Of a stretch of DNA of 64,000 nt, positions 1 through 64,000 are shown piece by piece. The stretch spans positions 1 through 64,000 of the forward strand of contig JAGOKF010000013.1 in the NCBI GenBank assembly GCA_017994695.1, in the 5' to 3' direction. The notes beneath the pieces are model-generated. The model saw only the letters and a list, made by a program, of their open reading frames with translations. It searched no databases and was not told where the DNA came from. The translations under genes were made by a program, and so were the position numbers. Numbering within the stretch: position 1 is the stretch's first letter; each line of letters opens with the position of its first letter. This stretch comes from Myxococcota bacterium (GTDB lineage: Bacteria; Myxococcota_A; UBA9042; DTJE01).

Positions 1-1
1 C

Positions 2-517
2 CCCGAGGCCCCGCCCTCCCGGGCCTGGTGGAAACTGGAGGAGGCCCTGCTGTGCACCGGCCTGCATCCCCGGCCCGGGGAGAAGGCCGTGGACATCGGC
101 TGCTCGCCGGGAGGGGCGTCCCTGGCCCTGCTGCAACGGGGCCTCCTGGTCTGGGGCGTGGACCCGACGCCCGTCGATCCCTCCCTGTTCCGGCGGCCGG
201 GTCCCGGGCGCTTCACCCACCTCCAGAGGCCGGTCCAGGCAGTCCACCCCGGGGACCTCCCCCGGGATCTCCAGTGGATGGTGGTGGACATCAACGAGGG
301 CCCCGACCGGGTCCTGCCGGAGGTCCGGCGACTGGTCCGGGGACAACGCCTCCGGGGCCTGCTGGTCACCGTGAAGGCGAACCGCCTGGAGGTGGCCGAC
401 CGGATCCCGGACATCGAGGCCGCCCTGCGGGACCTGGGCTTCCGGGAGGTGCGCCTGTTCCAGGGATACCACCATCACCGGGAGTTCCTGGCGGCGGCCT
501 GGGGTCAGCGGGGATAG
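2..517 (+). CDS. RlmM-like 23S rRNA 2'-O-methyltransferase, C-terminal part (5' truncated by window edge)
   Basis: The reading frame is open from base 2, so the gene begins before the window. The visible part starts with PSRAWWKLEEALL, followed by the SAM-binding loop DIGCSPGGAS. It then shows VVDINEGP, LVTVKAN and a terminal YHHHREFLAA. This order fits the K-D-K-E catalytic tetrad of RrmJ/RlmM-type (FtsJ-like) ribose methyltransferases: Lys in SRAWWK, Asp in VVDIN, Lys in TVKAN and Glu in HREF. RlmM methylates the 2'-OH of a cytidine in 23S rRNA. The stop codon lies 13 bases inside the 3' end of the convergent nuclease gene. The N-terminal THUMP-like part, which would separate RlmM from other FtsJ-type enzymes, is outside the window, so the family is firm and the exact substrate is not. 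Confidence 0.75.
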   Translation, partial: PEAPPSRAWWKLEEALLCTGLHPRPGEKAVDIGCSPGGASLALLQRGLLVWGVDPTPVDPSLFRRPGPGRFTHLQRPVQAVHPGDLPRDLQWMVVDINEGPDRVLPEVRRLVRGQRLRGLLVTVKANRLEVADRIPDIEAALRDLGFREVRLFQGYHHHREFLAAAWGQRG

Positions 518-1359
518 ACCTTCCGGTGCTTCGGGTCGTACTCGACCCGGTCCACCACCTCTCCCGTCGGGTCCATCAGCGTCGCCACGTCCCCCCGGTT
601 CGACCACATGGGCCGGGCCTGGCGCCAGAAGAGCCGGATGGGCTGGTCCGGGGAGGTCTGGTCGTCCCCGGACCCGCTGGCCAGCGTGACGGTGTGGCCA
701 CCGGGGACCACCACGGGCCCGAAGACGTACCGGTCCCCGTGCTCGTTGCTGACGATCCAGCCCTCGAGGGACCGCGGCTCGGCTCGCAGGTTCGCGATCC
801 GCAGGTACTCGGCGTTCAGGTCCGCCGAGTCGTCGCCGATGGGATTCGCGTGGAACGACGTGATGTGGAAGTCGCCCCGGTACCGGTCCGTGGCCCAGAT
901 GCCGACCCGCCGGGCCCGGGCCCGTTCCTGGACCTCCAGCAGCCTGGCGGCCTCCTCCCGGTCCACGGGGGGGATCAGGAAGACGTGGGCGAGCCCGGCC
1001 TCCACCAGGGCCGATGCCAGGCTCCGGTCCCCCACGCGGATGTCCGTGACCAGGCGCCCGTAGCGGTCCTTCCGGTCCTCCCGGACCCGCACGTCCTTGC
1101 GCCCGACCATCCCCAGGGCGAACTCCCGGGCCTCCAGCCCCAGGGGCTCGTCGATCTCGGGACAGTTGACCCCGCCCAGGCGGACCCGCTGCCGCCCGGC
1201 CAGCACCACCGTGTCCCCGTCCACCACCCGCTCGACGAAGGCCGGGACATAGGGATCCCCGGAGGCCTCCCCGGGGACCCGGGGCGCGGCGCAGGCGCAA
1301 AGCAGGGCCATCCCCAGCACGCCCGCCGCGAAATCCAGGATCCGGGACCTCCGCCCCAT
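505..1359 (-). CDS. Lipoprotein with thermonuclease (SNase) domain and C-terminal lamin-tail domain
   Basis: This is a 284-residue protein. Its hydrophobic N-terminus ends in a cysteine-rich stretch (LLCACA, lipidation probably at Cys23), so it is probably a membrane-anchored periplasmic or outer-membrane lipoprotein. Residues about 41-157 form a staphylococcal-nuclease fold: VVDGDTVVL, then RVRLGGVNCPEID, which supplies the Arg60/Glu68 equivalents, and DRYGR, whose Arg102 corresponds to the third catalytic Arg. Residues about 165-284 look like a lamin-tail (LTD) domain, with EYLRIANLRAEPRSLEGW and a late VDRVEYDP strand. SNase-LTD pairs are known in bacteria and are thought to be secreted nucleases. 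The gene stands alone and overlaps the end of the upstream methyltransferase tail to tail. The next gene upstream on the same strand ends 25 bases away, so it could be cotranscribed with the cytochrome operon. Confidence 0.85.
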   Translation of the reverse strand: MGRRSRILDFAAGVLGMALLCACAAPRVPGEASGDPYVPAFVERVVDGDTVVLAGRQRVRLGGVNCPEIDEPLGLEAREFALGMVGRKDVRVREDRKDRYGRLVTDIRVGDRSLASALVEAGLAHVFLIPPVDREEAARLLEVQERARARRVGIWATDRYRGDFHITSFHANPIGDDSADLNAEYLRIANLRAEPRSLEGWIVSNEHGDRYVFGPVVVPGGHTVTLASGSGDDQTSPDQPIRLFWRQARPMWSNRGDVATLMDPTGEVVDRVEYDPKHRKVYPR

Positions 1360-1384
1360 GGCCGCCCGCCTCCCCGGGCCGATC

Positions 1385-2752
1385 TCAGGCCCCGTGGCGC
1401 TTCCGGGTGTTGCGGACCAGGTGGGCCACGATGTAGGACAGGAAGAACCCCATCATGCCCGCCAGCGCCACGATGTAGATCCGCTCCACCAGCCCCGGCA
1501 GCCAGTGCCGCTCCCGGGCCAGGGCCGCGTGGATGCGCCCGGTCTGGATCGGCCGGGAGACGTCCTCGATACGATGGCACTTCCCGCAGGTCTTCGGGAG
1601 GTTGTCCGGGTGGGTCGAGGCCTTCGGGTCCGTGTGGGCCCGGATGTCGTGGGCCTCGTGGCACGATGCGCAGTTGGCCACCCGGGTGTCCCCCAGTCTC
1701 GCCGAGGCCCCGTGGTAGGACTCCAGATAGGTGGATTCCCGGGCCTCGGGGATGCCGTAGCGGTTCAGCATCGCCGCCTGGGCATGGCACTTGAGGCAGG
1801 TCGCCGCGACCTTCGAGGCGTAGGTCGAGGACTCGGCCCGGTAGTGGGACTGGATCGTGTGGGACCGGTGGCAGTCGGTGCAGACCGGGACGTCCAGGTT
1901 CCCCTCCTCCAGGGGCTTGCCGTGGACGCTCTGGCGATAGAGGTCCAGCACGCCCTGGTGGCACTTCCCGCAGGTCCCGGGCACCCGGGCCCGGGCGATT
2001 CGGTTGCGCTCCGAGTCCCGTCCGTGCTCGATGTCGTGGAACCCGTGGCAGTCGCTGCACGTCGCCGACACCAGCAGGCCCGACCGGCTGATGGCCAGGC
2101 CGTGCACGCTGCCGAAGTAGTCCTTCACGGCCTGCACGGACTCCGGCGGCAGGCCCAGGTCGGTCCGGGTGTGGCACTTCGCGCAGGTCTCGGCCTGGGC
2201 CAGGCGGTGGACCGTGGACCGGGGGTCTTCGGGCCGCCGGATGTCGTGCCCCCCGTGGCAGTCGGAACAGGTCGCGGCCTGCTCGGCCCGGGACTGCCCG
2301 TGCCAGGACTCCTGGAAGACCTTCCACTCCCGGTCATGGCAGGCGCCGCAGCGCGTGGCGATGCGGCGATGACGGCCGTGATTGCCCTGGCTGGAGGTGA
2401 CGTCGTGGGTCCCGTGGCAGTCGATGCAGGAGGGACCGTCGTCGCCGGCCTCGCCGTGAACGCTGGCCTTCAGGGCCTCCGGCGCCTGCTGGTGGCACCG
2501 CACGCAGTCCACCTTCGGGGGCTTCGGGTGCTCGTCGTCGGCGACCTCCACGTCGCCGTGGCACGCCACGCAGGGGCCGTTCCCGCTCCCGCCTCCCAGG
2601 CGCAGGTGGGGCGACTGCCGGAATCCCTCGTCCGACGCCACCTCCGAGTGGCAGTCCAGGCAGGGCGCCTCCGCCCGGGCCCCGGGCAGAAAGGCGATCC
2701 AGGCGACGAGGAAGGCGATTCCCTGGAAACCGATCCGGTGCCGCCCTTTCAT
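1385..2752 (-). CDS. Thirteen-haem c-type cytochrome with C-terminal membrane anchor
   Basis: The 455-residue product begins with a signal sequence (FQGIAFLVAWIAFLPGARA). It then carries thirteen CxxCH haem-binding motifs, beginning CLDCH, CVACH and CVRCH and ending CASCH, CGKCH. Many are followed by H(D/T)I segments, and SVHG/SWHG/SYHG segments recur between motifs and may supply distal His ligands. A single hydrophobic segment (IYIVALAGMMGFFLSYIVAHLV) followed by basic residues ends the protein, so it is probably anchored in the inner membrane and faces the periplasm. It is the last gene of the kinase / receiver-cytochrome b operon and overlaps that gene by four bases (ATGA), which couples their translation. 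Functionally it is the obvious electron partner of the membrane cytochrome b encoded just upstream. The terminal acceptor cannot be read from the sequence. Confidence 0.9.
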   Translation of the reverse strand: MKGRHRIGFQGIAFLVAWIAFLPGARAEAPCLDCHSEVASDEGFRQSPHLRLGGGSGNGPCVACHGDVEVADDEHPKPPKVDCVRCHQQAPEALKASVHGEAGDDGPSCIDCHGTHDVTSSQGNHGRHRRIATRCGACHDREWKVFQESWHGQSRAEQAATCSDCHGGHDIRRPEDPRSTVHRLAQAETCAKCHTRTDLGLPPESVQAVKDYFGSVHGLAISRSGLLVSATCSDCHGFHDIEHGRDSERNRIARARVPGTCGKCHQGVLDLYRQSVHGKPLEEGNLDVPVCTDCHRSHTIQSHYRAESSTYASKVAATCLKCHAQAAMLNRYGIPEARESTYLESYHGASARLGDTRVANCASCHEAHDIRAHTDPKASTHPDNLPKTCGKCHRIEDVSRPIQTGRIHAALARERHWLPGLVERIYIVALAGMMGFFLSYIVAHLVRNTRKRHGA

Positions 2753-3852
2753 GACCGCACCTCCTCGCGGCCCTCGGCCACGGCCGGCCTTCCCGTCAGG
2801 GCCTCGTACCACAGCGGGTGCTCCTCGATCATCTCCTCCCGGCCGATGCGCCCCGTCAGCCAGACCCGGCTCATCGGGAACACCCCGGGTCGCCAGTGGA
2901 CGTTGTACATGTGCCAGATGGCGATGGTCAGGATGGCCAGGATGGCCTCGTACCGGTGGACCACCTTGGCCAGGTCCACCACCCAGAGGGGAGCCACCCG
3001 GAGCACCGCGTCGGTGAACCACAGCACCAGTCCGCTGAGGACCATCACCAGCGTCCCCCAGACCACCCCGAAGTACTCGAACTTCTCGAAGAAGGTGTAC
3101 TGGCCGGCCCGGGGCTTCTCCCGGCGCAGCCCGAAGGTGAAGAGGATGTTCCCCCAGGCCTCCTTCAGGTCCCCGGGGATCCGGGGCAGGATGGCCCGGA
3201 AGTTCCGGTTCCCGTCCTCGGTGTAGAGGATGTAGCCCACGTGGTAGATGCTGAGGCCCATCAGGGCCACGGCGGCGATGCGGTGCATCAGGCCCCGGAG
3301 GTAGGAGGAGTCCTCGAAGAAGAACACCCCCCGGAAGGTGTCGGGGAAGAAGAGGGGCACCCCGGTCAGGGCCAGCAGCGTGAAGGTCACCACCATCACG
3401 AAATGCTGCACCACCACGGGCCGGGTGAACCGGAGGAAGCCGCGACGCTCCTCTGCCGCCCGGATCCGCTCCTCGCGGATGCCGGCCAGGCGCTCCACGA
3501 AGGCCCGCAGTTCCTCGGGCCCGAAGGGCTTTTCGATGTAGTCCAGCGCCCCCAGTTTCATCGCGTCCACCGCCGATTCCACCGAGGCGTAGCCCGTCAT
3601 CATCGCGAAGTCCGCGTCGGGGCGCAGTCGGCGGCCCTGCTCCAGCACCTCGAGCCCGCCCATCCCCGGCATCTTGAGGTCCGTGAAGACCAGGTCGAAG
3701 GTCTCCTCCCGGAGCCTCTCGAGCCCCGCCTCCCCGGAGGGGGCCACCGCCACGTCCCACCGGTCCGGTTCCCCCTCGAAGACCTTCCGGAAACTCTCCC
3801 GGATGACCTCCTCGTCGTCGATCACCAGCAGGCGCCTGCGCATCCTGGACAT
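2749..3852 (-). CDS. Response-regulator receiver domain fused to a b-type membrane cytochrome
   Basis: Residues 1-125 are a complete CheY-like receiver: acidic pair Asp12/Asp13, phospho-acceptor Asp58 in VFTDLKMPG, Thr86 in MMTGYAS and Lys108 in YIEKPFG. After a short charged linker (RAAEERR), residues about 140-330 form a multi-pass membrane cytochrome b of the b561 / formate-dehydrogenase-gamma kind. Candidate haem ligands are H150, H190, H204, H299 and H314/H319 (AIWHMYNVH). The frame is open throughout, with no sign of a frameshift, so this is a true fusion of 367 residues. Receivers normally drive DNA-binding or enzymatic outputs; here the output is an electron-transfer module. The cognate kinase ends 18 bases upstream and the 13-haem cytochrome starts inside the stop codon. 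I infer that phosphorylation gates electron flow or complex assembly. Confidence 0.85.
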   Translation of the reverse strand: MSRMRRRLLVIDDEEVIRESFRKVFEGEPDRWDVAVAPSGEAGLERLREETFDLVFTDLKMPGMGGLEVLEQGRRLRPDADFAMMTGYASVESAVDAMKLGALDYIEKPFGPEELRAFVERLAGIREERIRAAEERRGFLRFTRPVVVQHFVMVVTFTLLALTGVPLFFPDTFRGVFFFEDSSYLRGLMHRIAAVALMGLSIYHVGYILYTEDGNRNFRAILPRIPGDLKEAWGNILFTFGLRREKPRAGQYTFFEKFEYFGVVWGTLVMVLSGLVLWFTDAVLRVAPLWVVDLAKVVHRYEAILAILTIAIWHMYNVHWRPGVFPMSRVWLTGRIGREEMIEEHPLWYEALTGRPAVAEGREEVRS

Positions 3853-3870
3853 CTCCGTCGATCCTCCCTG

Positions 3871-5391
3871 TCAGGAACCCCTCGAACCCTCGTTGGAATC
3901 CCCATCCAGTGGCAGCGACACCCGGAAGGTCGTTCCCTTCCCCCGGTGGGATTCCACGTCGATCTGGCCGCCGTGATCCGTGACGATGCCCCAGGAAATG
4001 GACAGTCCCAGGCCCGTTCCCTTGCCCTCCTTCGTGGTGAAGAAGGGCTCGAACAGGTGGGGCAGGTCCTCGGACCGGATGCCCGTGCCGGTGTCCGCGA
4101 CCTCGATCCAGGCCGTCCGGCCGTCTGCGGACACCCCCTTCCGCACCCGGAGCCGCCCTCCCCCGGGCATCGCGTCCAGGGCGTTCACCATCAGGTTCAC
4201 GAGCACCTGCTGCATCCGGGAGACGTCCAGCCGCATCCCGGGCAGTTCCGGGCCCTCCACCGACAGTTCCACCCCCTGCTTCAGGGCGATGTGGCGGATC
4301 ATCTCCAGGGCCTGTCCCAGGGGGACGTCCAGGGAGGCCCGGGACCAGTTCGGTTTCGCCTGCCGGGCGAAATCCAGCAGCCCCTTGACGATTTCCCGGG
4401 CCCGGGCCGCCTCGCGGTACAGGGTCTCCAGGTCGCCCCGCCGGGGATCCTGGGCGTCCATCCCCTCCTTCAGGTTCCCGGCGATCAGCATCACCCCGGT
4501 CAGGGGGTTGTTGATCTCGTGGGCGATCCCGGCGGCCAGGCGTCCCACGACCCCCAGGCGTTCCGTCTGTAGCAGCCGTCCCCGGGTCTCCTTCAGGCGC
4601 GCCGTCATCTCGTTGAAGGCCCGGGCGACCTCCCCCAGTTCGGTGTCCCCCAGGTCCGCCACCCGGGCGTCCAGGTTCCCCGAGGTGACCTGCTGGATGC
4701 CCCGCACCAGCCGCCGGACCGGCCGGGTCACCAGTGCCATCAGCAGCAGCAGCACGACCGCGGACAGCCCCGCCAGCAGCGCCAGCGCCCCGATCAGGAC
4801 GCCCTCCCGGAAGCGGCCCATCGCCGCTTCCATCCGCCGCAGCGACAGGCTCAGGTCCACGACCCCGAGGACCTTCTGGCTCGGGGGATGGACGTGGCAG
4901 GGGGCCGAGGAGCAGTCCGGGGCATTGTACAGCGGCTCCACCAGCGTGAAGACCCGGTGGCCCCGGGCGTCCCGGTAGGTGGTCGCCCGGTCCTCCCGGG
5001 CCAGGGAGTCCAGCGGCCGTTTCCCCGCGTGACATCCCCGGCAGGCATCGTCGGTGGTGGGCACCTTCCGCCCGGCCTCCCCGGGGTCCGAACTGAAGGC
5101 GATGACGCCGTCCTTGTTGAAGATGCGGAAACTGGAGAGGTCCTCCCCGGTGGCCAGGTCCCGCACCGCGGCCCCGATGGACTCGCGGTCGTTGCGGAGC
5201 ATCGCGTGGCGGAGGCTCCGGACCAGCAGGTCCGACAGGCGATGGCCCCCCTCGTACACCTCCTCCAGCACCTGCCGTTCCATGTGCCGCACGGCGAGGT
5301 ACGACCCGACCCCGAGTCCCAGGGCCAGGGCGATCGCCACGGCCGTCATCACCCGGAAACCGATCCGTCTCCGCAAAGGTTCCTGCCCCAT
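3871..5391 (-). CDS. Sensor histidine kinase with periplasmic c-haem sensor domain
   Basis: The 506-residue protein starts at ATG 5391; the frame stays open further upstream but only as a shadow of the isomerase gene. A first membrane helix spans about residues 11-33 and a second about 199-222. Between them is a periplasmic domain with a CRGCH haem motif (C117/C120/H121) and a CSSAPCH motif (C160/C165/H166, CX4CH), plus FNKDGVIAFSS and the LGVVDLSLSL strand typical of haem-containing sensors in multihaem-cytochrome bacteria. A HAMP domain follows (about 219-271). The HisKA box is at AAGIAHEINNPLTG (phospho-acceptor H291), and an ATPase domain shows NLMVNALDAM, DTGTGI and GKGTGLGL. It probably senses redox potential, oxygen or NO and phosphorylates the receiver domain of the next gene. 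Confidence 0.92.
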   Translation of the reverse strand: MGQEPLRRRIGFRVMTAVAIALALGLGVGSYLAVRHMERQVLEEVYEGGHRLSDLLVRSLRHAMLRNDRESIGAAVRDLATGEDLSSFRIFNKDGVIAFSSDPGEAGRKVPTTDDACRGCHAGKRPLDSLAREDRATTYRDARGHRVFTLVEPLYNAPDCSSAPCHVHPPSQKVLGVVDLSLSLRRMEAAMGRFREGVLIGALALLAGLSAVVLLLLMALVTRPVRRLVRGIQQVTSGNLDARVADLGDTELGEVARAFNEMTARLKETRGRLLQTERLGVVGRLAAGIAHEINNPLTGVMLIAGNLKEGMDAQDPRRGDLETLYREAARAREIVKGLLDFARQAKPNWSRASLDVPLGQALEMIRHIALKQGVELSVEGPELPGMRLDVSRMQQVLVNLMVNALDAMPGGGRLRVRKGVSADGRTAWIEVADTGTGIRSEDLPHLFEPFFTTKEGKGTGLGLSISWGIVTDHGGQIDVESHRGKGTTFRVSLPLDGDSNEGSRGS

Positions 5392-5405
5392 CGGCGCCGG
5401 GATGG

Positions 5406-5435
5406 AGTGTAGGGGCAGGGCCTTCCCCCCGTCAA
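5406..5435 (-). promoter_or_regulatory. Candidate promoter for the haem kinase / cytochrome operon
   Basis: On the minus strand TTGACG (5430-5435) is followed after 18 bases by TACACT (5406-5411). Transcription would start only about 8 bases before the kinase ATG, so the leader would be very short. It is a fair -35/-10 match in a region otherwise without coding function, but unproven. Confidence 0.35.
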
Positions 5436-5547
5436 CAATTCCGGTATGGCCAGGTCCGAATTCCCCCGGGGCTCCGAACCCGGCGATCCGGGATACAATC
5501 GCGTCCTCCGGATCGGACCGGAGCCACTGGAACCAGGAGGCAGCAAG

Positions 5548-6168
5548 ATGAGAACCCTCTGGATCAGCCTGATGGTGATGGCCCTGGCCGCTTGCGCGAA
5601 GAAGGCGCCGGAAACGCGTCCCGAGGCGCGCCCGGCCGCCGCCCCGGCCCCGGCCGCCCAGGCCCCCGCTCCCGCCCCCGCGCCCCCCGTCGAGGTCGTC
5701 CTCGACACGAACCTCGGGGAGATCGTGCTCGAACTCCACCCCGACAAGGCACCCAAGACGGTGGAAAACTTCCTGAAACTGGCCCGCCAGGGCTTCTATG
5801 ACGGGATCCTGTTCCACCGGGTGGTCCCGGGGTTCGTGATCCAGGGCGGGGACCCCAAGACGAAGGACCCGGCCCTGAAGGCCGAGTGGGGCACCGGCGA
5901 CCCGGGATACCGCTTCGCCGACGAGCCCGTGAAGGGGGAGTACACCCGGGGGGCACTGGCGATGGCGAACTCGGGACCCGACACGAACGGAAGCCAGTTC
6001 TTCATCTGCCTCCAGGACCTGTCCGGGCGGCTGCCGAAGAAGTACAACTGGTTCGGCCAGGTGAAGTCGGGCATGGAGGTGGTCGACCGGATCGCCGCCC
6101 TGCCCCGGGACGACCGGGACTGCCCCACCGAGCCCGCCGTGATCCGGAAGGCGACGGTCCGGGACTGA
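5548..6168 (+). CDS. Lipoprotein cyclophilin-type peptidyl-prolyl cis-trans isomerase
   Basis: The start at ATG 5548 has an AGGAGG Shine-Dalgarno seven bases upstream and opens directly into a lipoprotein signal peptide (MRTLWISLMVMALAAC, lipidated Cys16). An Ala/Pro-rich linker (residues about 20-45) precedes a compact cyclophilin domain with TNLGEIVLEL, APKTVENFL, ILFHRVVPGFVIQGGDP, MANSGPDTNGSQFFI and FGQVKSGMEVVD. The Arg in FHRV and the Gln and Phe of SQFF are the usual active-site residues. It accelerates proline isomerisation and probably helps fold envelope proteins. A TACAAT hexamer at 5494-5499 could be its -10 element. The gene is divergent from the kinase operon and convergent with the permease gene, whose stop lies nine bases past its own. 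Confidence 0.93.
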   Translation: MRTLWISLMVMALAACAKKAPETRPEARPAAAPAPAAQAPAPAPAPPVEVVLDTNLGEIVLELHPDKAPKTVENFLKLARQGFYDGILFHRVVPGFVIQGGDPKTKDPALKAEWGTGDPGYRFADEPVKGEYTRGALAMANSGPDTNGSQFFICLQDLSGRLPKKYNWFGQVKSGMEVVDRIAALPRDDRDCPTEPAVIRKATVRD

Positions 6169-6177
6169 CCCCCGCCC

Positions 6178-6951
6178 TCATCCCCGGAACACCTGCCACG
6201 CCAGGCGCACCAGCAGGGCCAGGACCACCAGCAGGAAGAAGCGCCGGACCCAGGCGGAACCGAGCCGCACCGCGACCCGTGCCCCCAGCAGTCCCCCGGC
6301 GAGGTTGGTGGCCGCCAGGGACAGGCCCAGGGCCGGCAGCCAGGCCCCCCGGCTGCCGAACAGCGCCAGCGCCCCCAGGTTCGACCCCAGGTTCGCCACC
6401 TTGGCCAGGGCGCTCCCCTTCAGGAAGTCCATCCCCAGGGCCCAGACGAAGAGCAGCAGCAGCAGGGAACCGGTCCCGGGACCGATCAGGCCGTCGTAGA
6501 ACCCCATGCCCAGGGCGATCAGCGCCGCCGTGCCCCGCTCGCCGTTCCGTCCCATCCGGGGGCGGGACGCCGATCCCAGGGAGGGGCTGAGGACCACCAC
6601 CCACCAGACCCCGAAGAGCACCCCGACCATCACCGGCCGGAACACACCCGGGTCCAGCAGCCACGTCAGCCGGGCGCCCGCGGCGGCCCCGAGGATCGCC
6701 GCCAGCAGGGGCCCCGGGACGTCCCCCGGACCCAGCAGTCCTCGCCGGCCGTACTGCCACGCCGCCCCGCCGGTCCCCACCACCGCGGCCATCTTGTTGG
6801 TCCCCAGCACCGTGGGCAGGGGGGTTTCCAGGGGCAGGCCCAGCAGCAGGGCCGGCAGCAGGATCAGCCCGCCGCCCCCGGCGATGGCGTCCACGAATCC
6901 CGCCAGGCCCGAGGCCGCCAGCAGCCAGGCCATCACCTCCCAGTCCGGCAT
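6178..6951 (-). CDS. TSUP (TauE/SafE, YfcA-type) membrane permease
   Basis: This is a 257-residue, highly hydrophobic protein with seven to eight predicted membrane helices and the internal duplication typical of TSUP transporters. The N-terminal signature is GFVDAIAGGGGLILLP and the related C-terminal signature is GFYDGLIGPGTGSLLLL. The TVLGTNKMAAVVGT and ALAKVANLGSN segments after them are also family-typical. Members move sulfite, sulfoacetate, thiosulfate or other small anions across the inner membrane; nothing nearby identifies the substrate. A purine-rich AAGGGGG lies just before the ATG. The length matches the family and no truncation is visible. Confidence 0.9.
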   Translation of the reverse strand: MPDWEVMAWLLAASGLAGFVDAIAGGGGLILLPALLLGLPLETPLPTVLGTNKMAAVVGTGGAAWQYGRRGLLGPGDVPGPLLAAILGAAAGARLTWLLDPGVFRPVMVGVLFGVWWVVVLSPSLGSASRPRMGRNGERGTAALIALGMGFYDGLIGPGTGSLLLLLFVWALGMDFLKGSALAKVANLGSNLGALALFGSRGAWLPALGLSLAATNLAGGLLGARVAVRLGSAWVRRFFLLVVLALLVRLAWQVFRG

Positions 6952-7069
6952 GGCCCCCTTCCCCTGTCGAAAGCCGGTCGATTCCTCGGTTGGAAACCCG
7001 CCGATCCCCGGTCGTCTCCCCGTCGGACCCCGTCGGACATGGCACCGTACCTCCCGGAATTCGTTCCGT

Positions 7070-9178
7070 TCACGGGGCTGTCGGCAACGGGGCCCCCGGA
7101 CCCGACCCGATCTTCCGACAGGCCAGGGGTCCGACGCCCTCCAGGATCCGGGGCAACAGCGTTTCCTCCGGCGATCCCGGATCGAAGAAGAAATGCAGGT
7201 GGATCACCCCTGCGGGGTCCTGGCGGTGGGCGCTGACGCCCCGGTTCCCGCCGGCGGCGGCCTGCTCCACCACCGCGAAGCCGTTCCCCCCCTCCCGGAT
7301 GGACATCCCCGGTTCCCCCTCGGTCGCCTCCCGGATGAGGTCCGCCATTTCCCGGGCGTCCCCCGGGGCCAGCGGCCTGGATCCCTCGGGCCCGATCCGC
7401 TTCCAGGTCTCCCCGCACTGGACCTGGATGGCCGCCAGTTGTCCCGTGCCCCCGGCGAAGGCCGGCGCGCTCTCGGGGTTCCCTTCCCGGACGTCCATCC
7501 AGGTGATCGGAATCTCCAGGGGGATCTCCCAGGCCGCTCCCTCGACGTTCCCCCGGACCGTCACGGCCCGCACCGGCAGCGTCTCCCCCAGGGGCCGCTG
7601 CCAGGACCGGTGCAGCCCGAAGGCCCCGGCGGCCATCGCGGCGATGCAGGCCGCCGCGACACCCGCCGCCGGAAGGATGCGGAAACGGGAGGGACGACGG
7701 GAGGTTCCCGCAGCCACCAGCCCCCCCAGGAACCCGCCCCCGTGGGCCGAGAGGCTGATCATCGGCAGCGCGGCTCCCAGCAGCACGTTGGCCAGGAGCG
7801 TCTGCAGGAAGGTCCGGAAGTTCCGACGGAACCATCGTCCCGGGAGCATCCGCCGGCCCCGCCAGAGGGCAAGGCCCCCCGCCGCGAAGACGCCGGCGAT
7901 GGCCCCCGAGGCCCCCACCAGCACCTGGTCCCGCCCGGTGGCCATCGCCAGCAGCCCGCCCGAGATCCCCGACACCAGGTAGGTCCAGACCAGGACCCGG
8001 GGCCCCAGGAGGCGCTCAACGATGCCGCCCGCGTAGGCCAGGAAGAGCATGTTCACCAGGAAGTGCACCGGCCCCGCATGGAGGCTCATCGAGGTGACGA
8101 GCCGCCAGGGGTCCGGGCCGAAGACCCGCGAGGGCACGGCCCCGCCCCACCGGAACAGGTGGGTCCCGTCCAGGCTGCTCCCGGTGGCCATCAGCAGCCC
8201 CAGCCAGGCCAGGTTCCAGATCACCAGCCCCAGCGTGGCCGGCGGCATCGCCGGGACGCTGGTCAGGAACTGGGGCAACCCGGCGGTGCGGCGCAGCCGG
8301 CGCGTCTCCTCCTCGGCCGCCTCCCGGACCCAGGGGGCCCGGCCCGAGGCCTGGACCGCCCGTGCCTTGCGACCCCAGGACCGCCGCTCCCGGGCCGGGA
8401 CCAGCACCCGCAAGGGGGAGAAGGGACGGAGCCACGGGTTCGGGTCCTCTCCCAGGGCCGCCAGCCACTCCAGGCCCGCCCGGTCCCGCCAGACCTCGGG
8501 CAACTCGGCCAGATCCCCGGGGCAGGCCAGCCCCGGCTCCTCCTGATCGAGCCCCAGGTCCATCCGGCGCAGCAGGTCCGACGCCTCCGCGATCCGATCC
8601 CGGGCCAGCAGCCCCCGGAGCAGCGCCACCCGGGCGGCCATCGTCCATCCCTGGAGCGGCATCGGGTCCGGGGACGGCGGAGGCAGCCTCCCGAGGACCC
8701 GATCCCAGTCCCCCAGGGCGGCCTCGGCCTGGATCAGGGCCTCGTTCAGGCGCAGCACCCCCGCGCCGGGAACCAGGCGGTCCAGGTGCCGCAGCCGGGC
8801 CAGGAAGGCCTCGTGGTCGATGCGCCCCCGGACCCTCGCGCTGGTCGCCGCCGCCGCACCCCGGTGGAGGCGCCGGATGGCGCTGGGCAGCAGCAGGCAG
8901 GCCAGGGTCTCCCACCAGGCCGAGGCCCGCCAGGCCCCCCGGATCCGGGCGATCTGGGCCGCCACGGCCGCCTGGGGCGGGAGGATCAGCATCGCGACCC
9001 CGACCAGCGATGCGACGGCCCCCACCTCGACCCACCCCTGCCAGGCGGCCAGCAGGGAGGCCCCGCCCAGGCCGACCAGGAAGGCCATCAGCGGCCGGTC
9101 GGCCCGGCGCCCCGCCCGGTGCAGGCTGTGGGCCGCCAGCAGCGCGATGACCCCGGTGACCAGGAACACCTGTTCCAT
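7070..9178 (-). CDS. Large rhomboid-family intramembrane serine protease
   Basis: The chosen start (ATG 9178) opens directly into a membrane helix (MEQVFLVTGVIALLAAH) and gives 702 residues. The N-terminal 300 residues hold two or three membrane helices and a soluble helical region with TPR-like spacing (LNEALIQAEAALGDWDRVL). The rhomboid core spans about 310-500: SLHAGPVHFLVNMLFL (H367/H372/N376), GASGAIAGV with nucleophile Ser424, and LSAHGGGFLGG with catalytic His479. The Ser/His dyad is intact, so the protein should be active. The last 200 residues are a periplasmic or cytoplasmic domain with no family I recognise. Rhomboids cleave membrane-spanning segments; the extra domains on both sides are unusual and suggest a specialised substrate or assembly role. 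Confidence 0.9.
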   Translation of the reverse strand: MEQVFLVTGVIALLAAHSLHRAGRRADRPLMAFLVGLGGASLLAAWQGWVEVGAVASLVGVAMLILPPQAAVAAQIARIRGAWRASAWWETLACLLLPSAIRRLHRGAAAATSARVRGRIDHEAFLARLRHLDRLVPGAGVLRLNEALIQAEAALGDWDRVLGRLPPPSPDPMPLQGWTMAARVALLRGLLARDRIAEASDLLRRMDLGLDQEEPGLACPGDLAELPEVWRDRAGLEWLAALGEDPNPWLRPFSPLRVLVPARERRSWGRKARAVQASGRAPWVREAAEEETRRLRRTAGLPQFLTSVPAMPPATLGLVIWNLAWLGLLMATGSSLDGTHLFRWGGAVPSRVFGPDPWRLVTSMSLHAGPVHFLVNMLFLAYAGGIVERLLGPRVLVWTYLVSGISGGLLAMATGRDQVLVGASGAIAGVFAAGGLALWRGRRMLPGRWFRRNFRTFLQTLLANVLLGAALPMISLSAHGGGFLGGLVAAGTSRRPSRFRILPAAGVAAACIAAMAAGAFGLHRSWQRPLGETLPVRAVTVRGNVEGAAWEIPLEIPITWMDVREGNPESAPAFAGGTGQLAAIQVQCGETWKRIGPEGSRPLAPGDAREMADLIREATEGEPGMSIREGGNGFAVVEQAAAGGNRGVSAHRQDPAGVIHLHFFFDPGSPEETLLPRILEGVGPLACRKIGSGPGAPLPTAP

Positions 9179-9351
9179 GAAGCCTCCCGCACTCGCCGGT
9201 AGCGTAGGGGCAACGACCGCCCATGGCAACCGCGCCACGGCCTTCACGCCGCCGTTTCCCAAGACCCGGAACCTGCCGGCTTTCCGGCATCTGGCGTTTC
9301 CCGTCGCGTGGGACCGTGGTAGTCCTTCGGCCGGTCCCTTGGGGAGGCGAC

Positions 9352-10269
9352 ATGAACGCGGAAGGAATGCCGGTCTTCGGGGAGGACCTGCTGCGGCGGT
9401 CCCGGCGGAGGCCCGGGCGGGTGGCGGTGCCCAGGGCCGACAACCAGGAGGCCCTCGAGGCCCTGGCGATGGCGATGGAAGACGGGGTGATCCAGGGGGG
9501 AGTCCTGATCGGCGATCCGGCCCGGATTCGCGAAACGGCGACCCAGGCGGGACTCCGCCTGGACCCCTTCGAACTGGTCTCCTGCGAGGACGACGGCGCG
9601 GCCTGCCGGCATGCCCTCGGCCTGGCCGCCTCCGGGGAGGTCCGCTTCGTGCTGAAGGGGCAGGTGGACACCAAGGTCCTGCTCCGGGCGCTGCTGGACC
9701 GTTCCCTGGGCCTGGTGCCCGAGGACCGCATCCTGACCCACGTGGCGATGACGGGGATTCCCGGGCATCCCCGGCCCCTCTTCTTCAGCGATGCGGCCAT
9801 CCTGATCGCCCCGACCCTCGCCGAGAAGATCCAGGCGGTCCGGAACCTGGTGGAGGTGGCCTCGGCCCTGGGGGTGCCCGAACCGCGGGTCTCCCTGATC
9901 GCGCCGGTGGAAAAGGTGAATCCCCGGATCGAGGCGACGGTCCATGCGGCCGAGATCGCCCGCATGGCCTCCGAGGGGGCCTTTCCCGGCGCCCGGGTGG
10001 CCGGCCCCCACGACCTCTACATCGCGACCTCCGAGGAAGGGGCACGGATCAAGGGGGTCCGGGACGCCGTGGCCGGGAATGCCGATGCCCTGCTGTTCCC
10101 GGACCTGAACACCGCCAACGTCTTCTACAAGACGCTGCCGAGGTTCCTGCCGGGGGCCTGGAACGCGGGCATCGTGGCCGGGGCCCGAATCCCGGTGCTC
10201 CTGCCCAGTCGGGCCGATCCCGCCCTGTGCAAGCGCATGGGGATCTGGCTGGCCGCCGCGCTGGCGTGA
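9352..10269 (+). CDS. Phosphate acetyl/butyryltransferase family enzyme
   Basis: The ATG at 9352 follows a GGGGAGG ribosome-binding site. The 305-residue product has the phosphotransacylase pattern: RVAVPRADNQEALEAL at the N-terminus, GEVRFVLKGQVDTKVLLRALL, ILTHVAMTGIPGHPRPLFFSDAAI, EKIQAVRNLVEVA, NADALLFPDLNTANVFYK and a C-terminal GARIPVLLPSRAD. This is the length and layout of phosphate butyryltransferase (Ptb) and short Pta enzymes, which exchange acyl-CoA and acyl-phosphate. No acetate or butyrate kinase gene is adjacent, so the chain length of the acyl group cannot be set. The 5' leader contains a perfect hairpin TGCCGG-CTTT-CCGGCA at 9274-9289, without a T run. Confidence 0.88.
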   Translation: MNAEGMPVFGEDLLRRSRRRPGRVAVPRADNQEALEALAMAMEDGVIQGGVLIGDPARIRETATQAGLRLDPFELVSCEDDGAACRHALGLAASGEVRFVLKGQVDTKVLLRALLDRSLGLVPEDRILTHVAMTGIPGHPRPLFFSDAAILIAPTLAEKIQAVRNLVEVASALGVPEPRVSLIAPVEKVNPRIEATVHAAEIARMASEGAFPGARVAGPHDLYIATSEEGARIKGVRDAVAGNADALLFPDLNTANVFYKTLPRFLPGAWNAGIVAGARIPVLLPSRADPALCKRMGIWLAAALA

Positions 10270-10288
10270 AACGCGGGATGCCGACGTG

Positions 10289-10627
10289 TCAGGCCCGGCC
10301 CGGTCCCTCGGGAACCGGCAATCGGACCCGGTACACGTCCAGGTGGGAGGTCTCCCCCTCGGCCAGGCACCGGCTGCACCGATCCAGTTTCAGCACGATG
10401 CCCCGGAGGTCCTCCAGGTCGTAGCCGTGATCGGCCAGGAGGTCCCGGGCCGCCTCCTCAGGGACGCTCCAGCGCCGCCCGCAGGTCCGGCAGAACAGCG
10501 TGATGTCCAGGGGATCGCCGCATTCCCCGCAGATGCAGTCCCGGTCGGTGGTCCCCTCGGCGCCGCAGATCACGCAGTGCCCTCGATTGGCGGCGGGGTC
10601 CCGGGCCTGTCGGGGAAGGCGTCTCAT
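10289..10627 (-). CDS. Small cysteine-rich zinc-ribbon protein, function unknown
   Basis: The ATG at 10627 gives a 112-residue soluble protein with nine cysteines in pairs: CVIC (18-21), CICGEC (31-36), CRTC (46-49) and CSRC (84-87). At least two zinc sites are therefore likely. The region between the third and fourth pair (PEEAARDLLADHGYDLEDL) is helical. The frame extends upstream to 10693, but that part is low in cysteine and rich in Pro/Ser and looks non-coding. It is convergent with the acyltransferase gene (19 bases apart) and divergent from mpl. I do not recognise the family. Confidence 0.6.
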   Translation of the reverse strand: MRRLPRQARDPAANRGHCVICGAEGTTDRDCICGECGDPLDITLFCRTCGRRWSVPEEAARDLLADHGYDLEDLRGIVLKLDRCSRCLAEGETSHLDVYRVRLPVPEGPGRA

Positions 10628-10712
10628 CGGAGCAAGGATAGGCTCCCCGATTCCGGACCGACAAACGGACGACATCCCCGCCCCCCGCCCCATCCCCCGG
10701 GGTGGCGTCCGG

Positions 10713-10742
10713 TTGGTAGTCGTTCCCTCCCTGGCCTAGCAT
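10713..10742 (+). promoter_or_regulatory. Candidate promoter for mpl
   Basis: TTGGTA (10713-10718) and TAGCAT (10737-10742) are separated by 18 bases and lie 28 bases before the mpl start codon. The TAGCAT -10 form is identical to the one before the Hxs cassette. Confidence 0.5.
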
Positions 10743-10770
10743 CGAGGCCGGTCCCGACGGAGGTCTCGCG

Positions 10771-12186
10771 ATGGCCCCTTCCCCGCGCGTGCACATCCTG
10801 GGCATCGGAGGCACGGCCATGTCCGCCGTGGCCGGGCTGTTCCGCCAGGCGGGCTGGGAGGTCCGGGGGTCTGACCAGGCCCGTCCCTACCCACCCGTCG
10901 GCGACCTGCTGGATCGCCTCGGCATCCCGGTGATGCACCCCTACCGGCCGGAAAACCTCCTCTGGGGACCGGACCTCGTGGTTGTCGGAAACGTGATTCG
11001 CCGGACCAACCCCGAGGCGGTGGCCCTGCTGGAGTCCGGCCTGCCCTACGATTCCTTCCCCGAGGCCCTCCGCCGGCACTTCCTGGAGGACCGGATGCCC
11101 GTGGTGATCGCCGGCACCCACGGCAAGACCACCACGTCGTCCCTGGTGGCCCACCTGCTGGCGGCCCAGGGCCTCGATCCCTCCTTCCTGATCGGCGGCG
11201 TTCCCCGGAACTTCGGCGCCAACCACCGGCTGGGAACAGGCCGGCACTTCGTGCTGGAGGGGGACGAATACGACACGGCCTTCTTCGACAAGACCCCGAA
11301 ATTCCTGCACTACGCCCCCCAGGCGGCCCTGGTCAACAACATCGAGTTCGACCACGCGGACATCTTCGCCGACCTCGAGGCGGTGATCCGCGCCTTCGCC
11401 TCCTTCGTCGAGATCGTCCCCCCGGGACAGCCCCTGCTGGTTCCAAAGGCCGACGATCACGTCCGGGAAGTCCTCCGGCGCACCGGGCGCACCGGCATCA
11501 CGTTCGGAATCGACGAGGGAACATGGCACTGCGAGGACCTGCGCTGGGACCAGGGACATGCCCGGTTCCGGCTGGTCCGGGGAACCGCCGAGGCCGGGTT
11601 CTTCGAACTGCCGATGATCGGGCGGCAGAACCTCCACAACGCCGTCGGGGCACTCGCCCTGGTCCACGAGATCGGCGCCGCCGGACCCGGGCTGGGCCAG
11701 GCGCTTTCCTCCTTCCTGGGGGTGCGGAAACGCCAGGAGATCCGGGGGACCGCCGGGGGCGTCACGGTGATCGAGGACTTCGCCCATCACCCGACCGCCG
11801 TCCGGGAGACCCTCCGGGCGGTCCGGGGTGCCTGGCCCGGCGGGCGGGTCGTGGCCCTCTTCGAGGTCGAGTCCAACACCAGCCGGAGACGGGTCTTCCA
11901 GCAGGACTACGCCGCGGCCTTCCGGGAGGCCGACGAGGTCTTCTTCTGCCGGCCCTTCGACAAGCCGGACAACCTCCCCGAGGACCAGAAGATCGACATG
12001 GATCGACTCTGCGCGGACCTCGCGGCCTCGGGGGTCCCGGCCCACCTGGTCCCGGACATCGAGGACCTGGCCCGGGAGGCCGTCGCTCGGGTCGGCCCGG
12101 GAGACGTGCTGCTGGCCATGAGCGGCCGGGACTTCCACGGCATCCACGACCGCCTGCTGTCGCTGCTGGCGTCCCGCCGGCCCTGA
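10771..12186 (+). CDS. mpl: UDP-N-acetylmuramate:L-alanyl-gamma-D-glutamyl-meso-diaminopimelate ligase
   Basis: This is a 471-residue Mur-ligase family enzyme. The N-terminal Rossmann motif is HILGIGGTAMSAVAGLFRQAG and the ATP-binding loop is AGTHGKTTT (about 115-122). The central domain has EGDEYDTAFFDK and NNIEFDHADIF. The C-terminal domain shows GVRKRQEIRG, IEDFAHHPTAV and VALFEVESNTSRRRVFQ, where the Asn-Thr-Ser-Arg-Arg segment is characteristic of Mpl rather than MurC. Mpl reattaches the murein tripeptide recovered from turnover to UDP-MurNAc, short-cutting de novo peptidoglycan synthesis. It stands alone behind its own promoter. The following intergenic region to the next gene is 155 bases. 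Confidence 0.95.
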   Translation: MAPSPRVHILGIGGTAMSAVAGLFRQAGWEVRGSDQARPYPPVGDLLDRLGIPVMHPYRPENLLWGPDLVVVGNVIRRTNPEAVALLESGLPYDSFPEALRRHFLEDRMPVVIAGTHGKTTTSSLVAHLLAAQGLDPSFLIGGVPRNFGANHRLGTGRHFVLEGDEYDTAFFDKTPKFLHYAPQAALVNNIEFDHADIFADLEAVIRAFASFVEIVPPGQPLLVPKADDHVREVLRRTGRTGITFGIDEGTWHCEDLRWDQGHARFRLVRGTAEAGFFELPMIGRQNLHNAVGALALVHEIGAAGPGLGQALSSFLGVRKRQEIRGTAGGVTVIEDFAHHPTAVRETLRAVRGAWPGGRVVALFEVESNTSRRRVFQQDYAAAFREADEVFFCRPFDKPDNLPEDQKIDMDRLCADLAASGVPAHLVPDIEDLAREAVARVGPGDVLLAMSGRDFHGIHDRLLSLLASRRP

Positions 12187-12341
12187 AGGCCGCCCGCCCC
12201 CTTGCCCCGAACCGGAACCCGGGAACCGTTCCAGGGGATCATCTGACCCGGCCGCCCCTTCCTCTTCCCGGGGCTTGTGTGCTAGGTTCCGCCGGGAAAC
12301 AGGGAATCCCGGAACCAGTACCGGGAGTTGGAGGACATGCC

Positions 12342-13664
12342 ATGAACGTCGTGCAACCGGTCCGGGCCATTCGCTACCGGCCCGAGGTGGTCGGGGACCT
12401 GGCCAAGGTCGTCGCGCCTCCCTACGACGTGATCACACCCCGGCAGCAGCAGGAACTCTACCAGCGACACCCGGACAACGTGATCCGCCTGGACCTGGCG
12501 ATGGAGTTCCCCGGCGACACCGACACCGACAACCGCTACACGAGGTCCCGGGACGATCTCCGCCGCCTGCTGCGCCAGGGAAGCATCGCCCGGGACCCGG
12601 AACCTTCCTACTATGTCTATGACCAGACGTTCCCGGGACCCGACGGGCGCACCGTGACGCGACGGGGGGTGATCGGAAGGCGCCGCATCGAGGACGACGA
12701 CACCGGCATCCGGGCCCACGAGCGAACCCTGGAAGGCCCGAAGCAGGACCGGTTCCGCCTGTTCCGGACGACCCACGTCACGTGCAGCCAGGTCTTCACC
12801 TTCTACACCGATCCCGAGCGGCAGGTCGAGGCCCTGCTGGAGACCCCCGGGGTCGTGGAACCGCTGGCCCGCTTCGCCGGCGAAGACGGCGTCGTCCACG
12901 CCCTGGGTCGCGTGACCCGACCCGACGCCGTCGCCCGCATTTCCGAGGTCCTCTCGGGCGTCGTCCACTACATCGCCGACGGGCACCACCGCTTCGAGAC
13001 CTTCCGGAACTACCGACGGGCCCGCCTGGGCGAGGTCTCCCGGGTCACCGGGGACGAGCCCTGGCAGTTCGCCAGCGTCTTCATGGCCAACACCGCCCAG
13101 GAAGGGCTCGTGATCCTCCCGATCCATCGCCTCGTCCGGGGCGTGCCCGAGGGTTCCTGGACCGGCCTCTGGGGTGCCCTGCAGCAGGAATGCACCATCG
13201 AGGCCGTGGAGGGGGACGCACACGCGGCCTGGAAGGTTCTGCAGTCCTGGCGGGGCCAGGGTCCCGCCTTCGCCTGGAAGTGCCGGGAGACGCCCTGGCA
13301 GATCCTCCGTCCGACTCCCGCCGCACACATGGCCTTCTGCCGGTCCTCGGGCCTCCCCGGCCCGGTGGCCGCCCTGGACGTCTCCTGGCTGCACGAAAAG
13401 GTCTTCCGGGAACTGCTGGGGATCTCCCGGGAGGCCCTGGCCGCCCAGACCTACCTGGACTACTGCCACTCCCCGGCGGAGGTCGAGGAGGCTCTCCGGG
13501 ACCATCCCGAGTACCAGGCCGCCGTGATGCTGAACCCGGTCCAGGTGCAGCAGATCGAGGCCGTGGCGGCCGCCGGGGAGCGGATGCCCCAGAAGTCCAC
13601 CTTCTTCTATCCGAAGATCCTCTCGGGGGTCGTCATCCATCCCCTGGAGGAGGAAATCCCCTAG
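12342..13664 (+). CDS. DUF1015 family protein
   Basis: The 440-residue protein matches the DUF1015 (SerC-adjacent) family: an N-terminal VVAPPYDVIT, then a NVIRLDLA strand, GVIGRRRIEDDDTG with RAHERTLEGPKQDR, and the most conserved segment VVHYIADGHHRFETFRNYR. A late MPQKSTFFYPKILSGVVIHPL ends the domain. The biochemical function of the family is not established; the conserved ADGHHR suggests metal or nucleotide chemistry. An AGTTGGAGGA purine stretch precedes ATG 12342; the open frame continues upstream only inside mpl. A TAGGTT hexamer at 12283-12288 may be a weak -10. Four bases separate its stop from the next start, so it is coupled to the methyltransferase. Confidence 0.92.
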   Translation: MNVVQPVRAIRYRPEVVGDLAKVVAPPYDVITPRQQQELYQRHPDNVIRLDLAMEFPGDTDTDNRYTRSRDDLRRLLRQGSIARDPEPSYYVYDQTFPGPDGRTVTRRGVIGRRRIEDDDTGIRAHERTLEGPKQDRFRLFRTTHVTCSQVFTFYTDPERQVEALLETPGVVEPLARFAGEDGVVHALGRVTRPDAVARISEVLSGVVHYIADGHHRFETFRNYRRARLGEVSRVTGDEPWQFASVFMANTAQEGLVILPIHRLVRGVPEGSWTGLWGALQQECTIEAVEGDAHAAWKVLQSWRGQGPAFAWKCRETPWQILRPTPAAHMAFCRSSGLPGPVAALDVSWLHEKVFRELLGISREALAAQTYLDYCHSPAEVEEALRDHPEYQAAVMLNPVQVQQIEAVAAAGERMPQKSTFFYPKILSGVVIHPLEEEIP

Positions 13665-13668
13665 ACCG

Positions 13669-14418
13669 ATGGCACCCGGAACCCGCCTCTCGGAGCCCCC
13701 GCGCCGCCGCCCCGATCGCCCGCTCCCGGCGGGGGTGGACCTCCCGGCTCTGCTTCCCGGCGAGGACCTCACGGTGCTGATGGACGCCATCGTGCTGGTC
13801 CAGGCCCGGGACGGATACCGCTTCGGCGAGGACGCGGTGGCGCTGGCCCGCCATGTCCTCGAGACCGGGCCCCGGGGCCCCCTGCTGGAGATCGGCACCG
13901 GCAGCGGCGTGATCCCCCTGGTGCTGGCCCACCGGGGCTGGGAGGACCCCATCTGGGCCGTCGAGTTCCAGGAGGCCCTGGCGGACCGGGCCGCCCGGAA
14001 CGTCCGGGCGAACCACCGGGATCGCCAGGTCCGGGTGATCCGAGGCGATGCCCGCGATCCGGCGACCTGGCTCCCGGCGGGCACGACCTTCCCCCGGGTG
14101 GTCTCGAACCCCCCGTTCTGGCCCGTGGGATCCGGCCGGCGGAACCCCCATCCCGAAAAAGAGGCCGCCCGCCACGAGGTCTTCCTGGATCTTCCGGGCC
14201 TCCTCCGCACGATCCGGACCGCCCTGGCCCCCGGAGGGATCGCCACCGTCCTCCTTCCCATGTCCCGCCTCGGGGAGATCCACCGGGAGGCCCGCGCACT
14301 GGGCCTTTGGCTGCACCACTGGACCGAACTGCTGCCAGCCGCCCGCCCCTCCCGGGCCCTGGTGGCCGTGGACCTGGCCCCCGGTCCCACTCCTCCTGGA
14401 GGGTCTCCCCATTCTTGA
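13669..14418 (+). CDS. TrmN6-like tRNA1(Val) adenine-N6 methyltransferase
   Basis: This 249-residue SAM-dependent methyltransferase has motif I LLEIGTGSGVIPL (about 72-84), an acidic strand end IWAVEFQE, RVIRGDARD and the catalytic VVSNPPFWP (NPPF at 147-150). NPPF/NPPY marks amino-group (N6-adenine or Gln) methylation. The region RRNPHPEKEAARHEVFLDL following it and the DGYRFGEDAVALA segment near the start are typical of YfiC/TrmN6 enzymes that modify A37 of a valine tRNA. The gene starts four bases after DUF1015, and the last codon overlaps the -35 element of the downstream promoter. Confidence 0.85.
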   Translation: MAPGTRLSEPPRRRPDRPLPAGVDLPALLPGEDLTVLMDAIVLVQARDGYRFGEDAVALARHVLETGPRGPLLEIGTGSGVIPLVLAHRGWEDPIWAVEFQEALADRAARNVRANHRDRQVRVIRGDARDPATWLPAGTTFPRVVSNPPFWPVGSGRRNPHPEKEAARHEVFLDLPGLLRTIRTALAPGGIATVLLPMSRLGEIHREARALGLWLHHWTELLPAARPSRALVAVDLAPGPTPPGGSPHS

Positions 14419-14443
14419 CACCACTCTGGCAAGGCCATAGATT
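14415..14443 (+). promoter_or_regulatory. Sigma-70-type promoter for the small-protein/DUF1844/thioredoxin operon
   Basis: A perfect TTGACA (14415-14420) and TAGATT (14438-14443) are exactly 17 bases apart. The -35 box overlaps the stop codon of the methyltransferase gene. The first start codon lies 42 bases downstream of the -10. Confidence 0.7.
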
Positions 14444-14485
14444 GCCCCCGGTGACGCCCGTCGCGCCCGATTCGGGAGTACATCG

Positions 14486-14689
14486 ATGGATCGAGACCTG
14501 CTCTTCGACGTTCGGCTCCAGCAGCGCCATCTGGCGAAGAAGACTCTGGCCCCCGAGGACCTCGAGGCCTACCTGAAGGGCCTTCCCGATGCCGCGGAGA
14601 ACGTGGCCAATCCCGAGGCCCTGCCCCCGGGGGCTTCCAGGGACGACGGACCCGAGTCAAAGACGGGCAAGGCTTCCAGGAAGCGGTGA
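14486..14689 (+). CDS. Small hydrophilic protein, function unknown
   Basis: This is a 67-residue protein with a helical N-terminal half (MDRDLLFDVRLQQRHLAKKTL, LAPEDLEAYLKGLPD) and a charged, disordered C-terminal tail. It has no cysteine, signal peptide or membrane segment. Position supports it as a real gene: it sits between a good promoter and DUF1844, 18 bases before the latter. The first half resembles the short family often found beside DUF1844 in deltaproteobacterial genomes, but its role is unknown. Confidence 0.7.
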   Translation: MDRDLLFDVRLQQRHLAKKTLAPEDLEAYLKGLPDAAENVANPEALPPGASRDDGPESKTGKASRKR

Positions 14690-14707
14690 GGTCCCGGAGG
14701 GGATGAG

Positions 14708-15019
14708 ATGACCGACGACGATTGCGGCTGCAGGGCGCCCGGCGTGGACTTGCGGGAGGTGGATTTCACCGCCTTCGTGCTGTCGATGGGCACCACGGCG
14801 ATGTACCACCTGGGCCAGGGGGCCCCGGAAACGGAAGGCAGGCCGACCGTGAACCTCCCCATGGCCCGCCACGTGATTGACCTGCTGGCGATGATCCAGC
14901 AGAAGACCCGGGGCAACCTGACCGACGACGAGAAGACCTTCCTGGAACGGCTGCTGCTGGATCTGCGCCTGAAATACGTCGAGGTCTGCAAGCACCAGGC
15001 GCGGGTCATCGAAACCTGA
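14708..15019 (+). CDS. DUF1844 family protein
   Basis: This 103-residue protein is almost entirely the DUF1844 domain: DFTAFVLSMGTTAMYHLGQ, then NLPMARHVIDLLAMIQQKT, GNLTDDEKTFLERLLLDLRLKYVEV. The N-terminus has DCGC, a possible metal site. The family is small, helical and of unknown function. It is the middle gene of a three-gene operon that ends in thioredoxin; the spacing to trxA is 24 bases. Confidence 0.9.
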   Translation: MTDDDCGCRAPGVDLREVDFTAFVLSMGTTAMYHLGQGAPETEGRPTVNLPMARHVIDLLAMIQQKTRGNLTDDEKTFLERLLLDLRLKYVEVCKHQARVIET

Positions 15020-15043
15020 CTTCTCTGGCATGAGGAAATCGCA

Positions 15044-15379
15044 ATGGCGGACAATCCCCTGGTTCTGCACCTGACCGACGACACCTTCGAACAGGAGGTC
15101 CTGAAGTCCCCGATCCCGGTGGTGGTGGATTTCTGGGCCGAGTGGTGCGGCCCCTGCAAGGCCATCGCGCCGGTGGTCGGCGACATCGCCACCGCCTACT
15201 CGGGGCGCCTGAAGGTCTGCAAGGTCAACGTGGACGACCACCAGAAATACGCGGGCCGTTTCAACATCACCGCGATTCCCACCCTGCTGGTGTTCAAGAA
15301 CGGCCAGGTCGTGGACCAGATCGTCGGCGCCCTGCCCAAGGCGAAACTGGTGGAGCGCCTCGAGCGGCACCTGGGATAG
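15044..15379 (+). CDS. trxA: Thioredoxin
   Basis: This classical 111-residue thioredoxin carries the redox site WCGPC (Trp34, Cys35, Cys38) in VVDFWAEWCGPCKAIAPV, the buried Asp in VVVDFW, the cis-proline loop ITAIPTLLVFKNG and the terminal VGALPKAKLVERL helix. It has no signal peptide, so it works in the cytoplasm as a disulfide reductant for ribonucleotide reductase, peroxiredoxins and others. The AGGAAAT before the start is a weak ribosome-binding site; expression probably comes from the promoter at 14415. Confidence 0.95.
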   Translation: MADNPLVLHLTDDTFEQEVLKSPIPVVVDFWAEWCGPCKAIAPVVGDIATAYSGRLKVCKVNVDDHQKYAGRFNITAIPTLLVFKNGQVVDQIVGALPKAKLVERLERHLG

Positions 15380-15406
15380 GAATCAATCCCGGGAAAGGCC
15401 CCCGGA

Positions 15407-16684
15407 TCACCGGCTCCCGGCACCCGCGTCCAGGGCGGGATCGATCCATCGGATCCGGCCTCCATCCAGCCGGAGAAGGGCCGGATCGATGCCCTGCCAG
15501 ACGCCTGCCACGTACCGGGCCAGCACTTGACCCATGCGGACCTCCAGCCCGTGCCATCCCGCCCCTTCGGGGGAACGGACCCGTTGCAGCACCGCCGCCA
15601 CGGCAAGCCGGATGCCGGGGACCAAGGGGTCCGCCACCGGGCTGCCCTCGTCGTCCCTCCAGGCCGCCGTCATCGCCCCCTCCAGGGCCAGCCCGTACCG
15701 ACGGACCGCCTCCGGGGTCGCCCAGGAAGGCGGGCCGGCCAGCAGCGGGCCGGGGCACCGGTCCCTGCCCCGGATCACCCCCTCGGCCTCCAGGAAGCCT
15801 TTCCAGCGGACAGCCAGATCCGGATCCCCTGACAGCACCAACGCCTCCGGCTCGCAGCGTGCCTCGTCTCTCGCAACTGCCATCGCCTCGGCCAGGGAGG
15901 CGGCCGACGCCCGGGGGTCCCCCGAGGCCTCGACCCGGACGATCGTCCCGATCCCCGATGCAGCCTGCTGGAACGCCGTGGCCCGTTCCCGGTCCCCGGC
16001 GGTGGGTCCCGCCAACAGGAAGACCCGCCGGATTCCTGCCTCCTTCAGGTGCCTGGCCAGCACCTCCATCGGACGTCGGCGATCCGGTGTCGCGCTGATC
16101 ACCCGGTCGTCGTCGGGAACCGGCGGGCTGCTCCAGAGTCCCACCAGCGGCACGTCCTGATCCCGGGCCTCCCGGATCAGACCCCGGGCCTCACGGTCCC
16201 CGATCCCGCCGATCCAGACCCCGCACCGCCTCTCCCGGGCCCAGGACGCAGCCTCGACGACTCCCCGGTCGGTCCCCTCGTCGTCCCGGACCTCCCATCT
16301 CGGCACCGCCGCGGCGGCCAGAGCCGCCTGCATCCGTTCCAGCACCCGGGAGCCCACGGCCCCGTGAGTGCCGCTCAAGGGGAGGATCAGGCAGGCCAGG
16401 ATCCCCGATCCCGGATCCCGCGCCCCTCCCGCCGTTTCCGGGACGACCCCGTCGGCCGGCACTTCCTGCCGGCGTTCGGGGTTCGTGGCGGGGGCCGCTC
16501 CCGAAGATGGATCCCAGCGGGTCTCCCCGGAACCGGGCGTCGCGGGATGCTCGGCAGCAGGCTGTGTCGGTCGGGCTCCCGGCGGCCCGCCCCGAAAACC
16601 CTCGGGATCGGCGACCGCAAGGGACACGCGCCCCCAGAACCCGAGGGCCACGGCGGTCAGGATCCAGGTTCGCCCAGAAGTCAT
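15407..16684 (-). CDS. Periplasmic type-I binding-fold protein (LpoA / branched-chain receptor-like)
   Basis: Starting at ATG 16684 the product has 425 residues with an N-terminal signal (RTWILTAVALGFWGRVSLAVA), then a long Pro/Ala-rich linker (about 25-85). A periplasmic binding protein-like domain follows: ILACLILPLSGTHGAVGSRV, GVWIGGIGDREARGLI, DQDVPLVGLWSS, RRVFLLAGPTAGDRERA and PEALVLSGDP. This is the pattern of penicillin-binding-protein activators (LpoA) and Leu/Ile/Val receptors. An earlier ATG at 16705 would overlap dnaK by 14 bases. Located seven bases downstream of dnaK, it is probably read through from the dnaK promoter. Ligand unknown. Confidence 0.75.
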   Translation of the reverse strand: MTSGRTWILTAVALGFWGRVSLAVADPEGFRGGPPGARPTQPAAEHPATPGSGETRWDPSSGAAPATNPERRQEVPADGVVPETAGGARDPGSGILACLILPLSGTHGAVGSRVLERMQAALAAAAVPRWEVRDDEGTDRGVVEAASWARERRCGVWIGGIGDREARGLIREARDQDVPLVGLWSSPPVPDDDRVISATPDRRRPMEVLARHLKEAGIRRVFLLAGPTAGDRERATAFQQAASGIGTIVRVEASGDPRASAASLAEAMAVARDEARCEPEALVLSGDPDLAVRWKGFLEAEGVIRGRDRCPGPLLAGPPSWATPEAVRRYGLALEGAMTAAWRDDEGSPVADPLVPGIRLAVAAVLQRVRSPEGAGWHGLEVRMGQVLARYVAGVWQGIDPALLRLDGGRIRWIDPALDAGAGSR

Positions 16685-16691
16685 GCCCCGA

Positions 16692-18503
16692 TCAGCCGGA
16701 GGCATCGCGGTACATCAGCTCCGCGATCCGGTAGGAGGACTTTTCCAGGTTCTTGATGGCGGCGATGATCGCCGCCGGGTCGTTGCCGTTCCGGGCCTTC
16801 CGGCAGGCCTCCAGGTCGGCGTGGATCCGGGCGATCTCCTCGTCCGTGAGGTAGTTCAAGAACTCCTCGAGGGACCGCTCGGTGGTGTACATCAACCCGT
16901 CGGCCCGGTTCTTCAGGTTCGCGAGCTCCTGACGGGCGGCATCCTCCCGAGCCGACTCGGCGGCCTCGGCCAGGATCCGCTCGATGTCCCGCTCGCTGAG
17001 GCCCGAGGTCGGCCGCACCCGGACGGTCTGCACGTTGCCCGTCCCCAGGTCCCGGGCCGAGACGTTCAGGATCCCGTTGACGTCCACCTCGAAGGCCACC
17101 TCGATCTTCGGGATGCCCCGCCGGGCCGGCGGGATGCCCAGCAACTCGAAGCGGGCCAGGCTCTTGTTGTCCCTCGCCAGGGGCCGCTCGCCCTGGAGGA
17201 CGTGGATGTTCACCAGGGGCTGGTAGTCCTCGGCGGTGGTGAAGACCTCGGTGACCGAGCAGGGAATCGCCGTGTTCCGCTCGATCAGCGGCGTGAAGAT
17301 GCCCCCCTGGGTCTCGATGCCCAGGGACAGGGGCACCACGTCCAGCAGCACCACGTCCCCCATGTCCCCCTGGAGGATCCCGGCCTGGATCGCCGCCCCC
17401 ACCGCCACCGCCTCGTCGGGGTTCACGCCCCGGGAGGGCTGCATCCCGAAGAAGGAGGCCACCTTCTGCTGGACCAGAGGCATCTTGGTCATGCCGCCGA
17501 CCAGCAGCACCTCGTCCAGTTCCCGGGGCTCGACCCCGGCGTCGGCCAGGGCCTGGCGGCAGTGGTCCACGGTGCGGGACACGATGTCGTCCACCAGGGC
17601 CTCCAGCTGGGCCCGGGTCAACGTCACCTGGATGTGCTTCGGTCCGCTGGTGTCCGCATGGATGAACGGGAGGTTGATGTCCACCTCCCGGGCCGTCGAG
17701 AGGTCGATCTTGGCCTTTTCCGCCGCGTCCCGCAGGCGCTGGAGGGCCACCACGTCCTCCCGGAGGTCCACCCCGTGCATCTTCATGAACTGGGTGGCCA
17801 GGAGATCCACGATCCGGGCATCGACGTCCTCGCCGCCCAGGAAGGTGTCCCCGTGGGTCGTCTTCACCTGGAAGACCCCCTCCCCCACCTCCATCACGCT
17901 GATGTCGAAGGTCCCTCCGCCCAGGTCATAGACCGCGATGCGGCCGGCCGCCCGGCGGGACAGCCCGTGGGCCAGGGCCGCGGCGGTGGGCTCGTTGATG
18001 ATCCGGAGCACGTTCAGGCCGGCGATGCGCCCGGCGTCCCGGGTCGCCTGCCGCTGGGTGTCGTCGAAGTAGGCGGGAACCGTGATCACCGCGTCAGTTA
18101 CCGTCTCCCCGAGGTACTCCTCGGCGTATTCGCGCATCTTGGACAGGATGATCGCCGAGATCTCCGGCGGCGACAGCTGGCGGCCGGCGAGTTCCACCGC
18201 GGCGTCGCCGTTGGCCGCCCGGACGATCTTGTACGGATAGGAGGCGATGACCCGCTGGACCTCCGGGGAGTCGTACTTCCTCCCCATCAGCCGCTTCACC
18301 GCGAAGACCGTGTTCTGGGCGTTGGTGATGGCCTGCCGCTTGGCCACGGCACCGACCAGCCGCTCCCCGTCGTCCCCGATGGCCACCACCGACGGCGTGG
18401 TCCGGCTGCCCTCGAGGTTGGGGATCACGACCGGATTCCCGCCCTCCATCACCGCCACGCAGGAGTTCGTGGTGCCGAGGTCGATGCCGATGACTTTGCC
18501 CAT
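16692..18503 (-). CDS. dnaK: Hsp70 chaperone DnaK
   Basis: The 603-residue protein has the full Hsp70 set: [13 protein letters not shown] (phosphate 1), [32 protein letters not shown], the [14 protein letters not shown] loop, [13 protein letters not shown] and the linker [15 protein letters not shown]. These are followed by the substrate-binding domain and a short helical lid. It is about 35 residues shorter than E. coli DnaK, ending at LMYRDASG without the usual disordered, acidic C-terminal tail. grpE and dnaJ are not adjacent. It is an ATP-dependent chaperone of the cytosol. A good promoter lies at 18562-18589; no CIRCE element is visible. Confidence 0.96.
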
Positions 18504-18561
18504 TCTGCGTCTCCTCTCCGCTACGAAAGGCCGCTCGTGATCCTTACCCCGGCAGGAGGCA

Positions 18562-18589
18562 ATGATAGCACCTCGGCGGGTCCTTTCAA
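18562..18589 (-). promoter_or_regulatory. Promoter of dnaK
   Basis: On the minus strand TTGAAA (18584-18589) and TATCAT (18562-18567) are 16 bases apart, each matching consensus at five of six positions. The leader to the dnaK ATG is about 50-55 bases. No heat-shock sigma-32 pattern is seen. Confidence 0.6.
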
Positions 18590-18626
18590 TCGGGAATTCG
18601 CGGAATCCGGCCCCGTCGATCCCGGT

Positions 18627-19226
18627 TCAGAGGATGGACTGGGGCACGAACACGATGTCCCCCGGCAGCAACGGCAGGTTCCGGGCGGTCCCCCGGCTGA
18701 TCTCCTCCACGGGGACCACGAAGCGGGTCTCCCGCCCGTCGATCACCCGGGTCACCACCGTGGCGTCCGGGCGGGCGGTCTTGGTGAACCCCCCGGCGAG
18801 CGTGATGGCCTGCACGACCGTCATCCCCTCCTCGTACTTGAACGTCCCCGGCCGTTCCACCTGGCCCAGGACGTAGATGCGCCGCGACTGGACCTCCTTG
18901 ACCAGCACCGTCACGTGGGGATTCCGGAGGTAGCCCTCCCCGAGCCGCTGCCGGATCATCGAGGCCACCTCCGGGGCGGTCCGGCCGGCCACCCCCAGGG
19001 TCCCGAGGAGGGGGAAGTCGATCGTCCCGTCGGGGGCCACCTGGAAGACCCCCGACAGGTCGTTCTCCCGGAAGACCTTCACCTCGATCAGGTCTCCGGG
19101 ACCCAGTTGCCCGCCGGGCTCGGCGACCCCGGGAGAGGAGGCCTCCCACTGGCGGTAGGCGCCCGAGGCCCCGCAGGCGAGGGTCCATGGAAGCGCGATC
19201 CACAGGAACCGGGAGAAGCGGGACAT
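18627..19226 (-). CDS. Wza-like polysaccharide export lipoprotein (Poly_export + SLBB)
   Basis: From ATG 19226 the protein has 199 residues; a GTG six bases earlier is an alternative start. A lipoprotein signal ends at LAC (Cys18). Residues about 40-115 form the polysaccharide export (PES) domain: LGPGDLIEVKVFRENDLSG, APDGTIDFPLLGTLGVAG, IRQRLGEGYLRNPHVTVLV. Residues about 118-199 form one SLBB domain: RRIYVLGQVERPGTF, GMTVVQAITLAGGFT, LLPGDIVFVPQSIL. It should be an outer-membrane channel subunit for exopolysaccharide. It is the last gene of the long envelope operon, nine to fifteen bases after the barrel gene. No Wzc, Wzx or glycosyltransferase genes are close by. Confidence 0.9.
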   Translation of the reverse strand: MSRFSRFLWIALPWTLACGASGAYRQWEASSPGVAEPGGQLGPGDLIEVKVFRENDLSGVFQVAPDGTIDFPLLGTLGVAGRTAPEVASMIRQRLGEGYLRNPHVTVLVKEVQSRRIYVLGQVERPGTFKYEEGMTVVQAITLAGGFTKTARPDATVVTRVIDGRETRFVVPVEEISRGTARNLPLLPGDIVFVPQSIL

Positions 19227-19241
19227 GATCACCCGGATCGT

Positions 19242-20558
19242 TCAGTAGAGGACCTGGATCTCGCCGAAGACCTGGTGCGCCCACCATCCGCCGTAGTCCA
19301 CCAGCGGGGTTCCCCCGGGGGTGGTGCCCGTCATCCGGAATCCTGTCCGGATCCCGTCCATCTGGTATCCCACCTTCAGGGAAAGGTACCGCAGCGCCGA
19401 GTACCCGACCTCCAGTCGCGCCTTCAGCGCGTGGTCCCGCCGCTGGTCCTGGCTCACGGCCACCGCCGAGTACCCCGGGACGTCGCCCGCTCCCGGAACC
19501 AGCCGGGGGTACGACAGGTAGGACCACCCGAACTCCCCGGCCAGCGTGATCCGGTGCAGGAACTGCTGGGCCACCTTCAGCCGCAGGGAGTCCGACGTGA
19601 ACCACCGCCCGTAGAAGGCCGCGTCCTCGAAGTCCCGCTGGTACCCGAAGTCCACCAGCGTGAAGGGGGTCGGCATCCAAGCCAGGGCGGCCTTCCCGAT
19701 GAAGGTCCGGACGTCCGTCCCCTCCCGGTAGAATCCCTGACCGTACCCTGCCCGGACCTCCAGTGCCAGTTGCCGCGTGACGAACCCCCGGACACCGACC
19801 GCCGCCCGCAGGGGCATCGAGTCGGCCCGGAAGCCCGTTCGGGCCTGGCTCCACTGCTGGTAGCGCCAGTCCACGTCCCCCAGGAACAGCGTCTTGGGGA
19901 AGAACTTCCAGAGACCCAGGAGCCGGACCTCGTGGAAGGACCGGTTCCCCTCGGCAAACCGGTCGAAGCGGTCGAAGGCGTAGGCATATCCCAGGGAGAA
20001 GTCCAGCGCGCTGCCGGGACGGACCTGGATCCCCGCCCCGACGTGGTTGAAGTTCCGGTCATACCTCTGGACCGAGCTCTCGTTGGGAGGAGTGCTGGTC
20101 CGCACGAACCGGTCGGCCACGTAGAAGCCCACCGTGGACTTCGGGAAGAACTCGGCCCGGAGGCCCGTCTCGGCGGCCACCCTCCCCTGCTTCCGGACGT
20201 TCGGGTCGTCGCTGAACCAGAAGTTGACGTCCACCGAGGCGTCCCAGGTCAGGTGGAGCCAGGAGAAGTCCGGGTTCTTCAGGGAGAAGCCCGGGCGGAT
20301 GGTCAGGATGCCCGCCTCGGACCGTCCCTCCCGGCTGTCCTGGCGGAAGACGTTGCTGTGGTAGCGTCCCTCGATGCCCAGGAAGGGCACCCACACGAAC
20401 TGCCCGAACCGCAATCCCCGGACCGCTTCGTCCTGCACCGGCGGCAGGGAGAGGCCCACCTGGGCCGTCGCCATCGCGGGGAGCAGCAGCAAGGCCATCG
20501 CCACGGCTCCCTGGGTCGCCCTCGCCATCGCTCGCCTCACCTGGTCCGTTCCCCCCAT
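19242..20558 (-). CDS. Outer-membrane beta-barrel protein of the envelope operon
   Basis: The 438-residue protein has a signal peptide (AVAMALLLLPAMATAQ) followed by many alternating amphipathic strands rich in Tyr, Phe and Trp. Examples are FVWVPFLGIEGRYHSNVF, LHLTWDASVDVNFWF and LDFSLGYAYAFDRFDRF. It ends in a terminal Tyr after HQVFGEIQVLY, the C-terminal aromatic signal used by the Bam machinery. GIEGRYHSNVFR near the start is typical of barrels encoded with exopolysaccharide genes (BBP2-like). The position, between a Glt/Nfs-like core and Wza, makes it the candidate outer-membrane pore or anchor of this machine (role of GltA/GltB or NfsA/NfsB); that assignment is by context, not by sequence. 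A later ATG (residue 11) could be the start. Confidence 0.8.
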   Translation of the reverse strand: MGGTDQVRRAMARATQGAVAMALLLLPAMATAQVGLSLPPVQDEAVRGLRFGQFVWVPFLGIEGRYHSNVFRQDSREGRSEAGILTIRPGFSLKNPDFSWLHLTWDASVDVNFWFSDDPNVRKQGRVAAETGLRAEFFPKSTVGFYVADRFVRTSTPPNESSVQRYDRNFNHVGAGIQVRPGSALDFSLGYAYAFDRFDRFAEGNRSFHEVRLLGLWKFFPKTLFLGDVDWRYQQWSQARTGFRADSMPLRAAVGVRGFVTRQLALEVRAGYGQGFYREGTDVRTFIGKAALAWMPTPFTLVDFGYQRDFEDAAFYGRWFTSDSLRLKVAQQFLHRITLAGEFGWSYLSYPRLVPGAGDVPGYSAVAVSQDQRRDHALKARLEVGYSALRYLSLKVGYQMDGIRTGFRMTGTTPGGTPLVDYGGWWAHQVFGEIQVLY

Positions 20559-20568
20559 CCGTCGTGCC

Positions 20569-21180
20569 TCAATAATACGGACTCGCCGACGGCGGCACCG
20601 TCAGGTCGATGGCCGCTTCCTGCAGTCCCTCGGACACGTCCGCCTGGGGGATGTCCTCTGCGAACTGCCGCTCCACGACGGGCTTCCCCAGGAACAGCGT
20701 CTCGCCCCCGGGGCCCCCGCAAGCCCGGGCCTGGTCCCGGAGGGCCAGGATCCGGTTTCCGGCGATGTGGAGCTTGACGTACTCGTGCTCGGCCCCCGCC
20801 CGGTCCCGGGAGGCCACCGCCTCCCGCAGGGAGATGGCGTTCTGACCCGACAGCCGCAGGAGCCCTTTCATCATCGTCAGGGCCTGGTTGACGCAGTTGA
20901 TCCGGGCGAAGTCGTTCTCCTGGACCGCCTGGGTCAGGCGCCCCAGGACGTCCTTCACCGCCCGGTCCATCTCCTCCACCAGGCGATCCCCCTTCCGGGT
21001 CATCTCCTCCATCGACATGGCCTGGAGGTCCGAGGCCTTCAGGTTCGCCCCGGCCAGTTCCGCGGTCCGATCCGCCGGCGGCGGCACGGCCGGGGAGCCC
21101 GCCGTCCCGCCCTGGGCGGCGGCCCAGGAACCCCACACCAGCGCCGCGACACCGGCCACTCTCCCGATGGTCCGTCCCAT
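20569..21180 (-). CDS. Periplasmic helical protein of the envelope operon, unknown family
   Basis: This 203-residue protein has a signal peptide (VAGVAALVWGSWAAAQ) and a Pro/Ala spacer. A mainly helical domain follows: MSMEEMTRKGDRLVEEMDRAVKDVL, then NCVNQALTMMKGLLRLS and AEHEYVKLHIAGNRILALRDQARAC. Two cysteines (in INCVNQ and ARACGG) could form a disulfide. The C-terminus is short and Pro/Tyr rich. It lies between the TonB-like protein and the barrel (31 and 10 base spacings), so it is probably a periplasmic connector. No named family is recognised. Confidence 0.7.
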   Translation of the reverse strand: MGRTIGRVAGVAALVWGSWAAAQGGTAGSPAVPPPADRTAELAGANLKASDLQAMSMEEMTRKGDRLVEEMDRAVKDVLGRLTQAVQENDFARINCVNQALTMMKGLLRLSGQNAISLREAVASRDRAGAEHEYVKLHIAGNRILALRDQARACGGPGGETLFLGKPVVERQFAEDIPQADVSEGLQEAAIDLTVPPSASPYY

Positions 21181-21211
21181 GCAACCCTCCCCCCCGGGTC
21201 CGCCCGGGGCG

Positions 21212-22630
21212 TCACCCGCTCTTCATCAGCAGGAAGTGCCGGGTGACGATGAAGATCCCGCCCTCCGGGGGCGGGAACGACCAGGACCGGATCTTGTCGG
21301 CGATGCAGGCCCCGACGCCGCTGTCGCCGGTGCTGTTCTCCAGGATCTGGACGTCGGTGACGTTCCCGGCGGTCCCGATCGTAAAGCGCACCGACACCTT
21401 GCCCTCGATGCCGGTGTTCACCCGCAGGGCCCGCTCGTAGCACGACTGGATCGCCCCCCGGCGACGGCGGAACACGCTGTCGATGGCCGACACGCTGAGG
21501 CTTCCCGGGCCGCTGGACTCGCCCATCTGGTCCCCGACCCGGATGCGCACCGCCTCCTCCTGAGCCCGCTGTCCCGAGGCCACCTGCACGGGCCTTTTGG
21601 GTCCGCCTCCTCCGATGTCCTCGTCCGAAAGGCGCTGGTAGGTGTTGCCTCCACCTCCTCCGGAACCCCCGCCGCTGCCGCCGCCTCCCCGGCCGCCGCG
21701 GTAGCCGAAGGAGTCCCCGGCGATGACCGTCGCGCCCCTCCCGCTGCCGAACCCGCCGGCGACCCCCTCGGTGGCGGCCTCGGCGCCGACGATGCCCCGG
21801 ATGCCGCCCCCGGGGCCGTCCAGGTATTTCAGGATCGTCCCCTCCCGGACCCGGGCCACCTGCCGTCGGTAGCGCTCCTCCTCCGACAGTTCCCCGCCGC
21901 TGGCCGCCTTGGTGAACCGCGGGGCGGGCTTCTCGTCCTTGGCGCCCTTGCCCTCGTCCTCCCCGCCTCCGCCTCCGTCTCCCTCGCCCTCGCCCTGCCC
22001 CGCCTGCTCCTGGGGCTCCACCTTCTCCTTCTTGGTCAGTTCCGCCGTCAGCACCCGGTAGACGAAGGATTCCCGCTGGGCGGCCTTCTCCATCTGTCCC
22101 GACGACACCCACCACCACTGGGACCCTGCCGCCAGGACCACATGGATCAGGAAGGACACCAGCACCGACCACGCGTAGGGACCGTCCAGGGCCGCCAGGG
22201 GCCCCCCCCGGGCCGCGGGGGGAACCGGGATCTTCCGGGGCTTCGGCGGAGGGGCCACCATCTGGAACAGGACCCGGACCTCCCCGAACAGCACCTTCCC
22301 CGCGGCGTTGATCCCCAGGGGCAGCAGGAAGTAGTCCCCTTCCCGCCGGGCCAGGCCCTTCTCGCGAACCTCCGAGAGGTCCAGGACCTCGTCCCCCACC
22401 GAGACCTTTCCCACCATCCCGGCGGTGAATCGGAGCAGGTAGCCCCCGTCCTTCCAAAGGAACAGGCGGTACAGTTCCGGCGGCTTCTGGATCGGCAGGA
22501 TGAAGGTGCACTTCGGGGAGAGGCCAACCGTCACGTCCCCCGGGCGCCGGAGCAGCCGCTCTTCGACGATCCGTCCCTGGTGGACAATCCCGACTCGCAG
22601 GATCCGCTCCGGTCCCTTCTTGTCGCTCAC
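21212..22630 (-). CDS. GltG/NfsG-like protein: FHA-like domain, one TM helix, TonB-like AgmX/PglI C-terminal domain
   Basis: I start at GTG 22630 (472 residues); a TTG two codons earlier is possible. Residues about 10-125 resemble a divergent FHA-type cytoplasmic domain (VTVGLSPKCTFILP, ELYRLFLWKDGGYLLRF). One membrane helix follows at about 151-172 (PYAWSVLVSFLIHVVLAAGS). A long periplasmic linker is Glu/Gly rich with a poly-Gly/Ser run at 313-328. The C-terminal 95 residues (378-472) match the AgmX/PglI TonB-like domain: IQSCYERALRVN, GKVSVRFTIGTAGNVTDVQIL, ACIADKIRSWSFPPP. This layout is that of GltG in the Myxococcus gliding complex and NfsG in the spore-coat complex, which span the periplasm and receive motor force. 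It is the strongest single link of this operon to those systems. Confidence 0.8.
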   Translation of the reverse strand: MSDKKGPERILRVGIVHQGRIVEERLLRRPGDVTVGLSPKCTFILPIQKPPELYRLFLWKDGGYLLRFTAGMVGKVSVGDEVLDLSEVREKGLARREGDYFLLPLGINAAGKVLFGEVRVLFQMVAPPPKPRKIPVPPAARGGPLAALDGPYAWSVLVSFLIHVVLAAGSQWWWVSSGQMEKAAQRESFVYRVLTAELTKKEKVEPQEQAGQGEGEGDGGGGGEDEGKGAKDEKPAPRFTKAASGGELSEEERYRRQVARVREGTILKYLDGPGGGIRGIVGAEAATEGVAGGFGSGRGATVIAGDSFGYRGGRGGGGSGGGSGGGGGNTYQRLSDEDIGGGGPKRPVQVASGQRAQEEAVRIRVGDQMGESSGPGSLSVSAIDSVFRRRRGAIQSCYERALRVNTGIEGKVSVRFTIGTAGNVTDVQILENSTGDSGVGACIADKIRSWSFPPPEGGIFIVTRHFLLMKSG

Positions 22631-22667
22631 GTTCAACCCCTGTCTCGCGCCGCCACCCCGGTTCCGA

Positions 22668-22979
22668 TCAGAAAGGCCGGCTTCGAGCCGAACGTTCCAG
22701 TGTCTCGACCAGGTCGTGCTCCATCGGGAGCCCTTCGTACTTCAGTTCGTCCTGGGTGATCAGGTAGTCCACGCCCGGTTTCTGCACCTTTCCCTGAATG
22801 ACCGTGTTGTCCTCGAAGTTGACCTCCACGACCTTCTGGGAACCGCGCTGGACCCACTCCCGGACCCGGACGTTGCCGGCGGAAGGCGCGCCCTCCTTCG
22901 GGGCATCGCCCTGCGGCGGCTGCTGGGCCCACAGCGACGCGGGGACCAGCAGCACCAGCAACCACCCTCCCCGGACCAT
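22668..22979 (-). CDS. Small secreted protein of the envelope operon
   Basis: This 103-residue protein has a signal peptide (GGWLLVLLVPASLWAQ), a Pro/Gly spacer and a compact beta-rich domain: VRVREWVQRGSQKVVEVNFED, VIQGKVQKPGVDYLITQDEL. There are no cysteines after processing. It lies between the TPR lipoprotein and the FHA-like/TonB-like protein, 77 and 37 bases away. Small periplasmic proteins occupy a similar place in Glt/Nfs clusters, but sequence alone does not prove homology. Confidence 0.7.
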   Translation of the reverse strand: MVRGGWLLVLLVPASLWAQQPPQGDAPKEGAPSAGNVRVREWVQRGSQKVVEVNFEDNTVIQGKVQKPGVDYLITQDELKYEGLPMEHDLVETLERSARSRPF

Positions 22980-23056
22980 CTCACCCGCCTCCGGATGCCA
23001 AGGGATTATCCCCCTTCCCCCCCCCGGGGATCAAGAAACGCACGTCCTTTCCTGGT

Positions 23057-24319
23057 TCAAGGGCCCGCCTCCCCCGCTTTCGAACCTTCGGTCTGGGGCG
23101 CCGGAGCCTGCCTCAGGCGCTCCTGTTCCTTCTCCAGGAAATCGGCATTCCGCCGCGCTTCGTCCAGGTAGGCATCCAGGGTCGGATCGACCCGGGCCGG
23201 CCCCCGGCGAAGCACCCGGAAGCGGGAGAGGTGCTCTATGGCGCGCCGCCAGTGCCCCGGTTCGTCCTGTTCGGGGGGCCGGTTCTCCATCTCGGCGACC
23301 CCCAGGTTGAACTCGCACTCGGCGCAGTCGGGGTCCAATCGCAGGGCCTCCCGGTAGGCCGCGATGGCCCCGGCGACATCCTGCCGCACGCGCCGGGCGT
23401 TCCCCAGGTTGATCCACGCGTCCCGGTAGCCCGGATCGAGCCGCAGGGCCTCCTGGGCGGCCTGTTCGGCCGCAGCCGGGTCCCCGGCATCCTGGAGCAA
23501 CGCGGCAAGGTTGTTCTGGACCTCGGGCTGGGCCGGATCTCCTTTCAGGGACTCCTGGTAGAAGGCCATCGCCCGCTTCGCATCGCCCTTGAACCAGGCA
23601 ACGTGGCCCAGCACCGCCAGGGCCCGGGGGTCCTTCGCGACCTCCGCCGCCTGGCCAGCCACGTACTCCGCGGCGTCCAGGCGCTTCATGGCCAGGTAGG
23701 CCCGGGCGATGGACATCATCGCCAGGACGTTCGTCTCGTCCCGCCGCAGGACCTCCGTGGCCTCCCGGAGGGCATCGCCCGGACGGTTCGCCAGCACCAG
23801 GGCATCGGCCAGGGCCAGGCGCAGCCCGTCGTTCTCCGGCAAGGACCGGGACAGCGCCTCCAGTCGGTCGGCCAGTTCCGGGGCCCTGGACGCCTTCAGG
23901 AAGGCCTCCCGGGCCGCCTCCAGCGCCCGGGCCGATCCCCGGGATTGCTCGACGGCCTTCCAGGCGTGATCGGCGGCCGCCGCGAAATCCCCCAGCCGGA
24001 TCTCCGCGATGGCCAGGTTGTACCAGGCGAGGGGAGACTCCTGGCCCTCCTGGACCAGAGCCAGCAGGCGGTTCCGGGCTTCCGCCGGGTCCATCCCCGA
24101 CCGCCGGATCCCGGCCACCAGATCCCTGGCCGCCTGCTCGGCCGCTTGGACCCGTGCGGGGTCGTCCTCCGGGGCCTCGCCGCCCTGAGCGGGCTCCGGT
24201 GCGACCTGCGGGGCTTCCTTCGCCGGCGCGATCCCGACAGCCGGTTCCGGGCGCACCTGGGCGCCTCCGCAGGCCATCAGCCACCCGGCGACCCCGGCGA
24301 TGATCCACCACCCTCTCAC
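23057..24319 (-). CDS. TPR lipoprotein (GltE/NfsE-like by context)
   Basis: The GTG start at 24319 overlaps the stop of the large TPR gene by four bases and leads into a lipoprotein signal (WWIIAGVAGWLMAC, Cys17). An acidic Pro/Ala spacer is followed by about eight TPR units from residue 60 to 350. Examples are PLAWYNLAIAEIRLGDFAAAADHAW, PEVQNNLAALLQDAGDPAAAEQA and RDAWINLGNARRVRQDVAGAIAAY. A charged coiled-coil tail ends the 420 residues. A TPR lipoprotein directly beside a giant periplasmic TPR protein and a TonB-C protein is the arrangement of GltE-GltD-GltG and NfsE-NfsD-NfsG. It probably anchors the complex to the outer membrane. Confidence 0.8.
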   Translation of the reverse strand: MRGWWIIAGVAGWLMACGGAQVRPEPAVGIAPAKEAPQVAPEPAQGGEAPEDDPARVQAAEQAARDLVAGIRRSGMDPAEARNRLLALVQEGQESPLAWYNLAIAEIRLGDFAAAADHAWKAVEQSRGSARALEAAREAFLKASRAPELADRLEALSRSLPENDGLRLALADALVLANRPGDALREATEVLRRDETNVLAMMSIARAYLAMKRLDAAEYVAGQAAEVAKDPRALAVLGHVAWFKGDAKRAMAFYQESLKGDPAQPEVQNNLAALLQDAGDPAAAEQAAQEALRLDPGYRDAWINLGNARRVRQDVAGAIAAYREALRLDPDCAECEFNLGVAEMENRPPEQDEPGHWRRAIEHLSRFRVLRRGPARVDPTLDAYLDEARRNADFLEKEQERLRQAPAPQTEGSKAGEAGP

Positions 24320-27300
24320 AGGCCCTCCTCGAAACCCGGGGCCTGGCGCCGCCAGGTGAAGTCCAGCGCCCGCCGCTCCTCCCGGATGGCGGGAACCTCG
24401 TTCGGGCGATACCGGTGGAGCGCCTCGAGAGCCTTCCGGGTCCACTCGTTCGACACCCGGAGACGCCGGGTCTCGGACACCATCTCCTCATAGCGCCGCT
24501 GGGCCGTCTCCCGGAAGACGTGGACCCGGTCCTCGAGCATGTTCTGGTAGGTGTCCATGTCCTCCTGGGACATCTCGGGGATCTCGGCCTCGAACAGCGC
24601 CTGGGCGAACAACTCGTGAATCTGGGCCATCCGGTACGAGGCCGCCGCCGACCACTCGGCGGACTGCCAGGCCAGCACCCGCCGGTAGTCGTTCTCCAGT
24701 TCCCCGAGCATTCTGGCCTTCTTCTGGAGCAGCTGGCCCTGGACCTTCAGGGACCCCCGGAAGCGGATGTTCGAGTATTCCTCGAACCTCGGCTCGGTCA
24801 GCTGGAACAGCGCCTGGGCCGGGAACGCGGCCTCCGGGGTGTCGGGCTGCACCCCGAGGGCCTCCGCCCGGCGGACCACCTCCCGGGCCAGCCGATCGAA
24901 TTCCTTCGGGTTGTTGTCCGCCCGGGCCATCCGGGCCATCCGGGACAGGGCATCCAGGACCAGCAACGCGGCCTCCCGGGTCCCTCCGTGGACCTGCAGC
25001 AGCCGCTTCCATACCCGCAGGGCGTCCACGCCGTTCCCGTTCTTCTCCCACAACGTCCCGGCCTGGAACAGCGCCCGGGCGCTCTCGGCCGGGTCGGCGA
25101 CGCGATCGGCATACTGCTCCAGGATCCGGGCCGCGTCCCGGTACCGTTCCATGGCCTCCAGCATGTCCGCCTGGGTGACCAGTCCCAGGGGCACGTTCTC
25201 GCTCTTCGGGAAGCGGCGGATCAGATCACCCCAGACGTCCACGGCCTTCTGGAAATCGAAGACCTTCCGGGCGCTGTCGGCCAGCCGGACCAGGGCCCCC
25301 TCCACGAACGGCGATGCCGGATAGTCCCGGATCAGCCGCTCGTAGACGCGGCTCGCGGACTCGTGCCGCCGGGCCTTCTCGTAGGCCAGGGCGGCGTTCT
25401 GCAGCGCCTTGTCCGCCAGTTTGATCTTCGGGTCCTGGTCCACCACCTTCACGAATGCCTCGGCGGCCTCCACGTACTGCCCTGCCTCGAACAGCCGCTC
25501 GGCCTCCTGGAACGCCGCGCCCAGCTGGAACAGGCGGACCTCGGCGGCCAGGGCGGCCCGGTCCTCGGCCCGGCCCAGTTGCCGTTCCTCGATGCGCTGC
25601 GCCCAGATCTGGATGTTTTCCCAGTCGTTCTCCATCCGGTAGGAATTGATGATGGCCTGGGCGGAATAGATCGCCACCTGGCTGCCGGGGAAGCGTTCCA
25701 TCACCGCGGCGAACCGCTTCCGCGCTTCCTCCAGGTGCCGCCGCTGATAGAGCTCCGCCGCCACCCGGTACGCCAGGCGGGCCGGGAGTTCCGGGTCGTC
25801 GGCCCGGCCCAGGCCGTTCTGGACGTAGTAATCCACGTCCAGGATCCACTGCTGGACCAGCGGGGAGAGCGGCAGAGGCCGGACCTCCACCCGGCCCGAG
25901 ACCCCCGCCGGGGGCCGCTCCTCCTGGACCTCGCCCGCCTCGCCGGGGACGTCGGCCTGGGCCATCCGGCCGTCCTGGACGGCCTTGGCGCCCTCCTTTT
26001 CCAGGGCGTCGATGACGTTGAAGGCGGCGGCCTCCCGGTATCGCTGCTGGTTCGGCCAGTCCCGGACCCGGCGATAGATTTCCGCCGCCCGGGCGAACTC
26101 GAAACTGTAGTAGAGGCAGTCGGCCAGGTCGTAGGTGTTCTCGTATGCGTAGCGGCTGTCGGGGAAGCGCCGCAGGTAGTCCTGGAACGCCTCCGCCGCC
26201 AGCCGGTACTGCTGCACCGCCGCGGACAGGTAGGCCGGATCCCCCGACCGGACCGCCTGGTCCCGGAGCCCCTTGGCCTTGCCCTTGTGGAACTGGGCCA
26301 CCTGGTGCAGGGCGATCTCCATCCGCCGATCGACCCGCGCCAGCACCTCGGGGTGATCGCGGTTGCGCTCGTACCAGGGGGTGCCGGGACCGTAGGTCCG
26401 CACCAGGTCCTGCCGCTCGGCCACGGCCCCTTCCTCGTCCCGCATCGTCTCGTAGACCCGGATGATCTTCTCCTTGACCGCGGCATTCCGGGGGTCCATC
26501 GGGTCGAGGGCGATCACGGCCCGGTAGGCGTCCAGGGCCATCGGGTACTTCCGCTTCTCGAACTCCTGGTAGAGGGCGTCCCCGTACCGCTCCAGGACCT
26601 CGCGCTCGAATGGCTTGCCGTCCGAAAGGAAGGCGATGGCCCGGGCCACGGTGGCGTCGGGGTCCGGCAGGCCGTCGCCGTTCCAGTCCTCGTCGGCCAG
26701 ACTCAAGGCGAGGTACTCCACGGCCTCGTTGCGGATCTGGGTGGCCCGGTCGCTGCGGTCGTGCAGGCCGTCCAGGTAGTCGATCAACTGTTTGAACGTC
26801 CGGATCGCCGTCGGGTAGTCGAACATCTGGAAGTGGGACCAGGCCAGCTTGTAGAGGGCGATCCCGTAGAAGCGGGCTCCCGGGTCCCCCATCGCCTGCC
26901 GGTATGCGGCGACGGCGTCGGCGAACCGTCCCTGCTCGAAGAGGGCCTCGCCGACCATCAGCCATGCGTCCGGCACCCAGTTGCTCCGGGGATGGTCCCG
27001 GACCAGGCGCTGGAACACCTCGGTCGCCCGGTCCGGCTCGTCCACCTGTCGCAGCGTGAAGCCCAGGGCATAGAGCACCGCGTCGTTGTTCCGGAAGGAC
27101 GGGAACCGTTCCAGGATCCGCTCGTAGGTCCGGATGGCCTGGTCGAGGTTCTTCCGGGGCTCCTCGGGGGCATCGGCGACCTTCCCCCTCCGGTGGAGCG
27201 CCCGCTGCTCCTCGTAGGCGGCATAGGCCTCCATGTAGTCGTCCTGGGCCTGGTCGTAGTAGAGCTTGGCCAGCCGGAAGAGGACCTCCGGGGTGTAGAG

Positions 27301-27630
27301 GGGATGGTTCGGCTGGTGCTCGACGAACCGTTCCAGCACCGCGATGGCCTCCTTCCGGCGACCGGCCATCTCCTGGTCGAGCCTCCGGCGCTCCCTCTGA
27401 TAGGCGGCCATCAGCCCCTGCTTCTTCCGGGAAATCTCCCATTGCAGCTGGAAGACGACGTCGCTCCGGAACCGGTCCGCCGCCTCGGCGAAGGCCCGGG
27501 CATGGTCCTCCAGCTCCAGCACCCCCTGGGGCACCGGGTCTGCGGCGGGTGCCGGCTGGGCCCCTCCGAATCCGGGCACCGCCCAGATCGCCAGGAGGAC
27601 CCAGCATCCTGCCCGACTCCCCTTCACCAC
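24316..27630 (-). CDS. Large periplasmic TPR protein (GltD/NfsD-like by context)
   Basis: This 1104-residue protein has a signal peptide (GCWVLLAIWAVPGFGGAQ). The rest is almost entirely helical repeats of TPR type: EVLFRLAKLYYDQAQDDYMEA, NDAVLYALGFTLRQVDEPDRATEVFQRLVRDHP and SRYAYENTYDLADCLYYSFEFARAAEIYRRV. An EF-hand-like loop interrupts the array near residue 315 (DEDWNGDGLPDPDA). A basic-rich terminus ends near the lipoprotein start. It is probably a periplasmic scaffold between inner and outer membrane. Its start is seven bases after the preceding TPR gene's stop, and its stop overlaps the next start, which supports tight stoichiometric expression. Confidence 0.8.
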   Translation of the reverse strand: MVKGSRAGCWVLLAIWAVPGFGGAQPAPAADPVPQGVLELEDHARAFAEAADRFRSDVVFQLQWEISRKKQGLMAAYQRERRRLDQEMAGRRKEAIAVLERFVEHQPNHPLYTPEVLFRLAKLYYDQAQDDYMEAYAAYEEQRALHRRGKVADAPEEPRKNLDQAIRTYERILERFPSFRNNDAVLYALGFTLRQVDEPDRATEVFQRLVRDHPRSNWVPDAWLMVGEALFEQGRFADAVAAYRQAMGDPGARFYGIALYKLAWSHFQMFDYPTAIRTFKQLIDYLDGLHDRSDRATQIRNEAVEYLALSLADEDWNGDGLPDPDATVARAIAFLSDGKPFEREVLERYGDALYQEFEKRKYPMALDAYRAVIALDPMDPRNAAVKEKIIRVYETMRDEEGAVAERQDLVRTYGPGTPWYERNRDHPEVLARVDRRMEIALHQVAQFHKGKAKGLRDQAVRSGDPAYLSAAVQQYRLAAEAFQDYLRRFPDSRYAYENTYDLADCLYYSFEFARAAEIYRRVRDWPNQQRYREAAAFNVIDALEKEGAKAVQDGRMAQADVPGEAGEVQEERPPAGVSGRVEVRPLPLSPLVQQWILDVDYYVQNGLGRADDPELPARLAYRVAAELYQRRHLEEARKRFAAVMERFPGSQVAIYSAQAIINSYRMENDWENIQIWAQRIEERQLGRAEDRAALAAEVRLFQLGAAFQEAERLFEAGQYVEAAEAFVKVVDQDPKIKLADKALQNAALAYEKARRHESASRVYERLIRDYPASPFVEGALVRLADSARKVFDFQKAVDVWGDLIRRFPKSENVPLGLVTQADMLEAMERYRDAARILEQYADRVADPAESARALFQAGTLWEKNGNGVDALRVWKRLLQVHGGTREAALLVLDALSRMARMARADNNPKEFDRLAREVVRRAEALGVQPDTPEAAFPAQALFQLTEPRFEEYSNIRFRGSLKVQGQLLQKKARMLGELENDYRRVLAWQSAEWSAAASYRMAQIHELFAQALFEAEIPEMSQEDMDTYQNMLEDRVHVFRETAQRRYEEMVSETRRLRVSNEWTRKALEALHRYRPNEVPAIREERRALDFTWRRQAPGFEEGL

Positions 27631-27637
27631 GCCCCCC

Positions 27638-30010
27638 TCACCTGGCCGGCTGCCCCGGCTCCCCCGGCACCGGAGCCGTGGCCGGTTTCAGCGGTTTCAG
27701 GGCCTTGCCGGCGGCCTCCAGGGCCCGGATCCGCTCCGAGTAGGCCTTCCCCAGCGACTGCTGCCGTTCCTCGACCTCGGCGGCCGCCTGCCAGGCCATC
27801 TCGACCAGGCCCAGGTCCGCCTCCAGTAGTGCCACCCCCAGCCGATCCCGGACCATGCGCAGGGCCCGCACCACCTCGCCCCGGGAGACCGACGCGACCT
27901 CCATGCCGGTGGTCTCGAAGGCTCCGGCGGCCGCTTCCAGGACCCCCGTCGCCCGGGTCACCTGGGCCTGCAGTTCCTGGGCGCCGCGGGACGCGGCCCC
28001 TGACACGGCCTCGTCCACCTCCGCGATGGCCCCCAGGGCCTGCTCCGCCCGGTCCGCCAGGGCGCCCACCGACGCCACCAGCCGTCCGTCCTCCGGCGAG
28101 AGCCCCGTCACGCCCCGCCACCGCCGGGCTTCCTCGAGGGCCCGTTCGATCGCCTGGCGCCGCATCCGGTTCTCGGCCGCCAGGTCCTCGGGGGAATTGA
28201 CCGACACCCCCTCCTGGACCAGCGTTTCCTTCATCGACGCGACGGCCTGTTCCAGGGAGGCCAGGGAGGCCCGCTGCCGGGAGATCTCCTGCTGGATGCG
28301 CGCCTCCCGGTCCGGCCTCCAGGCGACTCCCGCCTCCCGCTGCTCCCGCATCCATTCCAGGATGGCCTGCAACTGGGTCCTCTGGACCTTCAGCAGGGAC
28401 TCCAACAGGAACACCTCCTGGCCCAGCGCCGACAGTTCCCGGGACATCGTCCGCTCCCGGGCCAGGAACTCCTCCCGGGTGACCGGAAGCCGGTCGATCT
28501 CCGCCTCCCAGTCCCCGTCCCGGCCACCGCCCCCCTCGACCGCCGATCGCGCCGGCTCAGGCAGCCGGGGCAGGACGGTCTTCCGCAGGAAGGCCAGCGC
28601 CGTCCGCAGGGCCCGCAGCACCCGTCCCTCGGCCTCCCGGTCCTGGAGGTAGCGCTCCTTCAGCGAGGGGAAGACCTCCATCCTGCTGCCGGAACGCAGC
28701 GCCCAGGACAGGGACCGGGCGAGTTCCAGTCCCTCCTGGATCTCCTGTCGCTGCACCCGGAGGTCCTCGAACATCCGGATCAGGTCCTTCAGCCCGGGGT
28801 CGTCCTGGATCCAGCGCTCGGCCTGCTCCCCCAGGGGGGACACCCCGTCCTTGCGGTCGTCGCCCCGCCCCGTTCGAAAGTCCAGCCAGGCATCCAGTCG
28901 GCGACTGTCCCCCAGGAGCCGGTCCATCTCCTCCCGGACCGGTCGCACCTGGGACGTGAGTTCCTGGTAGGCCGCCTCGGCGCCCGCCCGGTCCCGCATC
29001 CGGACGAGCACCCGGCCCCGGAGCGCCCGGGCCTTCATCGCCAGTTCCCCGTCGGGGGAGGTCATCAGCAGGACGTCGAGGGACCGGACCGCTCCCGGGA
29101 GGTCCCCGGCCTTGTAGTGGGCCCACGCCAGTTCGAAGATCGCCTCGGGAAAGGAGGCGCTCCGGGCATCGAGGTCCTGGAGCACCGACATGCACTCGGC
29201 CACCCGGTCCTGGGAGCAGAGCACCCGGCCCTGGGCAAGGACCGCGGCCCCCCGGACCAGCACGTCGTCGTCGGTCCGGACCGGGGCCGCGGCCGAGGCG
29301 GCGAACCGGCCGAAGGCCTCCAGGAGGTCCCCCCGGGCGGCCGCGATGACCCCCAGCAGGTACTGGGCCCGGCCGAACATCGGGGAATCCGCCGGGATCC
29401 GCCCCAGGACCGCCGCGGCCTCGGCCGAACGGCCGGCGATCCGGAGCCACTTGCCGTAGGCATACTGCAGTTCCGGCGGGGCCCCCGGACTCCGGGCGAG
29501 GTCCTCCAGGTCGGCCACCCCTTCCTGTTGGGCCTCCTCGGCCGCGATCTCGAACACCCGGGCCAGGGACCGGGACCGGTACGGCTCCGGGGTCGCCTGG
29601 GCGGCGAACCGGAAGGCCTGCTGGGCCCGGACCAGCGCCCCCATCCGCCAGAGGCACTCCCCCACCTGGAAGACCGATCGGGCCCATCCCGGGTGTCCCC
29701 GGTACTCGGGGTTCTCCGCCAGGTCCCGGTAGAGCACCGCGGCTTTCCCGTACTGCCCCAGTTCGAAGAAGAGGTCGGCGTCGATCACCCGGCGTTCCAC
29801 CGGGAAGTCCCGGACCCGGGGCCGCAGCGTCGCCAGTTCCCGGCGGCCCGCCGTGACGAGGTTCTCGGCGGCCTGCATGTCCGCCAGGGCCGCGTCCAGG
29901 GAGACCGACTCCCGGCCATCCCCGGGCCCCGCCGGCGCGGCGAGGGCCGGGGACAGGCACCCCAGCACCAGCAGGCCGACCAACGGGTTCCGGAACCGCC
30001 TGGCCCCCAT
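27638..30010 (-). CDS. Secreted TPR and coiled-coil protein of the envelope operon
   Basis: The ATG at 30010 gives 790 residues with a signal peptide (NPLVGLLVLGCLSPALAAP). The N-terminal 350 residues are TPR-like: FFELGQYGKAAVLYRDLAE, VFQVGECLWRMGALVRAQQAF, IFELAWAHYKAGDLPGAVRSL. The C-terminal 400 residues form long heptad-rich helices, for example around LSALGQEVFLLESLLKVQRTQ and ISRQRASLASLEQAVASMKE. They end with a short Pro-rich tail. It is a second scaffold candidate, similar in size class to GltC-like proteins, though homology cannot be claimed. Neighbours are 14 bases upstream and 7 bases downstream. Confidence 0.75.
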   Translation of the reverse strand: MGARRFRNPLVGLLVLGCLSPALAAPAGPGDGRESVSLDAALADMQAAENLVTAGRRELATLRPRVRDFPVERRVIDADLFFELGQYGKAAVLYRDLAENPEYRGHPGWARSVFQVGECLWRMGALVRAQQAFRFAAQATPEPYRSRSLARVFEIAAEEAQQEGVADLEDLARSPGAPPELQYAYGKWLRIAGRSAEAAAVLGRIPADSPMFGRAQYLLGVIAAARGDLLEAFGRFAASAAAPVRTDDDVLVRGAAVLAQGRVLCSQDRVAECMSVLQDLDARSASFPEAIFELAWAHYKAGDLPGAVRSLDVLLMTSPDGELAMKARALRGRVLVRMRDRAGAEAAYQELTSQVRPVREEMDRLLGDSRRLDAWLDFRTGRGDDRKDGVSPLGEQAERWIQDDPGLKDLIRMFEDLRVQRQEIQEGLELARSLSWALRSGSRMEVFPSLKERYLQDREAEGRVLRALRTALAFLRKTVLPRLPEPARSAVEGGGGRDGDWEAEIDRLPVTREEFLARERTMSRELSALGQEVFLLESLLKVQRTQLQAILEWMREQREAGVAWRPDREARIQQEISRQRASLASLEQAVASMKETLVQEGVSVNSPEDLAAENRMRRQAIERALEEARRWRGVTGLSPEDGRLVASVGALADRAEQALGAIAEVDEAVSGAASRGAQELQAQVTRATGVLEAAAGAFETTGMEVASVSRGEVVRALRMVRDRLGVALLEADLGLVEMAWQAAAEVEERQQSLGKAYSERIRALEAAGKALKPLKPATAPVPGEPGQPAR

Positions 30011-30024
30011 TCCCTGGCGCCTCC

Positions 30025-30693
30025 CTACCGGGTTTCCCCCTCGGGGGCCGCGGATTCCACGGCCCGTTGCTGCTGCGTCTCGAACCGGATGGAGGGGCGA
30101 TCCTCCAGGCGCGTTGCCGCACCGCCCTTCTCGAAGGCCACGGCCCGGACCCGCACCGCGCGGCCCTGGGTGGCCACGAACGGCACCGAGGCCTTGACCC
30201 GGAACACGTAGCCCCCCAGGTAGGAAAAGACCGTGCTGTTGCCCCGGAACAGCATCTCGACCTCCAGGACGTGGTTCCCGGGGGACACGCTGCCCTCGAA
30301 GACCCGGAACTCCTTCCGGTCCAGCGCCCCGTCCCGGTTGGCCTGGTAGTAGATCCGCTCCCCGTCGAGGGAGAAGATGACCTCCTCCAGGCTCAGCGCC
30401 GCCGAGAGTTCGTTGACCTGGACCACCTCGATCCGGGCGTCGGTGATCAGGTTCTGCAGGATCTGTTCCCGCAGCAGCATCAGTTGGGTCTTCGCGTCGA
30501 AGACCTGGCCCTTCAGTTCCTCGACCCGCTGCCGCAACTGGCGCAGGCGCACCGAGGATCCCCCATCGGCGACGCCTCCGGCGGTCCCGGCGGTGCCGGG
30601 GGCCGTCCCCGGGCCCTGGGGCGGGGCCTCCTGGCCCCTGGCCACCGCGGCGCCCAGCACCAGCACCATCCACGCCAGACGACCCGTTCTCAT
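30025..30693 (-). CDS. Secreted coiled-coil / beta-domain protein of the envelope operon
   Basis: This 222-residue protein has a signal peptide (RLAWMVLVLGAAVARGQ) and a Gly/Pro/Ala spacer. A coiled coil follows (SVRLRQLRQRVEELKGQVFDAKT), then a beta-rich domain: LSLEEVIFSLDGERIYYQAN, SPGNHVLEVEMLFRGNST, FSYLGGYVFRVKASVPF. The latter resembles the immunoglobulin-like fold of surface adaptor proteins. It follows the tandem PilZ gene by 14 bases and precedes the TPR genes by 14 bases. No named family. Confidence 0.7.
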   Translation of the reverse strand: MRTGRLAWMVLVLGAAVARGQEAPPQGPGTAPGTAGTAGGVADGGSSVRLRQLRQRVEELKGQVFDAKTQLMLLREQILQNLITDARIEVVQVNELSAALSLEEVIFSLDGERIYYQANRDGALDRKEFRVFEGSVSPGNHVLEVEMLFRGNSTVFSYLGGYVFRVKASVPFVATQGRAVRVRAVAFEKGGAATRLEDRPSIRFETQQQRAVESAAPEGETR

Positions 30694-30707
30694 CGGGAAC
30701 CTCCCCC

Positions 30708-31430
30708 TCAGGCCGACTCCCGTCCGAAATCCTCGACGAACCGATGGAGGGCCTCCGCCGCGGCGCCGGAGACTCCGAGAAACTCGATGCCCATGCCCGA
30801 GGACCCGGGGGATTTCGGATCCGGGGCGCGGCTCCAGGCCACCCGCCCGTTCACCCGGTGCACCCGGTCGGCCCCCGGCAGGTAGAGGTCCACCAGCACC
30901 GAAGCCCCCGGTTCGGCCGGGTGGAGGGTGCGCAGGAAGATGCCCCCCTCCGAGATGTTCACCACATAGGAGTCCCGCCCCGGACGATCGGCACCGAAGA
31001 ACCGGACGGGGATCACGTCGCCGGGGTCCTCGGGACCCACGGTGGGGAGCGCCGATTGCTCGTATTCCATCCCCCGGTGAAGGCAGAAGTCCACGAAGGC
31101 CCGGATCGCCTTGTCGCTGTCCGGGGCGAGGCGCGGAAACAGCACCATCATGCCCCCCAGCAGCCCCTGGTCCGGGTCCTCGGCCCTGGACCACAGCACG
31201 CGGCCCTCGACCTCCTGGGCCTCCTGCTGCCCCGGCAGCACGAACCGCAGGCGGATGGGCCGCCCCTCGGGGAAGGGTTCGGGGTGGTACACGTGCATCC
31301 CCGACGCCGAGACCCGCTGGCACCGCCCCCGCAACACCCGTTCCCCGTCGGAGGCCTCCACCAGGAAGGCGAAGTACACCCGGCGCCATCTCCGCTTCTC
31401 GATGCCCGACTGGCGGGATTCCTCCTCCAT
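30708..31430 (-). CDS. Tandem PilZ-domain protein
   Basis: This 240-residue cytoplasmic protein contains two PilZ units. The first (about 10-120) has KRRWRRVYF in place of RxxxR and CQRVSASGMHVY as the second motif. The second (about 135-235) has RDSYVVNISEGGIFLRT, a good (D/N)xSxxG motif, but no clear RxxxR. The ligand site of each unit is therefore partly degenerate, and c-di-GMP binding is likely for the pair but not certain. It is the second gene of the long envelope operon, 28 bases after a single-PilZ gene. Confidence 0.82.
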   Translation of the reverse strand: MEEESRQSGIEKRRWRRVYFAFLVEASDGERVLRGRCQRVSASGMHVYHPEPFPEGRPIRLRFVLPGQQEAQEVEGRVLWSRAEDPDQGLLGGMMVLFPRLAPDSDKAIRAFVDFCLHRGMEYEQSALPTVGPEDPGDVIPVRFFGADRPGRDSYVVNISEGGIFLRTLHPAEPGASVLVDLYLPGADRVHRVNGRVAWSRAPDPKSPGSSGMGIEFLGVSGAAAEALHRFVEDFGRESA

Positions 31431-31458
31431 CGGCCCCTCCTGTCACTCCGGTCGCCCG

Positions 31459-31815
31459 TCACTCGTCGAAGAACAGCGCCTCGTGCTGCTTCAGGTACTG
31501 GTCTATCGCCTGGGACACCCGGTCCGGCAGCGACAGGAACCGGACTCCCATGCCCGGCATCAGTTCCCCGGACCCGTCCCGGACCCAGCGGACCTCCGCC
31601 TCGGCCTCCACCGGGTCCTGGAGCGTCGGCAGGCGGAAGCGGACCGTCAGCCGGGTGCCCACGGGGGGCGGGGAAGGCACCGCGATGAAGAGTCCCCCGG
31701 TGCTGATGTTCCGGGAGAATCCCGTGTAGAACCGATCGTCCGATTCCAGTTCGACCGACGCCTCGTACTGCAGGCGCGGAGACTGGCGCAGGTCCCGCTT
31801 CTCGGTCTCTGTCAC
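31459..31815 (-). CDS. Single-domain PilZ protein
   Basis: This 118-residue protein carries both PilZ signatures: RQSPRLQYEA (RxxxR) and FSRNISTGGLFIAV (NxSxxG). The rest follows the barrel pattern (VGTRLTVRFRLP, EAEAEVRWVRD, GMGVRFLSL). The intact motifs predict c-di-GMP binding. It is the first gene behind the extended -10 promoter at 31855-31863 and has an AAGGAGGGG ribosome-binding site. It is probably the regulatory input for the envelope machine encoded downstream. Confidence 0.9.
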   Translation of the reverse strand: MTETEKRDLRQSPRLQYEASVELESDDRFYTGFSRNISTGGLFIAVPSPPPVGTRLTVRFRLPTLQDPVEAEAEVRWVRDGSGELMPGMGVRFLSLPDRVSQAIDQYLKQHEALFFDE

Positions 31816-31854
31816 GAAACCCCTCCTTCCGCTCCACCGGACCGTCGAGGGGGA

Positions 31855-31863
31855 ATTATACCA
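31855..31863 (-). promoter_or_regulatory. Extended -10 promoter of the PilZ / envelope-machine operon
   Basis: The minus strand reads TGGTATAAT: a perfect TATAAT (31855-31860) with the TGn extension. No good -35 lies upstream, as is usual for extended -10 promoters. It is 40 bases before the first PilZ start codon and is the only AT-rich spot in the area. It could transcribe eleven genes down to 18627. Confidence 0.65.
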
Positions 31864-31924
31864 TACCGCCCGGAGAACTTCCCATGGAGCCCGCCGGGTG
31901 CGTTTTCCGATCCCAGTCCGCCGG

Positions 31925-32308
31925 TCATCCCGCCCCCTGTCCGAAGAGGTCCTCCTCCACCAGCCTCGCCAGGTACCGGGTCAGGCGCCGGTGGTCCTCC
32001 GGGGACATGTGCAGGAAGCGGACCCCCATGCCGGGCGGCGGGGAGGCCCCCCCGTCGGGGGAACCGCGGCGGACCCAGACCACCTCCGCCTGGATCGACA
32101 GGGGGGCCTGCTCCTCGTCCACGTAGAAGCGAAGGTGCGTGACGGTCCCCGTGGGAAGGAGGTTCGGCGTCTTCACGAAGGCTCCGCCGAGGCTCAGGTT
32201 GGTCATCAGGGAATCGGTCTCCTCGAGATCCAGGTCCCTGCGGAACACCGCCAGGAGCCGGGTTTCGAACCGCGGATGCTTCCGGTGGTCCCTCGAACCC
32301 GAGTCCAT
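31925..32308 (-). CDS. PilZ-domain protein
   Basis: The ATG at 32308 is preceded by an AAAGGAGG ribosome-binding site; the frame runs further upstream but without coding character. The 127-residue protein has HRKHPRFET (RxxxR-like: RKHPR) and LMTNLSLGGAFVKT (NxSxxG), then VTHLRFYVDEE, IQAEVVWVRRG and GMGVRFLHM. It is therefore a canonical single PilZ protein, paralogous to the one at 31459. It lies upstream of the extended -10 promoter and so has its own expression, though it probably belongs to the same regulatory unit. Confidence 0.88.
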   Translation of the reverse strand: MDSGSRDHRKHPRFETRLLAVFRRDLDLEETDSLMTNLSLGGAFVKTPNLLPTGTVTHLRFYVDEEQAPLSIQAEVVWVRRGSPDGGASPPPGMGVRFLHMSPEDHRRLTRYLARLVEEDLFGQGAG

Positions 32309-32399
32309 CCCCGCCTCCTTTCCCCCGGCCACGGGACGGGACGATCCGCATCCCTCAACCCGGAACGCCATCGAAGGTTCACGCCTTCGGCAGCGACAA

Positions 32400-32429
32400 T
32401 TCACGCCTCCAGTGGCGGCATCCTATGAT
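32400..32429 (+). promoter_or_regulatory. Candidate promoter of the YncE/phosphatase lipoprotein operon
   Basis: TTCACG (32400-32405) and TATGAT (32424-32429) are 18 bases apart, 63 bases before the start codon. The -10 matches consensus at five of six positions. Confidence 0.5.
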
Positions 32430-32492
32430 ATGGTGGATCATGCGCTATTGGGGAAGAAAAATCCCGCCCCTCGCCACTGAGGAACAACGGCC

Positions 32493-34913
32493 ATGAACGG
32501 GAAACGGCGCCGAAACTGGACGGGATGGATGGTCGTCGCGGCCACGGTGATCGGGTGCTCCCGGGGCGGGGACCCCGTGCCCGTGGCCCGGACGGAGGGA
32601 GGAATCACCTGCCGGGCCTTGGAGATGGACCCCGAGGCCTGGCGCAAGGCGGGACCGGACCCCTCGGGCCACCGGGCGGTCCTCCACAACGGCCGGGTGA
32701 TCGCCCCCGTGGGCACCCGGTTTCCCACCGCCGACTTCCCCCTGGGATTCGCCCTGAACCGGGACGAGACCCGGGCCTACGTCGTCCACAACGGCGACGG
32801 GCGATCGCTGATGGTGCTGGACCTGACCGCGGCCCCGGCCGGCCAGGACCCGGCCGTCGCCCCCGAGCGGGCGCTGATGCAGACCGTCCCTCTGGGCTCC
32901 ACGTTCCGGGGAGTCGCCCTGACCCCCGACGAGAAGACCCTGGTGGTGGCCGGCGGCAACACCTCCCGGGCGTGGTTCCTCCCGGTCCTGCCCGACGGGA
33001 CCCTGGCGACGCCCGGGGAGTTTGCGAGCCTCTCGGGCTACCTGTCGGACCTGGTCATCGCCCCCGACGGGTCCGAGGTGTTCGTGCTGTCCAACACCAA
33101 CAGCAAGGTGTTCGTGCTGGACCCGGCGACCCGGGAGACGCGGCGGGTGATCCGCACCGAGGGGGCCACGCCCTATGCCCTGGTGATCTCCCCCGACGGG
33201 TCGGTCCTCTGGGCCAGCAACCAGAGTTCCGACACGGTGACCGCGATCGACGCCCGCAGCGGGGCCCTGCTGGCCCGGATCGCCGTCGGGAAGGGACCCG
33301 AGGCGATGGCCCTGTCGCCGGACGGGTCGCGCCTCTTCGTCGCGCTGAGCGACGCGGACCGCGTGGCGGTGATCGACACCTCCCTCCGGGTGCTGCTGGA
33401 GACCTGGGACCTGACCGGAGACCCGGCGGGCCTGGCCCACGGCAACGTCAACGGCATCGCGGTGTCTCCCGACGGGAAGCGGGTCTTCGTCACCGCCGCG
33501 GCGATGAACCGGGTGGACGTGGTGGACTCGGCCACCGGGCGGGTCCTGGGGTCCGTTCCCACGGGCTGGTATCCCACCGAGGTGCAGGCCCGGGGCGACC
33601 GCCTCTACGCGGTCTCCTCGAAGGGGATGGCCAACCCGAATCCCCGGGCCCTGAAGACCATCCCCGGCTTCCTGGGCGTGGTGGCGATGCCCGACGACGA
33701 GACCCTCGCCCGGTGGACCGAGGAGGTCGCCCGGAACAACGACCGCGCCCGGGCCTTCCTGGTGGGATCCTGCACCCCGGACCGGATCCCGGTCCTGAAG
33801 GGGCCCCCGGAGTCGCCCATCCGCCACGTGATCCTGATCGTCCGGGAGAACAAGACCTACGACATGCTGCTGGGGGACCTCACGGACCACCAGGGCAATC
33901 CCATCGGGGACGGCGACCCGAACCTGGTCGTCTTCGGGGAGCGCTACACCCCGAACTTCCACGAGTTGTCCCGGGAGTTCGCGACCTTCGACAACTTCTA
34001 CTCCAACGCCGAGGCCTCCCTCCACGGCCACCAGTGGGTCACCCAGTCCCAGTGCAACGATCTGATGGAGAAGGAGTACCCCGACCAGTTGCCCATTCCC
34101 GGCATCGACCCCGGGCTGGACCCGGACGGCGAGTGGCCGACCTTCTTCGACCTCCTGTACGAACACGACGTCCCGTTCCGCAACTACGGGGAGTTCCCCT
34201 CCTTCGGGCTCCGGATGCTGGACGAGTTCCAGGACTTCTACGACCACAAGTACCCCTTCTGGACCCAGTCGGTCTGGGACGTGGACAAGGCCGCCGAGGT
34301 GATCCGGGAGTGGGAACTGGGCATCGTCCCCTCCTTCATCTTCATCGGCCTGCCCAACGACCACACCTACGGGACCCGGAAGGGCTTCCCGACCCCGGCG
34401 ACGATGGTCGCCGACAACGACCGCGGGACCGGGCGACTGATCGAGTGGATCAGCCACTCCCCCTACTGGCCGGAAACCGTGGTCTTCATCCTGGAGGACG
34501 ATCCCCAGGGTTCCGGGGACCACGTGGAGGCCCACCGGTCCGTGCTGACCGTGGTGTCGCCCTGGGTCCGGCGGCACTACATCTCGTCGCTGCACTACGA
34601 CGTGCCCAGCGTCTTCCGGACCATCGAGTTGATCCTGGGGCTGCCTCCGATGGGGAAGAACGACGCCTACGCCCCGCCCATCCTGGACATCTGGGTGGAC
34701 GGAACCAGCGAGCCCATCGACACGACCCCCTTCCTGGAACTGCCGGTGGACGTCCCCTACGAGGTCAACGGGGCGGAGGCGCTGATGGCCGCCGAGTCCG
34801 AGGCCTGCGACTTCCGGGTCGTGGACTCCTGCCCGGGGCTGGGCCGGATCCTCTGGAAGGCGATGCGGGGGAACGTCGAACCGCCACCCTACGCCAAGGG
34901 CATCGACAAATGA
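32493..34913 (+). CDS. Bifunctional YncE-type beta-propeller / alkaline-phosphatase-superfamily lipoprotein
   Basis: This 806-residue protein has a lipoprotein signal ending VIGC (Cys22). Residues about 80-390 are a YVTN/YncE beta-propeller with repeated blades: VVHNGDGRSLMVLDL, VALTPDEKTLVVAGGN, LVISPDGSVLWASNQSSDTV and AVSPDGKRVFVTAA. Residues about 440-740 are a phosphoesterase of the alkaline-phosphatase superfamily: ILIVRENKTYDMLLGD, FATFDNFYSNAEASLHGHQW and VFILEDDPQGSGDHVEAHRS. The metal-binding Asp/His set appears complete. It is probably an outer-membrane or surface lipoprotein that hydrolyses a phosphodiester or phospholipid head group; the substrate is not predictable. The next lipoprotein starts 14 bases after its stop. 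Confidence 0.88.
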   Translation: MNGKRRRNWTGWMVVAATVIGCSRGGDPVPVARTEGGITCRALEMDPEAWRKAGPDPSGHRAVLHNGRVIAPVGTRFPTADFPLGFALNRDETRAYVVHNGDGRSLMVLDLTAAPAGQDPAVAPERALMQTVPLGSTFRGVALTPDEKTLVVAGGNTSRAWFLPVLPDGTLATPGEFASLSGYLSDLVIAPDGSEVFVLSNTNSKVFVLDPATRETRRVIRTEGATPYALVISPDGSVLWASNQSSDTVTAIDARSGALLARIAVGKGPEAMALSPDGSRLFVALSDADRVAVIDTSLRVLLETWDLTGDPAGLAHGNVNGIAVSPDGKRVFVTAAAMNRVDVVDSATGRVLGSVPTGWYPTEVQARGDRLYAVSSKGMANPNPRALKTIPGFLGVVAMPDDETLARWTEEVARNNDRARAFLVGSCTPDRIPVLKGPPESPIRHVILIVRENKTYDMLLGDLTDHQGNPIGDGDPNLVVFGERYTPNFHELSREFATFDNFYSNAEASLHGHQWVTQSQCNDLMEKEYPDQLPIPGIDPGLDPDGEWPTFFDLLYEHDVPFRNYGEFPSFGLRMLDEFQDFYDHKYPFWTQSVWDVDKAAEVIREWELGIVPSFIFIGLPNDHTYGTRKGFPTPATMVADNDRGTGRLIEWISHSPYWPETVVFILEDDPQGSGDHVEAHRSVLTVVSPWVRRHYISSLHYDVPSVFRTIELILGLPPMGKNDAYAPPILDIWVDGTSEPIDTTPFLELPVDVPYEVNGAEALMAAESEACDFRVVDSCPGLGRILWKAMRGNVEPPPYAKGIDK

Positions 34914-34927
34914 GGGGGAGGTCCGGG

Positions 34928-36685
34928 ATGATCGGACGATTCCGATGGGCTTGGGTGCCGGTGGCGCTGACGTTCGCCTGCGGCGGAGGGGGAACCTCCC
35001 CGGGGGACCCGGGCGGGGGGGATCTCCCCGGGGAGACTCCCTGGGAGGTCGCCGGGGACACGGGGGAGGAGACCGGCCGGCCGGACAACCCTCCGGACGA
35101 GGTGCCTGGGGACCCGGGCCGGGAGGCCGGGGAGGACCTGCTCCCGGACACCGGGGAGGACGCCGAGACCCCCTGCGACGACGAGGAGGCCCTCGCCCGG
35201 GGGCTCGACTGGCTGGAGAAGGCCGAGCCGGGCTTCGCCCTGAACGAACTGGAGGAGGCCCTCGCCCGGTGCCCCTCGGACCCCCGGGCCCTCTTCCTGG
35301 CAGGGCTGGCGGAGTCGATCTACGGGGCCGAGCATCTGCTGTCCCTGCTGACCGTGCTGACCGGCCAGACCACCGGCCCCAGGCTGCCGGCCCTGTTCCT
35401 CCGGGAGGACGCCGGTGAGGACCCGGCGAACTGGAACGAGATCCTCGCTGCGAAACTGCACCGGGCCTTCCTGGAACTGCGCGACCACTTCGATCGGAGC
35501 CTGGCCCACCTGGAGGCCCTCGGGGACCGGGACCCCGGGGTGTCCACCCGGGGCATCCCCCTCTACCTGGGGATCCGGCCCTCCCTGGTCCTCCGGGGAC
35601 GTTTCGATGCCGGGGACGCGATGCTGACCCGGGCCGTGGCGAGCCTCGCCGCGGGCATCCTGGACTTCCTGGCCGGGCAGGACCTGGACACCGACCTCCT
35701 GACCGTCGCCAGCAGCGCGAAGCGGATGTTCGGGGACTCGGTGGACTTCCCGATGATCTCCCGGCTGGCCGCCTACCTGCTGAACGAGGACTCCCGCTTC
35801 CTGACCCTGCACCCGGTGGACGGGGAACGGCTGTTCCGGGACGCCCGGCAGCGCTTCGCCGACGTGTCCCCGCTGCTGGACCAGGCCATCGCCCGGATGG
35901 GGGAGGCGGGCACCGGGGAGGACGAGGTGTCCTACCTGGAGTCCCTTCCCGCGGGACTGGTGATCAACGTGCGCAACCGGGTCCGGTTCGACGCCGCGGG
36001 GACCCCCGACGAGGAACCCTGGTACCTGATCCTCGGCGAGGAGACCCTGGAGTCCCTCCGGGCATGCAGCCGCAGCATCCGGGAGCCCGGGGAGGCCGTC
36101 ACGCTCCACGGGGGCGTCGTGCCGGCGCTGTCGGTGATCCTGGTGGGCTTCGTGCGCGTGGGGCTACTGGAAACCTTCGGCCTGGAGGAGGTCGCGGGGA
36201 TCGACCTTGCGGGCCTGGAGGTGGACGAGATTTCGGGGCTCCTGCGGGGCCTGCTGCCCAACGTGCTGGCCTTCGACTGGGGGCGGTTCTTCGAGCAGCC
36301 GGTGGGCCTGCGGGCCTGGCTTCCCGAGGCGACCCGGGACGGCGCCTCCCTGGACAACCGGATTCGGGCCGAGTGGGAATGCCCCGGGGACCTGGGCCCC
36401 GACGGCTTTCCCGGCGGGTCCCTCCGGATGCTGTGCGGCAAGGACGCGGCCCTGGCCGACGGGCCCCACTTCCCCGGCACCCCCTGGGAGACCGCCGCCG
36501 ACGGCACGGCGTCCCCCTTCCCGGTGATGGCCTTCGGGGACCCGTCCTGGAACGGGCTGAACCTGGTGAACCTGGCGGCGCCGGCCGGGCAGGTCGACCT
36601 GGAAGGATTCGCCCCGGCGGACCAGACGACCTGGAACGCGGCCCTGGCCCGCCTGCTGGGGGGCCTGTTGTCGCTGCTGAACTGA
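34928..36685 (+). CDS. Lipoprotein with acidic linker, unknown function
   Basis: The ATG at 34928 follows a GGGGGAGG ribosome-binding site; an earlier ATG overlapping the previous stop (34910) would add six residues. The 585-residue product has a lipoprotein signal (PVALTFAC), then a 60-residue Gly/Asp/Glu/Pro linker built of GDPG/GE units. The rest is a largely helical domain with TPR-like beginnings (LDWLEKAEPGFALNELEEALARCP) and repeated LL-rich helices. I recognise no enzyme motif. Similar acidic-linker lipoproteins are common in Myxococcota-like genomes. It forms a unit with the phosphatase and the TlpA-like gene. Confidence 0.75.
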   Translation: MIGRFRWAWVPVALTFACGGGGTSPGDPGGGDLPGETPWEVAGDTGEETGRPDNPPDEVPGDPGREAGEDLLPDTGEDAETPCDDEEALARGLDWLEKAEPGFALNELEEALARCPSDPRALFLAGLAESIYGAEHLLSLLTVLTGQTTGPRLPALFLREDAGEDPANWNEILAAKLHRAFLELRDHFDRSLAHLEALGDRDPGVSTRGIPLYLGIRPSLVLRGRFDAGDAMLTRAVASLAAGILDFLAGQDLDTDLLTVASSAKRMFGDSVDFPMISRLAAYLLNEDSRFLTLHPVDGERLFRDARQRFADVSPLLDQAIARMGEAGTGEDEVSYLESLPAGLVINVRNRVRFDAAGTPDEEPWYLILGEETLESLRACSRSIREPGEAVTLHGGVVPALSVILVGFVRVGLLETFGLEEVAGIDLAGLEVDEISGLLRGLLPNVLAFDWGRFFEQPVGLRAWLPEATRDGASLDNRIRAEWECPGDLGPDGFPGGSLRMLCGKDAALADGPHFPGTPWETAADGTASPFPVMAFGDPSWNGLNLVNLAAPAGQVDLEGFAPADQTTWNAALARLLGGLLSLLN

Positions 36686-36714
36686 CGCTTCCCCGGCCGG
36701 GGCGGAAGGGAGCC

Positions 36715-37341
36715 ATGAACGCCAAGACGAATGAGCAGATCCGGGGACGAAGGGCCTTCCTGTGGATCGCCACGGGGGTCCTTTTCCTGGGACTGGCCCT
36801 GGGGATCCTCCAGGCGGTGTCCGGGGGACTCGGCCCGATGGAAACCTTTCTGCGGCGCAGCCGGGGACAGGCGATCGGGCGTCCCCTGACCCCCTCCCAG
36901 GCGGCCTATGTCCTGGAGGCCCGGCGGGGAGGGCAGGTGGTCCCGACGACCATCGCGGACTTCGAGGCCCAGGTGATCTTCGTGAACTTCTGGGGGACCT
37001 TCTGTCCTCCCTGCATCGAGGAACTGCCGAGCCTGCTGGCCCTGGCCCGATCCCGCAGCCCGTCGGAATTCCTGGTGCTGGCCGTCGCCTACGACGACTC
37101 CTGGGAGGTCATCGACCAGTTCTTCGCCCGGAACACCTCCGAGGCGGTGCCCCCCAACTTCGTGGTGCTCCGGGACCCGGTGCAGGTCGCCGGCCGGGAT
37201 CTGAAGGCCCTCTTCGGCACCGAGAAGATCCCCGAGACCTGGCTGGTCCGCAAGGGCGTCGTGGAGGCGAGGTTCGTCAACGCCCGGGACTGGCTCGACC
37301 CGGCCATCGTGGGCCTGATCGAGGCCGCCCGGACGCGGTAG
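36715..37341 (+). CDS. TlpA-like membrane-anchored thioredoxin
   Basis: This 208-residue protein has an N-terminal membrane anchor (FLWIATGVLFLGLALGILQAV) and a periplasmic thioredoxin domain with VIFVNFWGTFCPPCIEELPSLL (Cys97, Cys100). It also has AVAYDDSWEVIDQFF, and KIPETWLVRKGVV as the cis-proline loop. CPPC resembles ResA/TlpA-type reductants used in cytochrome c maturation and extracytoplasmic disulfide reduction. It starts 29 bases after the lipoprotein and faces rodA tail to tail; a perfect CCCCGGCCGGGG palindrome (36691-36702) lies in the gap. A role in reducing apocytochromes for the multihaem proteins of this organism is plausible. Confidence 0.85.
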   Translation: MNAKTNEQIRGRRAFLWIATGVLFLGLALGILQAVSGGLGPMETFLRRSRGQAIGRPLTPSQAAYVLEARRGGQVVPTTIADFEAQVIFVNFWGTFCPPCIEELPSLLALARSRSPSEFLVLAVAYDDSWEVIDQFFARNTSEAVPPNFVVLRDPVQVAGRDLKALFGTEKIPETWLVRKGVVEARFVNARDWLDPAIVGLIEAARTR

Positions 37342-37350
37342 CCGTGCCGG

Positions 37351-38469
37351 TCAGACGTGCCCCCGGTGCAGGCCGGCGTTCAGGGCCATCCCGACCGCCA
37401 GCATCGACGAGATCATCGAGGATCCCCCGTAGGACAGGAACGGGAGGGTCAGGCCGACCACCGGGAAGATCCCGGTCACCATGCCGATGTTGAAGACCAC
37501 CTGCCAGAACAGGATCGCCGTCGCCCCGACGCAGACCAGCGCGGCGAACCGCTCCCGGGCCCTCAGGGCCAGCACTAGCAGCGAGATCACCAGGGATCCG
37601 TAGAGCACCAGGAGGCCCAGGGCCCCCACGAACCCCCGCTCCTCGGCGAAGGCGGCGAAGATGTAGTCGTTGTGCATCTCGGGCAGGTAGCGGAGCCGGG
37701 ACTGGATCGCCTGCCCCTGGCCCCGGCCCAGCCAGCCTCCGCTCCCGACGGCCCAGAGGGCCTGCTCGGGCTGCATGCGGCTGTCGGCCTCCTCCCGGGT
37801 GGCCGGTCGGGCCCCGGACATCGAGAGCCAGGTCCGGACGCGCTCCTTCTGGTAGGGCTGGATCACGTTGAGTTCCCAGGCCAGGGGGATCAACAGCAGG
37901 ATGATCCCCAGGAGGGTCAGGAACGATCGCAGCCGGATGCCCTCGAAGAACATCACCGAGAACCCCACGGCGATCAGCACGAGGCTGGTGCCCAGGTCCG
38001 GCTCCATCATCACCAGCGCCACGGGCAGCGCCACCTGGCCCAGGGGCTTCAACAGCATCCGCAGGCTGTAGCGCTCGGGGTTCCTCTCGCCGTGGAAGAA
38101 GCGGGCCAGCATCAACACCAGGGCCGGCTTCGCGAACTCCGAGGGCTGGATCGAGACGTCCCCGAGGCTGAACCACCGGCGGGAGGCGTTGACCTCCTTC
38201 CCGAACCCCAGCACCAGCAGCAGCAGCAGCACCGCGCCCCAGTAGAACACCGGGCTCAGCTGTTCGAAGAACCGCATGTCCACGAAGGCCACCACTCCCG
38301 CCACCCCCAGGCCCAGCAGGATCCAGACGAGCTGGGTCTCGTGGAACCGCTCGCCGGTGTAGGAGGCGGCGCTTCCCAGGGTCAGGACCCCGACGACCAG
38401 CAGCAGCAGCAGCGAGAACAGTGCCGTCCAGACCGCGCGGCTGAAGGGCCGTCTTTCCGAGGTGATCAT
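37351..38469 (-). CDS. rodA: Peptidoglycan glycosyltransferase RodA (SEDS family)
   Basis: This 372-residue polytopic protein has about ten membrane helices and SEDS motifs: WFSLGDVSIQPSEFAKPALVLMLA, MMEPDLGTSLVL (with the Asp needed for polymerase activity), the long periplasmic loop with YQKERVRTWL, YIFAAFAEERGF and the terminal GLTLPFLSYGGSSMISSMLAVG. RodA polymerises lipid II during lateral wall growth together with PBP2. The gene is last in the mre operon, nine bases after mrdA. Confidence 0.96.
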   Translation of the reverse strand: MITSERRPFSRAVWTALFSLLLLLVVGVLTLGSAASYTGERFHETQLVWILLGLGVAGVVAFVDMRFFEQLSPVFYWGAVLLLLLVLGFGKEVNASRRWFSLGDVSIQPSEFAKPALVLMLARFFHGERNPERYSLRMLLKPLGQVALPVALVMMEPDLGTSLVLIAVGFSVMFFEGIRLRSFLTLLGIILLLIPLAWELNVIQPYQKERVRTWLSMSGARPATREEADSRMQPEQALWAVGSGGWLGRGQGQAIQSRLRYLPEMHNDYIFAAFAEERGFVGALGLLVLYGSLVISLLVLALRARERFAALVCVGATAILFWQVVFNIGMVTGIFPVVGLTLPFLSYGGSSMISSMLAVGMALNAGLHRGHV

Positions 38470-38478
38470 CCCGTCCTC

Positions 38479-40485
38479 TCAAGGCAGCAGGGGCAGCAGG
38501 TCCTCCCCGGACATCCCCTCCCAGAGGTCCCCGAACTCGTCGGCCCGGCTGGCATAGTACGCCTCGAAGATCCTCCGGGCCACGGGAGCCGCCACGGCCC
38601 CCCCGAACCCCCCGTGTTCCACGAAGACCACGACCACCAGCCGCGGTCTCCGGGCGGGACCGTAGGCCATGAACCAGGCATGATCCTGGGCCAGCCAGCC
38701 CTCCAGGGACGCCGGGGCGTCAGGGCGGTGCTCCCGGGCCTGGGCGGTCCCGGTCTTTCCGGCGAAGGGCAGTTCCTTCAGGGCCGCCGAGGCGGCGGTT
38801 CCCTTCTCGCCGTTGACCGCTTCGTACATCCCCCGCTTCACGAGGTCCAGGAAGGCCTCGGGGATCTCGATGGTGCGCTGGACCTCCGGCTGCACCGGCG
38901 TCTCCTGGCCGGTGGAGGGATCCCGGACGGCCCGGACCAGGTGGGGACGAAGCAGGCGCCCCCCGTTGACCACCGCGGCCAGGGCCCGGGCCAGGGCCAG
39001 GGGGGTCACCTTCACGTCCCCCTGGCCGACGGCGGCGTTCAGGGCGTGCCCGGGCTGGTAGGACAGGCGATGGCGCAGGTACCAGCGTTCCGTGGGCACC
39101 AGGCCCGGGTACTCCCGGAGATCGAAGCCGGTGGGCTCGCCCATCCCGAAGATGTCCCGGGCCCAGTGGGCGATGGCATCCATGCCCAGCATCTCCCCCA
39201 ACTGGTAGAAATAGACGTCGCAGGATTCCGCCAGGGCCCGGACCAGGCCCGTCTCCCCGTGTCCCGACCGCTTGAAGCAACGGAAGCGGCGCCCCTTGAA
39301 CAGGTAGGACCCGTAGCAGGTGGTCTTCCAGTCGGGGCCGATGGCCCCCTCCATCAACCCGGCGATGGCCGAGAAGACCTTGAAGGTGGACCCCGGCGGG
39401 AACGGACGCAGGGCCTTGTCCACCTGGGGCGCCAGGAACTCCTCCTCGGCCTGGGCCCCCGGGGAGGGACCGCGCCGTGACGACCCCAGTTGGAGACGTC
39501 GGCCCATCAACCGGGAGGGATGGCTGTAGAGCACCAGCACCTCCCCGGTGTCGGCGTCCATCGCCACCACGGCCCCGGAACGGAGGGGGGCCATCGCCTC
39601 CCTGGCCACCCGCTGGAGGTCCAGGTCCAGGGTCAGCACCAGGTCCGACCCGGGCCTCGGAGGAGTCGAGTGCAGGTCGGCGAAGGGGCCCTCGAGGCCC
39701 CGGGGTTCGATCCGCCGGCCATCGGCGCTCCGGAGGTAGACGTCCTCCCCGTCCACCCCCCGCAACGTCCGGTCCCAGGCCTTCTCGACGCCGGCCCGGC
39801 CCAGGACGTCCCCGGCCCGGAGGGCCCCCTCCGAGGCCTCGACCTCCTGGGCATTGACCTCGTTGACGTAGCCGACGGCGTGGGCGGTCAGGGCGCCCTC
39901 GGGAAGCCACCGCATCATCCGGGTCTGCACCGAGAAGCCCCGCAACTCGTGCAGGTGCGCCTGGACGATCGCCCGCTGGTCCAGCCAGGACCGGCCGCAC
40001 AGGGGACAGACCAGCACCTGGCGCTTCGGATCGTAGGCCCCCGGAGTCAGGTCCTCGGGGCAGCGGGGTCCCTGGAGGTTCCGCACCACGGGGATCTTCC
40101 AGAACCGGGTCTTGCGGTCCTGGCGGGCCTGTTCGACCTTCCGCACCAGGGACTCGGCGCCCTCCGGGTCCAGCACCCCCAGTTCCCGAAGCCTCTCGGC
40201 CGCCTCGGCCGGGGCCTTCAGGTAGTGGGGAACCACCATCAGGTCCGCCACCTCCATGTCCACGGCCAGGGGACGCCCCTCCCGGTCCACGATGGCCCCC
40301 CGGGGGGCCGGGACGACGTCCCGGGTCACGTGGCCCATCCAGGCCAGGTTGGCGTACCGGCTCCCCTCCAGCACCTGCAGGTGGAACAGGCGACCGGCCA
40401 GGACCAGGAAGACCGCCAGGACCAGCAGCAGGGCCCAGCGGAAATGGGCCCGATACTCCACGGAACCGTCCAGGCCCCTGATCAC
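38479..40485 (-). CDS. mrdA: Penicillin-binding protein 2 (elongasome transpeptidase) with extra Cys cluster
   Basis: This 668-residue class B PBP has one N-terminal membrane helix (FRWALLLVLAVFLVLAGRLF) and a pedestal domain with APRGAIVDREGRPLA. The transpeptidase domain has SxxK at PGSTFKV (Ser366/Lys369), the second motif in ESCDVYFY (421-423) and KTG in FAGKTGTAQ. YLFKGRRFRCFKRSGHG keeps the Cys and His linked to the PBP2 zinc site described in other bacteria. Unusually, residues 142-163 add a Cys-x17-CPLC segment followed by His177/His179, which looks like a second zinc ribbon in the pedestal. It crosslinks new glycan strands and partners RodA. Spacing is 58 bases from mreD and nine to rodA. 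Confidence 0.95.
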   Translation of the reverse strand: MIRGLDGSVEYRAHFRWALLLVLAVFLVLAGRLFHLQVLEGSRYANLAWMGHVTRDVVPAPRGAIVDREGRPLAVDMEVADLMVVPHYLKAPAEAAERLRELGVLDPEGAESLVRKVEQARQDRKTRFWKIPVVRNLQGPRCPEDLTPGAYDPKRQVLVCPLCGRSWLDQRAIVQAHLHELRGFSVQTRMMRWLPEGALTAHAVGYVNEVNAQEVEASEGALRAGDVLGRAGVEKAWDRTLRGVDGEDVYLRSADGRRIEPRGLEGPFADLHSTPPRPGSDLVLTLDLDLQRVAREAMAPLRSGAVVAMDADTGEVLVLYSHPSRLMGRRLQLGSSRRGPSPGAQAEEEFLAPQVDKALRPFPPGSTFKVFSAIAGLMEGAIGPDWKTTCYGSYLFKGRRFRCFKRSGHGETGLVRALAESCDVYFYQLGEMLGMDAIAHWARDIFGMGEPTGFDLREYPGLVPTERWYLRHRLSYQPGHALNAAVGQGDVKVTPLALARALAAVVNGGRLLRPHLVRAVRDPSTGQETPVQPEVQRTIEIPEAFLDLVKRGMYEAVNGEKGTAASAALKELPFAGKTGTAQAREHRPDAPASLEGWLAQDHAWFMAYGPARRPRLVVVVFVEHGGFGGAVAAPVARRIFEAYYASRADEFGDLWEGMSGEDLLPLLP

Positions 40486-40543
40486 GGACTCCCCCTGGGC
40501 GTCGATGGCCCCCAGAGCGAGTCTGGGAGGTTACCACAACTCC

Positions 40544-41059
40544 CTACAGGATCCGGCGGTCCGCCTTCCGCAGCCCCCCGGTGAGGACATCCAGGCCCGC
40601 GAAGGGGAGCACCAGCAGAGGGGCCAGCAGGGCGGTGGTCAGGACCGTCGGGATGGCCCACAGCAGGCTGCCGGCCCGGCCCTCGAACCCGGAATCGAAC
40701 AGCAGCGACAGCAGGAAGAAGAGCAACGTCTTCAGCACGCCGGCCACCAGCGTCACCAGGATCAGGGGGAGGGGACGGTCCAGGGGCAGCCGCCCCGAGA
40801 GCCCCCGGATCAGCAGGAACAGCAGTCCCAGGATCTCCACATGCATGCCGAGCAGGGTCCCGGGAGTCGAGAGGTCCAGGATCAGCCCCGCCGCCAGGGT
40901 GGTCAGGAACCCCTGCCTGGTGGGAAAGGCGTAACAGAGATGGCAGACCGCCACCAGGGGCACGTCCAGCAGGGTCGGCCGCAGTCCCGTCCACAGCAGC
41001 AGGGGGCCGACCAGGACCTGGATCAGCACCAGCAGCAGCAGGAACCACACCGATCGCAA
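40544..41059 (-). CDS. mreD: Rod-shape determining membrane protein MreD
   Basis: This 171-residue protein is almost all membrane helices (SVWFLLLLVLIQVLVGPLLL, QGFLTTLAAGLILDL, PLILVTLVAGVLKTLLFFLLSLLF). The segment LAAGLILDLSTPGTLLGMHVEILGL fits the MreD pattern GlllDlf...lG. MreD sequences diverge widely, so order (mreC upstream, mrdA downstream) carries most of the weight. It sits in the inner membrane as part of the elongasome. Confidence 0.9.
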   Translation of the reverse strand: MRSVWFLLLLVLIQVLVGPLLLWTGLRPTLLDVPLVAVCHLCYAFPTRQGFLTTLAAGLILDLSTPGTLLGMHVEILGLLFLLIRGLSGRLPLDRPLPLILVTLVAGVLKTLLFFLLSLLFDSGFEGRAGSLLWAIPTVLTTALLAPLLVLPFAGLDVLTGGLRKADRRIL

Positions 41060-41080
41060 GGCCCGTCCTCCGTCCGGCCC

Positions 41081-41917
41081 CTAGGGTTCCGCGCCGGCGC
41101 CCACCGGGGCGGCGACCAGCACCGTGTCCCAGGCCGCGGGGTTCGCCGCCAGCCGCACCTCGTACTCGACGAAGGGACCGGACCGGCGTCGTGCGTCCTG
41201 GTCCAGCAGGTATCCCACCTCGATCCCCCGGGGGAAGACCCGGTCGTGGCCCGAGGTCACCACGACCGCGCCCCGGGGCAGGGGGTCCTCCGTCTGGGCC
41301 ACCTGGAGCCATGCCGCGTAGCGATCCGGAAGGCCGGACCCGATCAGCACGCCCAGCACGCCCTGGCCCAGGACCTCGCAGGCGACCCGGCTCCGCTGGT
41401 CCCCGAGGAGCATCACGTCGCCCAGGGAACCGGCCGCCCGGATGGTCCGACCGACGAGGCCCTCGGGGGTCAGCACGGCCAGGTCCGGCCGCAACGCGAC
41501 CCCATCGGCCTGGACCTGGATCCGGCCCACCCGGTGGAAGGGCGTGACGTCCACGGCGACGACCCGGGCGGCCTCCAGGCGGAGATCCGGCCGCTTTTCC
41601 CGCAGGTCCAGCACCTTCCGGAGCCGCTGGACCTCGACGGCGAGCTGCTTGGCCAGCAGGGCCTCCTGCATCAGGCGGTCCCGCTCGGCCCGGAGATGCT
41701 CGTTCTCCTCCCGGACCCCGACCAGGGAGACGTAGCGTTCCACCAGGCCCGAGGCGCCGCCGGTGACCCACCGGGCGGCGCCCTGGATCCGTCCCGCGAA
41801 ACCCACCAGCAGTTGCTCCGGCAGGGAAGAGCCGCCGCCGCGGCCCGTCAGGAACATCAGGATCACGGGAATCACGAGACCCGCGATCACCGTGACGACC
41901 CACCGCCGCCGATCCAA
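41081..41917 (-). CDS. mreC: Rod-shape determining protein MreC
   Basis: This 278-residue protein has a short cytoplasmic start and one membrane helix (VVTVIAGLVIPVILMFLTG). A coiled coil follows (REENEHLRAERDRLMQEALLAKQLAVEVQRL), then two beta domains with RVVAVDVTPFHRVGRIQVQADG, AVLTPEGLVGRTIRA, VMLLGDQRSRVACEV and GDRVFPRGIEVGYL-like segments. It bridges MreB to PBP2 in the periplasm. Second gene of the operon, 49 bases after mreB and 21 before mreD. Confidence 0.95.
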   Translation of the reverse strand: MDRRRWVVTVIAGLVIPVILMFLTGRGGGSSLPEQLLVGFAGRIQGAARWVTGGASGLVERYVSLVGVREENEHLRAERDRLMQEALLAKQLAVEVQRLRKVLDLREKRPDLRLEAARVVAVDVTPFHRVGRIQVQADGVALRPDLAVLTPEGLVGRTIRAAGSLGDVMLLGDQRSRVACEVLGQGVLGVLIGSGLPDRYAAWLQVAQTEDPLPRGAVVVTSGHDRVFPRGIEVGYLLDQDARRRSGPFVEYEVRLAANPAAWDTVLVAAPVGAGAEP

Positions 41918-41966
41918 ACCCGACCCCCACCCGAGAACGGGCCGGCCCTCTCCGAGTCCCCGGAAC

Positions 41967-43149
<1,183 letters not shown>

Positions 43150-43181
43150 CACGGGGTCTTGCGCCGACAGGAGATCCGCCG

Positions 43182-43703
43182 ATGAAGCGCCTGGTCTGGA
43201 CGATGCTGATCGTGGTCCCCCTGTGTGCCTGCCATCGATCCGGCAAGGACTCCGGCGCCGGCCGTCCGAAGGCGAACCTGCCGGCGAAGCCGGACCTGAG
43301 CCAGAAGCCCCTGGCCGAGAAGTACCCCGACGGGGCCCTCTCGGTGGAGGGGTTCTTCCTGCACGCCCAGGAACGGAACGGCCAGGAGGCGACCGTCCGG
43401 GGCATCGTGCTGGCCGCGGATCTCTGCAGCCCCGACGCCCCCTGCACGAAGGTCCCGTCGGTGACCCTGGTGGACGACCTGAAGAACCCCCGGCGCCGCC
43501 TGACCGTCGTGGGATCCACGACCGCCCAGGACCTGTCGGAACTGAAGCCGTCCTCGACCCAGACGCTGACGGGCAAGGTGGCGATGTGGTCCCCCGACGG
43601 CCGGATGATCCAGATGGACGGGATGCTGATCCTGTCTCCCCCGGCCCCGGCCCAGGATGCCGCCGCGACCCCCGCAGGGAGCCCGGCTCCGGAGGCCCGC
43701 TGA
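43182..43703 (+). CDS. Small lipoprotein with OB-like domain, function unknown
   Basis: This 173-residue protein has a lipoprotein signal ending PLCAC. A basic and Pro-rich spacer precedes a beta-rich domain: GQEATVRGIVLAADL, KVPSVTLVDDLKNPRRRLTVVG, TLTGKVAMWSPDGRMIQMDGMLIL. The strand pattern is that of a single-domain OB fold, as in envelope tRNA-anti-like proteins. A CSPDAPC pair could be a disulfide. The tail is Ala/Pro rich. It is divergent from mreB and convergent with psd. Role unknown. Confidence 0.75.
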   Translation: MKRLVWTMLIVVPLCACHRSGKDSGAGRPKANLPAKPDLSQKPLAEKYPDGALSVEGFFLHAQERNGQEATVRGIVLAADLCSPDAPCTKVPSVTLVDDLKNPRRRLTVVGSTTAQDLSELKPSSTQTLTGKVAMWSPDGRMIQMDGMLILSPPAPAQDAAATPAGSPAPEAR

Positions 43704-43757
43704 GCAGCGGATCCCGGCGCCTTCCAGGACCGCCTGTCCCCCACAGGGTCCCGCCGG

Positions 43758-44600
43758 TCACGCCTCGTAGAGGCCTTCGCCCATCCGGAGGGACTGGCCG
43801 ACCTGCACCGCCGGGCGGAGGGGCCGGGGAGAACGAAGGACCAGCACCACGGTCGATCCCAGGTGGAAGGCCCCCGCCTCCTGGCCCTGGCGGATCGGCA
43901 CGGGGGTCTCGCAGCGCCCCTGACCGAAATCCCGGCCGCTGTTGGTCGTGGCCGGGCAGAAGACCGAGGTGATCCGGCCGACGTTGGCGGCCCCGACCAT
44001 GACCAGCGCGGCCTCCATCCCCGCGACCCCGCGGATCGCCAGCACGAAGCGCTCGTTCCGGACCAGGAGGTTGTTCACCAGCAGGGTCGCGCCGGGGGCC
44101 ACGGTGAAGAGGGCCCCGGGAAGATGGCGCCAGGCCAGGAGTTCCCCGTCGAGGGGCACGTGGACCCGGTGGTAGTCCCGGGGGCTCAGGTAGATGGTGA
44201 CGTACCGGCCGCCCTCCAGGCGGGCCGCCAGGGCCTCCTCCCCGATCAGGTCGGCCAGGGAGTAGCGCAGCCCCTTGGCCTGGACCAGGGTTCCCGCCTC
44301 CACGGGGCCCTCGGCCACCACCCTCCCGTCGCAGGGGGAGACGACCGGCAGCGAGGCCAGGGGTCGCGCGCCGGCCTTCAGGCGCCGCGTGAAGAACTCG
44401 TCCAGCGTCCGGAAGCCCCCGGAGGGGACCTCCACCTCGTCCATCCGGACCTTCCAGGCACGGACGTAGGCCGCGATGATGCGGTTCAGCACGGGCGCGG
44501 GCAGCCGGGCATCGGCCAGGTGCCCCACGACCCGGGAGGGCCGGTTGTGGGACCCCAGGCGGTAGAGGGTGCGGACCAGGGAATGGTGGGGTTTCCACAC
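43758..44600 (-). CDS. psd: Phosphatidylserine decarboxylase proenzyme
   Basis: From a GTG start at 44600 the product has 280 residues. Family segments are FRTLDEFFTRRLKAGARPL, VVSPCDGRVVAEG, YVTIYLSPRDYHRVHVPLDG (the conserved HxxHxP), PGALFTVAP and NERFVLAI. FHLGSTVVLV supplies the LGST self-cleavage site that generates the pyruvoyl group. It converts phosphatidylserine to phosphatidylethanolamine at the inner membrane. It is the last gene of a five-gene operon, five bases after the PfkB kinase. No pssA gene is nearby. Confidence 0.95.
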   Translation of the reverse strand: MWKPHHSLVRTLYRLGSHNRPSRVVGHLADARLPAPVLNRIIAAYVRAWKVRMDEVEVPSGGFRTLDEFFTRRLKAGARPLASLPVVSPCDGRVVAEGPVEAGTLVQAKGLRYSLADLIGEEALAARLEGGRYVTIYLSPRDYHRVHVPLDGELLAWRHLPGALFTVAPGATLLVNNLLVRNERFVLAIRGVAGMEAALVMVGAANVGRITSVFCPATTNSGRDFGQGRCETPVPIRQGQEAGAFHLGSTVVLVLRSPRPLRPAVQVGQSLRMGEGLYEA

Positions 44601-44605
44601 GGCGC

Positions 44606-45544
44606 CTACCCCCCGCCTTCCAGCCGGCGCAGCACCGCGTCCCGGTCCAGCGAAACCGACTCCACCCACTGTTCCATCCGCTCCCGGATCCGGCCGGGAC
44701 GGACCTCCCCGAGTCCCCGGGGCCCGAAGTGCTCCACGCAGAAGGACGCCACCACCGTCCCGAGGGCCAGGGCCCCCCGGAGGGATTCGAAGGAGAAGTC
44801 CCTGGACTGCTCCAGGAAGGCCAGGGCGGCTCCCGCGTAGCAGTCCCCCGCGCCGGTGGGGTCCACCACCACCGTCTCGGGCCAGGCCGGAAAGAGGGCC
44901 ACCCGGTCCCTTGTCCAGAGGCTCGACCCGTGCTCTCCCCGCTTCAGGGCCACCGCCTTCGCCCCCTGGGCCAGCAGCGACCGGACCCCCTTGGCCAGGT
45001 GGAACTCGCCGGTCAGCAGGCGGACCTCCTCGTCGTTCAGGAAGAGCAGGTCGGTCCGGGGCAGCAGGCGCACCAGTTCCGGGCGGGCGTCGTCGATCCA
45101 GCAGCGGATCGTGTCCAGGGCCACGAAGGAGGCCTCCCGGCACTGGGCGAGCACCAGGCCCTGGAGTCCGGGGTGGATATTCCCCAGGAACAGCACGTCG
45201 GGACGCCGCCAGTCGGGGGGGATCACCGGCGAGAACTCGGCGAAGACCCCCGGATCGGTGCGAAGGGAGTCCCGGCCGATGAGGTCCTCGTGGTAGCGCC
45301 CGTGCCAGCGAAAGGTCCGACCGGCCTTGCGGTCCACCCCCGAGACGTCCACCCCCCGGGAGGCCAGGAAGGCCAGGTCGTCGTCCCGGAAGTCCTCCCC
45401 GACGGCCGCCACCAGCCACGGCCGGGACCACAGGCCCGCCGCGGTGCAGAACCAGGTGGCCGATCCCCCCAGGACCTCCACCGCGTCCCGCCCGGGGAGT
45501 TCGATCACGTCGTAGGCCACCGATCCCACGCAGAGCAGGCTCAT
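44606..45544 (-). CDS. PfkB-family carbohydrate/nucleoside kinase
   Basis: This 312-residue ribokinase-fold protein begins LLCVGSVAYDVIELPG, has the N-terminal GG motif in VEVLGGSATWFCTAAG and the C-terminal signature VVDPTGAGDCYAGAALAF with the catalytic Asp. ALKRGEHGSSL precedes it. Its start overlaps the mtnP stop by four bases. Linked to MTA phosphorylase, it may phosphorylate a product of methylthioadenosine or adenosine salvage, but PfkB substrates cannot be set from sequence. Confidence 0.88.
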   Translation of the reverse strand: MSLLCVGSVAYDVIELPGRDAVEVLGGSATWFCTAAGLWSRPWLVAAVGEDFRDDDLAFLASRGVDVSGVDRKAGRTFRWHGRYHEDLIGRDSLRTDPGVFAEFSPVIPPDWRRPDVLFLGNIHPGLQGLVLAQCREASFVALDTIRCWIDDARPELVRLLPRTDLLFLNDEEVRLLTGEFHLAKGVRSLLAQGAKAVALKRGEHGSSLWTRDRVALFPAWPETVVVDPTGAGDCYAGAALAFLEQSRDFSFESLRGALALGTVVASFCVEHFGPRGLGEVRPGRIRERMEQWVESVSLDRDAVLRRLEGGG

Positions 45545-46419
45545 CGCACCTCCTCGGCCGGCGGAAGATGGCGGTCCAGCAGCAGCGACAGGCGCCGCCG
45601 CGCCTGGGGCGGAATCCGGTCGGGACGGGTCATCACGGCCCCGGCGAGGGCCTGGCCGCACCGGCAGGGGCCGGCGTGGTCCAGGCGGGCCAGGGCGCCC
45701 CGGATCAGGGTCTTCGCGACCCCGATCCCCTGTTCCAGCCGGCGGATCACCGCCTCCACGGACACGTCCTCCTCGGACTCGTGCCAGCAGTCGTAGTCCG
45801 TGGGAACGGCCACCGTCGCGTAGCAGATCTCCGCCTCCCGGGCCAGCTTGGCCTCGGTGGCGTTGGTCATTCCGATCAGGTCCACCCCGGTCTGGCGGTA
45901 GGCCAGGGATTCCCCCCGACTGCTGAACTGGGGCCCCTCGATGCAGAGGTAGGTCCCCCGGGGAACCACGTCGATGGAGGACCGCCGTGCCGCGTCCAGC
46001 AGCAATCCCCGCAGGGCGGGGCACACCGGATCGGCCATCGAGACGTGGGCGACGACACCCTCGCCGAAGAAGGTGGACTTCCGGGCCACCGTGCGGTCGA
46101 TGAACTGGTCCACCAGCACCGGCACCCCCAGGCGGACCTCCTCCTTCATGCTCCCCACGGCGCTCACGCTGAAGATGCGCTCGACGCCCAGGGACTTCAG
46201 GGCCCACAGGTTCGCCCGGTAGGGGACCTCCGTGGGGAGCCATCGGTGCCCCCGTCCATGGCGGGACAGGAAGGCCACCGGGACGCCCTCCAGCACCCCT
46301 TCCAGAATGGCGTCCGACGTCTCGCCGAAGGGGGTCTCCACCGTGACCTCCCGGAGGTCCCGGAGACCCTCCATCTGGTAGAGCCCCGACCCGCCGATGA
46401 TCCCGACCCGTGCGGCCAT
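45541..46419 (-). CDS. mtnP: S-methyl-5'-thioadenosine phosphorylase
   Basis: I choose ATG 46419, eight bases after a GGGAGG; a GTG at 46428 is the alternative. The 292-residue enzyme shows VGIIGGSGLY (phosphate loop), FLSRHGRGH, PYRANLWALKSLGVERIFSVSAVGS, RKSTFFGEG, YLCIEGPQFSS and GMTNATEAKLAREAEICYA. The MTNATEAKL form with VPTDYDCW favours MTA phosphorylase over purine nucleoside phosphorylase. It cleaves MTA to adenine and methylthioribose-1-phosphate. Cotranscribed with two zinc-ribbon proteins before it and PfkB and psd after it. Confidence 0.92.
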   Translation of the reverse strand: MAARVGIIGGSGLYQMEGLRDLREVTVETPFGETSDAILEGVLEGVPVAFLSRHGRGHRWLPTEVPYRANLWALKSLGVERIFSVSAVGSMKEEVRLGVPVLVDQFIDRTVARKSTFFGEGVVAHVSMADPVCPALRGLLLDAARRSSIDVVPRGTYLCIEGPQFSSRGESLAYRQTGVDLIGMTNATEAKLAREAEICYATVAVPTDYDCWHESEEDVSVEAVIRRLEQGIGVAKTLIRGALARLDHAGPCRCGQALAGAVMTRPDRIPPQARRRLSLLLDRHLPPAEEVR

Positions 46420-46450
46420 CCTCGACACCTCCCTTCCCCCTGACGCGCTT

Positions 46451-46846
46451 TCAGGCCACCGGGTGCAGGTCGCCCCGCTCCCCCCGGCGTCGCAGGGCCT
46501 CCTCGTCGGGGCCGAAGCGCAACTCCCAGGACTCCCTTCCCTGGACCGCGAAGACCCGGTTCCCGGAATGTTTCAGGAAGCCCCAGTGCTGTCCCGAGGC
46601 CCACTGCAGCAGTTCCGGCAGGGACCCGAACCGCCGTCGTTCGAAGCGTCCGCAGGCGGGGCAGAACTCGATGCCCGCCTCCCCTTCCAGGGTGTAGTAG
46701 GAGGCGCCGCAGACAAAGCAGGTCATGTCCAGGAGGTCCGTCACCTCCCGTCCGGCGGGGTCCAGGTACCGCCCCGCCTCGTAGCGCAGTTCGAAGGAGT
46801 GCCGGCGACCGATGCAGACCAGTTCCAGGCCCCGAATCCCGGTCAT
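46451..46846 (-). CDS. Zinc-ribbon protein, function unknown
   Basis: This 131-residue soluble protein has a beta-rich start (ELVCIGRRHSFELRYEAGRYL) and one zinc ribbon, CFVCG...CPACG (about residues 43-65). A helical/beta C-terminal half follows (GSLPELLQWASGQHWGFLK, AVQGRESWELRFG). It lies between the FYDLN-type gene (18 bases) and mtnP (31 bases). No named family; possibly a nucleic-acid or protein-binding adaptor. Confidence 0.7.
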   Translation of the reverse strand: MTGIRGLELVCIGRRHSFELRYEAGRYLDPAGREVTDLLDMTCFVCGASYYTLEGEAGIEFCPACGRFERRRFGSLPELLQWASGQHWGFLKHSGNRVFAVQGRESWELRFGPDEEALRRRGERGDLHPVA

Positions 46847-46864
46847 CCGATCCTCCGGCGGAAC

Positions 46865-47125
46865 TCAGTCCTCCTCGGGCTCGTCCCCCAGTTCCTCCTC
46901 GGTGTCCACCTCCAGCCCCTTCTCGGTCAGTTCCTCGGGGAGGTCCGTGTCCTCCTCGTCGAGGTCCGCCACGGGCTCGGGTTCCTCCTTCTCGACCGGG
47001 CGATAGACCACCGACGCATCGGTCTTGCACTTCGGGCACAGCGGCGGGACCCGATGCATGTCGTAGAACTTGCAGCCGCAGGCCGGACAGACGCGCCGTT
47101 CACCGAACTTCTCCCGATCGATCAT
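46865..47125 (-). CDS. FYDLN-acid-type zinc-ribbon protein
   Basis: From ATG 47125 the 86-residue product starts KFGERRVCPACGCKFYDMHRVP and PLCPKCK, the two-CxxC ribbon with FYD seen in the FYDLN_acid family. A strongly acidic tail rich in Glu and Asp follows, as is typical. The function of the family is unknown. It is the first gene of the operon that continues into mtnP, pfkB and psd, and is divergent from groEL. Confidence 0.85.
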   Translation of the reverse strand: MIDREKFGERRVCPACGCKFYDMHRVPPLCPKCKTDASVVYRPVEKEEPEPVADLDEEDTDLPEELTEKGLEVDTEEELGDEPEED

Positions 47126-47185
47126 GACCCACACACCTCTGCTGGAGAGAGGGCGGAGCACCGCGTCTCCACCCGGGCGGCGCAA

Positions 47186-47213
47186 AGGTTACCGTTCGCC
47201 CCTCCCTTGTCAA
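47186..47213 (-). promoter_or_regulatory. Promoter of the zinc-ribbon/mtnP/psd operon
   Basis: The minus strand has a perfect TTGACA (47208-47213) and TAACCT (47186-47191), 16 bases apart, about 60 bases before the first start codon. Confidence 0.55.
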
Positions 47214-47221
47214 GCACCCCC

Positions 47222-47249
47222 TTGATCGCCTGGAGGCCGTGATTATCTT
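47222..47249 (+). promoter_or_regulatory. Candidate promoter of groEL
   Basis: TTGATC (47222-47227) and TATCTT (47244-47249) are 16 bases apart. The leader to groEL would be about 95 bases. No CIRCE inverted repeat or sigma-32 motif is visible in it. Confidence 0.45.
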
Positions 47250-47351
47250 CCTCGCGGCTTTTCCCGCCCGGGCTTGCGGGCAGTCCCCTGGCGAGGACGC
47301 CCGCGGCGTGTGGATGCGGGCGACCCAATGACAACGGATGGAGGAGAGACG

Positions 47352-48947
<1,596 letters not shown>

Positions 48948-48992
48948 CCGGCGTTCGCATTCCCCGGATCCTCCCACCTGTCTGACCACGAA

Positions 48993-49078
48993 GGGACAGT
49001 CACCCCATTGCCGGAATCCGCTCCCGCGAAAACGCAAGCATCACTAGTAGTTCAGGACGGTAAACGGGTGACTGTCCC
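48993..49078. repeat. MITE/REP-like element with 13-bp perfect terminal inverted repeats
   Basis: GGGACAGTCACCC (48993-49005) is mirrored perfectly by GGGTGACTGTCCC (49066-49078), leaving a 60-base core that is more AT-rich than its surroundings. The element fills the gap between groEL and the ABC-F gene and stops four bases before the latter's stop codon. Terminal GGGACAGTC-type repeats are known to me from dispersed REP/MITE elements linked to IS200-like (RAYT) transposases in environmental bacteria. It could also act as a bidirectional terminator. Confidence 0.65.
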
Positions 49079-49081
49079 CGG

Positions 49082-51043
49082 TCAGGCCTGGCGCTCGGCG
49101 TCGCCCAGGGCCTCGGTGGCCTCCTCCCAGGCGGCGTAGAGCACGTCAAGACGCTGGCGGATCTGCCGGGCCTCCTGGCCGGTCTTCCGGGCCTGTTCCA
49201 GGTCCGAATAGAGGTCGGGGTGAGTCAGGCGATCCTCGATCTCCCGAAGGGTCCTCTCCAGGGAGTCGATCTCGGATTCCACCGCCTGGACCCGGTCCCG
49301 GAGCGGCTTCAGGATGCGGTAGAGCCGGTTGCGCCGCTCCGCCTCCTCCCGCTTCCGCTCCCGATCCAGGTCCCGGGTCGATGCCGGGACGGGCTCCCGC
49401 AACTCCCGGGAGGGCATCACCGGGACCGCCGCCCGGGCGGCCTGGATCCGGTAGTCGTGCCAGTTGCCGGCATAGCGGGTCAGGCGCCCGTCCTTCAGTT
49501 CCAGGACCCCCGTGGCCACGGCGTCCATGAACCGCCGGTCGTGGCTGGTGAAGACCAGGGTCCCCTGGTAGTCCCGGAGGGCCTCCTCCAGGACCTCCCG
49601 GGAGGCGATATCCAGGTGGTTGGTCGGCTCGTCCAGCACCAGCAGCCCGAAGGCCTGGAGCAGCAGGCGGGCGAGCATCAGCCGGGCCTTCTCGCCCCCC
49701 GAAAGGCTCTGGACCGGCCGATCCAGGTCGTCCTCCCGGAACAGGAAGGCCCCGAGCAGCCCCCGGACGTGGGGCCCCGTGGTGACGTCCGCCACCTCCA
49801 GCATGTGCTGGTGCACGGTCCCCTCGGGACGCAGCACCTCGTACTGGTCCTGGGCGAAGTAGCCGACCCGCAGGGAGTCGGCGGTCAACCGCCGCCCCTC
49901 GTCGGGCGTCGTGCGGCCCGCGACCAGCCGGAGCAGCGTGGACTTCCCGGCGCCGTTGACTCCCACCAGGGCCAGGCGCTCCCCCCGGTGCAGGCGCAGG
50001 TCCAGGTCCCGGAAGACCACCCGGTCGCCGTACCTCCGGGTCACTCCCTCCAGGCTCAGCACCAGTTCGGGAAGGCGGGGCGGCTGGGGGAACAAGACCC
50101 GCACCCGCCGCTGGGACTCGGGCGGTTCCAGCCGTTCCAGTTTTTCCAGCATCCGGATCCGGGCCTGGACGACCCCCGCCCGGTCCTTTCGGACCTTGTT
50201 GGCGGCGATGAACTCCTCCTGGTGCTGCAGGAAGGCCTGCTGCTCCTCGTAGCGCTTCCACGCCAGGTCGATGGCCTTCTGGCGCTCGACCAGGTACCGG
50301 TCGTACACCGGCAGGTTCGGGTTGCCGCCGTAGTCCGTGGCCCCCCGGGGCGAGACCTCGACCACCCGGTCCACCGACCGGTTCAGGAACTCCCGGTCGT
50401 GGGCCACGACGACCATCGCCCCGGGGAATCCCTTCAGGAAGTCCTCGAACCACATCAGGCCCTCGAGGTCCAGGTGGTTGATCGGCTCGTCCAGCAGCAG
50501 CAGGTCCGGGCGATCCAGCAGCAGTCTCGCCAGTTCGACCCGCATCAGCAGGCCCCCCGACAGGTGCCGCACCGGGCGGTCCAGCGCCTCCCGGGACAGG
50601 CCCAGTCCCAGCAGCACCGACTCCGCCTGCTTCGGCAGCGCGTCGGCTTCCCGGATCCGCAGTTCCTCCTCCAGTTCCGCCAGCCGGTGGAGGTTCCGGG
50701 GGTCGTGGTCTCCCGCCTCCAGCCGGGCCAGCAGCGCCCGGTGTTCCTCCTGGATCCGGCCCGCGTCCCGGGCGTGCCAGGCGCAGTACTCCACCGGCGT
50801 CCGTTCCTCGGCGCGGCTGGGATTCACCTCCTGGGGCAGGTATCCCAGGCGGATGCCCTTCTTGCGCTCGATCCTCCCTGCGTCGGGGCTGATCTCCCCC
50901 GCCAGGATGCGGAACAGCGTCGTCTTCCCGGACCCGTTGGGTCCCACCAGCCCGACGCGCTCCCGGTCCCCGACCCGGAGGTGCACGTCCCGGAACAGCA
51001 CCCGGGAACCGAAGGACTTGGCGATGCCGATGACTTCGATCAT
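49082..51043 (-). CDS. ABC-F family ATPase (Uup-like)
   Basis: The 653-residue protein has two ABC domains and no membrane segment. Domain 1: Walker A GLVGPNGSGKT, signature HLSGGLLMRVELARLLL, Walker B LLLLDEPINHLD. Domain 2: LVGVNGAGKSTLL, SLSGGEKARLMLARLLL, LLVLDEPTNHLD. A linker with ALAWKRYEEQQAFLQHQEEFI-type helices lies between, and a C-terminal coiled coil (about 570-650) resembles that of Uup. Domain 1 has LSGGLL instead of LSGGQ and DEPI instead of DEPT. ABC-F proteins act on the ribosome, relieving stalls, or on DNA stability. Monocistronic, tail to tail with groEL. Confidence 0.92.
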   Translation of the reverse strand: MIEVIGIAKSFGSRVLFRDVHLRVGDRERVGLVGPNGSGKTTLFRILAGEISPDAGRIERKKGIRLGYLPQEVNPSRAEERTPVEYCAWHARDAGRIQEEHRALLARLEAGDHDPRNLHRLAELEEELRIREADALPKQAESVLLGLGLSREALDRPVRHLSGGLLMRVELARLLLDRPDLLLLDEPINHLDLEGLMWFEDFLKGFPGAMVVVAHDREFLNRSVDRVVEVSPRGATDYGGNPNLPVYDRYLVERQKAIDLAWKRYEEQQAFLQHQEEFIAANKVRKDRAGVVQARIRMLEKLERLEPPESQRRVRVLFPQPPRLPELVLSLEGVTRRYGDRVVFRDLDLRLHRGERLALVGVNGAGKSTLLRLVAGRTTPDEGRRLTADSLRVGYFAQDQYEVLRPEGTVHQHMLEVADVTTGPHVRGLLGAFLFREDDLDRPVQSLSGGEKARLMLARLLLQAFGLLVLDEPTNHLDIASREVLEEALRDYQGTLVFTSHDRRFMDAVATGVLELKDGRLTRYAGNWHDYRIQAARAAVPVMPSRELREPVPASTRDLDRERKREEAERRNRLYRILKPLRDRVQAVESEIDSLERTLREIEDRLTHPDLYSDLEQARKTGQEARQIRQRLDVLYAAWEEATEALGDAERQA

Positions 51044-51272
51044 GGCGGCCGAGGGTAGCCGCTCGGCCCACGCCGGTCAATGGGGACGGCCCTCTCCAGC
51101 CCTCGGCAACCGGCCAGGATGCCTCGCGTTTCCCGGCGAGGTCCCGCCGGGGCCGGGGCGCCCGGCCCGTCCCCAGGTCCCGGACGAGGCGGAAGGCCGG
51201 GAAGGACGCGCAGGTTGCGCGAGGGGGGGCCTTCTGGCATCCTCGCCCCGTCCTCCCCGAGGGGCGGGAACC

Positions 51273-51920
51273 GTGCGGGTCGCACCCTCCATCATCGCCG
51301 GGGACCAGGCCAGCCTGGGGGCCGAGGTCCGGGCCATCACCGAGGCCGGGGCCGACCTCGTCCACCTGGACGTGATGGACGGCCACTTCGTGCCGAACCT
51401 GACCCTGGGACCGGGCGTCCTCAAGGACCTACGGCGCCACAGTCCCCTCCCCTTCGACGTCCATCTGATGCTGTCGGAACCCGGCCGGTTCATCGACGCC
51501 TTCGCCGAGGCCGGCGCCTCCCGGATCGCCGTCCACGTCGAGGTCCCGGACCTGGACCCGGTGATCCGGCGCGTCTCCGGCCACGGGATCCAGGCGGGGC
51601 TGGCCCTGAATCCTCCCACGCCCTGGCAGGCCGTGGTCCCCTGGCTGACCCGGGTCGATTTCCTGCTGGTGATGACCGTCCATCCGGGCTTCTACGGACA
51701 GGCGCTGATTCCCGAGGCCCTTGACAAGATCCCGCCGTTGAAGCAGCATATGGACGCTTTGGGCCGCCGGATCCCCGTCATGGTGGACGGGGGCGTCCAC
51801 CGGGGGAACATCTCCCAGGTCGCCGGCGCCGGCGCCGACGAGGTGGTCGCCGGGGCGGCGGTGTTCCGTTCCCCGGACTACCGGGAGGCCATCGAGGCCC
51901 TCCGGGGGGTCCGTTCTTGA
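51273..51920 (+). CDS. rpe: Ribulose-phosphate 3-epimerase
   Basis: The 215-residue enzyme starts at GTG 51273, giving (M)RVAPSIIAGDQASLG as expected for Rpe. Other marks are LVHLDVMDGHFVPNLTLGP (metal His and Asp), DVHLMLSEPGRFI, MTVHPGFYGQ and VMVDGGVHRGN with the second Asp, then GADEVVAGAAVFRS. It interconverts ribulose-5-phosphate and xylulose-5-phosphate in the pentose phosphate pathway. Its stop is four bases before the tRNA gene. Confidence 0.95.
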   Translation: MRVAPSIIAGDQASLGAEVRAITEAGADLVHLDVMDGHFVPNLTLGPGVLKDLRRHSPLPFDVHLMLSEPGRFIDAFAEAGASRIAVHVEVPDLDPVIRRVSGHGIQAGLALNPPTPWQAVVPWLTRVDFLLVMTVHPGFYGQALIPEALDKIPPLKQHMDALGRRIPVMVDGGVHRGNISQVAGAGADEVVAGAAVFRSPDYREAIEALRGVRS

Positions 51921-51924
51921 CAAT

Positions 51925-51998
51925 CGGGGCGTAGCGCAGCCTGGTAGCGCACATGGTTCGGGACCATGGAGTCGCTGGTTCAAATCCAGTCGCCCCGA
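51925..51998 (+). tRNA. tRNA-Pro (anticodon CGG)
   Basis: The cloverleaf is complete: acceptor CGGGGCG / CGCCCCG (51925-51931 with 51991-51997), D stem GCGC/GCGC, anticodon stem CATGG/CCATG with loop TTCGGGA (anticodon CGG, 51959-51961), T stem GCTGG/CCAGT with loop TTCAAAT, discriminator A at 51998. The C1-G72 pair is typical for proline tRNAs. CCA is not encoded. It reads CCG codons, heavily used here. Confidence 0.96.
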
Positions 51999-52018
51999 CT
52001 CGCACGGAAGGTGCCTTC

Positions 52019-52435
52019 ATGCGGATTCTCTGGGGTCTTTCCCTGATCCTCCTGGCGGTGGCCGTCCTCTCCTGCGCCCCGGACCGGAACTCCGGCGGGG
52101 ATGCCGAGCGTCACCTCGCCAGGCTGACCCCCCTGGGACAGCCCGTCCCCGATTCCCTGGACCGCAAGGACGGGGATGCCACCGACTGGAAGCTGCTGGA
52201 CATCCAGGACACCGGCTACCTGAACGTCGAGGTGGTGCTGGACAACCCCGAGGCCGAGGTGATGCTCGAGGCCTTCGACCGGTACGGCCGGCGGATCGGG
52301 CGCACGGTCCACCGGAAGGACGACGGCCCGGTGGTGAAGCTGACCGCCGAGGTGGTCATCGGCAAGGGCTTCCTGCGGGTGTCCCACCTGGGCGGCCCGA
52401 AGACCGGCTACACCCTGAAGGCCTTCGTTCGCTGA
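52019..52435 (+). CDS. Small lipoprotein, pre-peptidase/beta-sandwich-like, function unknown
   Basis: This 138-residue protein starts at ATG 52019 (GGAAGGTG upstream). The lipoprotein signal ends VLSC, with lipidation at Cys20. The mature part is beta-rich: DWKLLDIQDTGYLNVEVVLDN, AEVMLEAFDRYGRRIGRTV, VKLTAEVVIGKGFLRVSHLG, YTLKAFVR. The pattern resembles bacterial pre-peptidase C-terminal-like sandwiches (strand pairs with a final YTL strand). It may be cotranscribed with the tRNA. It precedes the Hxs cassette, which has its own promoter, so a link is uncertain; it has no His-x-Ser repeats. Confidence 0.75.
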   Translation: MRILWGLSLILLAVAVLSCAPDRNSGGDAERHLARLTPLGQPVPDSLDRKDGDATDWKLLDIQDTGYLNVEVVLDNPEAEVMLEAFDRYGRRIGRTVHRKDDGPVVKLTAEVVIGKGFLRVSHLGGPKTGYTLKAFVR

Positions 52436-52482
52436 CCACCGCCCTTTCCCCAGGAACCATGCGCCCGGCGAGCCCCCGTGCC

Positions 52483-52511
52483 TTGACGGTGGAGGGATCG
52501 ACCGCTAGCAT
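52483..52511 (+). promoter_or_regulatory. Promoter of the Hxs-like radical-SAM cassette
   Basis: TTGACG (52483-52488) and TAGCAT (52506-52511) are exactly 17 bases apart. The leader of about 75 bases contains a GC hairpin CGGCGG/CCGCCG (52530-52549) before the GGGAGG ribosome-binding site of the first gene. Confidence 0.65.
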
Positions 52512-52594
52512 TGCCCCGTCCCGGGAAGACGGCGGCTCGGAACCCGCCGGGAAAGACTCGTTCACGATTTCCGTCCACAGCGGGAGGCGAGGAA

Positions 52595-53140
52595 ATGGCA
52601 ACGGCCAAGGGCGCAGCGAAGAGCAAGGGAGTGCAGCCGGGCCCCGAGGGGTCCCTGCTGGTCCACAAGAACCTCTACTCGAAGGAGGTCCTGTTCGGCA
52701 CCGCCTTCACCTTCCTGGACCGCTGCTACGTGCACCTGGACGTCGCGGATCCCGACCGCATCCGGGTCCAGTTGCGCCCCCGTCCCAACTCCCCCTGGAC
52801 CGCCGAAGACCTGGCGGGTGAGTTCGCCAACGAACTGGTGAACCAGGCCCTCCGGTTCCACTTCTCGAAACAGACCGAGAAGGTCCGGTCCCAGATCATC
52901 ACCCGGGCCATCGCCCTCGCCGGTGCCGGTGACCTGGCGCCCTCTCAGGCCCAGGTCCCCGGCGCGTCGGTTCCCGACCTCCCGCCGGAGGTGGCCAAGC
53001 TGCTGGCGGAAGAGGACGAGATCCTGGACTTCCTGGACGACCCGCTGGGCATCGCGGTGCCCTGGGAGGAGAAGTATGGCAAGGAGGGGAAGGCCCCGAA
53101 CGCCCCCACCCCGGAACCCGAAAAACCCGAGAGCCGGTAG
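52595..53140 (+). CDS. HxsD-like protein 1, with long C-terminal extension
   Basis: The ATG at 52595 follows GGGAGGCGAGGAA and gives 181 residues. The core (about 18-95) begins LLVHKNLYSKEVLFGTAFTFLD, runs through YVHLDVADPDRIRVQLRP and ends in AGEFANELVNQALR. The last segment fits the LLNDYxLRE motif that defines the HxsD family of the His-Xaa-Ser system. HxsD proteins are usually just over 100 residues. Here about 80 extra residues follow: a Pro/Ala stretch, then the acidic, Trp/Tyr-containing LLAEEDEILDFLDDPLG and PWEEKYG, and a Pro/Glu tail. The protein is cytosolic. HxsD function is unknown; a leader-binding or scaffold role for the maturases is possible. The extension could itself be a modification target, which is speculation. 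Confidence 0.65.
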   Translation: MATAKGAAKSKGVQPGPEGSLLVHKNLYSKEVLFGTAFTFLDRCYVHLDVADPDRIRVQLRPRPNSPWTAEDLAGEFANELVNQALRFHFSKQTEKVRSQIITRAIALAGAGDLAPSQAQVPGASVPDLPPEVAKLLAEEDEILDFLDDPLGIAVPWEEKYGKEGKAPNAPTPEPEKPESR

Positions 53141-53164
53141 GCCCGCCGGCAGGAGAGGACGCCG

Positions 53165-53380
53165 ATGACCTTGAGATTCCACAAGCGCATCTACTCGCGG
53201 AAGGCTCTGCTGGAAACCGTCGAGGCCTTCCGGGGCGTGGTCGAGGCCAGGCTGTCCAGCGACAAGGACCACTTCGTCCTGGAGGTGCAGGTCCCGGACC
53301 CCGCCGACGCGGACGAGATCGGCGGGGAAATGATGAACTGGGCCCTGGGACGCACCATCGAGCAGCGAGGCGAGTCATGA
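53165..53380 (+). CDS. HxsD-like protein 2, short paralog
   Basis: This 71-residue protein has an AGGAGAGG ribosome-binding site. It parallels the previous gene: LRFHKRIYSRKALLETVEAFRG matches LLVHKNLYSKEVLFGTAFTFLD, FVLEVQVPDPADADEIG matches the central strand region, and GEMMNWALGRTI is the counterpart of NELVNQALR (LLNDYxLRE motif). It lacks any C-terminal extension. Its stop overlaps the HxsB start (ATGA), so it is produced with the maturase. Two HxsD-like genes in a row are unexpected; they may form a heterodimer. Confidence 0.7.
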   Translation: MTLRFHKRIYSRKALLETVEAFRGVVEARLSSDKDHFVLEVQVPDPADADEIGGEMMNWALGRTIEQRGES

Positions 53381-54885
53381 CTCGAACCAAGGATCCCAAG
53401 CCGGCCAAGGCTCCGAAGACCCGTTCCAACCTCGCCCGGTGGCGGCGCCTGGGGGACCGGTACGTGGTGACCAACGACCACGGCGCCTTCGCGTTCCTGG
53501 ATGACGGGGAACTGGACGCCCTGGTCCACGGCCGGGTCCGGCCGGGCACCGCGCTGTTCGCACGGCTCCGGGACCGGGGCTTCCTGGTGGACGACGACAA
53601 CCTGGACGACCTCGCCCGCCAGTGGGACCGCCGCCACGACTTCGCCTACCAGGGCACCGTGCTGCACATCCTGGTCGTGACCCTGCGGTGCAACGAGGTC
53701 TGCTCCTACTGCCACGCCAGCCGCCAGAACATGAACGAGACCGAGGTGGACATGTCCATCGCCACGGCCGAGCGGTGCGTGGACATGGCGATGAAGACCC
53801 CCTCGGACAGCGTGACGATCGAGTTCCAGGGGGGCGAGCCCCTGGCCAACTTCGAGGTGGTCCGGCACGTGGTGGAATACGGGCGGGAGAAGGCCCGGCA
53901 GCGCGACAAGCGGGTGATGTTCAGCCTAGTCAGCAACCTTTCCCTGCTGGACGAGGAAAAGCTGCGCTGGCTGGTGGACCACCGGATCCAGGTCTCCACC
54001 TCCCTGGACGGGCCGAAGGACCTCCACGACCGGAACCGGAAACTCTCCGGGTCCAGCGCCTGGGAACGCACGGTCCACTGGATGCAGCGCATCAACCAGG
54101 CCTACGCCGAGGCGGGGCTGGACCCGAGCCTCTACCGGGTGGAGGCCCTGGCGACCATCACCCGGGAGCACCTGGGCCGGGCGAAGGACCTGGTGGACGA
54201 GTACGTTCGCCAGGGGTGCCGGGCGCTGTTCCTGAGGCCCCTGAACCCCTTCGGGTACGCCCGGAAGACCGGGGATCGCCTGGGGTACACGGCCCAGGAG
54301 TTCCTGGACTTCTACAACGAGGCCCTGGACCACGTGATGGCCCTGAACCGCCAGGGCGTGGAGATCATGGAGCGCCTGGCGGCGCTGTTCCTGACCAAGA
54401 TCCTGACGCCCGACGACCCGAACTACCTGGACATCCGGAATCCCTGCGGGGCGGGTATCGGCCAGATCGCCTACAACTACGACGGGTCGATCTTCACCTG
54501 CGACGAGGGGCGGATGGTGTACCAGATGGGGGACGAGGTCTTCCGGATCGGCTCGGTGGACTCGATGTCCCTGCGGGACGTGGTGAACTCCGACACCGTG
54601 AAGTCCCTGGCGGTGGCCTCCTGCCTGGACGCGCTGCCGGGATGCGCCACCTGCGCCTACAAGCCCTACTGCGGCACCTGCCCGGTGTACAACTACACCG
54701 AGCAGGGCAACATCTTCCCCCAGAACTCCACCAACCCGCGGTGCGCGATCTACATGGGAGTCCAGGACCGGCTGTTCCGGGAACTGATGTCCGGGGACCC
54801 CGAAGTCGAGCAGATGTTCCAGCGGTGGGTCACCGTGAAGGAGCGTTCCGAGTACCTGTTCAACCGGCGGAACGATGCTCCCTGA
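53377..54885 (+). CDS. hxsB: HxsB-type radical SAM maturase with SPASM domain
   Basis: This 502-residue protein has an N-terminal recognition-type domain (about 18-85: LARWRRLGDRYVVTNDHGAFAFLDDGEL, then LFARLRDRGFLVDDD) typical of HxsB. The radical SAM core has C105-x3-C109-x2-C112 in TLRCNEVCSYCHASRQ, DSVTIEFQGGEPLANFE and STSLDGPKDLHDRN. The SPASM-type region has NPCGAG, FTCDEGRM and CLDALPGCATCAYKPYCGTCP, which would bind auxiliary iron-sulfur clusters. Members are predicted peptide maturases of the His-Xaa-Ser system. It overlaps HxsD-like 2 and is followed after 15 bases by a second radical SAM gene. No precursor with His-x-Ser repeats was found within the window. Confidence 0.85.
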   Translation: MTRTKDPKPAKAPKTRSNLARWRRLGDRYVVTNDHGAFAFLDDGELDALVHGRVRPGTALFARLRDRGFLVDDDNLDDLARQWDRRHDFAYQGTVLHILVVTLRCNEVCSYCHASRQNMNETEVDMSIATAERCVDMAMKTPSDSVTIEFQGGEPLANFEVVRHVVEYGREKARQRDKRVMFSLVSNLSLLDEEKLRWLVDHRIQVSTSLDGPKDLHDRNRKLSGSSAWERTVHWMQRINQAYAEAGLDPSLYRVEALATITREHLGRAKDLVDEYVRQGCRALFLRPLNPFGYARKTGDRLGYTAQEFLDFYNEALDHVMALNRQGVEIMERLAALFLTKILTPDDPNYLDIRNPCGAGIGQIAYNYDGSIFTCDEGRMVYQMGDEVFRIGSVDSMSLRDVVNSDTVKSLAVASCLDALPGCATCAYKPYCGTCPVYNYTEQGNIFPQNSTNPRCAIYMGVQDRLFRELMSGDPEVEQMFQRWVTVKERSEYLFNRRNDAP

Positions 54886-54900
54886 CCGAAGGCCGACGGG

Positions 54901-55830
54901 ATGCCCCAGGGGAATCCAGCGAACCCGGCCGTCCGGGCCGTCCTGAAGATCACCTATCGCTGCAACCAGCGCTGCCTGTTCTGCCGGGCCGACGCCTGGC
55001 GGGGGGAGGTCCCGGACCTCCCGGCCGAGGCGGTGGTCCGCAAGGCCCTGGAAGCCCGGAACCGGGGAGCAACGATGGTGGTCTTCAGCGGGGGGGAACC
55101 GCTGCTGCGCCGGGACCTCCCCCGACTGGCCCGGGCCGTCGGGGCCCTGGGACTCTCCTTCGGCCTGATCACCAACGGGCGACGCCTGGCGGACCCGGAG
55201 GTGCGCCGGAGACTGCTGGACCTGGGCCTGGCCTACGTCCACACGAGCCTCCACGGTTCCACCCCCGAGGTGCACGACCGCCTGGTCGCGGACCCGGGAT
55301 CCTTCCGGGACGTGATGGCGGCCCTGGAAGGCCTGAAGGACAGCGGCGTGGAACGCCACGTGAACACCGTGCTGACCCGGGACAACCTGGACCAGGTCAC
55401 CGCCATCACGGGGCTGCTGGTTCCCCTGGGCCCCCTTTCCCACAAGCTGTGCCTCGCCGAGCCCCGGGGACCCCTGCCCGGCATCGACTGGTCCCTGCTG
55501 CCCCCGCCGGAGGCCGCGGGACAGGCGGCCCAGCAGGCGGTGGTCTGGGCCGAGTCCCGCCTGGCGGGATCGGGCATCCAGATCGTGGTGGAGGGATTCC
55601 CCCTCTGCCAGATCCCCTCGGCGACCCACGCGGTCTCGGGGCTCCGGGCCCACGGAATCCTCTGGATCTCCGAAGGGTTCGAGGACGATCTGTACCCCAC
55701 CGACGCCGGTCCCAGGGTCTTCCCGCCGATCTGCGAGACCTGTGCCCGGAGGACCGAGTGCCCCGGCGTCTATCCCGGCTATGCCGAACGCTACGGGGTC
55801 ATCGGCCTGAGGGCCTTTCGACGACGGTGA
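54901..55830 (+). CDS. Second radical SAM enzyme of the Hxs-like cassette (HxsC position)
   Basis: This 309-residue protein has the cluster motif C21-x3-C25-x2-C28 in ITYRCNQRCLFCRAD, VVFSGGEPLLRRDLP, FGLITNGRRL, HTSLHGSTPEVHDRL and RHVNTVLTRDNLDQV. A C-terminal C278-x2-C281-x5-C287 motif, CETCARRTECPGVYPGY, could hold one auxiliary cluster. It occupies the place of HxsC, but the sequence looks like a general radical SAM peptide-modifying enzyme rather than clear HxsC. It ends ten bases from the convergent TSP3 lipoprotein. Confidence 0.85.
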   Translation: MPQGNPANPAVRAVLKITYRCNQRCLFCRADAWRGEVPDLPAEAVVRKALEARNRGATMVVFSGGEPLLRRDLPRLARAVGALGLSFGLITNGRRLADPEVRRRLLDLGLAYVHTSLHGSTPEVHDRLVADPGSFRDVMAALEGLKDSGVERHVNTVLTRDNLDQVTAITGLLVPLGPLSHKLCLAEPRGPLPGIDWSLLPPPEAAGQAAQQAVVWAESRLAGSGIQIVVEGFPLCQIPSATHAVSGLRAHGILWISEGFEDDLYPTDAGPRVFPPICETCARRTECPGVYPGYAERYGVIGLRAFRRR

Positions 55831-55840
55831 GGCCAGGCCG

Positions 55841-58000
55841 TCATTCGGGCAGGCGGGCCGAGACCGAGTCCTGGGAGACCACCGCGCACTGGAGGTTCAC
55901 GTCGGAGTAGGCGAAATCGTTGCCGTAGTCGAAGGGCTTGCCCCCTCCCTCCAGCACGTAGGCCGACAGTTCCCACTCCAGCGTCCGGGCGTCGAACCGG
56001 TGGGGAGAGGGCGAGTCGGGAGGCGTGGGGCTCGGGTTCTGGAGCAGGGGCCGGACCGCGGCGTCGTCCGGCAGGGTCGGCAGGTCCGCCCGGTCCCGGT
56101 CCGGGGGCACGAAGATCTCCCAGAGGCAATGGGACCTCGGGCCGCCGAGGGTGCCGATCCCGCCGGTGTCGGGATTCTCCAGGAGCCCGTTGGCGGGGGC
56201 GGCCGTCAGGTAGTTGACCCGCAGCACGTAGAGGTGGGGGGCCCGGGGCGATTGCACCGGCAGCCACTCCACGTGGCCGGTGAAGGGGTCCCGGGAGACC
56301 GCGTCCAGGGGGGTCCCGTCCGGCGGCGGCTCCGGGAAAGTGATCCGGGGGACCTCCAGCCAGGTTTCCTGCCGGGAGAAGTCCACCTCGTCGCCGGCGG
56401 CCACGCCGGGCCGCACGGGGGTCGAGATCCCCGGCGGATCCCCGCCGTAGTAGGTGCTCCGGCCGGCCAGCCCCACGGCCAGGCGATTCAGCGACAGGCC
56501 CAGGCGCCGGATGGCCGGGTGATCGTCTTCGGGAAAGCGGACATGGACGGGCCCCGGGAAGGCGGGGTCCTGGTAGGAACCGTCCACGGTGACCCAGATG
56601 AAGCCCTCGCCGCCGGTGTCCGCGACGGGCATCACCAGGCGGTTCGGGAGTCGCTGGCCGGTCTTCCAGTCGATCGGCGGCTGTCCGAGCCGGACGGCGA
56701 CCGTGGTCCCCTCCTCGGGACGCAGGTCGATGTCCATCAGGAGATCCTGGCGGACCTCCCGGCCCCCCTGGACCTGGACCCGGGCGATGGACATGGCCCT
56801 GGGCCGGAAGACCAGGCTGTAGGGGTCGCTGATGGCATCCAGAACCCGGGACGCGGTGCCGCCCAGCGCGAAGAGCAGGTACTGCCCCTCGGGGACGTTC
56901 TCCATGCGGAACGACGGGGCACAGGTGGCATCGGGCCGGTCCGCCAGTTCGCAGATGGCCATGTTGTTGGGGATCGGCAGCCCGCCCTGGTCCGAGGGAG
57001 CCTCCAGCACGCTCCCCATGCTCATCGACGAGAGGGGCACGTCCCGGATCGAGAGCTGCACCAGCGCCAGGGGGACCTCCTTCTTCCGGTCGAAGGCATC
57101 CAGCAGGCCCCCCGGGGGGAACCGGGGCAGCCCGCCCTCGCCGGCGAAGCCGGTCACGGTGCCGACGATCGATCCGACCCGGGCCTGGTCCCGGGGCAGC
57201 ACCGGGTCCAGGGGCGCCATCAGCACCGATAGCGAGGCGGCATCGAGACCCAGGTAGGTGGTGAAGCGGTAGCCCTCGGCCCCGACCGTCACGTCCACGG
57301 GCCCCTGGACCTCGGGTCCCTCGAAGATCACCGTTCCGCTGGCGTCGGTCACCCGGGTCGGCCACCATCCCGAGGCCCCCCGGACGCTCACCTGGGCCCC
57401 GGCGAAGGGTCTGGGGGTTCCGGCATAGACGTTGGTCAGGGCATGGACCTGGAAGCGCCCGCGGATGGGACCGGCCCCCTTCGCCTCCCCGGTGTTGACC
57501 CCCGGGCGGGCGATTTCCCCGAAACCCACCACCACCTCGTCCCGGACGGCCTTCGAGGTGTCCTCGGGATCGTCGTAGGAAGCGGCGATCGTCGCCTGGA
57601 TCGGCCGGGAGGTGCAGGCCTGGACCCGGTAGGACCCGTCGGGGGCCTTTTCCACGGGCGCCAGATCCCCCTCGCTCCACTGGAACCGGACGTCCCGGTC
57701 GGCCAGGGGCTGGCCCCGGCCGTCCTGCAGCAGCGCCACGACCACCGAGCACCGGATCCCCTCGGAGGTCCGGAAGACCGGGCTGGCGGTCAGCCGGAGG
57801 CGGTATCCCACCCCCAGGGGATCCGGATCCCGCCCGTCGGGAATCCCGTCGCCGTCGGTGTCGGGATTCGCGGGGTCGGTGCCGAAGAGTTGCTCCTGGC
57901 GGTCCGTCAGTCCGTCCCCGTCCCGGTCCTCCCCGATGCCCGGGTGGCAGGCCATCCAGAGGACGGCCAGCAGGGCGACATGCTTCCTTCCGAGTCTCAT
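55841..58000 (-). CDS. Lipoprotein with thrombospondin type-3 repeats
   Basis: From ATG 58000 the protein has 719 residues. A lipoprotein signal (VALLAVLWMAC) is followed by two calcium-binding TSP3 units: EDRDGDGLTDRQEQLFGTDP and DTDGDGIPDGRDPDP. Several beta-sandwich domains follow (RFQWSEGDLAPVEKA, AQVSVRGASGWWPTRVTDASG), then a long domain without recognisable motifs containing HCLWEIFVPPDRDR. The second domain resembles carboxypeptidase-regulatory or Ig-like folds. It is probably exposed on the cell surface. The FadL-type gene stops ten bases upstream, so the two are cotranscribed. The end faces the Hxs cassette. Confidence 0.8.
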   Translation of the reverse strand: MRLGRKHVALLAVLWMACHPGIGEDRDGDGLTDRQEQLFGTDPANPDTDGDGIPDGRDPDPLGVGYRLRLTASPVFRTSEGIRCSVVVALLQDGRGQPLADRDVRFQWSEGDLAPVEKAPDGSYRVQACTSRPIQATIAASYDDPEDTSKAVRDEVVVGFGEIARPGVNTGEAKGAGPIRGRFQVHALTNVYAGTPRPFAGAQVSVRGASGWWPTRVTDASGTVIFEGPEVQGPVDVTVGAEGYRFTTYLGLDAASLSVLMAPLDPVLPRDQARVGSIVGTVTGFAGEGGLPRFPPGGLLDAFDRKKEVPLALVQLSIRDVPLSSMSMGSVLEAPSDQGGLPIPNNMAICELADRPDATCAPSFRMENVPEGQYLLFALGGTASRVLDAISDPYSLVFRPRAMSIARVQVQGGREVRQDLLMDIDLRPEEGTTVAVRLGQPPIDWKTGQRLPNRLVMPVADTGGEGFIWVTVDGSYQDPAFPGPVHVRFPEDDHPAIRRLGLSLNRLAVGLAGRSTYYGGDPPGISTPVRPGVAAGDEVDFSRQETWLEVPRITFPEPPPDGTPLDAVSRDPFTGHVEWLPVQSPRAPHLYVLRVNYLTAAPANGLLENPDTGGIGTLGGPRSHCLWEIFVPPDRDRADLPTLPDDAAVRPLLQNPSPTPPDSPSPHRFDARTLEWELSAYVLEGGGKPFDYGNDFAYSDVNLQCAVVSQDSVSARLPE

Positions 58001-58010
58001 CCTGTCTTCC

Positions 58011-59324
58011 TCAGAACCGGACCCTGGCCGAGAGGGATCCCCCGACGAAGCCGGCCCGCCCCCCCAGGAACGGGTATCCCGGGTTCCCCGGCAGGAATTC
58101 CTCCTTCGCCACGTCGGGCATGGAAAGCCCTCCACCGAAGAGGGCCAGGTCCACCGTGATCGGGACGGGATGAAGGATTCCGGCCCCGTCGAACCCCAGG
58201 CCCAGGGATCCCGTGAACCGGTCCCCGTCCAGCAGGTTGGTCGCGCCGGTCTGGGCAGGGACGGGCGACTGGACGAAGCCGAACCCCGCCCGGATCACCA
58301 CCGCCGGGTGGGGGCGGGCCTCGCCACCGACCCGGACCGTCCAGGCGTCGTGGAAGCCCACCGACGGCACCTCCTGCTCCTGGGTCACCTGGCCTTCCGC
58401 CACCGAGGAATAGAGGCGGACCCAGGGCGAGGAGTGGCGGTAGCGGTGCCAGGCGGACCAGGTCAGGTCGGCGGCGAGGGTCCACCGGGGACGTTTCCAG
58501 GACACCCCGATGGCCACCTGGTGCGGCGTGAACCAGTCCAGCGCCGTGACCCGGAGACGGACCGGCGCGATCTTGTCCGACAGCACCGCGCTGACCGGGA
58601 TGTCGATGTCCGTCCGGTTCTCGCCCCGCCAGCAGAGCCCCACCGTCAATCCCTCGAGCGGTTCCACCTGCACGCCCACGTTCGGCGAGATGCTGGCATC
58701 GACGTTGACGAAGGTCCGGTTCCGGGCACCTCCGTCCGTCAGGTCCACGTCCACCGTTCCCTTCACGGCCGGCTGGAAGGAGATCCCGACCCCGACCATC
58801 AGCCATCGCCAGCGACCCGCGGCCGCCAGGTTCAGCACCAGGCGACGATTCCGGTCCTCCAGGAAGGGGAACCAGGCCTCCTCGGCCGGGCGGGCCCTCA
58901 CCCCGTAGAGGGTGGTCCCGGGCACCGAGACCCCCACCCCCAGGAAGAGGTGCCGGTCCAGTCCCCGGCCCAGGGGGACCGGCGATGCCAGGCCGACCTC
59001 GGCCAGTCCCCGGAGCGTCGCGTTGCGTTCCTCCGTCTGCCCCTCCAGAGTCCCGGTCCCGTCGTCCAGCCGCCAGGTCCGGGCCTGCAGGAAGGTCCGC
59101 CAGAGGGTCGTCCCCAGGCCGAAGTCCAGCCCCTTCAGCATCCCCAGCGCCGCCGGGTTGTAGAAGGTCGCCTCGTAGGATGCCGATGCGGCGGTCATGG
59201 CCCCGCCCATCCCGATCGCCCGGGCGGTGTGCCCGAAGGTGTCCATCGGGTTCGCCGCGGCCGGCAGGCCCCACAGGGCCCATGCCGAGATCCAGAGCAG
59301 CGAACCGGCGACCCGGCGAGACAT
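58011..59324 (-). CDS. FadL/OmpP1/TodX-type outer-membrane protein
   Basis: This 437-residue protein has a signal peptide (SLLWISAWALWGLPAAA) and the FadL-like start NPMDTFGHTARAIGMGGAMTAASASYEATFYNPAALG. A barrel of amphipathic strands follows and ends in a terminal Phe (GGSLSARVRF). The segment with NPA is the family signature. FadL proteins take up long-chain fatty acids or other hydrophobic compounds. It is the first gene of a two-gene unit with the TSP3 lipoprotein, has its own promoter and is divergent from the large lipoprotein at 59463, so the three may work on the same lipid substrates. Confidence 0.88.
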   Translation of the reverse strand: MSRRVAGSLLWISAWALWGLPAAANPMDTFGHTARAIGMGGAMTAASASYEATFYNPAALGMLKGLDFGLGTTLWRTFLQARTWRLDDGTGTLEGQTEERNATLRGLAEVGLASPVPLGRGLDRHLFLGVGVSVPGTTLYGVRARPAEEAWFPFLEDRNRRLVLNLAAAGRWRWLMVGVGISFQPAVKGTVDVDLTDGGARNRTFVNVDASISPNVGVQVEPLEGLTVGLCWRGENRTDIDIPVSAVLSDKIAPVRLRVTALDWFTPHQVAIGVSWKRPRWTLAADLTWSAWHRYRHSSPWVRLYSSVAEGQVTQEQEVPSVGFHDAWTVRVGGEARPHPAVVIRAGFGFVQSPVPAQTGATNLLDGDRFTGSLGLGFDGAGILHPVPITVDLALFGGGLSMPDVAKEEFLPGNPGYPFLGGRAGFVGGSLSARVRF

Positions 59325-59348
59325 CGGTCCCCCTCCCGCGCCGGCCGG

Positions 59349-59377
59349 ATGGTAGCAGAACGGTCCCCCCTTGGCAA
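59349..59377 (-). promoter_or_regulatory. Promoter of the FadL / TSP3 lipoprotein unit
   Basis: On the minus strand TTGCCA (59372-59377) and TACCAT (59349-59354) are 17 bases apart, 25 bases before the start codon. Confidence 0.5.
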
Positions 59378-59429
59378 CCTCGGCCGGGGCCCCGATCGCC
59401 CCGTCGGCGATTGCGAAAGGCTTTTCGGA

Positions 59430-59435
59430 TATACT
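59430..59435 (+). promoter_or_regulatory. Candidate -10 element of the large lipoprotein gene
   Basis: TATACT matches the -10 consensus at five of six positions and lies 27 bases before the start codon at 59463. No convincing -35 is present at 16-18 bases upstream (TTGCGA at 59411 is only 13 bases away). Confidence 0.35.
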
Positions 59436-59462
59436 GCCTCCGCCAACGGCCAGGAGTCCCTG

Positions 59463-62207
59463 ATGACCCGCCGTCTGATCTGGATGATCCCGTGGTTCGT
59501 GGCCTGCGAAGGAGGGATGATCGGCGGCCCCTCCCCGACCCTGGACACCCTCCTCGACCCCACGACGGTGAAGGCGGGGGACCCCTTCTCGGTCCGCTGC
59601 CAGGTCTATGGCGACGGCGGGCGCGAAGCCCCCTGGTCCACCGTGCTGGGCGTGGCGGGTCCGGGCTACGTGGATTTCCAGGAGGATCACGCCACGGCCA
59701 CGGTGGCGGGCACCTACACCTTCACCTGCCGGGCCGACGATCTGGGCCTGGTGGACGGGGAACCGGCCGTGCTGGAGGTGGTGCCCGGCGACCCGGCCCG
59801 GGTCGAGACCGCGGTGGAACCGGGAACGGTGAAGGCGGGGGAACCGGCCCGGGTGACCTGCACGGTGTTCGACCGGTTCGGCAACCGGATCCCCGACGCG
59901 CCCACCCAGGTGGAACCGGGGCAGGGGATCCTCGTGGAGGGCTTCTCGGTGCGCGGGGAGCGGGTCGGGACCTACCCGGTGATCTGCGACGTCCCGGACC
60001 GGCAGGTGGAACGGGTCCCGTCGTCGCTGACCGTCATCCCGGGAGACCCGGTGCGGCTGGTCGTCACGGCGCAACCGGACCTCAAGAAGTACAGCATCGG
60101 GTCGGTGGTCACCATCGGCTGGAAGGTCTTCGACGCCTTCGACAACGAGATCCCGGACCTCCCCGCCACGGTGGACACCGGGGATGCCCCGGGGATGCCC
60201 CTGGTGGACAAGGCCATCCACAAGTACCGGTTCGCCCGGGAGGGCCGCTACCGGGTCAACGTGACGCTGCTGGAGCCCTGGCAGGACATCGCCAACAGCA
60301 AGGTCCTCGTCTGCGACGCCTCGCCCCCGTCCATCGAGGTGCTGTGGCCCCCCCGGGGCCATACCCAGACGGGCGACCCGACCCTGACCGTCCGGGCGCG
60401 GGTGACCGACGGGGCCGATTCCCTGGTGTCGAAGGTTACCGTGAACGGCCAGCCGGCCACCCAGGACCAGGACGGCATCTGGGTGGCCACGGTCACCGGG
60501 ACCCACGGGCTGAACCCCGTCGTCGTGACCGCGAAGGACGAGTGGAACTACGAGACCTTCGTCACCCGGGGCTGGTACTTCTCCGCCGGCTGGAAGGAGG
60601 TGACGCCCTCGACGACCCTGGACGACGCGGTGCTGCCCGAATCCCTGCTGGTCCACCTGGGCCAGCGCTTCCTGGACGACGGGGACCACGACCCGGCGCG
60701 CCCCAACGACCTGGCCACCCTGGTGGAGATCCTGCTGGGCAACACGGTGACCCAGCTGGTGGCCGACCTGCCCCCCTTCTCGTTCCCGATCCCGGGGATC
60801 ATCGACGCGACGCTGCTCGGCGTCGGGCTCAAGGGCGACCTGGAGATCCAGGTCGAGGTGACCGACTTCGCCCTGGGGGCGCCCCGGGTGGACCTGGACC
60901 TGCAGGACGGGGGGATCGGCACCGGAATCACCTTCACCCCCCTGTTCGTGGGACTGCGCCTGACCTTCATCGTCCATGCCCGGGCCGAGGGATTCGGCCA
61001 GAGCATCCCCCTGCTGGATCCGTCGGTCTCCACCAGTGGCAGCCTGACCGTGGGGACCCTGGCCCTGTCGCTGGTGATGGCCGTCGAGAAGGCCCCGGGC
61101 GGTCCCCTCTCGGTGGAGGGACGGGACTTCCAGCTGACGCTGAAGGACGTGGCCCTGAGCCCCGTCGAGAGCCTCGAGATCACCCTGGGCAGGATCCCGG
61201 GCACCAGCATCGACCTGGGCAAGGTGAACCTGGACTGGCTGGTGGGGGGCGTCAACGGGCTGCTTTCCCAGTACGTCCTGAACCCCCTGATCAACCTGAT
61301 CACCCAGCCCCTGATCGACCTCCTGGAACCCCTGGTGACCCGGCAGATCGGCGGCCTGCTGGAGCAGGTCTTCGGCATGCTGAACATCCGCCAGAATTTC
61401 CCGCTGCCGGACCTGCTGGGCACCGGCCGGCCGGTGGACCTGGGCCTCGCGCTGGGGATCTCCTCGATCCATTTCACGGAGGACGAGGGACGGCTGGGAC
61501 TGGACCTGGGCTTCCTGACCCGGAAGGAGATGCCGCGGGAGGCGCCCCTGGGGTCGATCCTCCGGGCCCAGTGCGACGGTGCCGAGGGCCCGCCCGCACC
61601 CTACGTCTTCCCGGCCGACCCCTCGGTCCAGGCGGGGATCTCCCACGACTCCCTGAACCAGTTGCTGTTCGCCCTGTGGTGGTCCGGCATGTTCGAGGGG
61701 ACCTTCGACCTCTCGGCGCTGCTCCAGGGGGCCGGGGGCGGCCTCCCGGTGGACAACCTGGTGGTCTCCCCGGTCCTATACCATCCGCCCATCCTGAACG
61801 ACTGCGGGGGCAACGGGCAACGGCTGGAGATCGGCGACGTCTTCCTGGACCTGTCCCTGGACCTCCTGGGGAACACGCAATACCTGGAGGTCTATCTGCA
61901 GCTGTCGATGGAGGCCGACGTGGTGGCCACGGGGGACCAGGTCGGCCTGCGCATCGGCAAGGTGCGGACGATGGAGATGGAGCTCTACGACGTGGGAGGG
62001 GGCCTCGGGGACCTGCTGGGCATGGTCCAGGGCCTGATCCCGGGCCTGCTGAAGAACATCGAGGGGCAGCAGTTCACCTTCCCGATCCCGGCCATCCCCC
62101 TCGACGGTCTGGTGCCCGGGCTGCCTTCGGGCACCTCCCTGCAACTGGGCAACCTCGTGGGCGGCGTCGACCGGGGCCTGCTGCGCATCGGGGGAGACCT
62201 GCTCTGA
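59463..62207 (+). CDS. Large lipoprotein with Ig-like repeats and a possible TULIP/BPI-like C-terminal part
   Basis: This 914-residue protein has a lipoprotein signal ending FVAC (Cys15). Residues about 25-270 contain three repeated Ig-like units, seen from LDPTTVKAGDPFSVRC and VEPGTVKAGEPARVTC, then LKKYSIGSVVTIGW. A further beta unit (about 290-380: SPPSIEVLWPPRG, SKVTVNGQPATQDQDGIWV) resembles glucodextranase-B-like sandwiches. The last 500 residues alternate long strands with Leu-rich helices: VNGLLSQYVLNPLINLITQPL, ISHDSLNQLLFALWWSGMF and the late LLGMVQGLIPGLLKNIEG. This pattern, especially the SHDSLNQLLFALW helix, recalls lipid-binding BPI/TULIP domains; I offer that as an inference. 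Divergent from the FadL unit. Confidence 0.75.
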   Translation: MTRRLIWMIPWFVACEGGMIGGPSPTLDTLLDPTTVKAGDPFSVRCQVYGDGGREAPWSTVLGVAGPGYVDFQEDHATATVAGTYTFTCRADDLGLVDGEPAVLEVVPGDPARVETAVEPGTVKAGEPARVTCTVFDRFGNRIPDAPTQVEPGQGILVEGFSVRGERVGTYPVICDVPDRQVERVPSSLTVIPGDPVRLVVTAQPDLKKYSIGSVVTIGWKVFDAFDNEIPDLPATVDTGDAPGMPLVDKAIHKYRFAREGRYRVNVTLLEPWQDIANSKVLVCDASPPSIEVLWPPRGHTQTGDPTLTVRARVTDGADSLVSKVTVNGQPATQDQDGIWVATVTGTHGLNPVVVTAKDEWNYETFVTRGWYFSAGWKEVTPSTTLDDAVLPESLLVHLGQRFLDDGDHDPARPNDLATLVEILLGNTVTQLVADLPPFSFPIPGIIDATLLGVGLKGDLEIQVEVTDFALGAPRVDLDLQDGGIGTGITFTPLFVGLRLTFIVHARAEGFGQSIPLLDPSVSTSGSLTVGTLALSLVMAVEKAPGGPLSVEGRDFQLTLKDVALSPVESLEITLGRIPGTSIDLGKVNLDWLVGGVNGLLSQYVLNPLINLITQPLIDLLEPLVTRQIGGLLEQVFGMLNIRQNFPLPDLLGTGRPVDLGLALGISSIHFTEDEGRLGLDLGFLTRKEMPREAPLGSILRAQCDGAEGPPAPYVFPADPSVQAGISHDSLNQLLFALWWSGMFEGTFDLSALLQGAGGGLPVDNLVVSPVLYHPPILNDCGGNGQRLEIGDVFLDLSLDLLGNTQYLEVYLQLSMEADVVATGDQVGLRIGKVRTMEMELYDVGGGLGDLLGMVQGLIPGLLKNIEGQQFTFPIPAIPLDGLVPGLPSGTSLQLGNLVGGVDRGLLRIGGDLL

Positions 62208-62228
62208 CCCCGGCGCTCCGACCCCTTC

Positions 62229-63920
62229 TCAATTCCCCCGGCGGACCCTCCCCAGGAGGTCCACGCGCCTCGGGGCGAGAGGGGCCGGGCAGTGCGCCTC
62301 GACCACCGCCGCCATCCGCAGCAGCAGGGGCTCCTCCCAGGCCCGGCCCATCAGGTGGAAGCCCACCGGGAGCCCGTCGGGATCGGTCCCGCAGGGGACG
62401 CTGATCGCCGGAAGGCCCGCCAGGTTCGCCGGCTGGACGTACTGCATGATCCGGGTGGTCCGGGGCAGGTTCGACTCGCCGTCGCTCAGGGCGTCCGGGG
62501 GGATCACCGGGGCGGTGCAGGGGGTCGTCGGGGTCGCCAGGGCGTCCACCCGGGACCCCAGGTCCCGGAGGTGCCGGACCAGCCGGGTCCGGACCCGCTG
62601 GGCATGGACGTAGTCCTCCGATCGAAGCATCCCCGCCAGGGCCAGGGACAGTCGGGTGTCCGCCCCGTAGTCCCGCCGGTGGCGGGCCAGCAGGGCCGCC
62701 TGGGAGGCCCGCATCTCCGACACGATCGTGACCAGGTGGACCACCCGGAACAGCGCCAGTTCGGGGACCTCGATCTCGACGACCCGGGCACCGGCCTCCT
62801 CCAGGGCCTCCAGGGCCCTCCGGCAGGCCGCGACGACCGGCGGGTCCCCGTCTTCCATCCAGGCCCGGTCCACCCCGATCCGGATCCCCCGCAGGTCCGG
62901 GTCCCCGAATCCCGTCCAGTCCAGGGGAGGCTGATCCCGGGTCCCGGGGTCCAGCGGGTCCGGCCCGGCCACCAGGGCGAAGGCCAGCGCCACGTCCCGG
63001 ACCGAGGCGCCCAGGGGTCCCACGTGGGCCACGGACCAGCACAGGGGGGCCGCCCCGTGCTCGCTGACCCGGCCGAAGGTCGGTTTCAGCCCCACCACCC
63101 CGCAGAAGGACGCGGGGATCCGGATGGACCCTCCCCCGTCGGCCCCCAGGGCCACGGGACACAGCCCTCCGGCGACCGCCGCCGCGGACCCGCTGGAGGA
63201 CCCGCCGGTGGCCCGCCGGGGGTCGTGGGGATTCCGGGCGGCCCCGTAGTGGGGATTCACGCCGGTGACCCCGATCCCGATCTCGTGCATGTTGGCCTTG
63301 CCGATGATCACCGCGCCGGCGGCCCGGATCCGGGCCACCGCCGTGGCGTCCTCCCCGGGGATCCCCCGGAGGAAGGAAGTCCCGACGGTGGTCGGGTAGG
63401 GACGGCAGTCCAGTTCGTCCTTCACCGCCACCGGCACCCCGTCCAGGGGTCCCAGGGGCCGCCCGGCAGCCCACCGTTCCCGGCTCTCGCGGGCCTGGCG
63501 GAGGACGTCGTCCCGGTCCTGGGCGATGATCGCCCTCGCCGGGGGGGACTGGCGATCCGCCTCCTGGCAGGCCGCGATCACCGCCTCGGCCACCGCCACC
63601 GGATCGGTTTGCCCCGACCGGAAGGCCCGAAGGAACTCCCCGACCCCGGACCCCGGAAGGCCGGGTCCCGGCGGTGCCTCGATCCGGTCCTCCGGGAAGG
63701 GCGATCCCGGACCGGGAGGTCCGCCGGGCGACGGGACGCGGCCCAGGGGCCACGGAGGGTCATCCGCGGGAGTGGACCGGAGGATCGGCACCCCCGCGCT
63801 GTCCAGCAGCGTGGAACCCAGCAGGGCGGCCCCCACCCGCGTCTCGACCGCCCGGGCCAGCAGGCGCAATGCCCAGCCGGCCGTCCTCGGTGCCCGGACC
63901 GGTTTCGGGATCTCTCCCAT
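62229..63920 (-). CDS. Amidase-signature family hydrolase
   Basis: This 563-residue protein has a Pro-rich N-terminal extension (about 1-90) and an intact amidase-signature domain: LDGVPVAVKDELD with catalytic Lys167, ATGGSSSGSAAAVAGG with the cis-Ser (241/242), and GADGGGSIRIPASFCG with nucleophile Ser265. Ends with QPANLAGLPAISVPCG and GLPVGFHLMGR, typical of the family. Substrates range from fatty-acid amides to aryl amides and tRNA-linked amides. The gatC/gatB genes are absent and the sequence lacks GatA-specific context, so a free amide hydrolase is more likely than GatA. The 22 bases before it hold no further gene. Confidence 0.9.
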   Translation of the reverse strand: MGEIPKPVRAPRTAGWALRLLARAVETRVGAALLGSTLLDSAGVPILRSTPADDPPWPLGRVPSPGGPPGPGSPFPEDRIEAPPGPGLPGSGVGEFLRAFRSGQTDPVAVAEAVIAACQEADRQSPPARAIIAQDRDDVLRQARESRERWAAGRPLGPLDGVPVAVKDELDCRPYPTTVGTSFLRGIPGEDATAVARIRAAGAVIIGKANMHEIGIGVTGVNPHYGAARNPHDPRRATGGSSSGSAAAVAGGLCPVALGADGGGSIRIPASFCGVVGLKPTFGRVSEHGAAPLCWSVAHVGPLGASVRDVALAFALVAGPDPLDPGTRDQPPLDWTGFGDPDLRGIRIGVDRAWMEDGDPPVVAACRRALEALEEAGARVVEIEVPELALFRVVHLVTIVSEMRASQAALLARHRRDYGADTRLSLALAGMLRSEDYVHAQRVRTRLVRHLRDLGSRVDALATPTTPCTAPVIPPDALSDGESNLPRTTRIMQYVQPANLAGLPAISVPCGTDPDGLPVGFHLMGRAWEEPLLLRMAAVVEAHCPAPLAPRRVDLLGRVRRGN

Positions 63921-64000
63921 GCCTCCCTCCTTTCCGTCCCTGAAGCGATCCGTCCTCCCGGATCAGGGAAAAGGCGTGAACACCCACGTCTCGCCGCCCA

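Follow-up and report, generated by a model that had tools for sequence, protein, structure and literature searches.

A single open reading frame in the window (the whole stretch of Myxococcota DNA analysed here, 64,000 nucleotides) encodes a response-regulator receiver (REC) fused to a membrane cytochrome b of respiratory type, overlaps the gene of a 13-haem cytochrome c and lies directly downstream of a histidine kinase gene whose predicted sensor carries c-haem motifs. The reading that we favour, with somewhat more confidence than doubt, is that a redox-sensing kinase post-translationally gates a CbcL/CbcBA-like menaquinol:cytochrome c oxidoreductase through the receiver on its b subunit. 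The features concerned are the following:

1385..2752, minus strand: 13-haem cytochrome c with a membrane helix at its C-terminus (13 CxxCH motifs; homology to the c-part of c-b fusions)
2749..2752, minus strand: ATGA overlap of the fusion stop and the cytochrome c start (sequence)
2749..3852, minus strand: REC-cytochrome b fusion gene, 367 amino acids (translation; PF00072 and PF01292; single reading frame in nine genomes)
2788..3438, minus strand: FdnI-type cytochrome b with two predicted haems, residues 139-355 (phmmer, histidine conservation, Foldseek and VIA on the cytochrome b model)
3442..3519, minus strand: extended alpha-5/linker helix, residues 112-137, continuing to the first transmembrane helix, TM1 (DSSP on the AlphaFold2 model)
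3487..3831, minus strand: receiver domain, residues 8-122, with Asp12, Asp13, Asp58 (at 3679-3681), Thr86 and Lys108 (Pfam, residue check, AlphaFold2 model, Foldseek)
3871..5391, minus strand: sensor histidine kinase (HAMP, HisKA, HATPase), 506 amino acids as called (Pfam, gene call, family orthologues in the same operon)
4777..5304, minus strand: sensor region of the kinase with CxxCH (5029-5043) and CX4CH (4894-4914) motifs (alignment)

The fusion gene opens with an ATG codon, and Pfam assigned its product a Response_reg domain above the gathering score (residues 9-119, E = 7.6e-27) followed by Ni_hydr_CYTB (PF01292, prokaryotic cytochrome b561; residues 141-316, E = 4.7e-12, 46.5 bits versus a cut-off of 30.1). 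In the confident AlphaFold2 model (mean pLDDT 91.6, pTM 0.78), four transmembrane (TM) helices at residues 144-168, 183-210, 254-278 and 289-320 follow a complete (beta-alpha)5 receiver, and Foldseek with the full model reached a TMt of 0.92 to the receiver 3crn. The initial annotation had described an intact receiver with Asp58, Thr86 and Lys108 that runs in frame into a multi-helix cytochrome b with conserved histidines, and this anatomy was borne out: the three residues are as claimed and, together with Asp12 and Asp13, make up the DD, D, T/S and K pocket of a response regulator within a receiver fold, while the cytochrome has four TM helices and keeps four histidines. The passage from alpha-5 to TM1 is geometrically continuous in the model, which represents one chain and is blind to phosphorylation-dependent change. 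Neither Pfam nor the model placed an AAA sigma-54 or HTH output after the receiver, where only cytochrome b follows, and without a DNA-binding part the output of the fusion protein itself is non-transcriptional. Both halves are under purifying selection, with dN/dS of about 0.09 for the receiver and about 0.08 for the cytochrome between the window's genome (G000) and G001.

Using phmmer, we matched the cytochrome b part to FdnI, the cytochrome b556 of E. coli formate dehydrogenase-N (1KQF chain C, E = 1.3e-6). Receivers took up the Foldseek list obtained for the whole protein, so the cytochrome was folded separately; its best PDB match was 1KQF_C (Foldseek E = 1.1e-6, TM 0.74/0.78), and VIA superposed the two with a Z of 17.0 and an rmsd of 2.9 over 196 residues. 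His150, His190, His299 and His314 align with His18, His57, His155 and His169 of FdnI, which hold its two haems, and all four are invariant across the 31 relatives aligned. With four TM helices and four haem-ligand histidines, the protein belongs to the PF01292/FdnI type, and these ligand residues suggest that it would bind two haems b and react with quinone. Assignment as a formate dehydrogenase gamma subunit was rejected on the score against the equivalog TIGR01583 (56.9 bits versus a cut-off of 115.85). The N-terminus of FdnI is cytoplasmic and its quinone pocket lies close to the cytoplasmic-side haem, of which His18 is a ligand. The same topology would put the receiver in the cytoplasm, where a receiver must be, and by this analogy about a dozen residues away from a haem-ligand position in a helix.

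The 13-haem cytochrome c (455 amino acids) is homologous, helix included, to the N-terminal c-part of the CbcL-like c-b fusions of the phylum, and its genome contains no other match to it. This homology gives the locus the appearance of a CbcL-type module divided between two chains, of which b has gained a receiver. Through the ATGA coupling, the predicted di-haem b is linked by operon to a membrane-anchored multihaem c, as expected of a CbcL/CbcBA-like system; the cytochrome c is the likely electron partner of the fusion, and by analogy the pair may oxidize menaquinol and feed periplasmic cytochromes. Between the kinase and REC-cytochrome b, the operon of genus g5 contains a 14-haem cytochrome as well as an 8-haem c-b fusion. 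Large operons at L074:12969-19780 and L040:219-8522 consist of a kinase, an 8-haem c-b fusion, a 14-haem cytochrome and REC-cytochrome b, and the one at L040 continues into a 13-haem cytochrome c. In genus g4, a PAS sigma-54 regulator containing a Cys-rich stretch is divergent from the REC-cytochrome b operon (L076:3960-5210 and L080:2495-3805) and adjoins an 8-haem cytochrome. Directly downstream of cytochrome c in the window (505-1359) lies a gene for a protein with staphylococcal-nuclease and lamin-tail domains, and a similar gene follows in G001.

The fusion occurs in nine of the 13 genomes of its uncultured Myxococcota family, always with both domains in one frame and across five genera; nothing in the remaining four matches the cytochrome. 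All fused cytochromes fall into one clade (support 100/100), and among 377 Myxococcota genomes none of the other relatives of this cytochrome bears a receiver; they carry an N-terminal multihaem cytochrome c instead or occur unfused. A scan of a genome collection beyond the phylum, sensitive to close relatives only, returned five family loci and one unrelated receiver. Every source genome is a draft, which could favour an assembly or annotation artefact, and the initial annotation had named consistently split orthologues as the mark of an assembly error near residue 130. No split version exists in the 13 family genomes, however, and the identical junction in nine assemblies made independently, from five genera, together with the single clade, led us to discard an artefact, the probability of which we regard as negligible.

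The histidine kinase that the initial annotation had placed next to the fusion lies directly upstream of it. By its motifs and domains it is a membrane c-haem sensor kinase, with extracytoplasmic c-haem motifs joined to HAMP-HisKA-HATPase; the CxxCH and CX4CH motifs are invariant in seven aligned relatives, and for the sensor region we obtained no Pfam hit and found no sequence relative in the PDB. Judged from the motifs, the sensor haem would be covalently bound and redox-active. The kinase probably reads redox state, and the cell may therefore use phosphorylation, in place of a change in gene expression, to switch a respiratory pathway. It is found in the same operon in G000, G001, G004, G005, G006 and G012, and in every orthologue with an assembled flank, G010 excepted, an arrangement suggesting that it may be the cognate phosphodonor of the fusion receiver.

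Relatives of this sensor are present in 34 of the 377 Myxococcota genomes. We examined 17 sensor-kinase loci other than those of the REC-cytochrome b operon, of which 13 lie beside a receiver-AAA sigma-54 regulator and two beside a fusion of a receiver to a glycine-cleavage-H-like domain (REC-GCV_H, PF01597), while two could not be resolved. Since 13 of the 17 adjoin NtrC-type sigma-54 regulators, the cytochrome occupies the place that a transcriptional output usually takes, and among the loci examined a cytochrome is the partner of such a kinase only in the REC-cytochrome b family, at this locus. One of these 13 pairs belongs to the window's genome itself, where contig C15 (L130:2834-6198) encodes a second di-haem-sensor kinase beside a canonical REC-AAA-HTH sigma-54 regulator. 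A sensor kinase/sigma-54 regulator pair lies near c-b cytochromes in G027 and G134. In a short and weakly supported receiver tree, the fused receiver did not group with the NtrC partners.

The phosphorylation pocket is intact in eight of the nine orthologues, across five genera (the alignment row of G008 is truncated, with D58, T86 and K108 present), and is lost only in G010. There, the receiver carries the substitutions D13P, D58A, T86A and K108R, whereas the cytochrome keeps all haem ligands; identity to G004 is 36% in the receiver and 68% in cytochrome b, and the G010 branch in the receiver tree is 3.33 versus 0.49, marking fast evolution of the receiver. The kinase is missing from the syntenic locus, whose flanking sigma-54 regulator shares 72% identity with the G004 protein, and no match to the di-haem sensor was found anywhere in the G010 assembly, a metagenome-assembled genome that is 68% complete. 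Joint absence of the kinase and loss of the pocket beside a conserved cytochrome is as expected if the receiver depends on the kinase and the cytochrome does not. This natural experiment, in one lineage and one such genome, points to phosphorylation as the probable function of the receiver; the pocket loss shows that phosphorylation mattered and says nothing on gating of electron flow.

Based on these comparisons, we propose the following mechanism. The fusion would be the quinone-reactive di-haem b subunit, with the receiver on its cytoplasmic N-terminus, and the upstream kinase would sense the periplasmic redox state through its di-haem-c sensor and phosphorylate Asp58. The change at Asp58 would pass along the extended alpha-5 helix (112-137) to TM1, which bears His150 (the counterpart of FdnI His18), and this change in TM1 might either open or close quinol oxidation, or alter assembly of the complex, thereby controlling the passage of electrons to the 13-haem cytochrome c that is co-translated with the fusion, and on to a presumed final acceptor. 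The fuller version of this proposal, to which we give roughly even credence, is that a redox sensor in the periplasm gates a respiratory complex directly, via aspartate phosphorylation at the cytoplasmic end of a haem-ligand helix, an arrangement with one origin, in which a receiver was put onto a CbcL-like b where a sigma-54 output is usual. The initial annotation had suggested phosphorylation control of a respiratory branch without transcription. The lack of a DNA-binding part agrees with this, and the conserved pocket, the operon kinase, the G010 case and the replaced sigma-54 output lend it comparative support; the claim has to be narrowed to the fusion itself, however, as the same genome also has the sister sensor kinase with an NtrC-type regulator.

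Receivers commonly act through protein-protein contacts, and the one described here could be a docking or assembly module that, bound by the kinase or a different protein, places the redox sensor by the oxidoreductase or governs assembly or turnover of the complex, leaving the rate of electron transfer unchanged. REC-only regulators have been discussed (PMC5847659), and, consistent with such a role, G010 retains the receiver although its pocket is gone. Against it, the other orthologues preserve the pocket, which has gone where there is no kinase, so that phosphorylation itself seems to matter, an argument that does not separate assembly from gating; we consider docking unlikely, though the strongest of the competing explanations. 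G010 tolerates loss of the pocket, as would be expected if the fusion were a tether, neutral or in decay, that takes no part in signalling, but receiver dN/dS is about 0.09-0.12 in two genera and in most comparisons not above that of the cytochrome, and the intact pocket extends across five genera, which makes this explanation very improbable.

The signal could also run in reverse, with cytochrome b sensing the quinone pool and tuning phospho-acceptance by the receiver as a phosphate sink or kinase feedback, while the kinase serves other targets. Domains attached to REC can be inputs (PMC5847659), and the genome has other NtrC-type regulators that might be served in this way. Yet the operon contains no second receiver gene, the sister kinase has an NtrC-type partner of its own, and the cytochrome is co-translated with a multihaem c partner, as for an enzyme; reversal therefore appears distinctly less probable to us than docking, if less remote than a neutral tether. 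Gating of the oxidoreductase by the kinase remains the reading that we prefer.

Several known systems share parts of this arrangement. FdnI has the same fold, four TM helices and four haem-ligand histidines, but it has no receiver and works with FdnGH rather than with a multihaem cytochrome c. CbcBA has separate multihaem c and b subunits, like the chains found here, and its regulator BccR is a separate sigma-54 regulator, whereas in the present case the receiver sits on the cytochrome itself. Geobacter uses CbcBA, an inner-membrane cytochrome, near -0.2 V (PMC12307469), and its CbcL consists of a di-haem b domain joined to a nonahaem c (PMC9129911). The locus resembles CbcL in combining an inner-membrane di-haem b with a multihaem c (homology was established to the CbcL-like proteins of the phylum, and the likeness to Geobacter CbcL is by description), and it differs in having b and c as separate chains with a receiver on b. 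NtrC-family sigma-54 regulators have a comparable receiver and kinase neighbourhood and elsewhere adjoin the same type of sensor kinase, but the fusion lacks AAA+ and DNA-binding domains and has a membrane cytochrome b as output. Redox sensing by c-haem in the periplasm is known from chemoreceptors of Geobacter, and GSU0582, GSU0935, DcrA and Tll0287 are c-haem sensors in signalling proteins (PMC8396549). Judging by its motifs, the kinase would likewise sense through covalent haem in the periplasm, although it has two motifs (CxxCH and CX4CH) and no sequence match to solved structures.

Response regulators with enzymatic outputs are already known, and the usual view of two-component systems is that their control of respiration is transcriptional. 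A respiratory membrane cytochrome as the output of a response regulator was not found in the literature searched, which yielded nothing relevant on REC-cytochrome b fusions; the main output-domain reviews (Galperin), where a mention in a domain table is possible, lay outside its scope. If the proposed gating is correct, phosphorylation would act on the respiratory enzyme itself and permit fast redox control, with sensor, switch and electron carrier combined in a short operon amenable to expression and testing, and with the G010 orthologue, lacking both kinase and pocket, as a built-in comparison.

REC-GCV_H fusions were found at L132:2700-3491 and L089:2058-3149 (both G310), at L142:5296-6075 (G058) and, as a cut gene, at L088:6397-6937 (G237). 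Those of L132 and L142 immediately follow a kinase that has the di-haem sensor described above. Like the cytochrome fusion, the REC-GCV_H regulators of L132, L142 and L089 combine a receiver with a non-DNA output, but theirs is soluble and lipoyl-carrier-like. This suggests a second non-transcriptional output of di-haem-sensor kinases and perhaps a wider class of such outputs. The L089 gene lies near an iron-sulphur gene and an NrfD-like gene.

Follow-up and report, generated by a model that had tools for sequence, protein, structure and literature searches.

A cassette with two HxsD-like proteins probably forms the central maturation module of a scattered HxsA4-type His-Xaa-Ser system

Introduction

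Classical His-Xaa-Ser (Hxs) loci, such as those of Paraburkholderia phenoliruptrix pSYMBR3459 and Aeromonas salmonicida plasmid 4, encode HxsA or HxsA2 together with HxsB, HxsC and HxsD. In these loci the precursor usually adjoins the enzymes and a single protein of 72-131 aa occupies the HxsD position. A related set of components is described by the NCBIfam models HxsA4 (NF038313), HxsC4 (NF038332) and HxsD_rel (NF038315), along with TIGR03978 for HxsB and TIGR03976 for HxsD. Among openly available papers, we found none that describes what the Hxs system makes or how it works.

The window, that is the whole 64-kb stretch of DNA analysed here, carries a cassette. Its system shares with the classical loci an operon for HxsB and an HxsD protein, a second radical-SAM enzyme and a His-x-Ser repeat precursor. 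In contrast to them, it has two HxsD-like proteins (D1 and D2), its HxsB lies outside the clade of classical HxsB, and none of its radical-SAM enzymes passes the cut-off for HxsC proper. Tested against the HxsA4-type models, D1, D2, HxsB and the precursor pass their own, and an HxsC4 relative that scores below its cut-off is encoded on another contig. Here, however, the genes lie on three or more contigs, neither the adjacent radical-SAM enzyme nor three of the four distant ones fit a named model, and D1 bears a conserved C-terminal tail.

Organization of the cassette

Four ORFs on the forward strand (52595-55830) encode D1, an HxsD family protein of 181 aa with a C-terminal extension (52595..53140), the 71-aa HxsD-like protein D2 (53165..53380), the radical SAM/SPASM maturase HxsB of 502 aa (53377..54885) and a second radical-SAM enzyme of 309 aa with a CX3CX2C motif and a C-terminal Cys cluster (54901..55830). 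D1 and D2 are separated by 24 nt, the start of HxsB overlaps the D2 stop (ATGA) and a 15-nt gap follows HxsB. A sigma-70-like promoter, TTGACG-17-TAGCAT (52483..52511, + strand), is the sole such site in 52300-56100, where shuffled sequences gave 0.2 on average. The initial annotation had proposed an Hxs-type cassette of four genes behind one good promoter, and the ORFs, the single promoter-like site and the NCBIfam matches of D1, D2 and HxsB all agree with it.

HxsB passes TIGR03978 by a wide margin (546.5 bits, cut-off 370), and the CX3CX2C cluster and SPASM-type cysteines attributed to it from the start are present, the former as CNEVCSYC. It is 65-95% identical within its family; searched at E <= 0.001 against 90 related genomes, it found matches in 67, a count that includes other radical-SAM proteins. 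In a 72-row HxsB tree, the six classical HxsB formed one (starred) clade with 100/100 support and all HxsB of loci with the D1 tail lay across that branch, the window HxsB inside its own family. The order D1-D2-HxsB-radical SAM is retained in eleven own-family loci, counting the window and one locus (L045) where the contig end truncates D1, and in the sister family (L048), while D1-D2-HxsB accompanied by different radical-SAM enzymes recurs across the class and the phylum.

Two HxsD-like proteins

D1 passes the HxsD model TIGR03976 (58.1 bits, cut-off 50) over residues 24-107 (52664..52915, + strand). D2 gave no match to this model in profile tests and passes HxsD_rel instead (60.8 bits, cut-off 41). 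Both proteins carry the K-x-x-Y-S-x-x-x-L element noticed at the outset (KNLYSKEVL in D1, KRIYSRKAL in D2) as well as the LLNDYxLRE-like motif at the end of the core (ELVNQALR and EMMNWALG, respectively). The initial annotation had described them as two HxsD paralogs. Homology to HxsD stands for both, but by its profile match D2 is a member of a distinct HxsD-like family and not a simple paralog or recent duplicate of D1, and the D1-D2 pair is, judging from the loci compared, the normal state for this Hxs branch. Likewise, the extension of D1 exists but is slightly shorter than the 80 residues first given, at about 70-75. Neither protein matched RRE or PqqD families in family profile tests.

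Structure prediction gave D2 a b-a-b-b-a fold with very high confidence (pLDDT 96.5) and D1 a confident b-a-b-b-a-a core followed by an extension and tail of mostly low confidence. The nearest PDB folds were Pcc1 in the case of D2 and polymerase subunits of the RPB11/AC19 type in that of D1, both at E ~0.02, which is short of significance, none reaching E <= 0.001. Pcc1-type and RPB11/AC19-type folds are dimerising subunits. Since these nearest, sub-significant folds dimerise and since D1 and D2 are strictly paired, we infer that D1 and D2 may form a heterodimer.

The C-terminal tail of D1

In D1, a linker of variable sequence follows the HxsD domain and leads to the C-terminal DDPLGIAVPWEEKYGK; the tail DDPLGIAVPWEEKY (residues 148-161; 53036..53077, + strand) is conserved among homologs. 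Across 70 D1 homologs, only D149 and W157 are invariant, both of them in the tail, and the mean information is 3.7 bits in the tail versus 2.4 in the HxsD domain. This set was partly gathered with a tail pattern, which biases the frequency of the tail in it; in the unbiased set, made of D1 proteins reached via HxsB alone with the tail unused in the search, the tail was found in 23 out of 23. Some members carry variants outside the reach of the pattern (DDPSGIAVPWDEKYGK, EDPMGIAVPWDEKYGEK and DDPKEIAIPWEEKYGN). From Myxococcota to Patescibacteria and archaea the tail hardly varies, and almost every homolog has a single copy of it; one record, entered as both L052 and L150, has two copies, the second divergent. 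Checking the DDPLG/PWEEKYG segment singled out by the initial annotation thus revealed extreme conservation among D1 homologs. No library model matched here describes it.

The full tail was absent from all ten proteins at the HxsD position of classical loci, namely five annotated HxsD and five ORFs directly upstream of HxsB, two of which score weakly. Among these ten, two Bacteroidota proteins end in SDPVGF-like pieces and the Calothrix protein has DYLEDAHHIGK.

An unlinked HxsA4 precursor

The window encodes no HxsA, and a search of its genome with TIGR03979 returned nothing above the cut-off (best E 0.107). By scanning the same genome with a DNA pattern for four His-x-Ser units, we found an array on another contig, in an ORF for a protein of ~112 aa (G000:C112:38695-39018) composed of a leader, LPVFKKRLQDFLSSEEGKIT..., and an HCS(HGS)n-W core, reading MATRLPVFKKRLQDFLSSEEGKITRGQAAAVGSFLLMAGASGHALASGAHGEGGPAADLAAEQHCS(HGS)nW. 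This protein scores 93.1 bits against the HxsA4 model NF038313 (cut-off 55); in the genome scan with this model, the match reached 61.3 bits, or 91.2 with a neighbouring match. The view of a genome without precursor, which a TIGR03979 search alone would give by overlooking the HCS(HGS)n array, was consequently rejected. The precursor is indeed missing locally, as first noted, but it is not missing from the genome: the scan for His-x-Ser repeat proteins uncovered this one, and the suggestion that the system may act on a distant target fits an HxsA4 encoded at least ~47 kb from the cassette, as reckoned from contig ends.

An HxS array is present in 13 of 13 genomes of the family (imperfect in G008 and cut by contig ends in G006), never inside the cassette locus. 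In 11 of these 13 genomes the precursor lies directly upstream of ccmE-ccmF-...-ccmA-ccmB-ccmC. A link to cytochrome c maturation was discarded, ccm genes being absent beside the precursor in genus g3 (L198, L204) and in 19 regions outside the family; as these neighbours are limited to the own family, we take them as family synteny.

Radical-SAM partners and co-occurrence

The second radical-SAM enzyme that the initial annotation had placed in the cassette is there, but it is not an HxsC: it scores 75.1 bits against TIGR03977, far under the cut-off of 267.9, and 85 bits against the HxsC4 model, whose cut-off is 500. By these cut-offs it belongs to neither HxsC nor HxsC4. It is the reciprocal best match of the HxsB-adjacent radical-SAM enzyme in L038, L039, L041 and L048, and of one radical-SAM enzyme in L057 and L069. 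No protein of the own genome matched HxsC (TIGR03977) over the cut-off.

On contig C154 of the same genome, four HxsC-like radical-SAM genes stand in a row. All four are reciprocal best matches of the enzymes flanking D1-D2-HxsB in L052/L150 and L090, and one or two of them are so in L070, L071, L073, L075, L120 and others, reciprocity having been tested against the own-genome radical-SAM proteins fetched by HxsC-like similarity. The first C154 enzyme aligns with HxsC4 (NF038332) at 335.6 bits over almost all of the profile (13-335/335), under the cut-off of 500; the better HxsC4 candidate is therefore this distant enzyme rather than the cassette-adjacent one. The last enzyme of the quartet is called C4 hereafter.

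The D1 alignment, scanned against 84,980 species genomes, yielded 194 places. The best 80 of them are mainly in Myxococcota, the phylum in which its relatives would place the window itself, but also in Patescibacteria, Omnitrophota, Elusimicrobia, a Spirochaetes MAG and Woesearchaeota (names as in public records), and most of these 80 show the D1-D2-HxsB order. Then, we measured co-occurrence in 237 genomes of the phylum, mostly drafts, with a completeness of at least 85%. D1 was present in 84, and 79 carried an HCS(HxS)n array; 78 genomes had both, 6 D1 only, 1 the array only and 152 neither (Fisher p 3e-54, shared ancestry ignored). For these counts, other repeats were removed by eye from the array matches (G135 C1, G150, G159, G182, G220, G225 and G231), G008 was added from an earlier pattern scan and G129 was left out (D1 E 9e-4). 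The array lies less than 10 kb from D1 in 37 genomes, usually 2.0-2.5 kb away and just after HxsB, and on a different contig in 41. Such arrays adjoin many tail-bearing loci, and together with the co-occurrence counts this led us to drop the idea that the tail replaces HxsA.

C4, searched in the same genomes at E <= 1e-70, was found in 79, of which 78 also have D1 (6 with D1 only, 1 with C4 only, 152 with neither, shared ancestry again ignored). It lies within 25 kb of D1 in 45 genomes and is unlinked in 33, including all tested genomes of families f1 and f2. A search for close C4 relatives came up empty in tail-bearing genomes that included those of L126, L121, L136 and L145, which are small and possibly incomplete MAGs. 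That the tail is kept where C4 was not found suggests that it partners with HxsB, D2 or the precursor, and makes C4 unlikely as its sole partner.

Taken together, the HxsA4 of the own genome, the C154 enzymes and the co-occurrence with D1 indicate that the system is, on sequence grounds, of the HxsA4 type and scattered, not devoid of HxsA. As the cassette, HxsA4 and the C154 enzymes are on separate contigs, its genes occupy at least three contigs in this lineage.

Discussion

We propose that the cassette is probably the central maturation module of this scattered HxsA4-type system. D1 and D2, as b-a-b-b-a subunits, would together make up an adaptor. Holding HxsA4 by its leader, it would offer the His-Gly-Ser repeats to HxsB and also to the other radical-SAM enzymes, which would act in trans. 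The tail DDPLGIAVPWEEKY, borne on its variable linker, would dock on HxsB or on an HxsB/D2 complex and so recruit the adaptor; such docking is the most likely role of the tail.

Alternatively, D1 and D2 might be structural subunits of HxsB only, with HxsB itself recognising the precursor and the tail serving as a stability or localisation signal. The lack of RRE or PqqD family matches and the resemblance of the D cores to structural subunits such as RPB11/AC19 speak for it, yet D1 and D2 remain neighbours of HxsB in different phyla, as classical HxsD does, which suggests a specific maturation role, and a generic signal would not be so invariant as the tail; we regard this explanation as unlikely. 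In another reading, D1 could itself be a substrate, its HxsD domain acting as a built-in leader while one or more of the radical-SAM enzymes modify DDPLGIAVPWEEKY, for instance at Trp157, so that D1 might become a self-modified adaptor or bear a protein-bound cofactor beside HxsA4. The tail, which follows a variable linker, surpasses every other part of D1 in conservation, with D149 and W157 invariant in the 70 homologs; this speaks for a modified peptide, as do the second, divergent copy in the L052/L150 homolog, the presence of the tail in all 23 D1 proteins found via HxsB alone and the lack of a full tail in classical HxsD-position proteins, which accompany HxsA or HxsA2. But 78 of the 84 D1 genomes already have an HxsA4 repeat substrate and need no second one, few homologs have more than one copy of the tail, and a docking motif explains the conservation equally well, so that we hold D1 as a substrate to be unlikely. 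A mixed case, in which D1 would be both adaptor and substrate and the peptide D149...W157 would be modified by the Hxs radical-SAM enzymes alongside HxsA4, is in our estimate likewise unlikely.

That the cassette has lost its HxsA, and acts on an unrelated distant protein or decays as a remnant, is highly improbable. It would account for the lack of HxsA in the window and of any TIGR03979 match above cut-off in the genome, but an HxsA4 above its family cut-off is encoded in that genome, the cassette genes are open with HxsB conserved at 65-95% identity across the family, and D1 and the array are strongly co-retained. The reading of the cassette as the central module that serves the unlinked HxsA4 is thus the one we favour.

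NCBIfam already has names for the families of most components, so the system is not one of a new kind. What appears to be new, as far as these tools show, is a split layout in which the partners are retained together, a set of partner enzymes without a family name, and a tail on D1 that is close to invariant. A probable component set can now be named for one Hxs branch. Since precursor and enzymes can be far apart in the genome, mining of local gene neighbourhoods will miss them, and the tail of D1 is a short peptide that stands out as the first target for mutation.

Genomic surroundings of the HxsA4 precursor and the cassette

By comparing the region around the HxsA4 precursor in our genome (L195, G000:C112:30000-48000) with its family counterparts (L196-L207), we found that in 11 of the 13 family genomes the precursor gene is followed directly by a set of genes for cytochrome c maturation (ccmE, ccmF, ccmA, ccmB and ccmC). 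Across these regions, the precursor is not upstream of the ccm set in genus g3. We also noticed a TTGACA...GATAAT-like site upstream of the precursor and a palindrome, TGTTGACGTGTCAACA, between it and ccmE.

Upstream of the D1-D2-HxsB-radical-SAM cassette, a tRNA-Pro (CGG) gene occupies window positions 51925-51999. One D1 homolog (L052:5701-6429 / L150) carries two copies of the D1 tail, the second being divergent (DDPLEIGALWEES).

Hxs-related genes in other loci

Patescibacteria-type loci (L115:3302-4822 and L148:9174-10670) hold His-x-Ser arrays within ORFs of about 500 aa, and Cys/Pro-rich stretches come after the arrays. A Myxococcota-type Hxs locus occurs in L117, whose record title (Klebsiella pneumoniae MAG) looks wrong. 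In class relatives belonging to family f6 (L056, L060, L061, L062 and L064), a second HxsB-like gene sits next to a radical-SAM gene, and neither D1 nor D2 was found in its vicinity.

Elsewhere in our genome, a small, putatively PqqD-like protein is encoded beside a radical-SAM gene (L275:4276-4605). Further radical-SAM genes (L277:3799-5496, minus strand, and L276:2693-6089) are reciprocal best hits of Hxs-adjacent enzymes (L049-L051, L090). Finally, contig C154 carries four consecutive HxsC-like radical-SAM genes (L274, 2785-7145), the first being an HxsC4 relative, and in other Myxococcota orthologs of this quartet flank D1-D2-HxsB.
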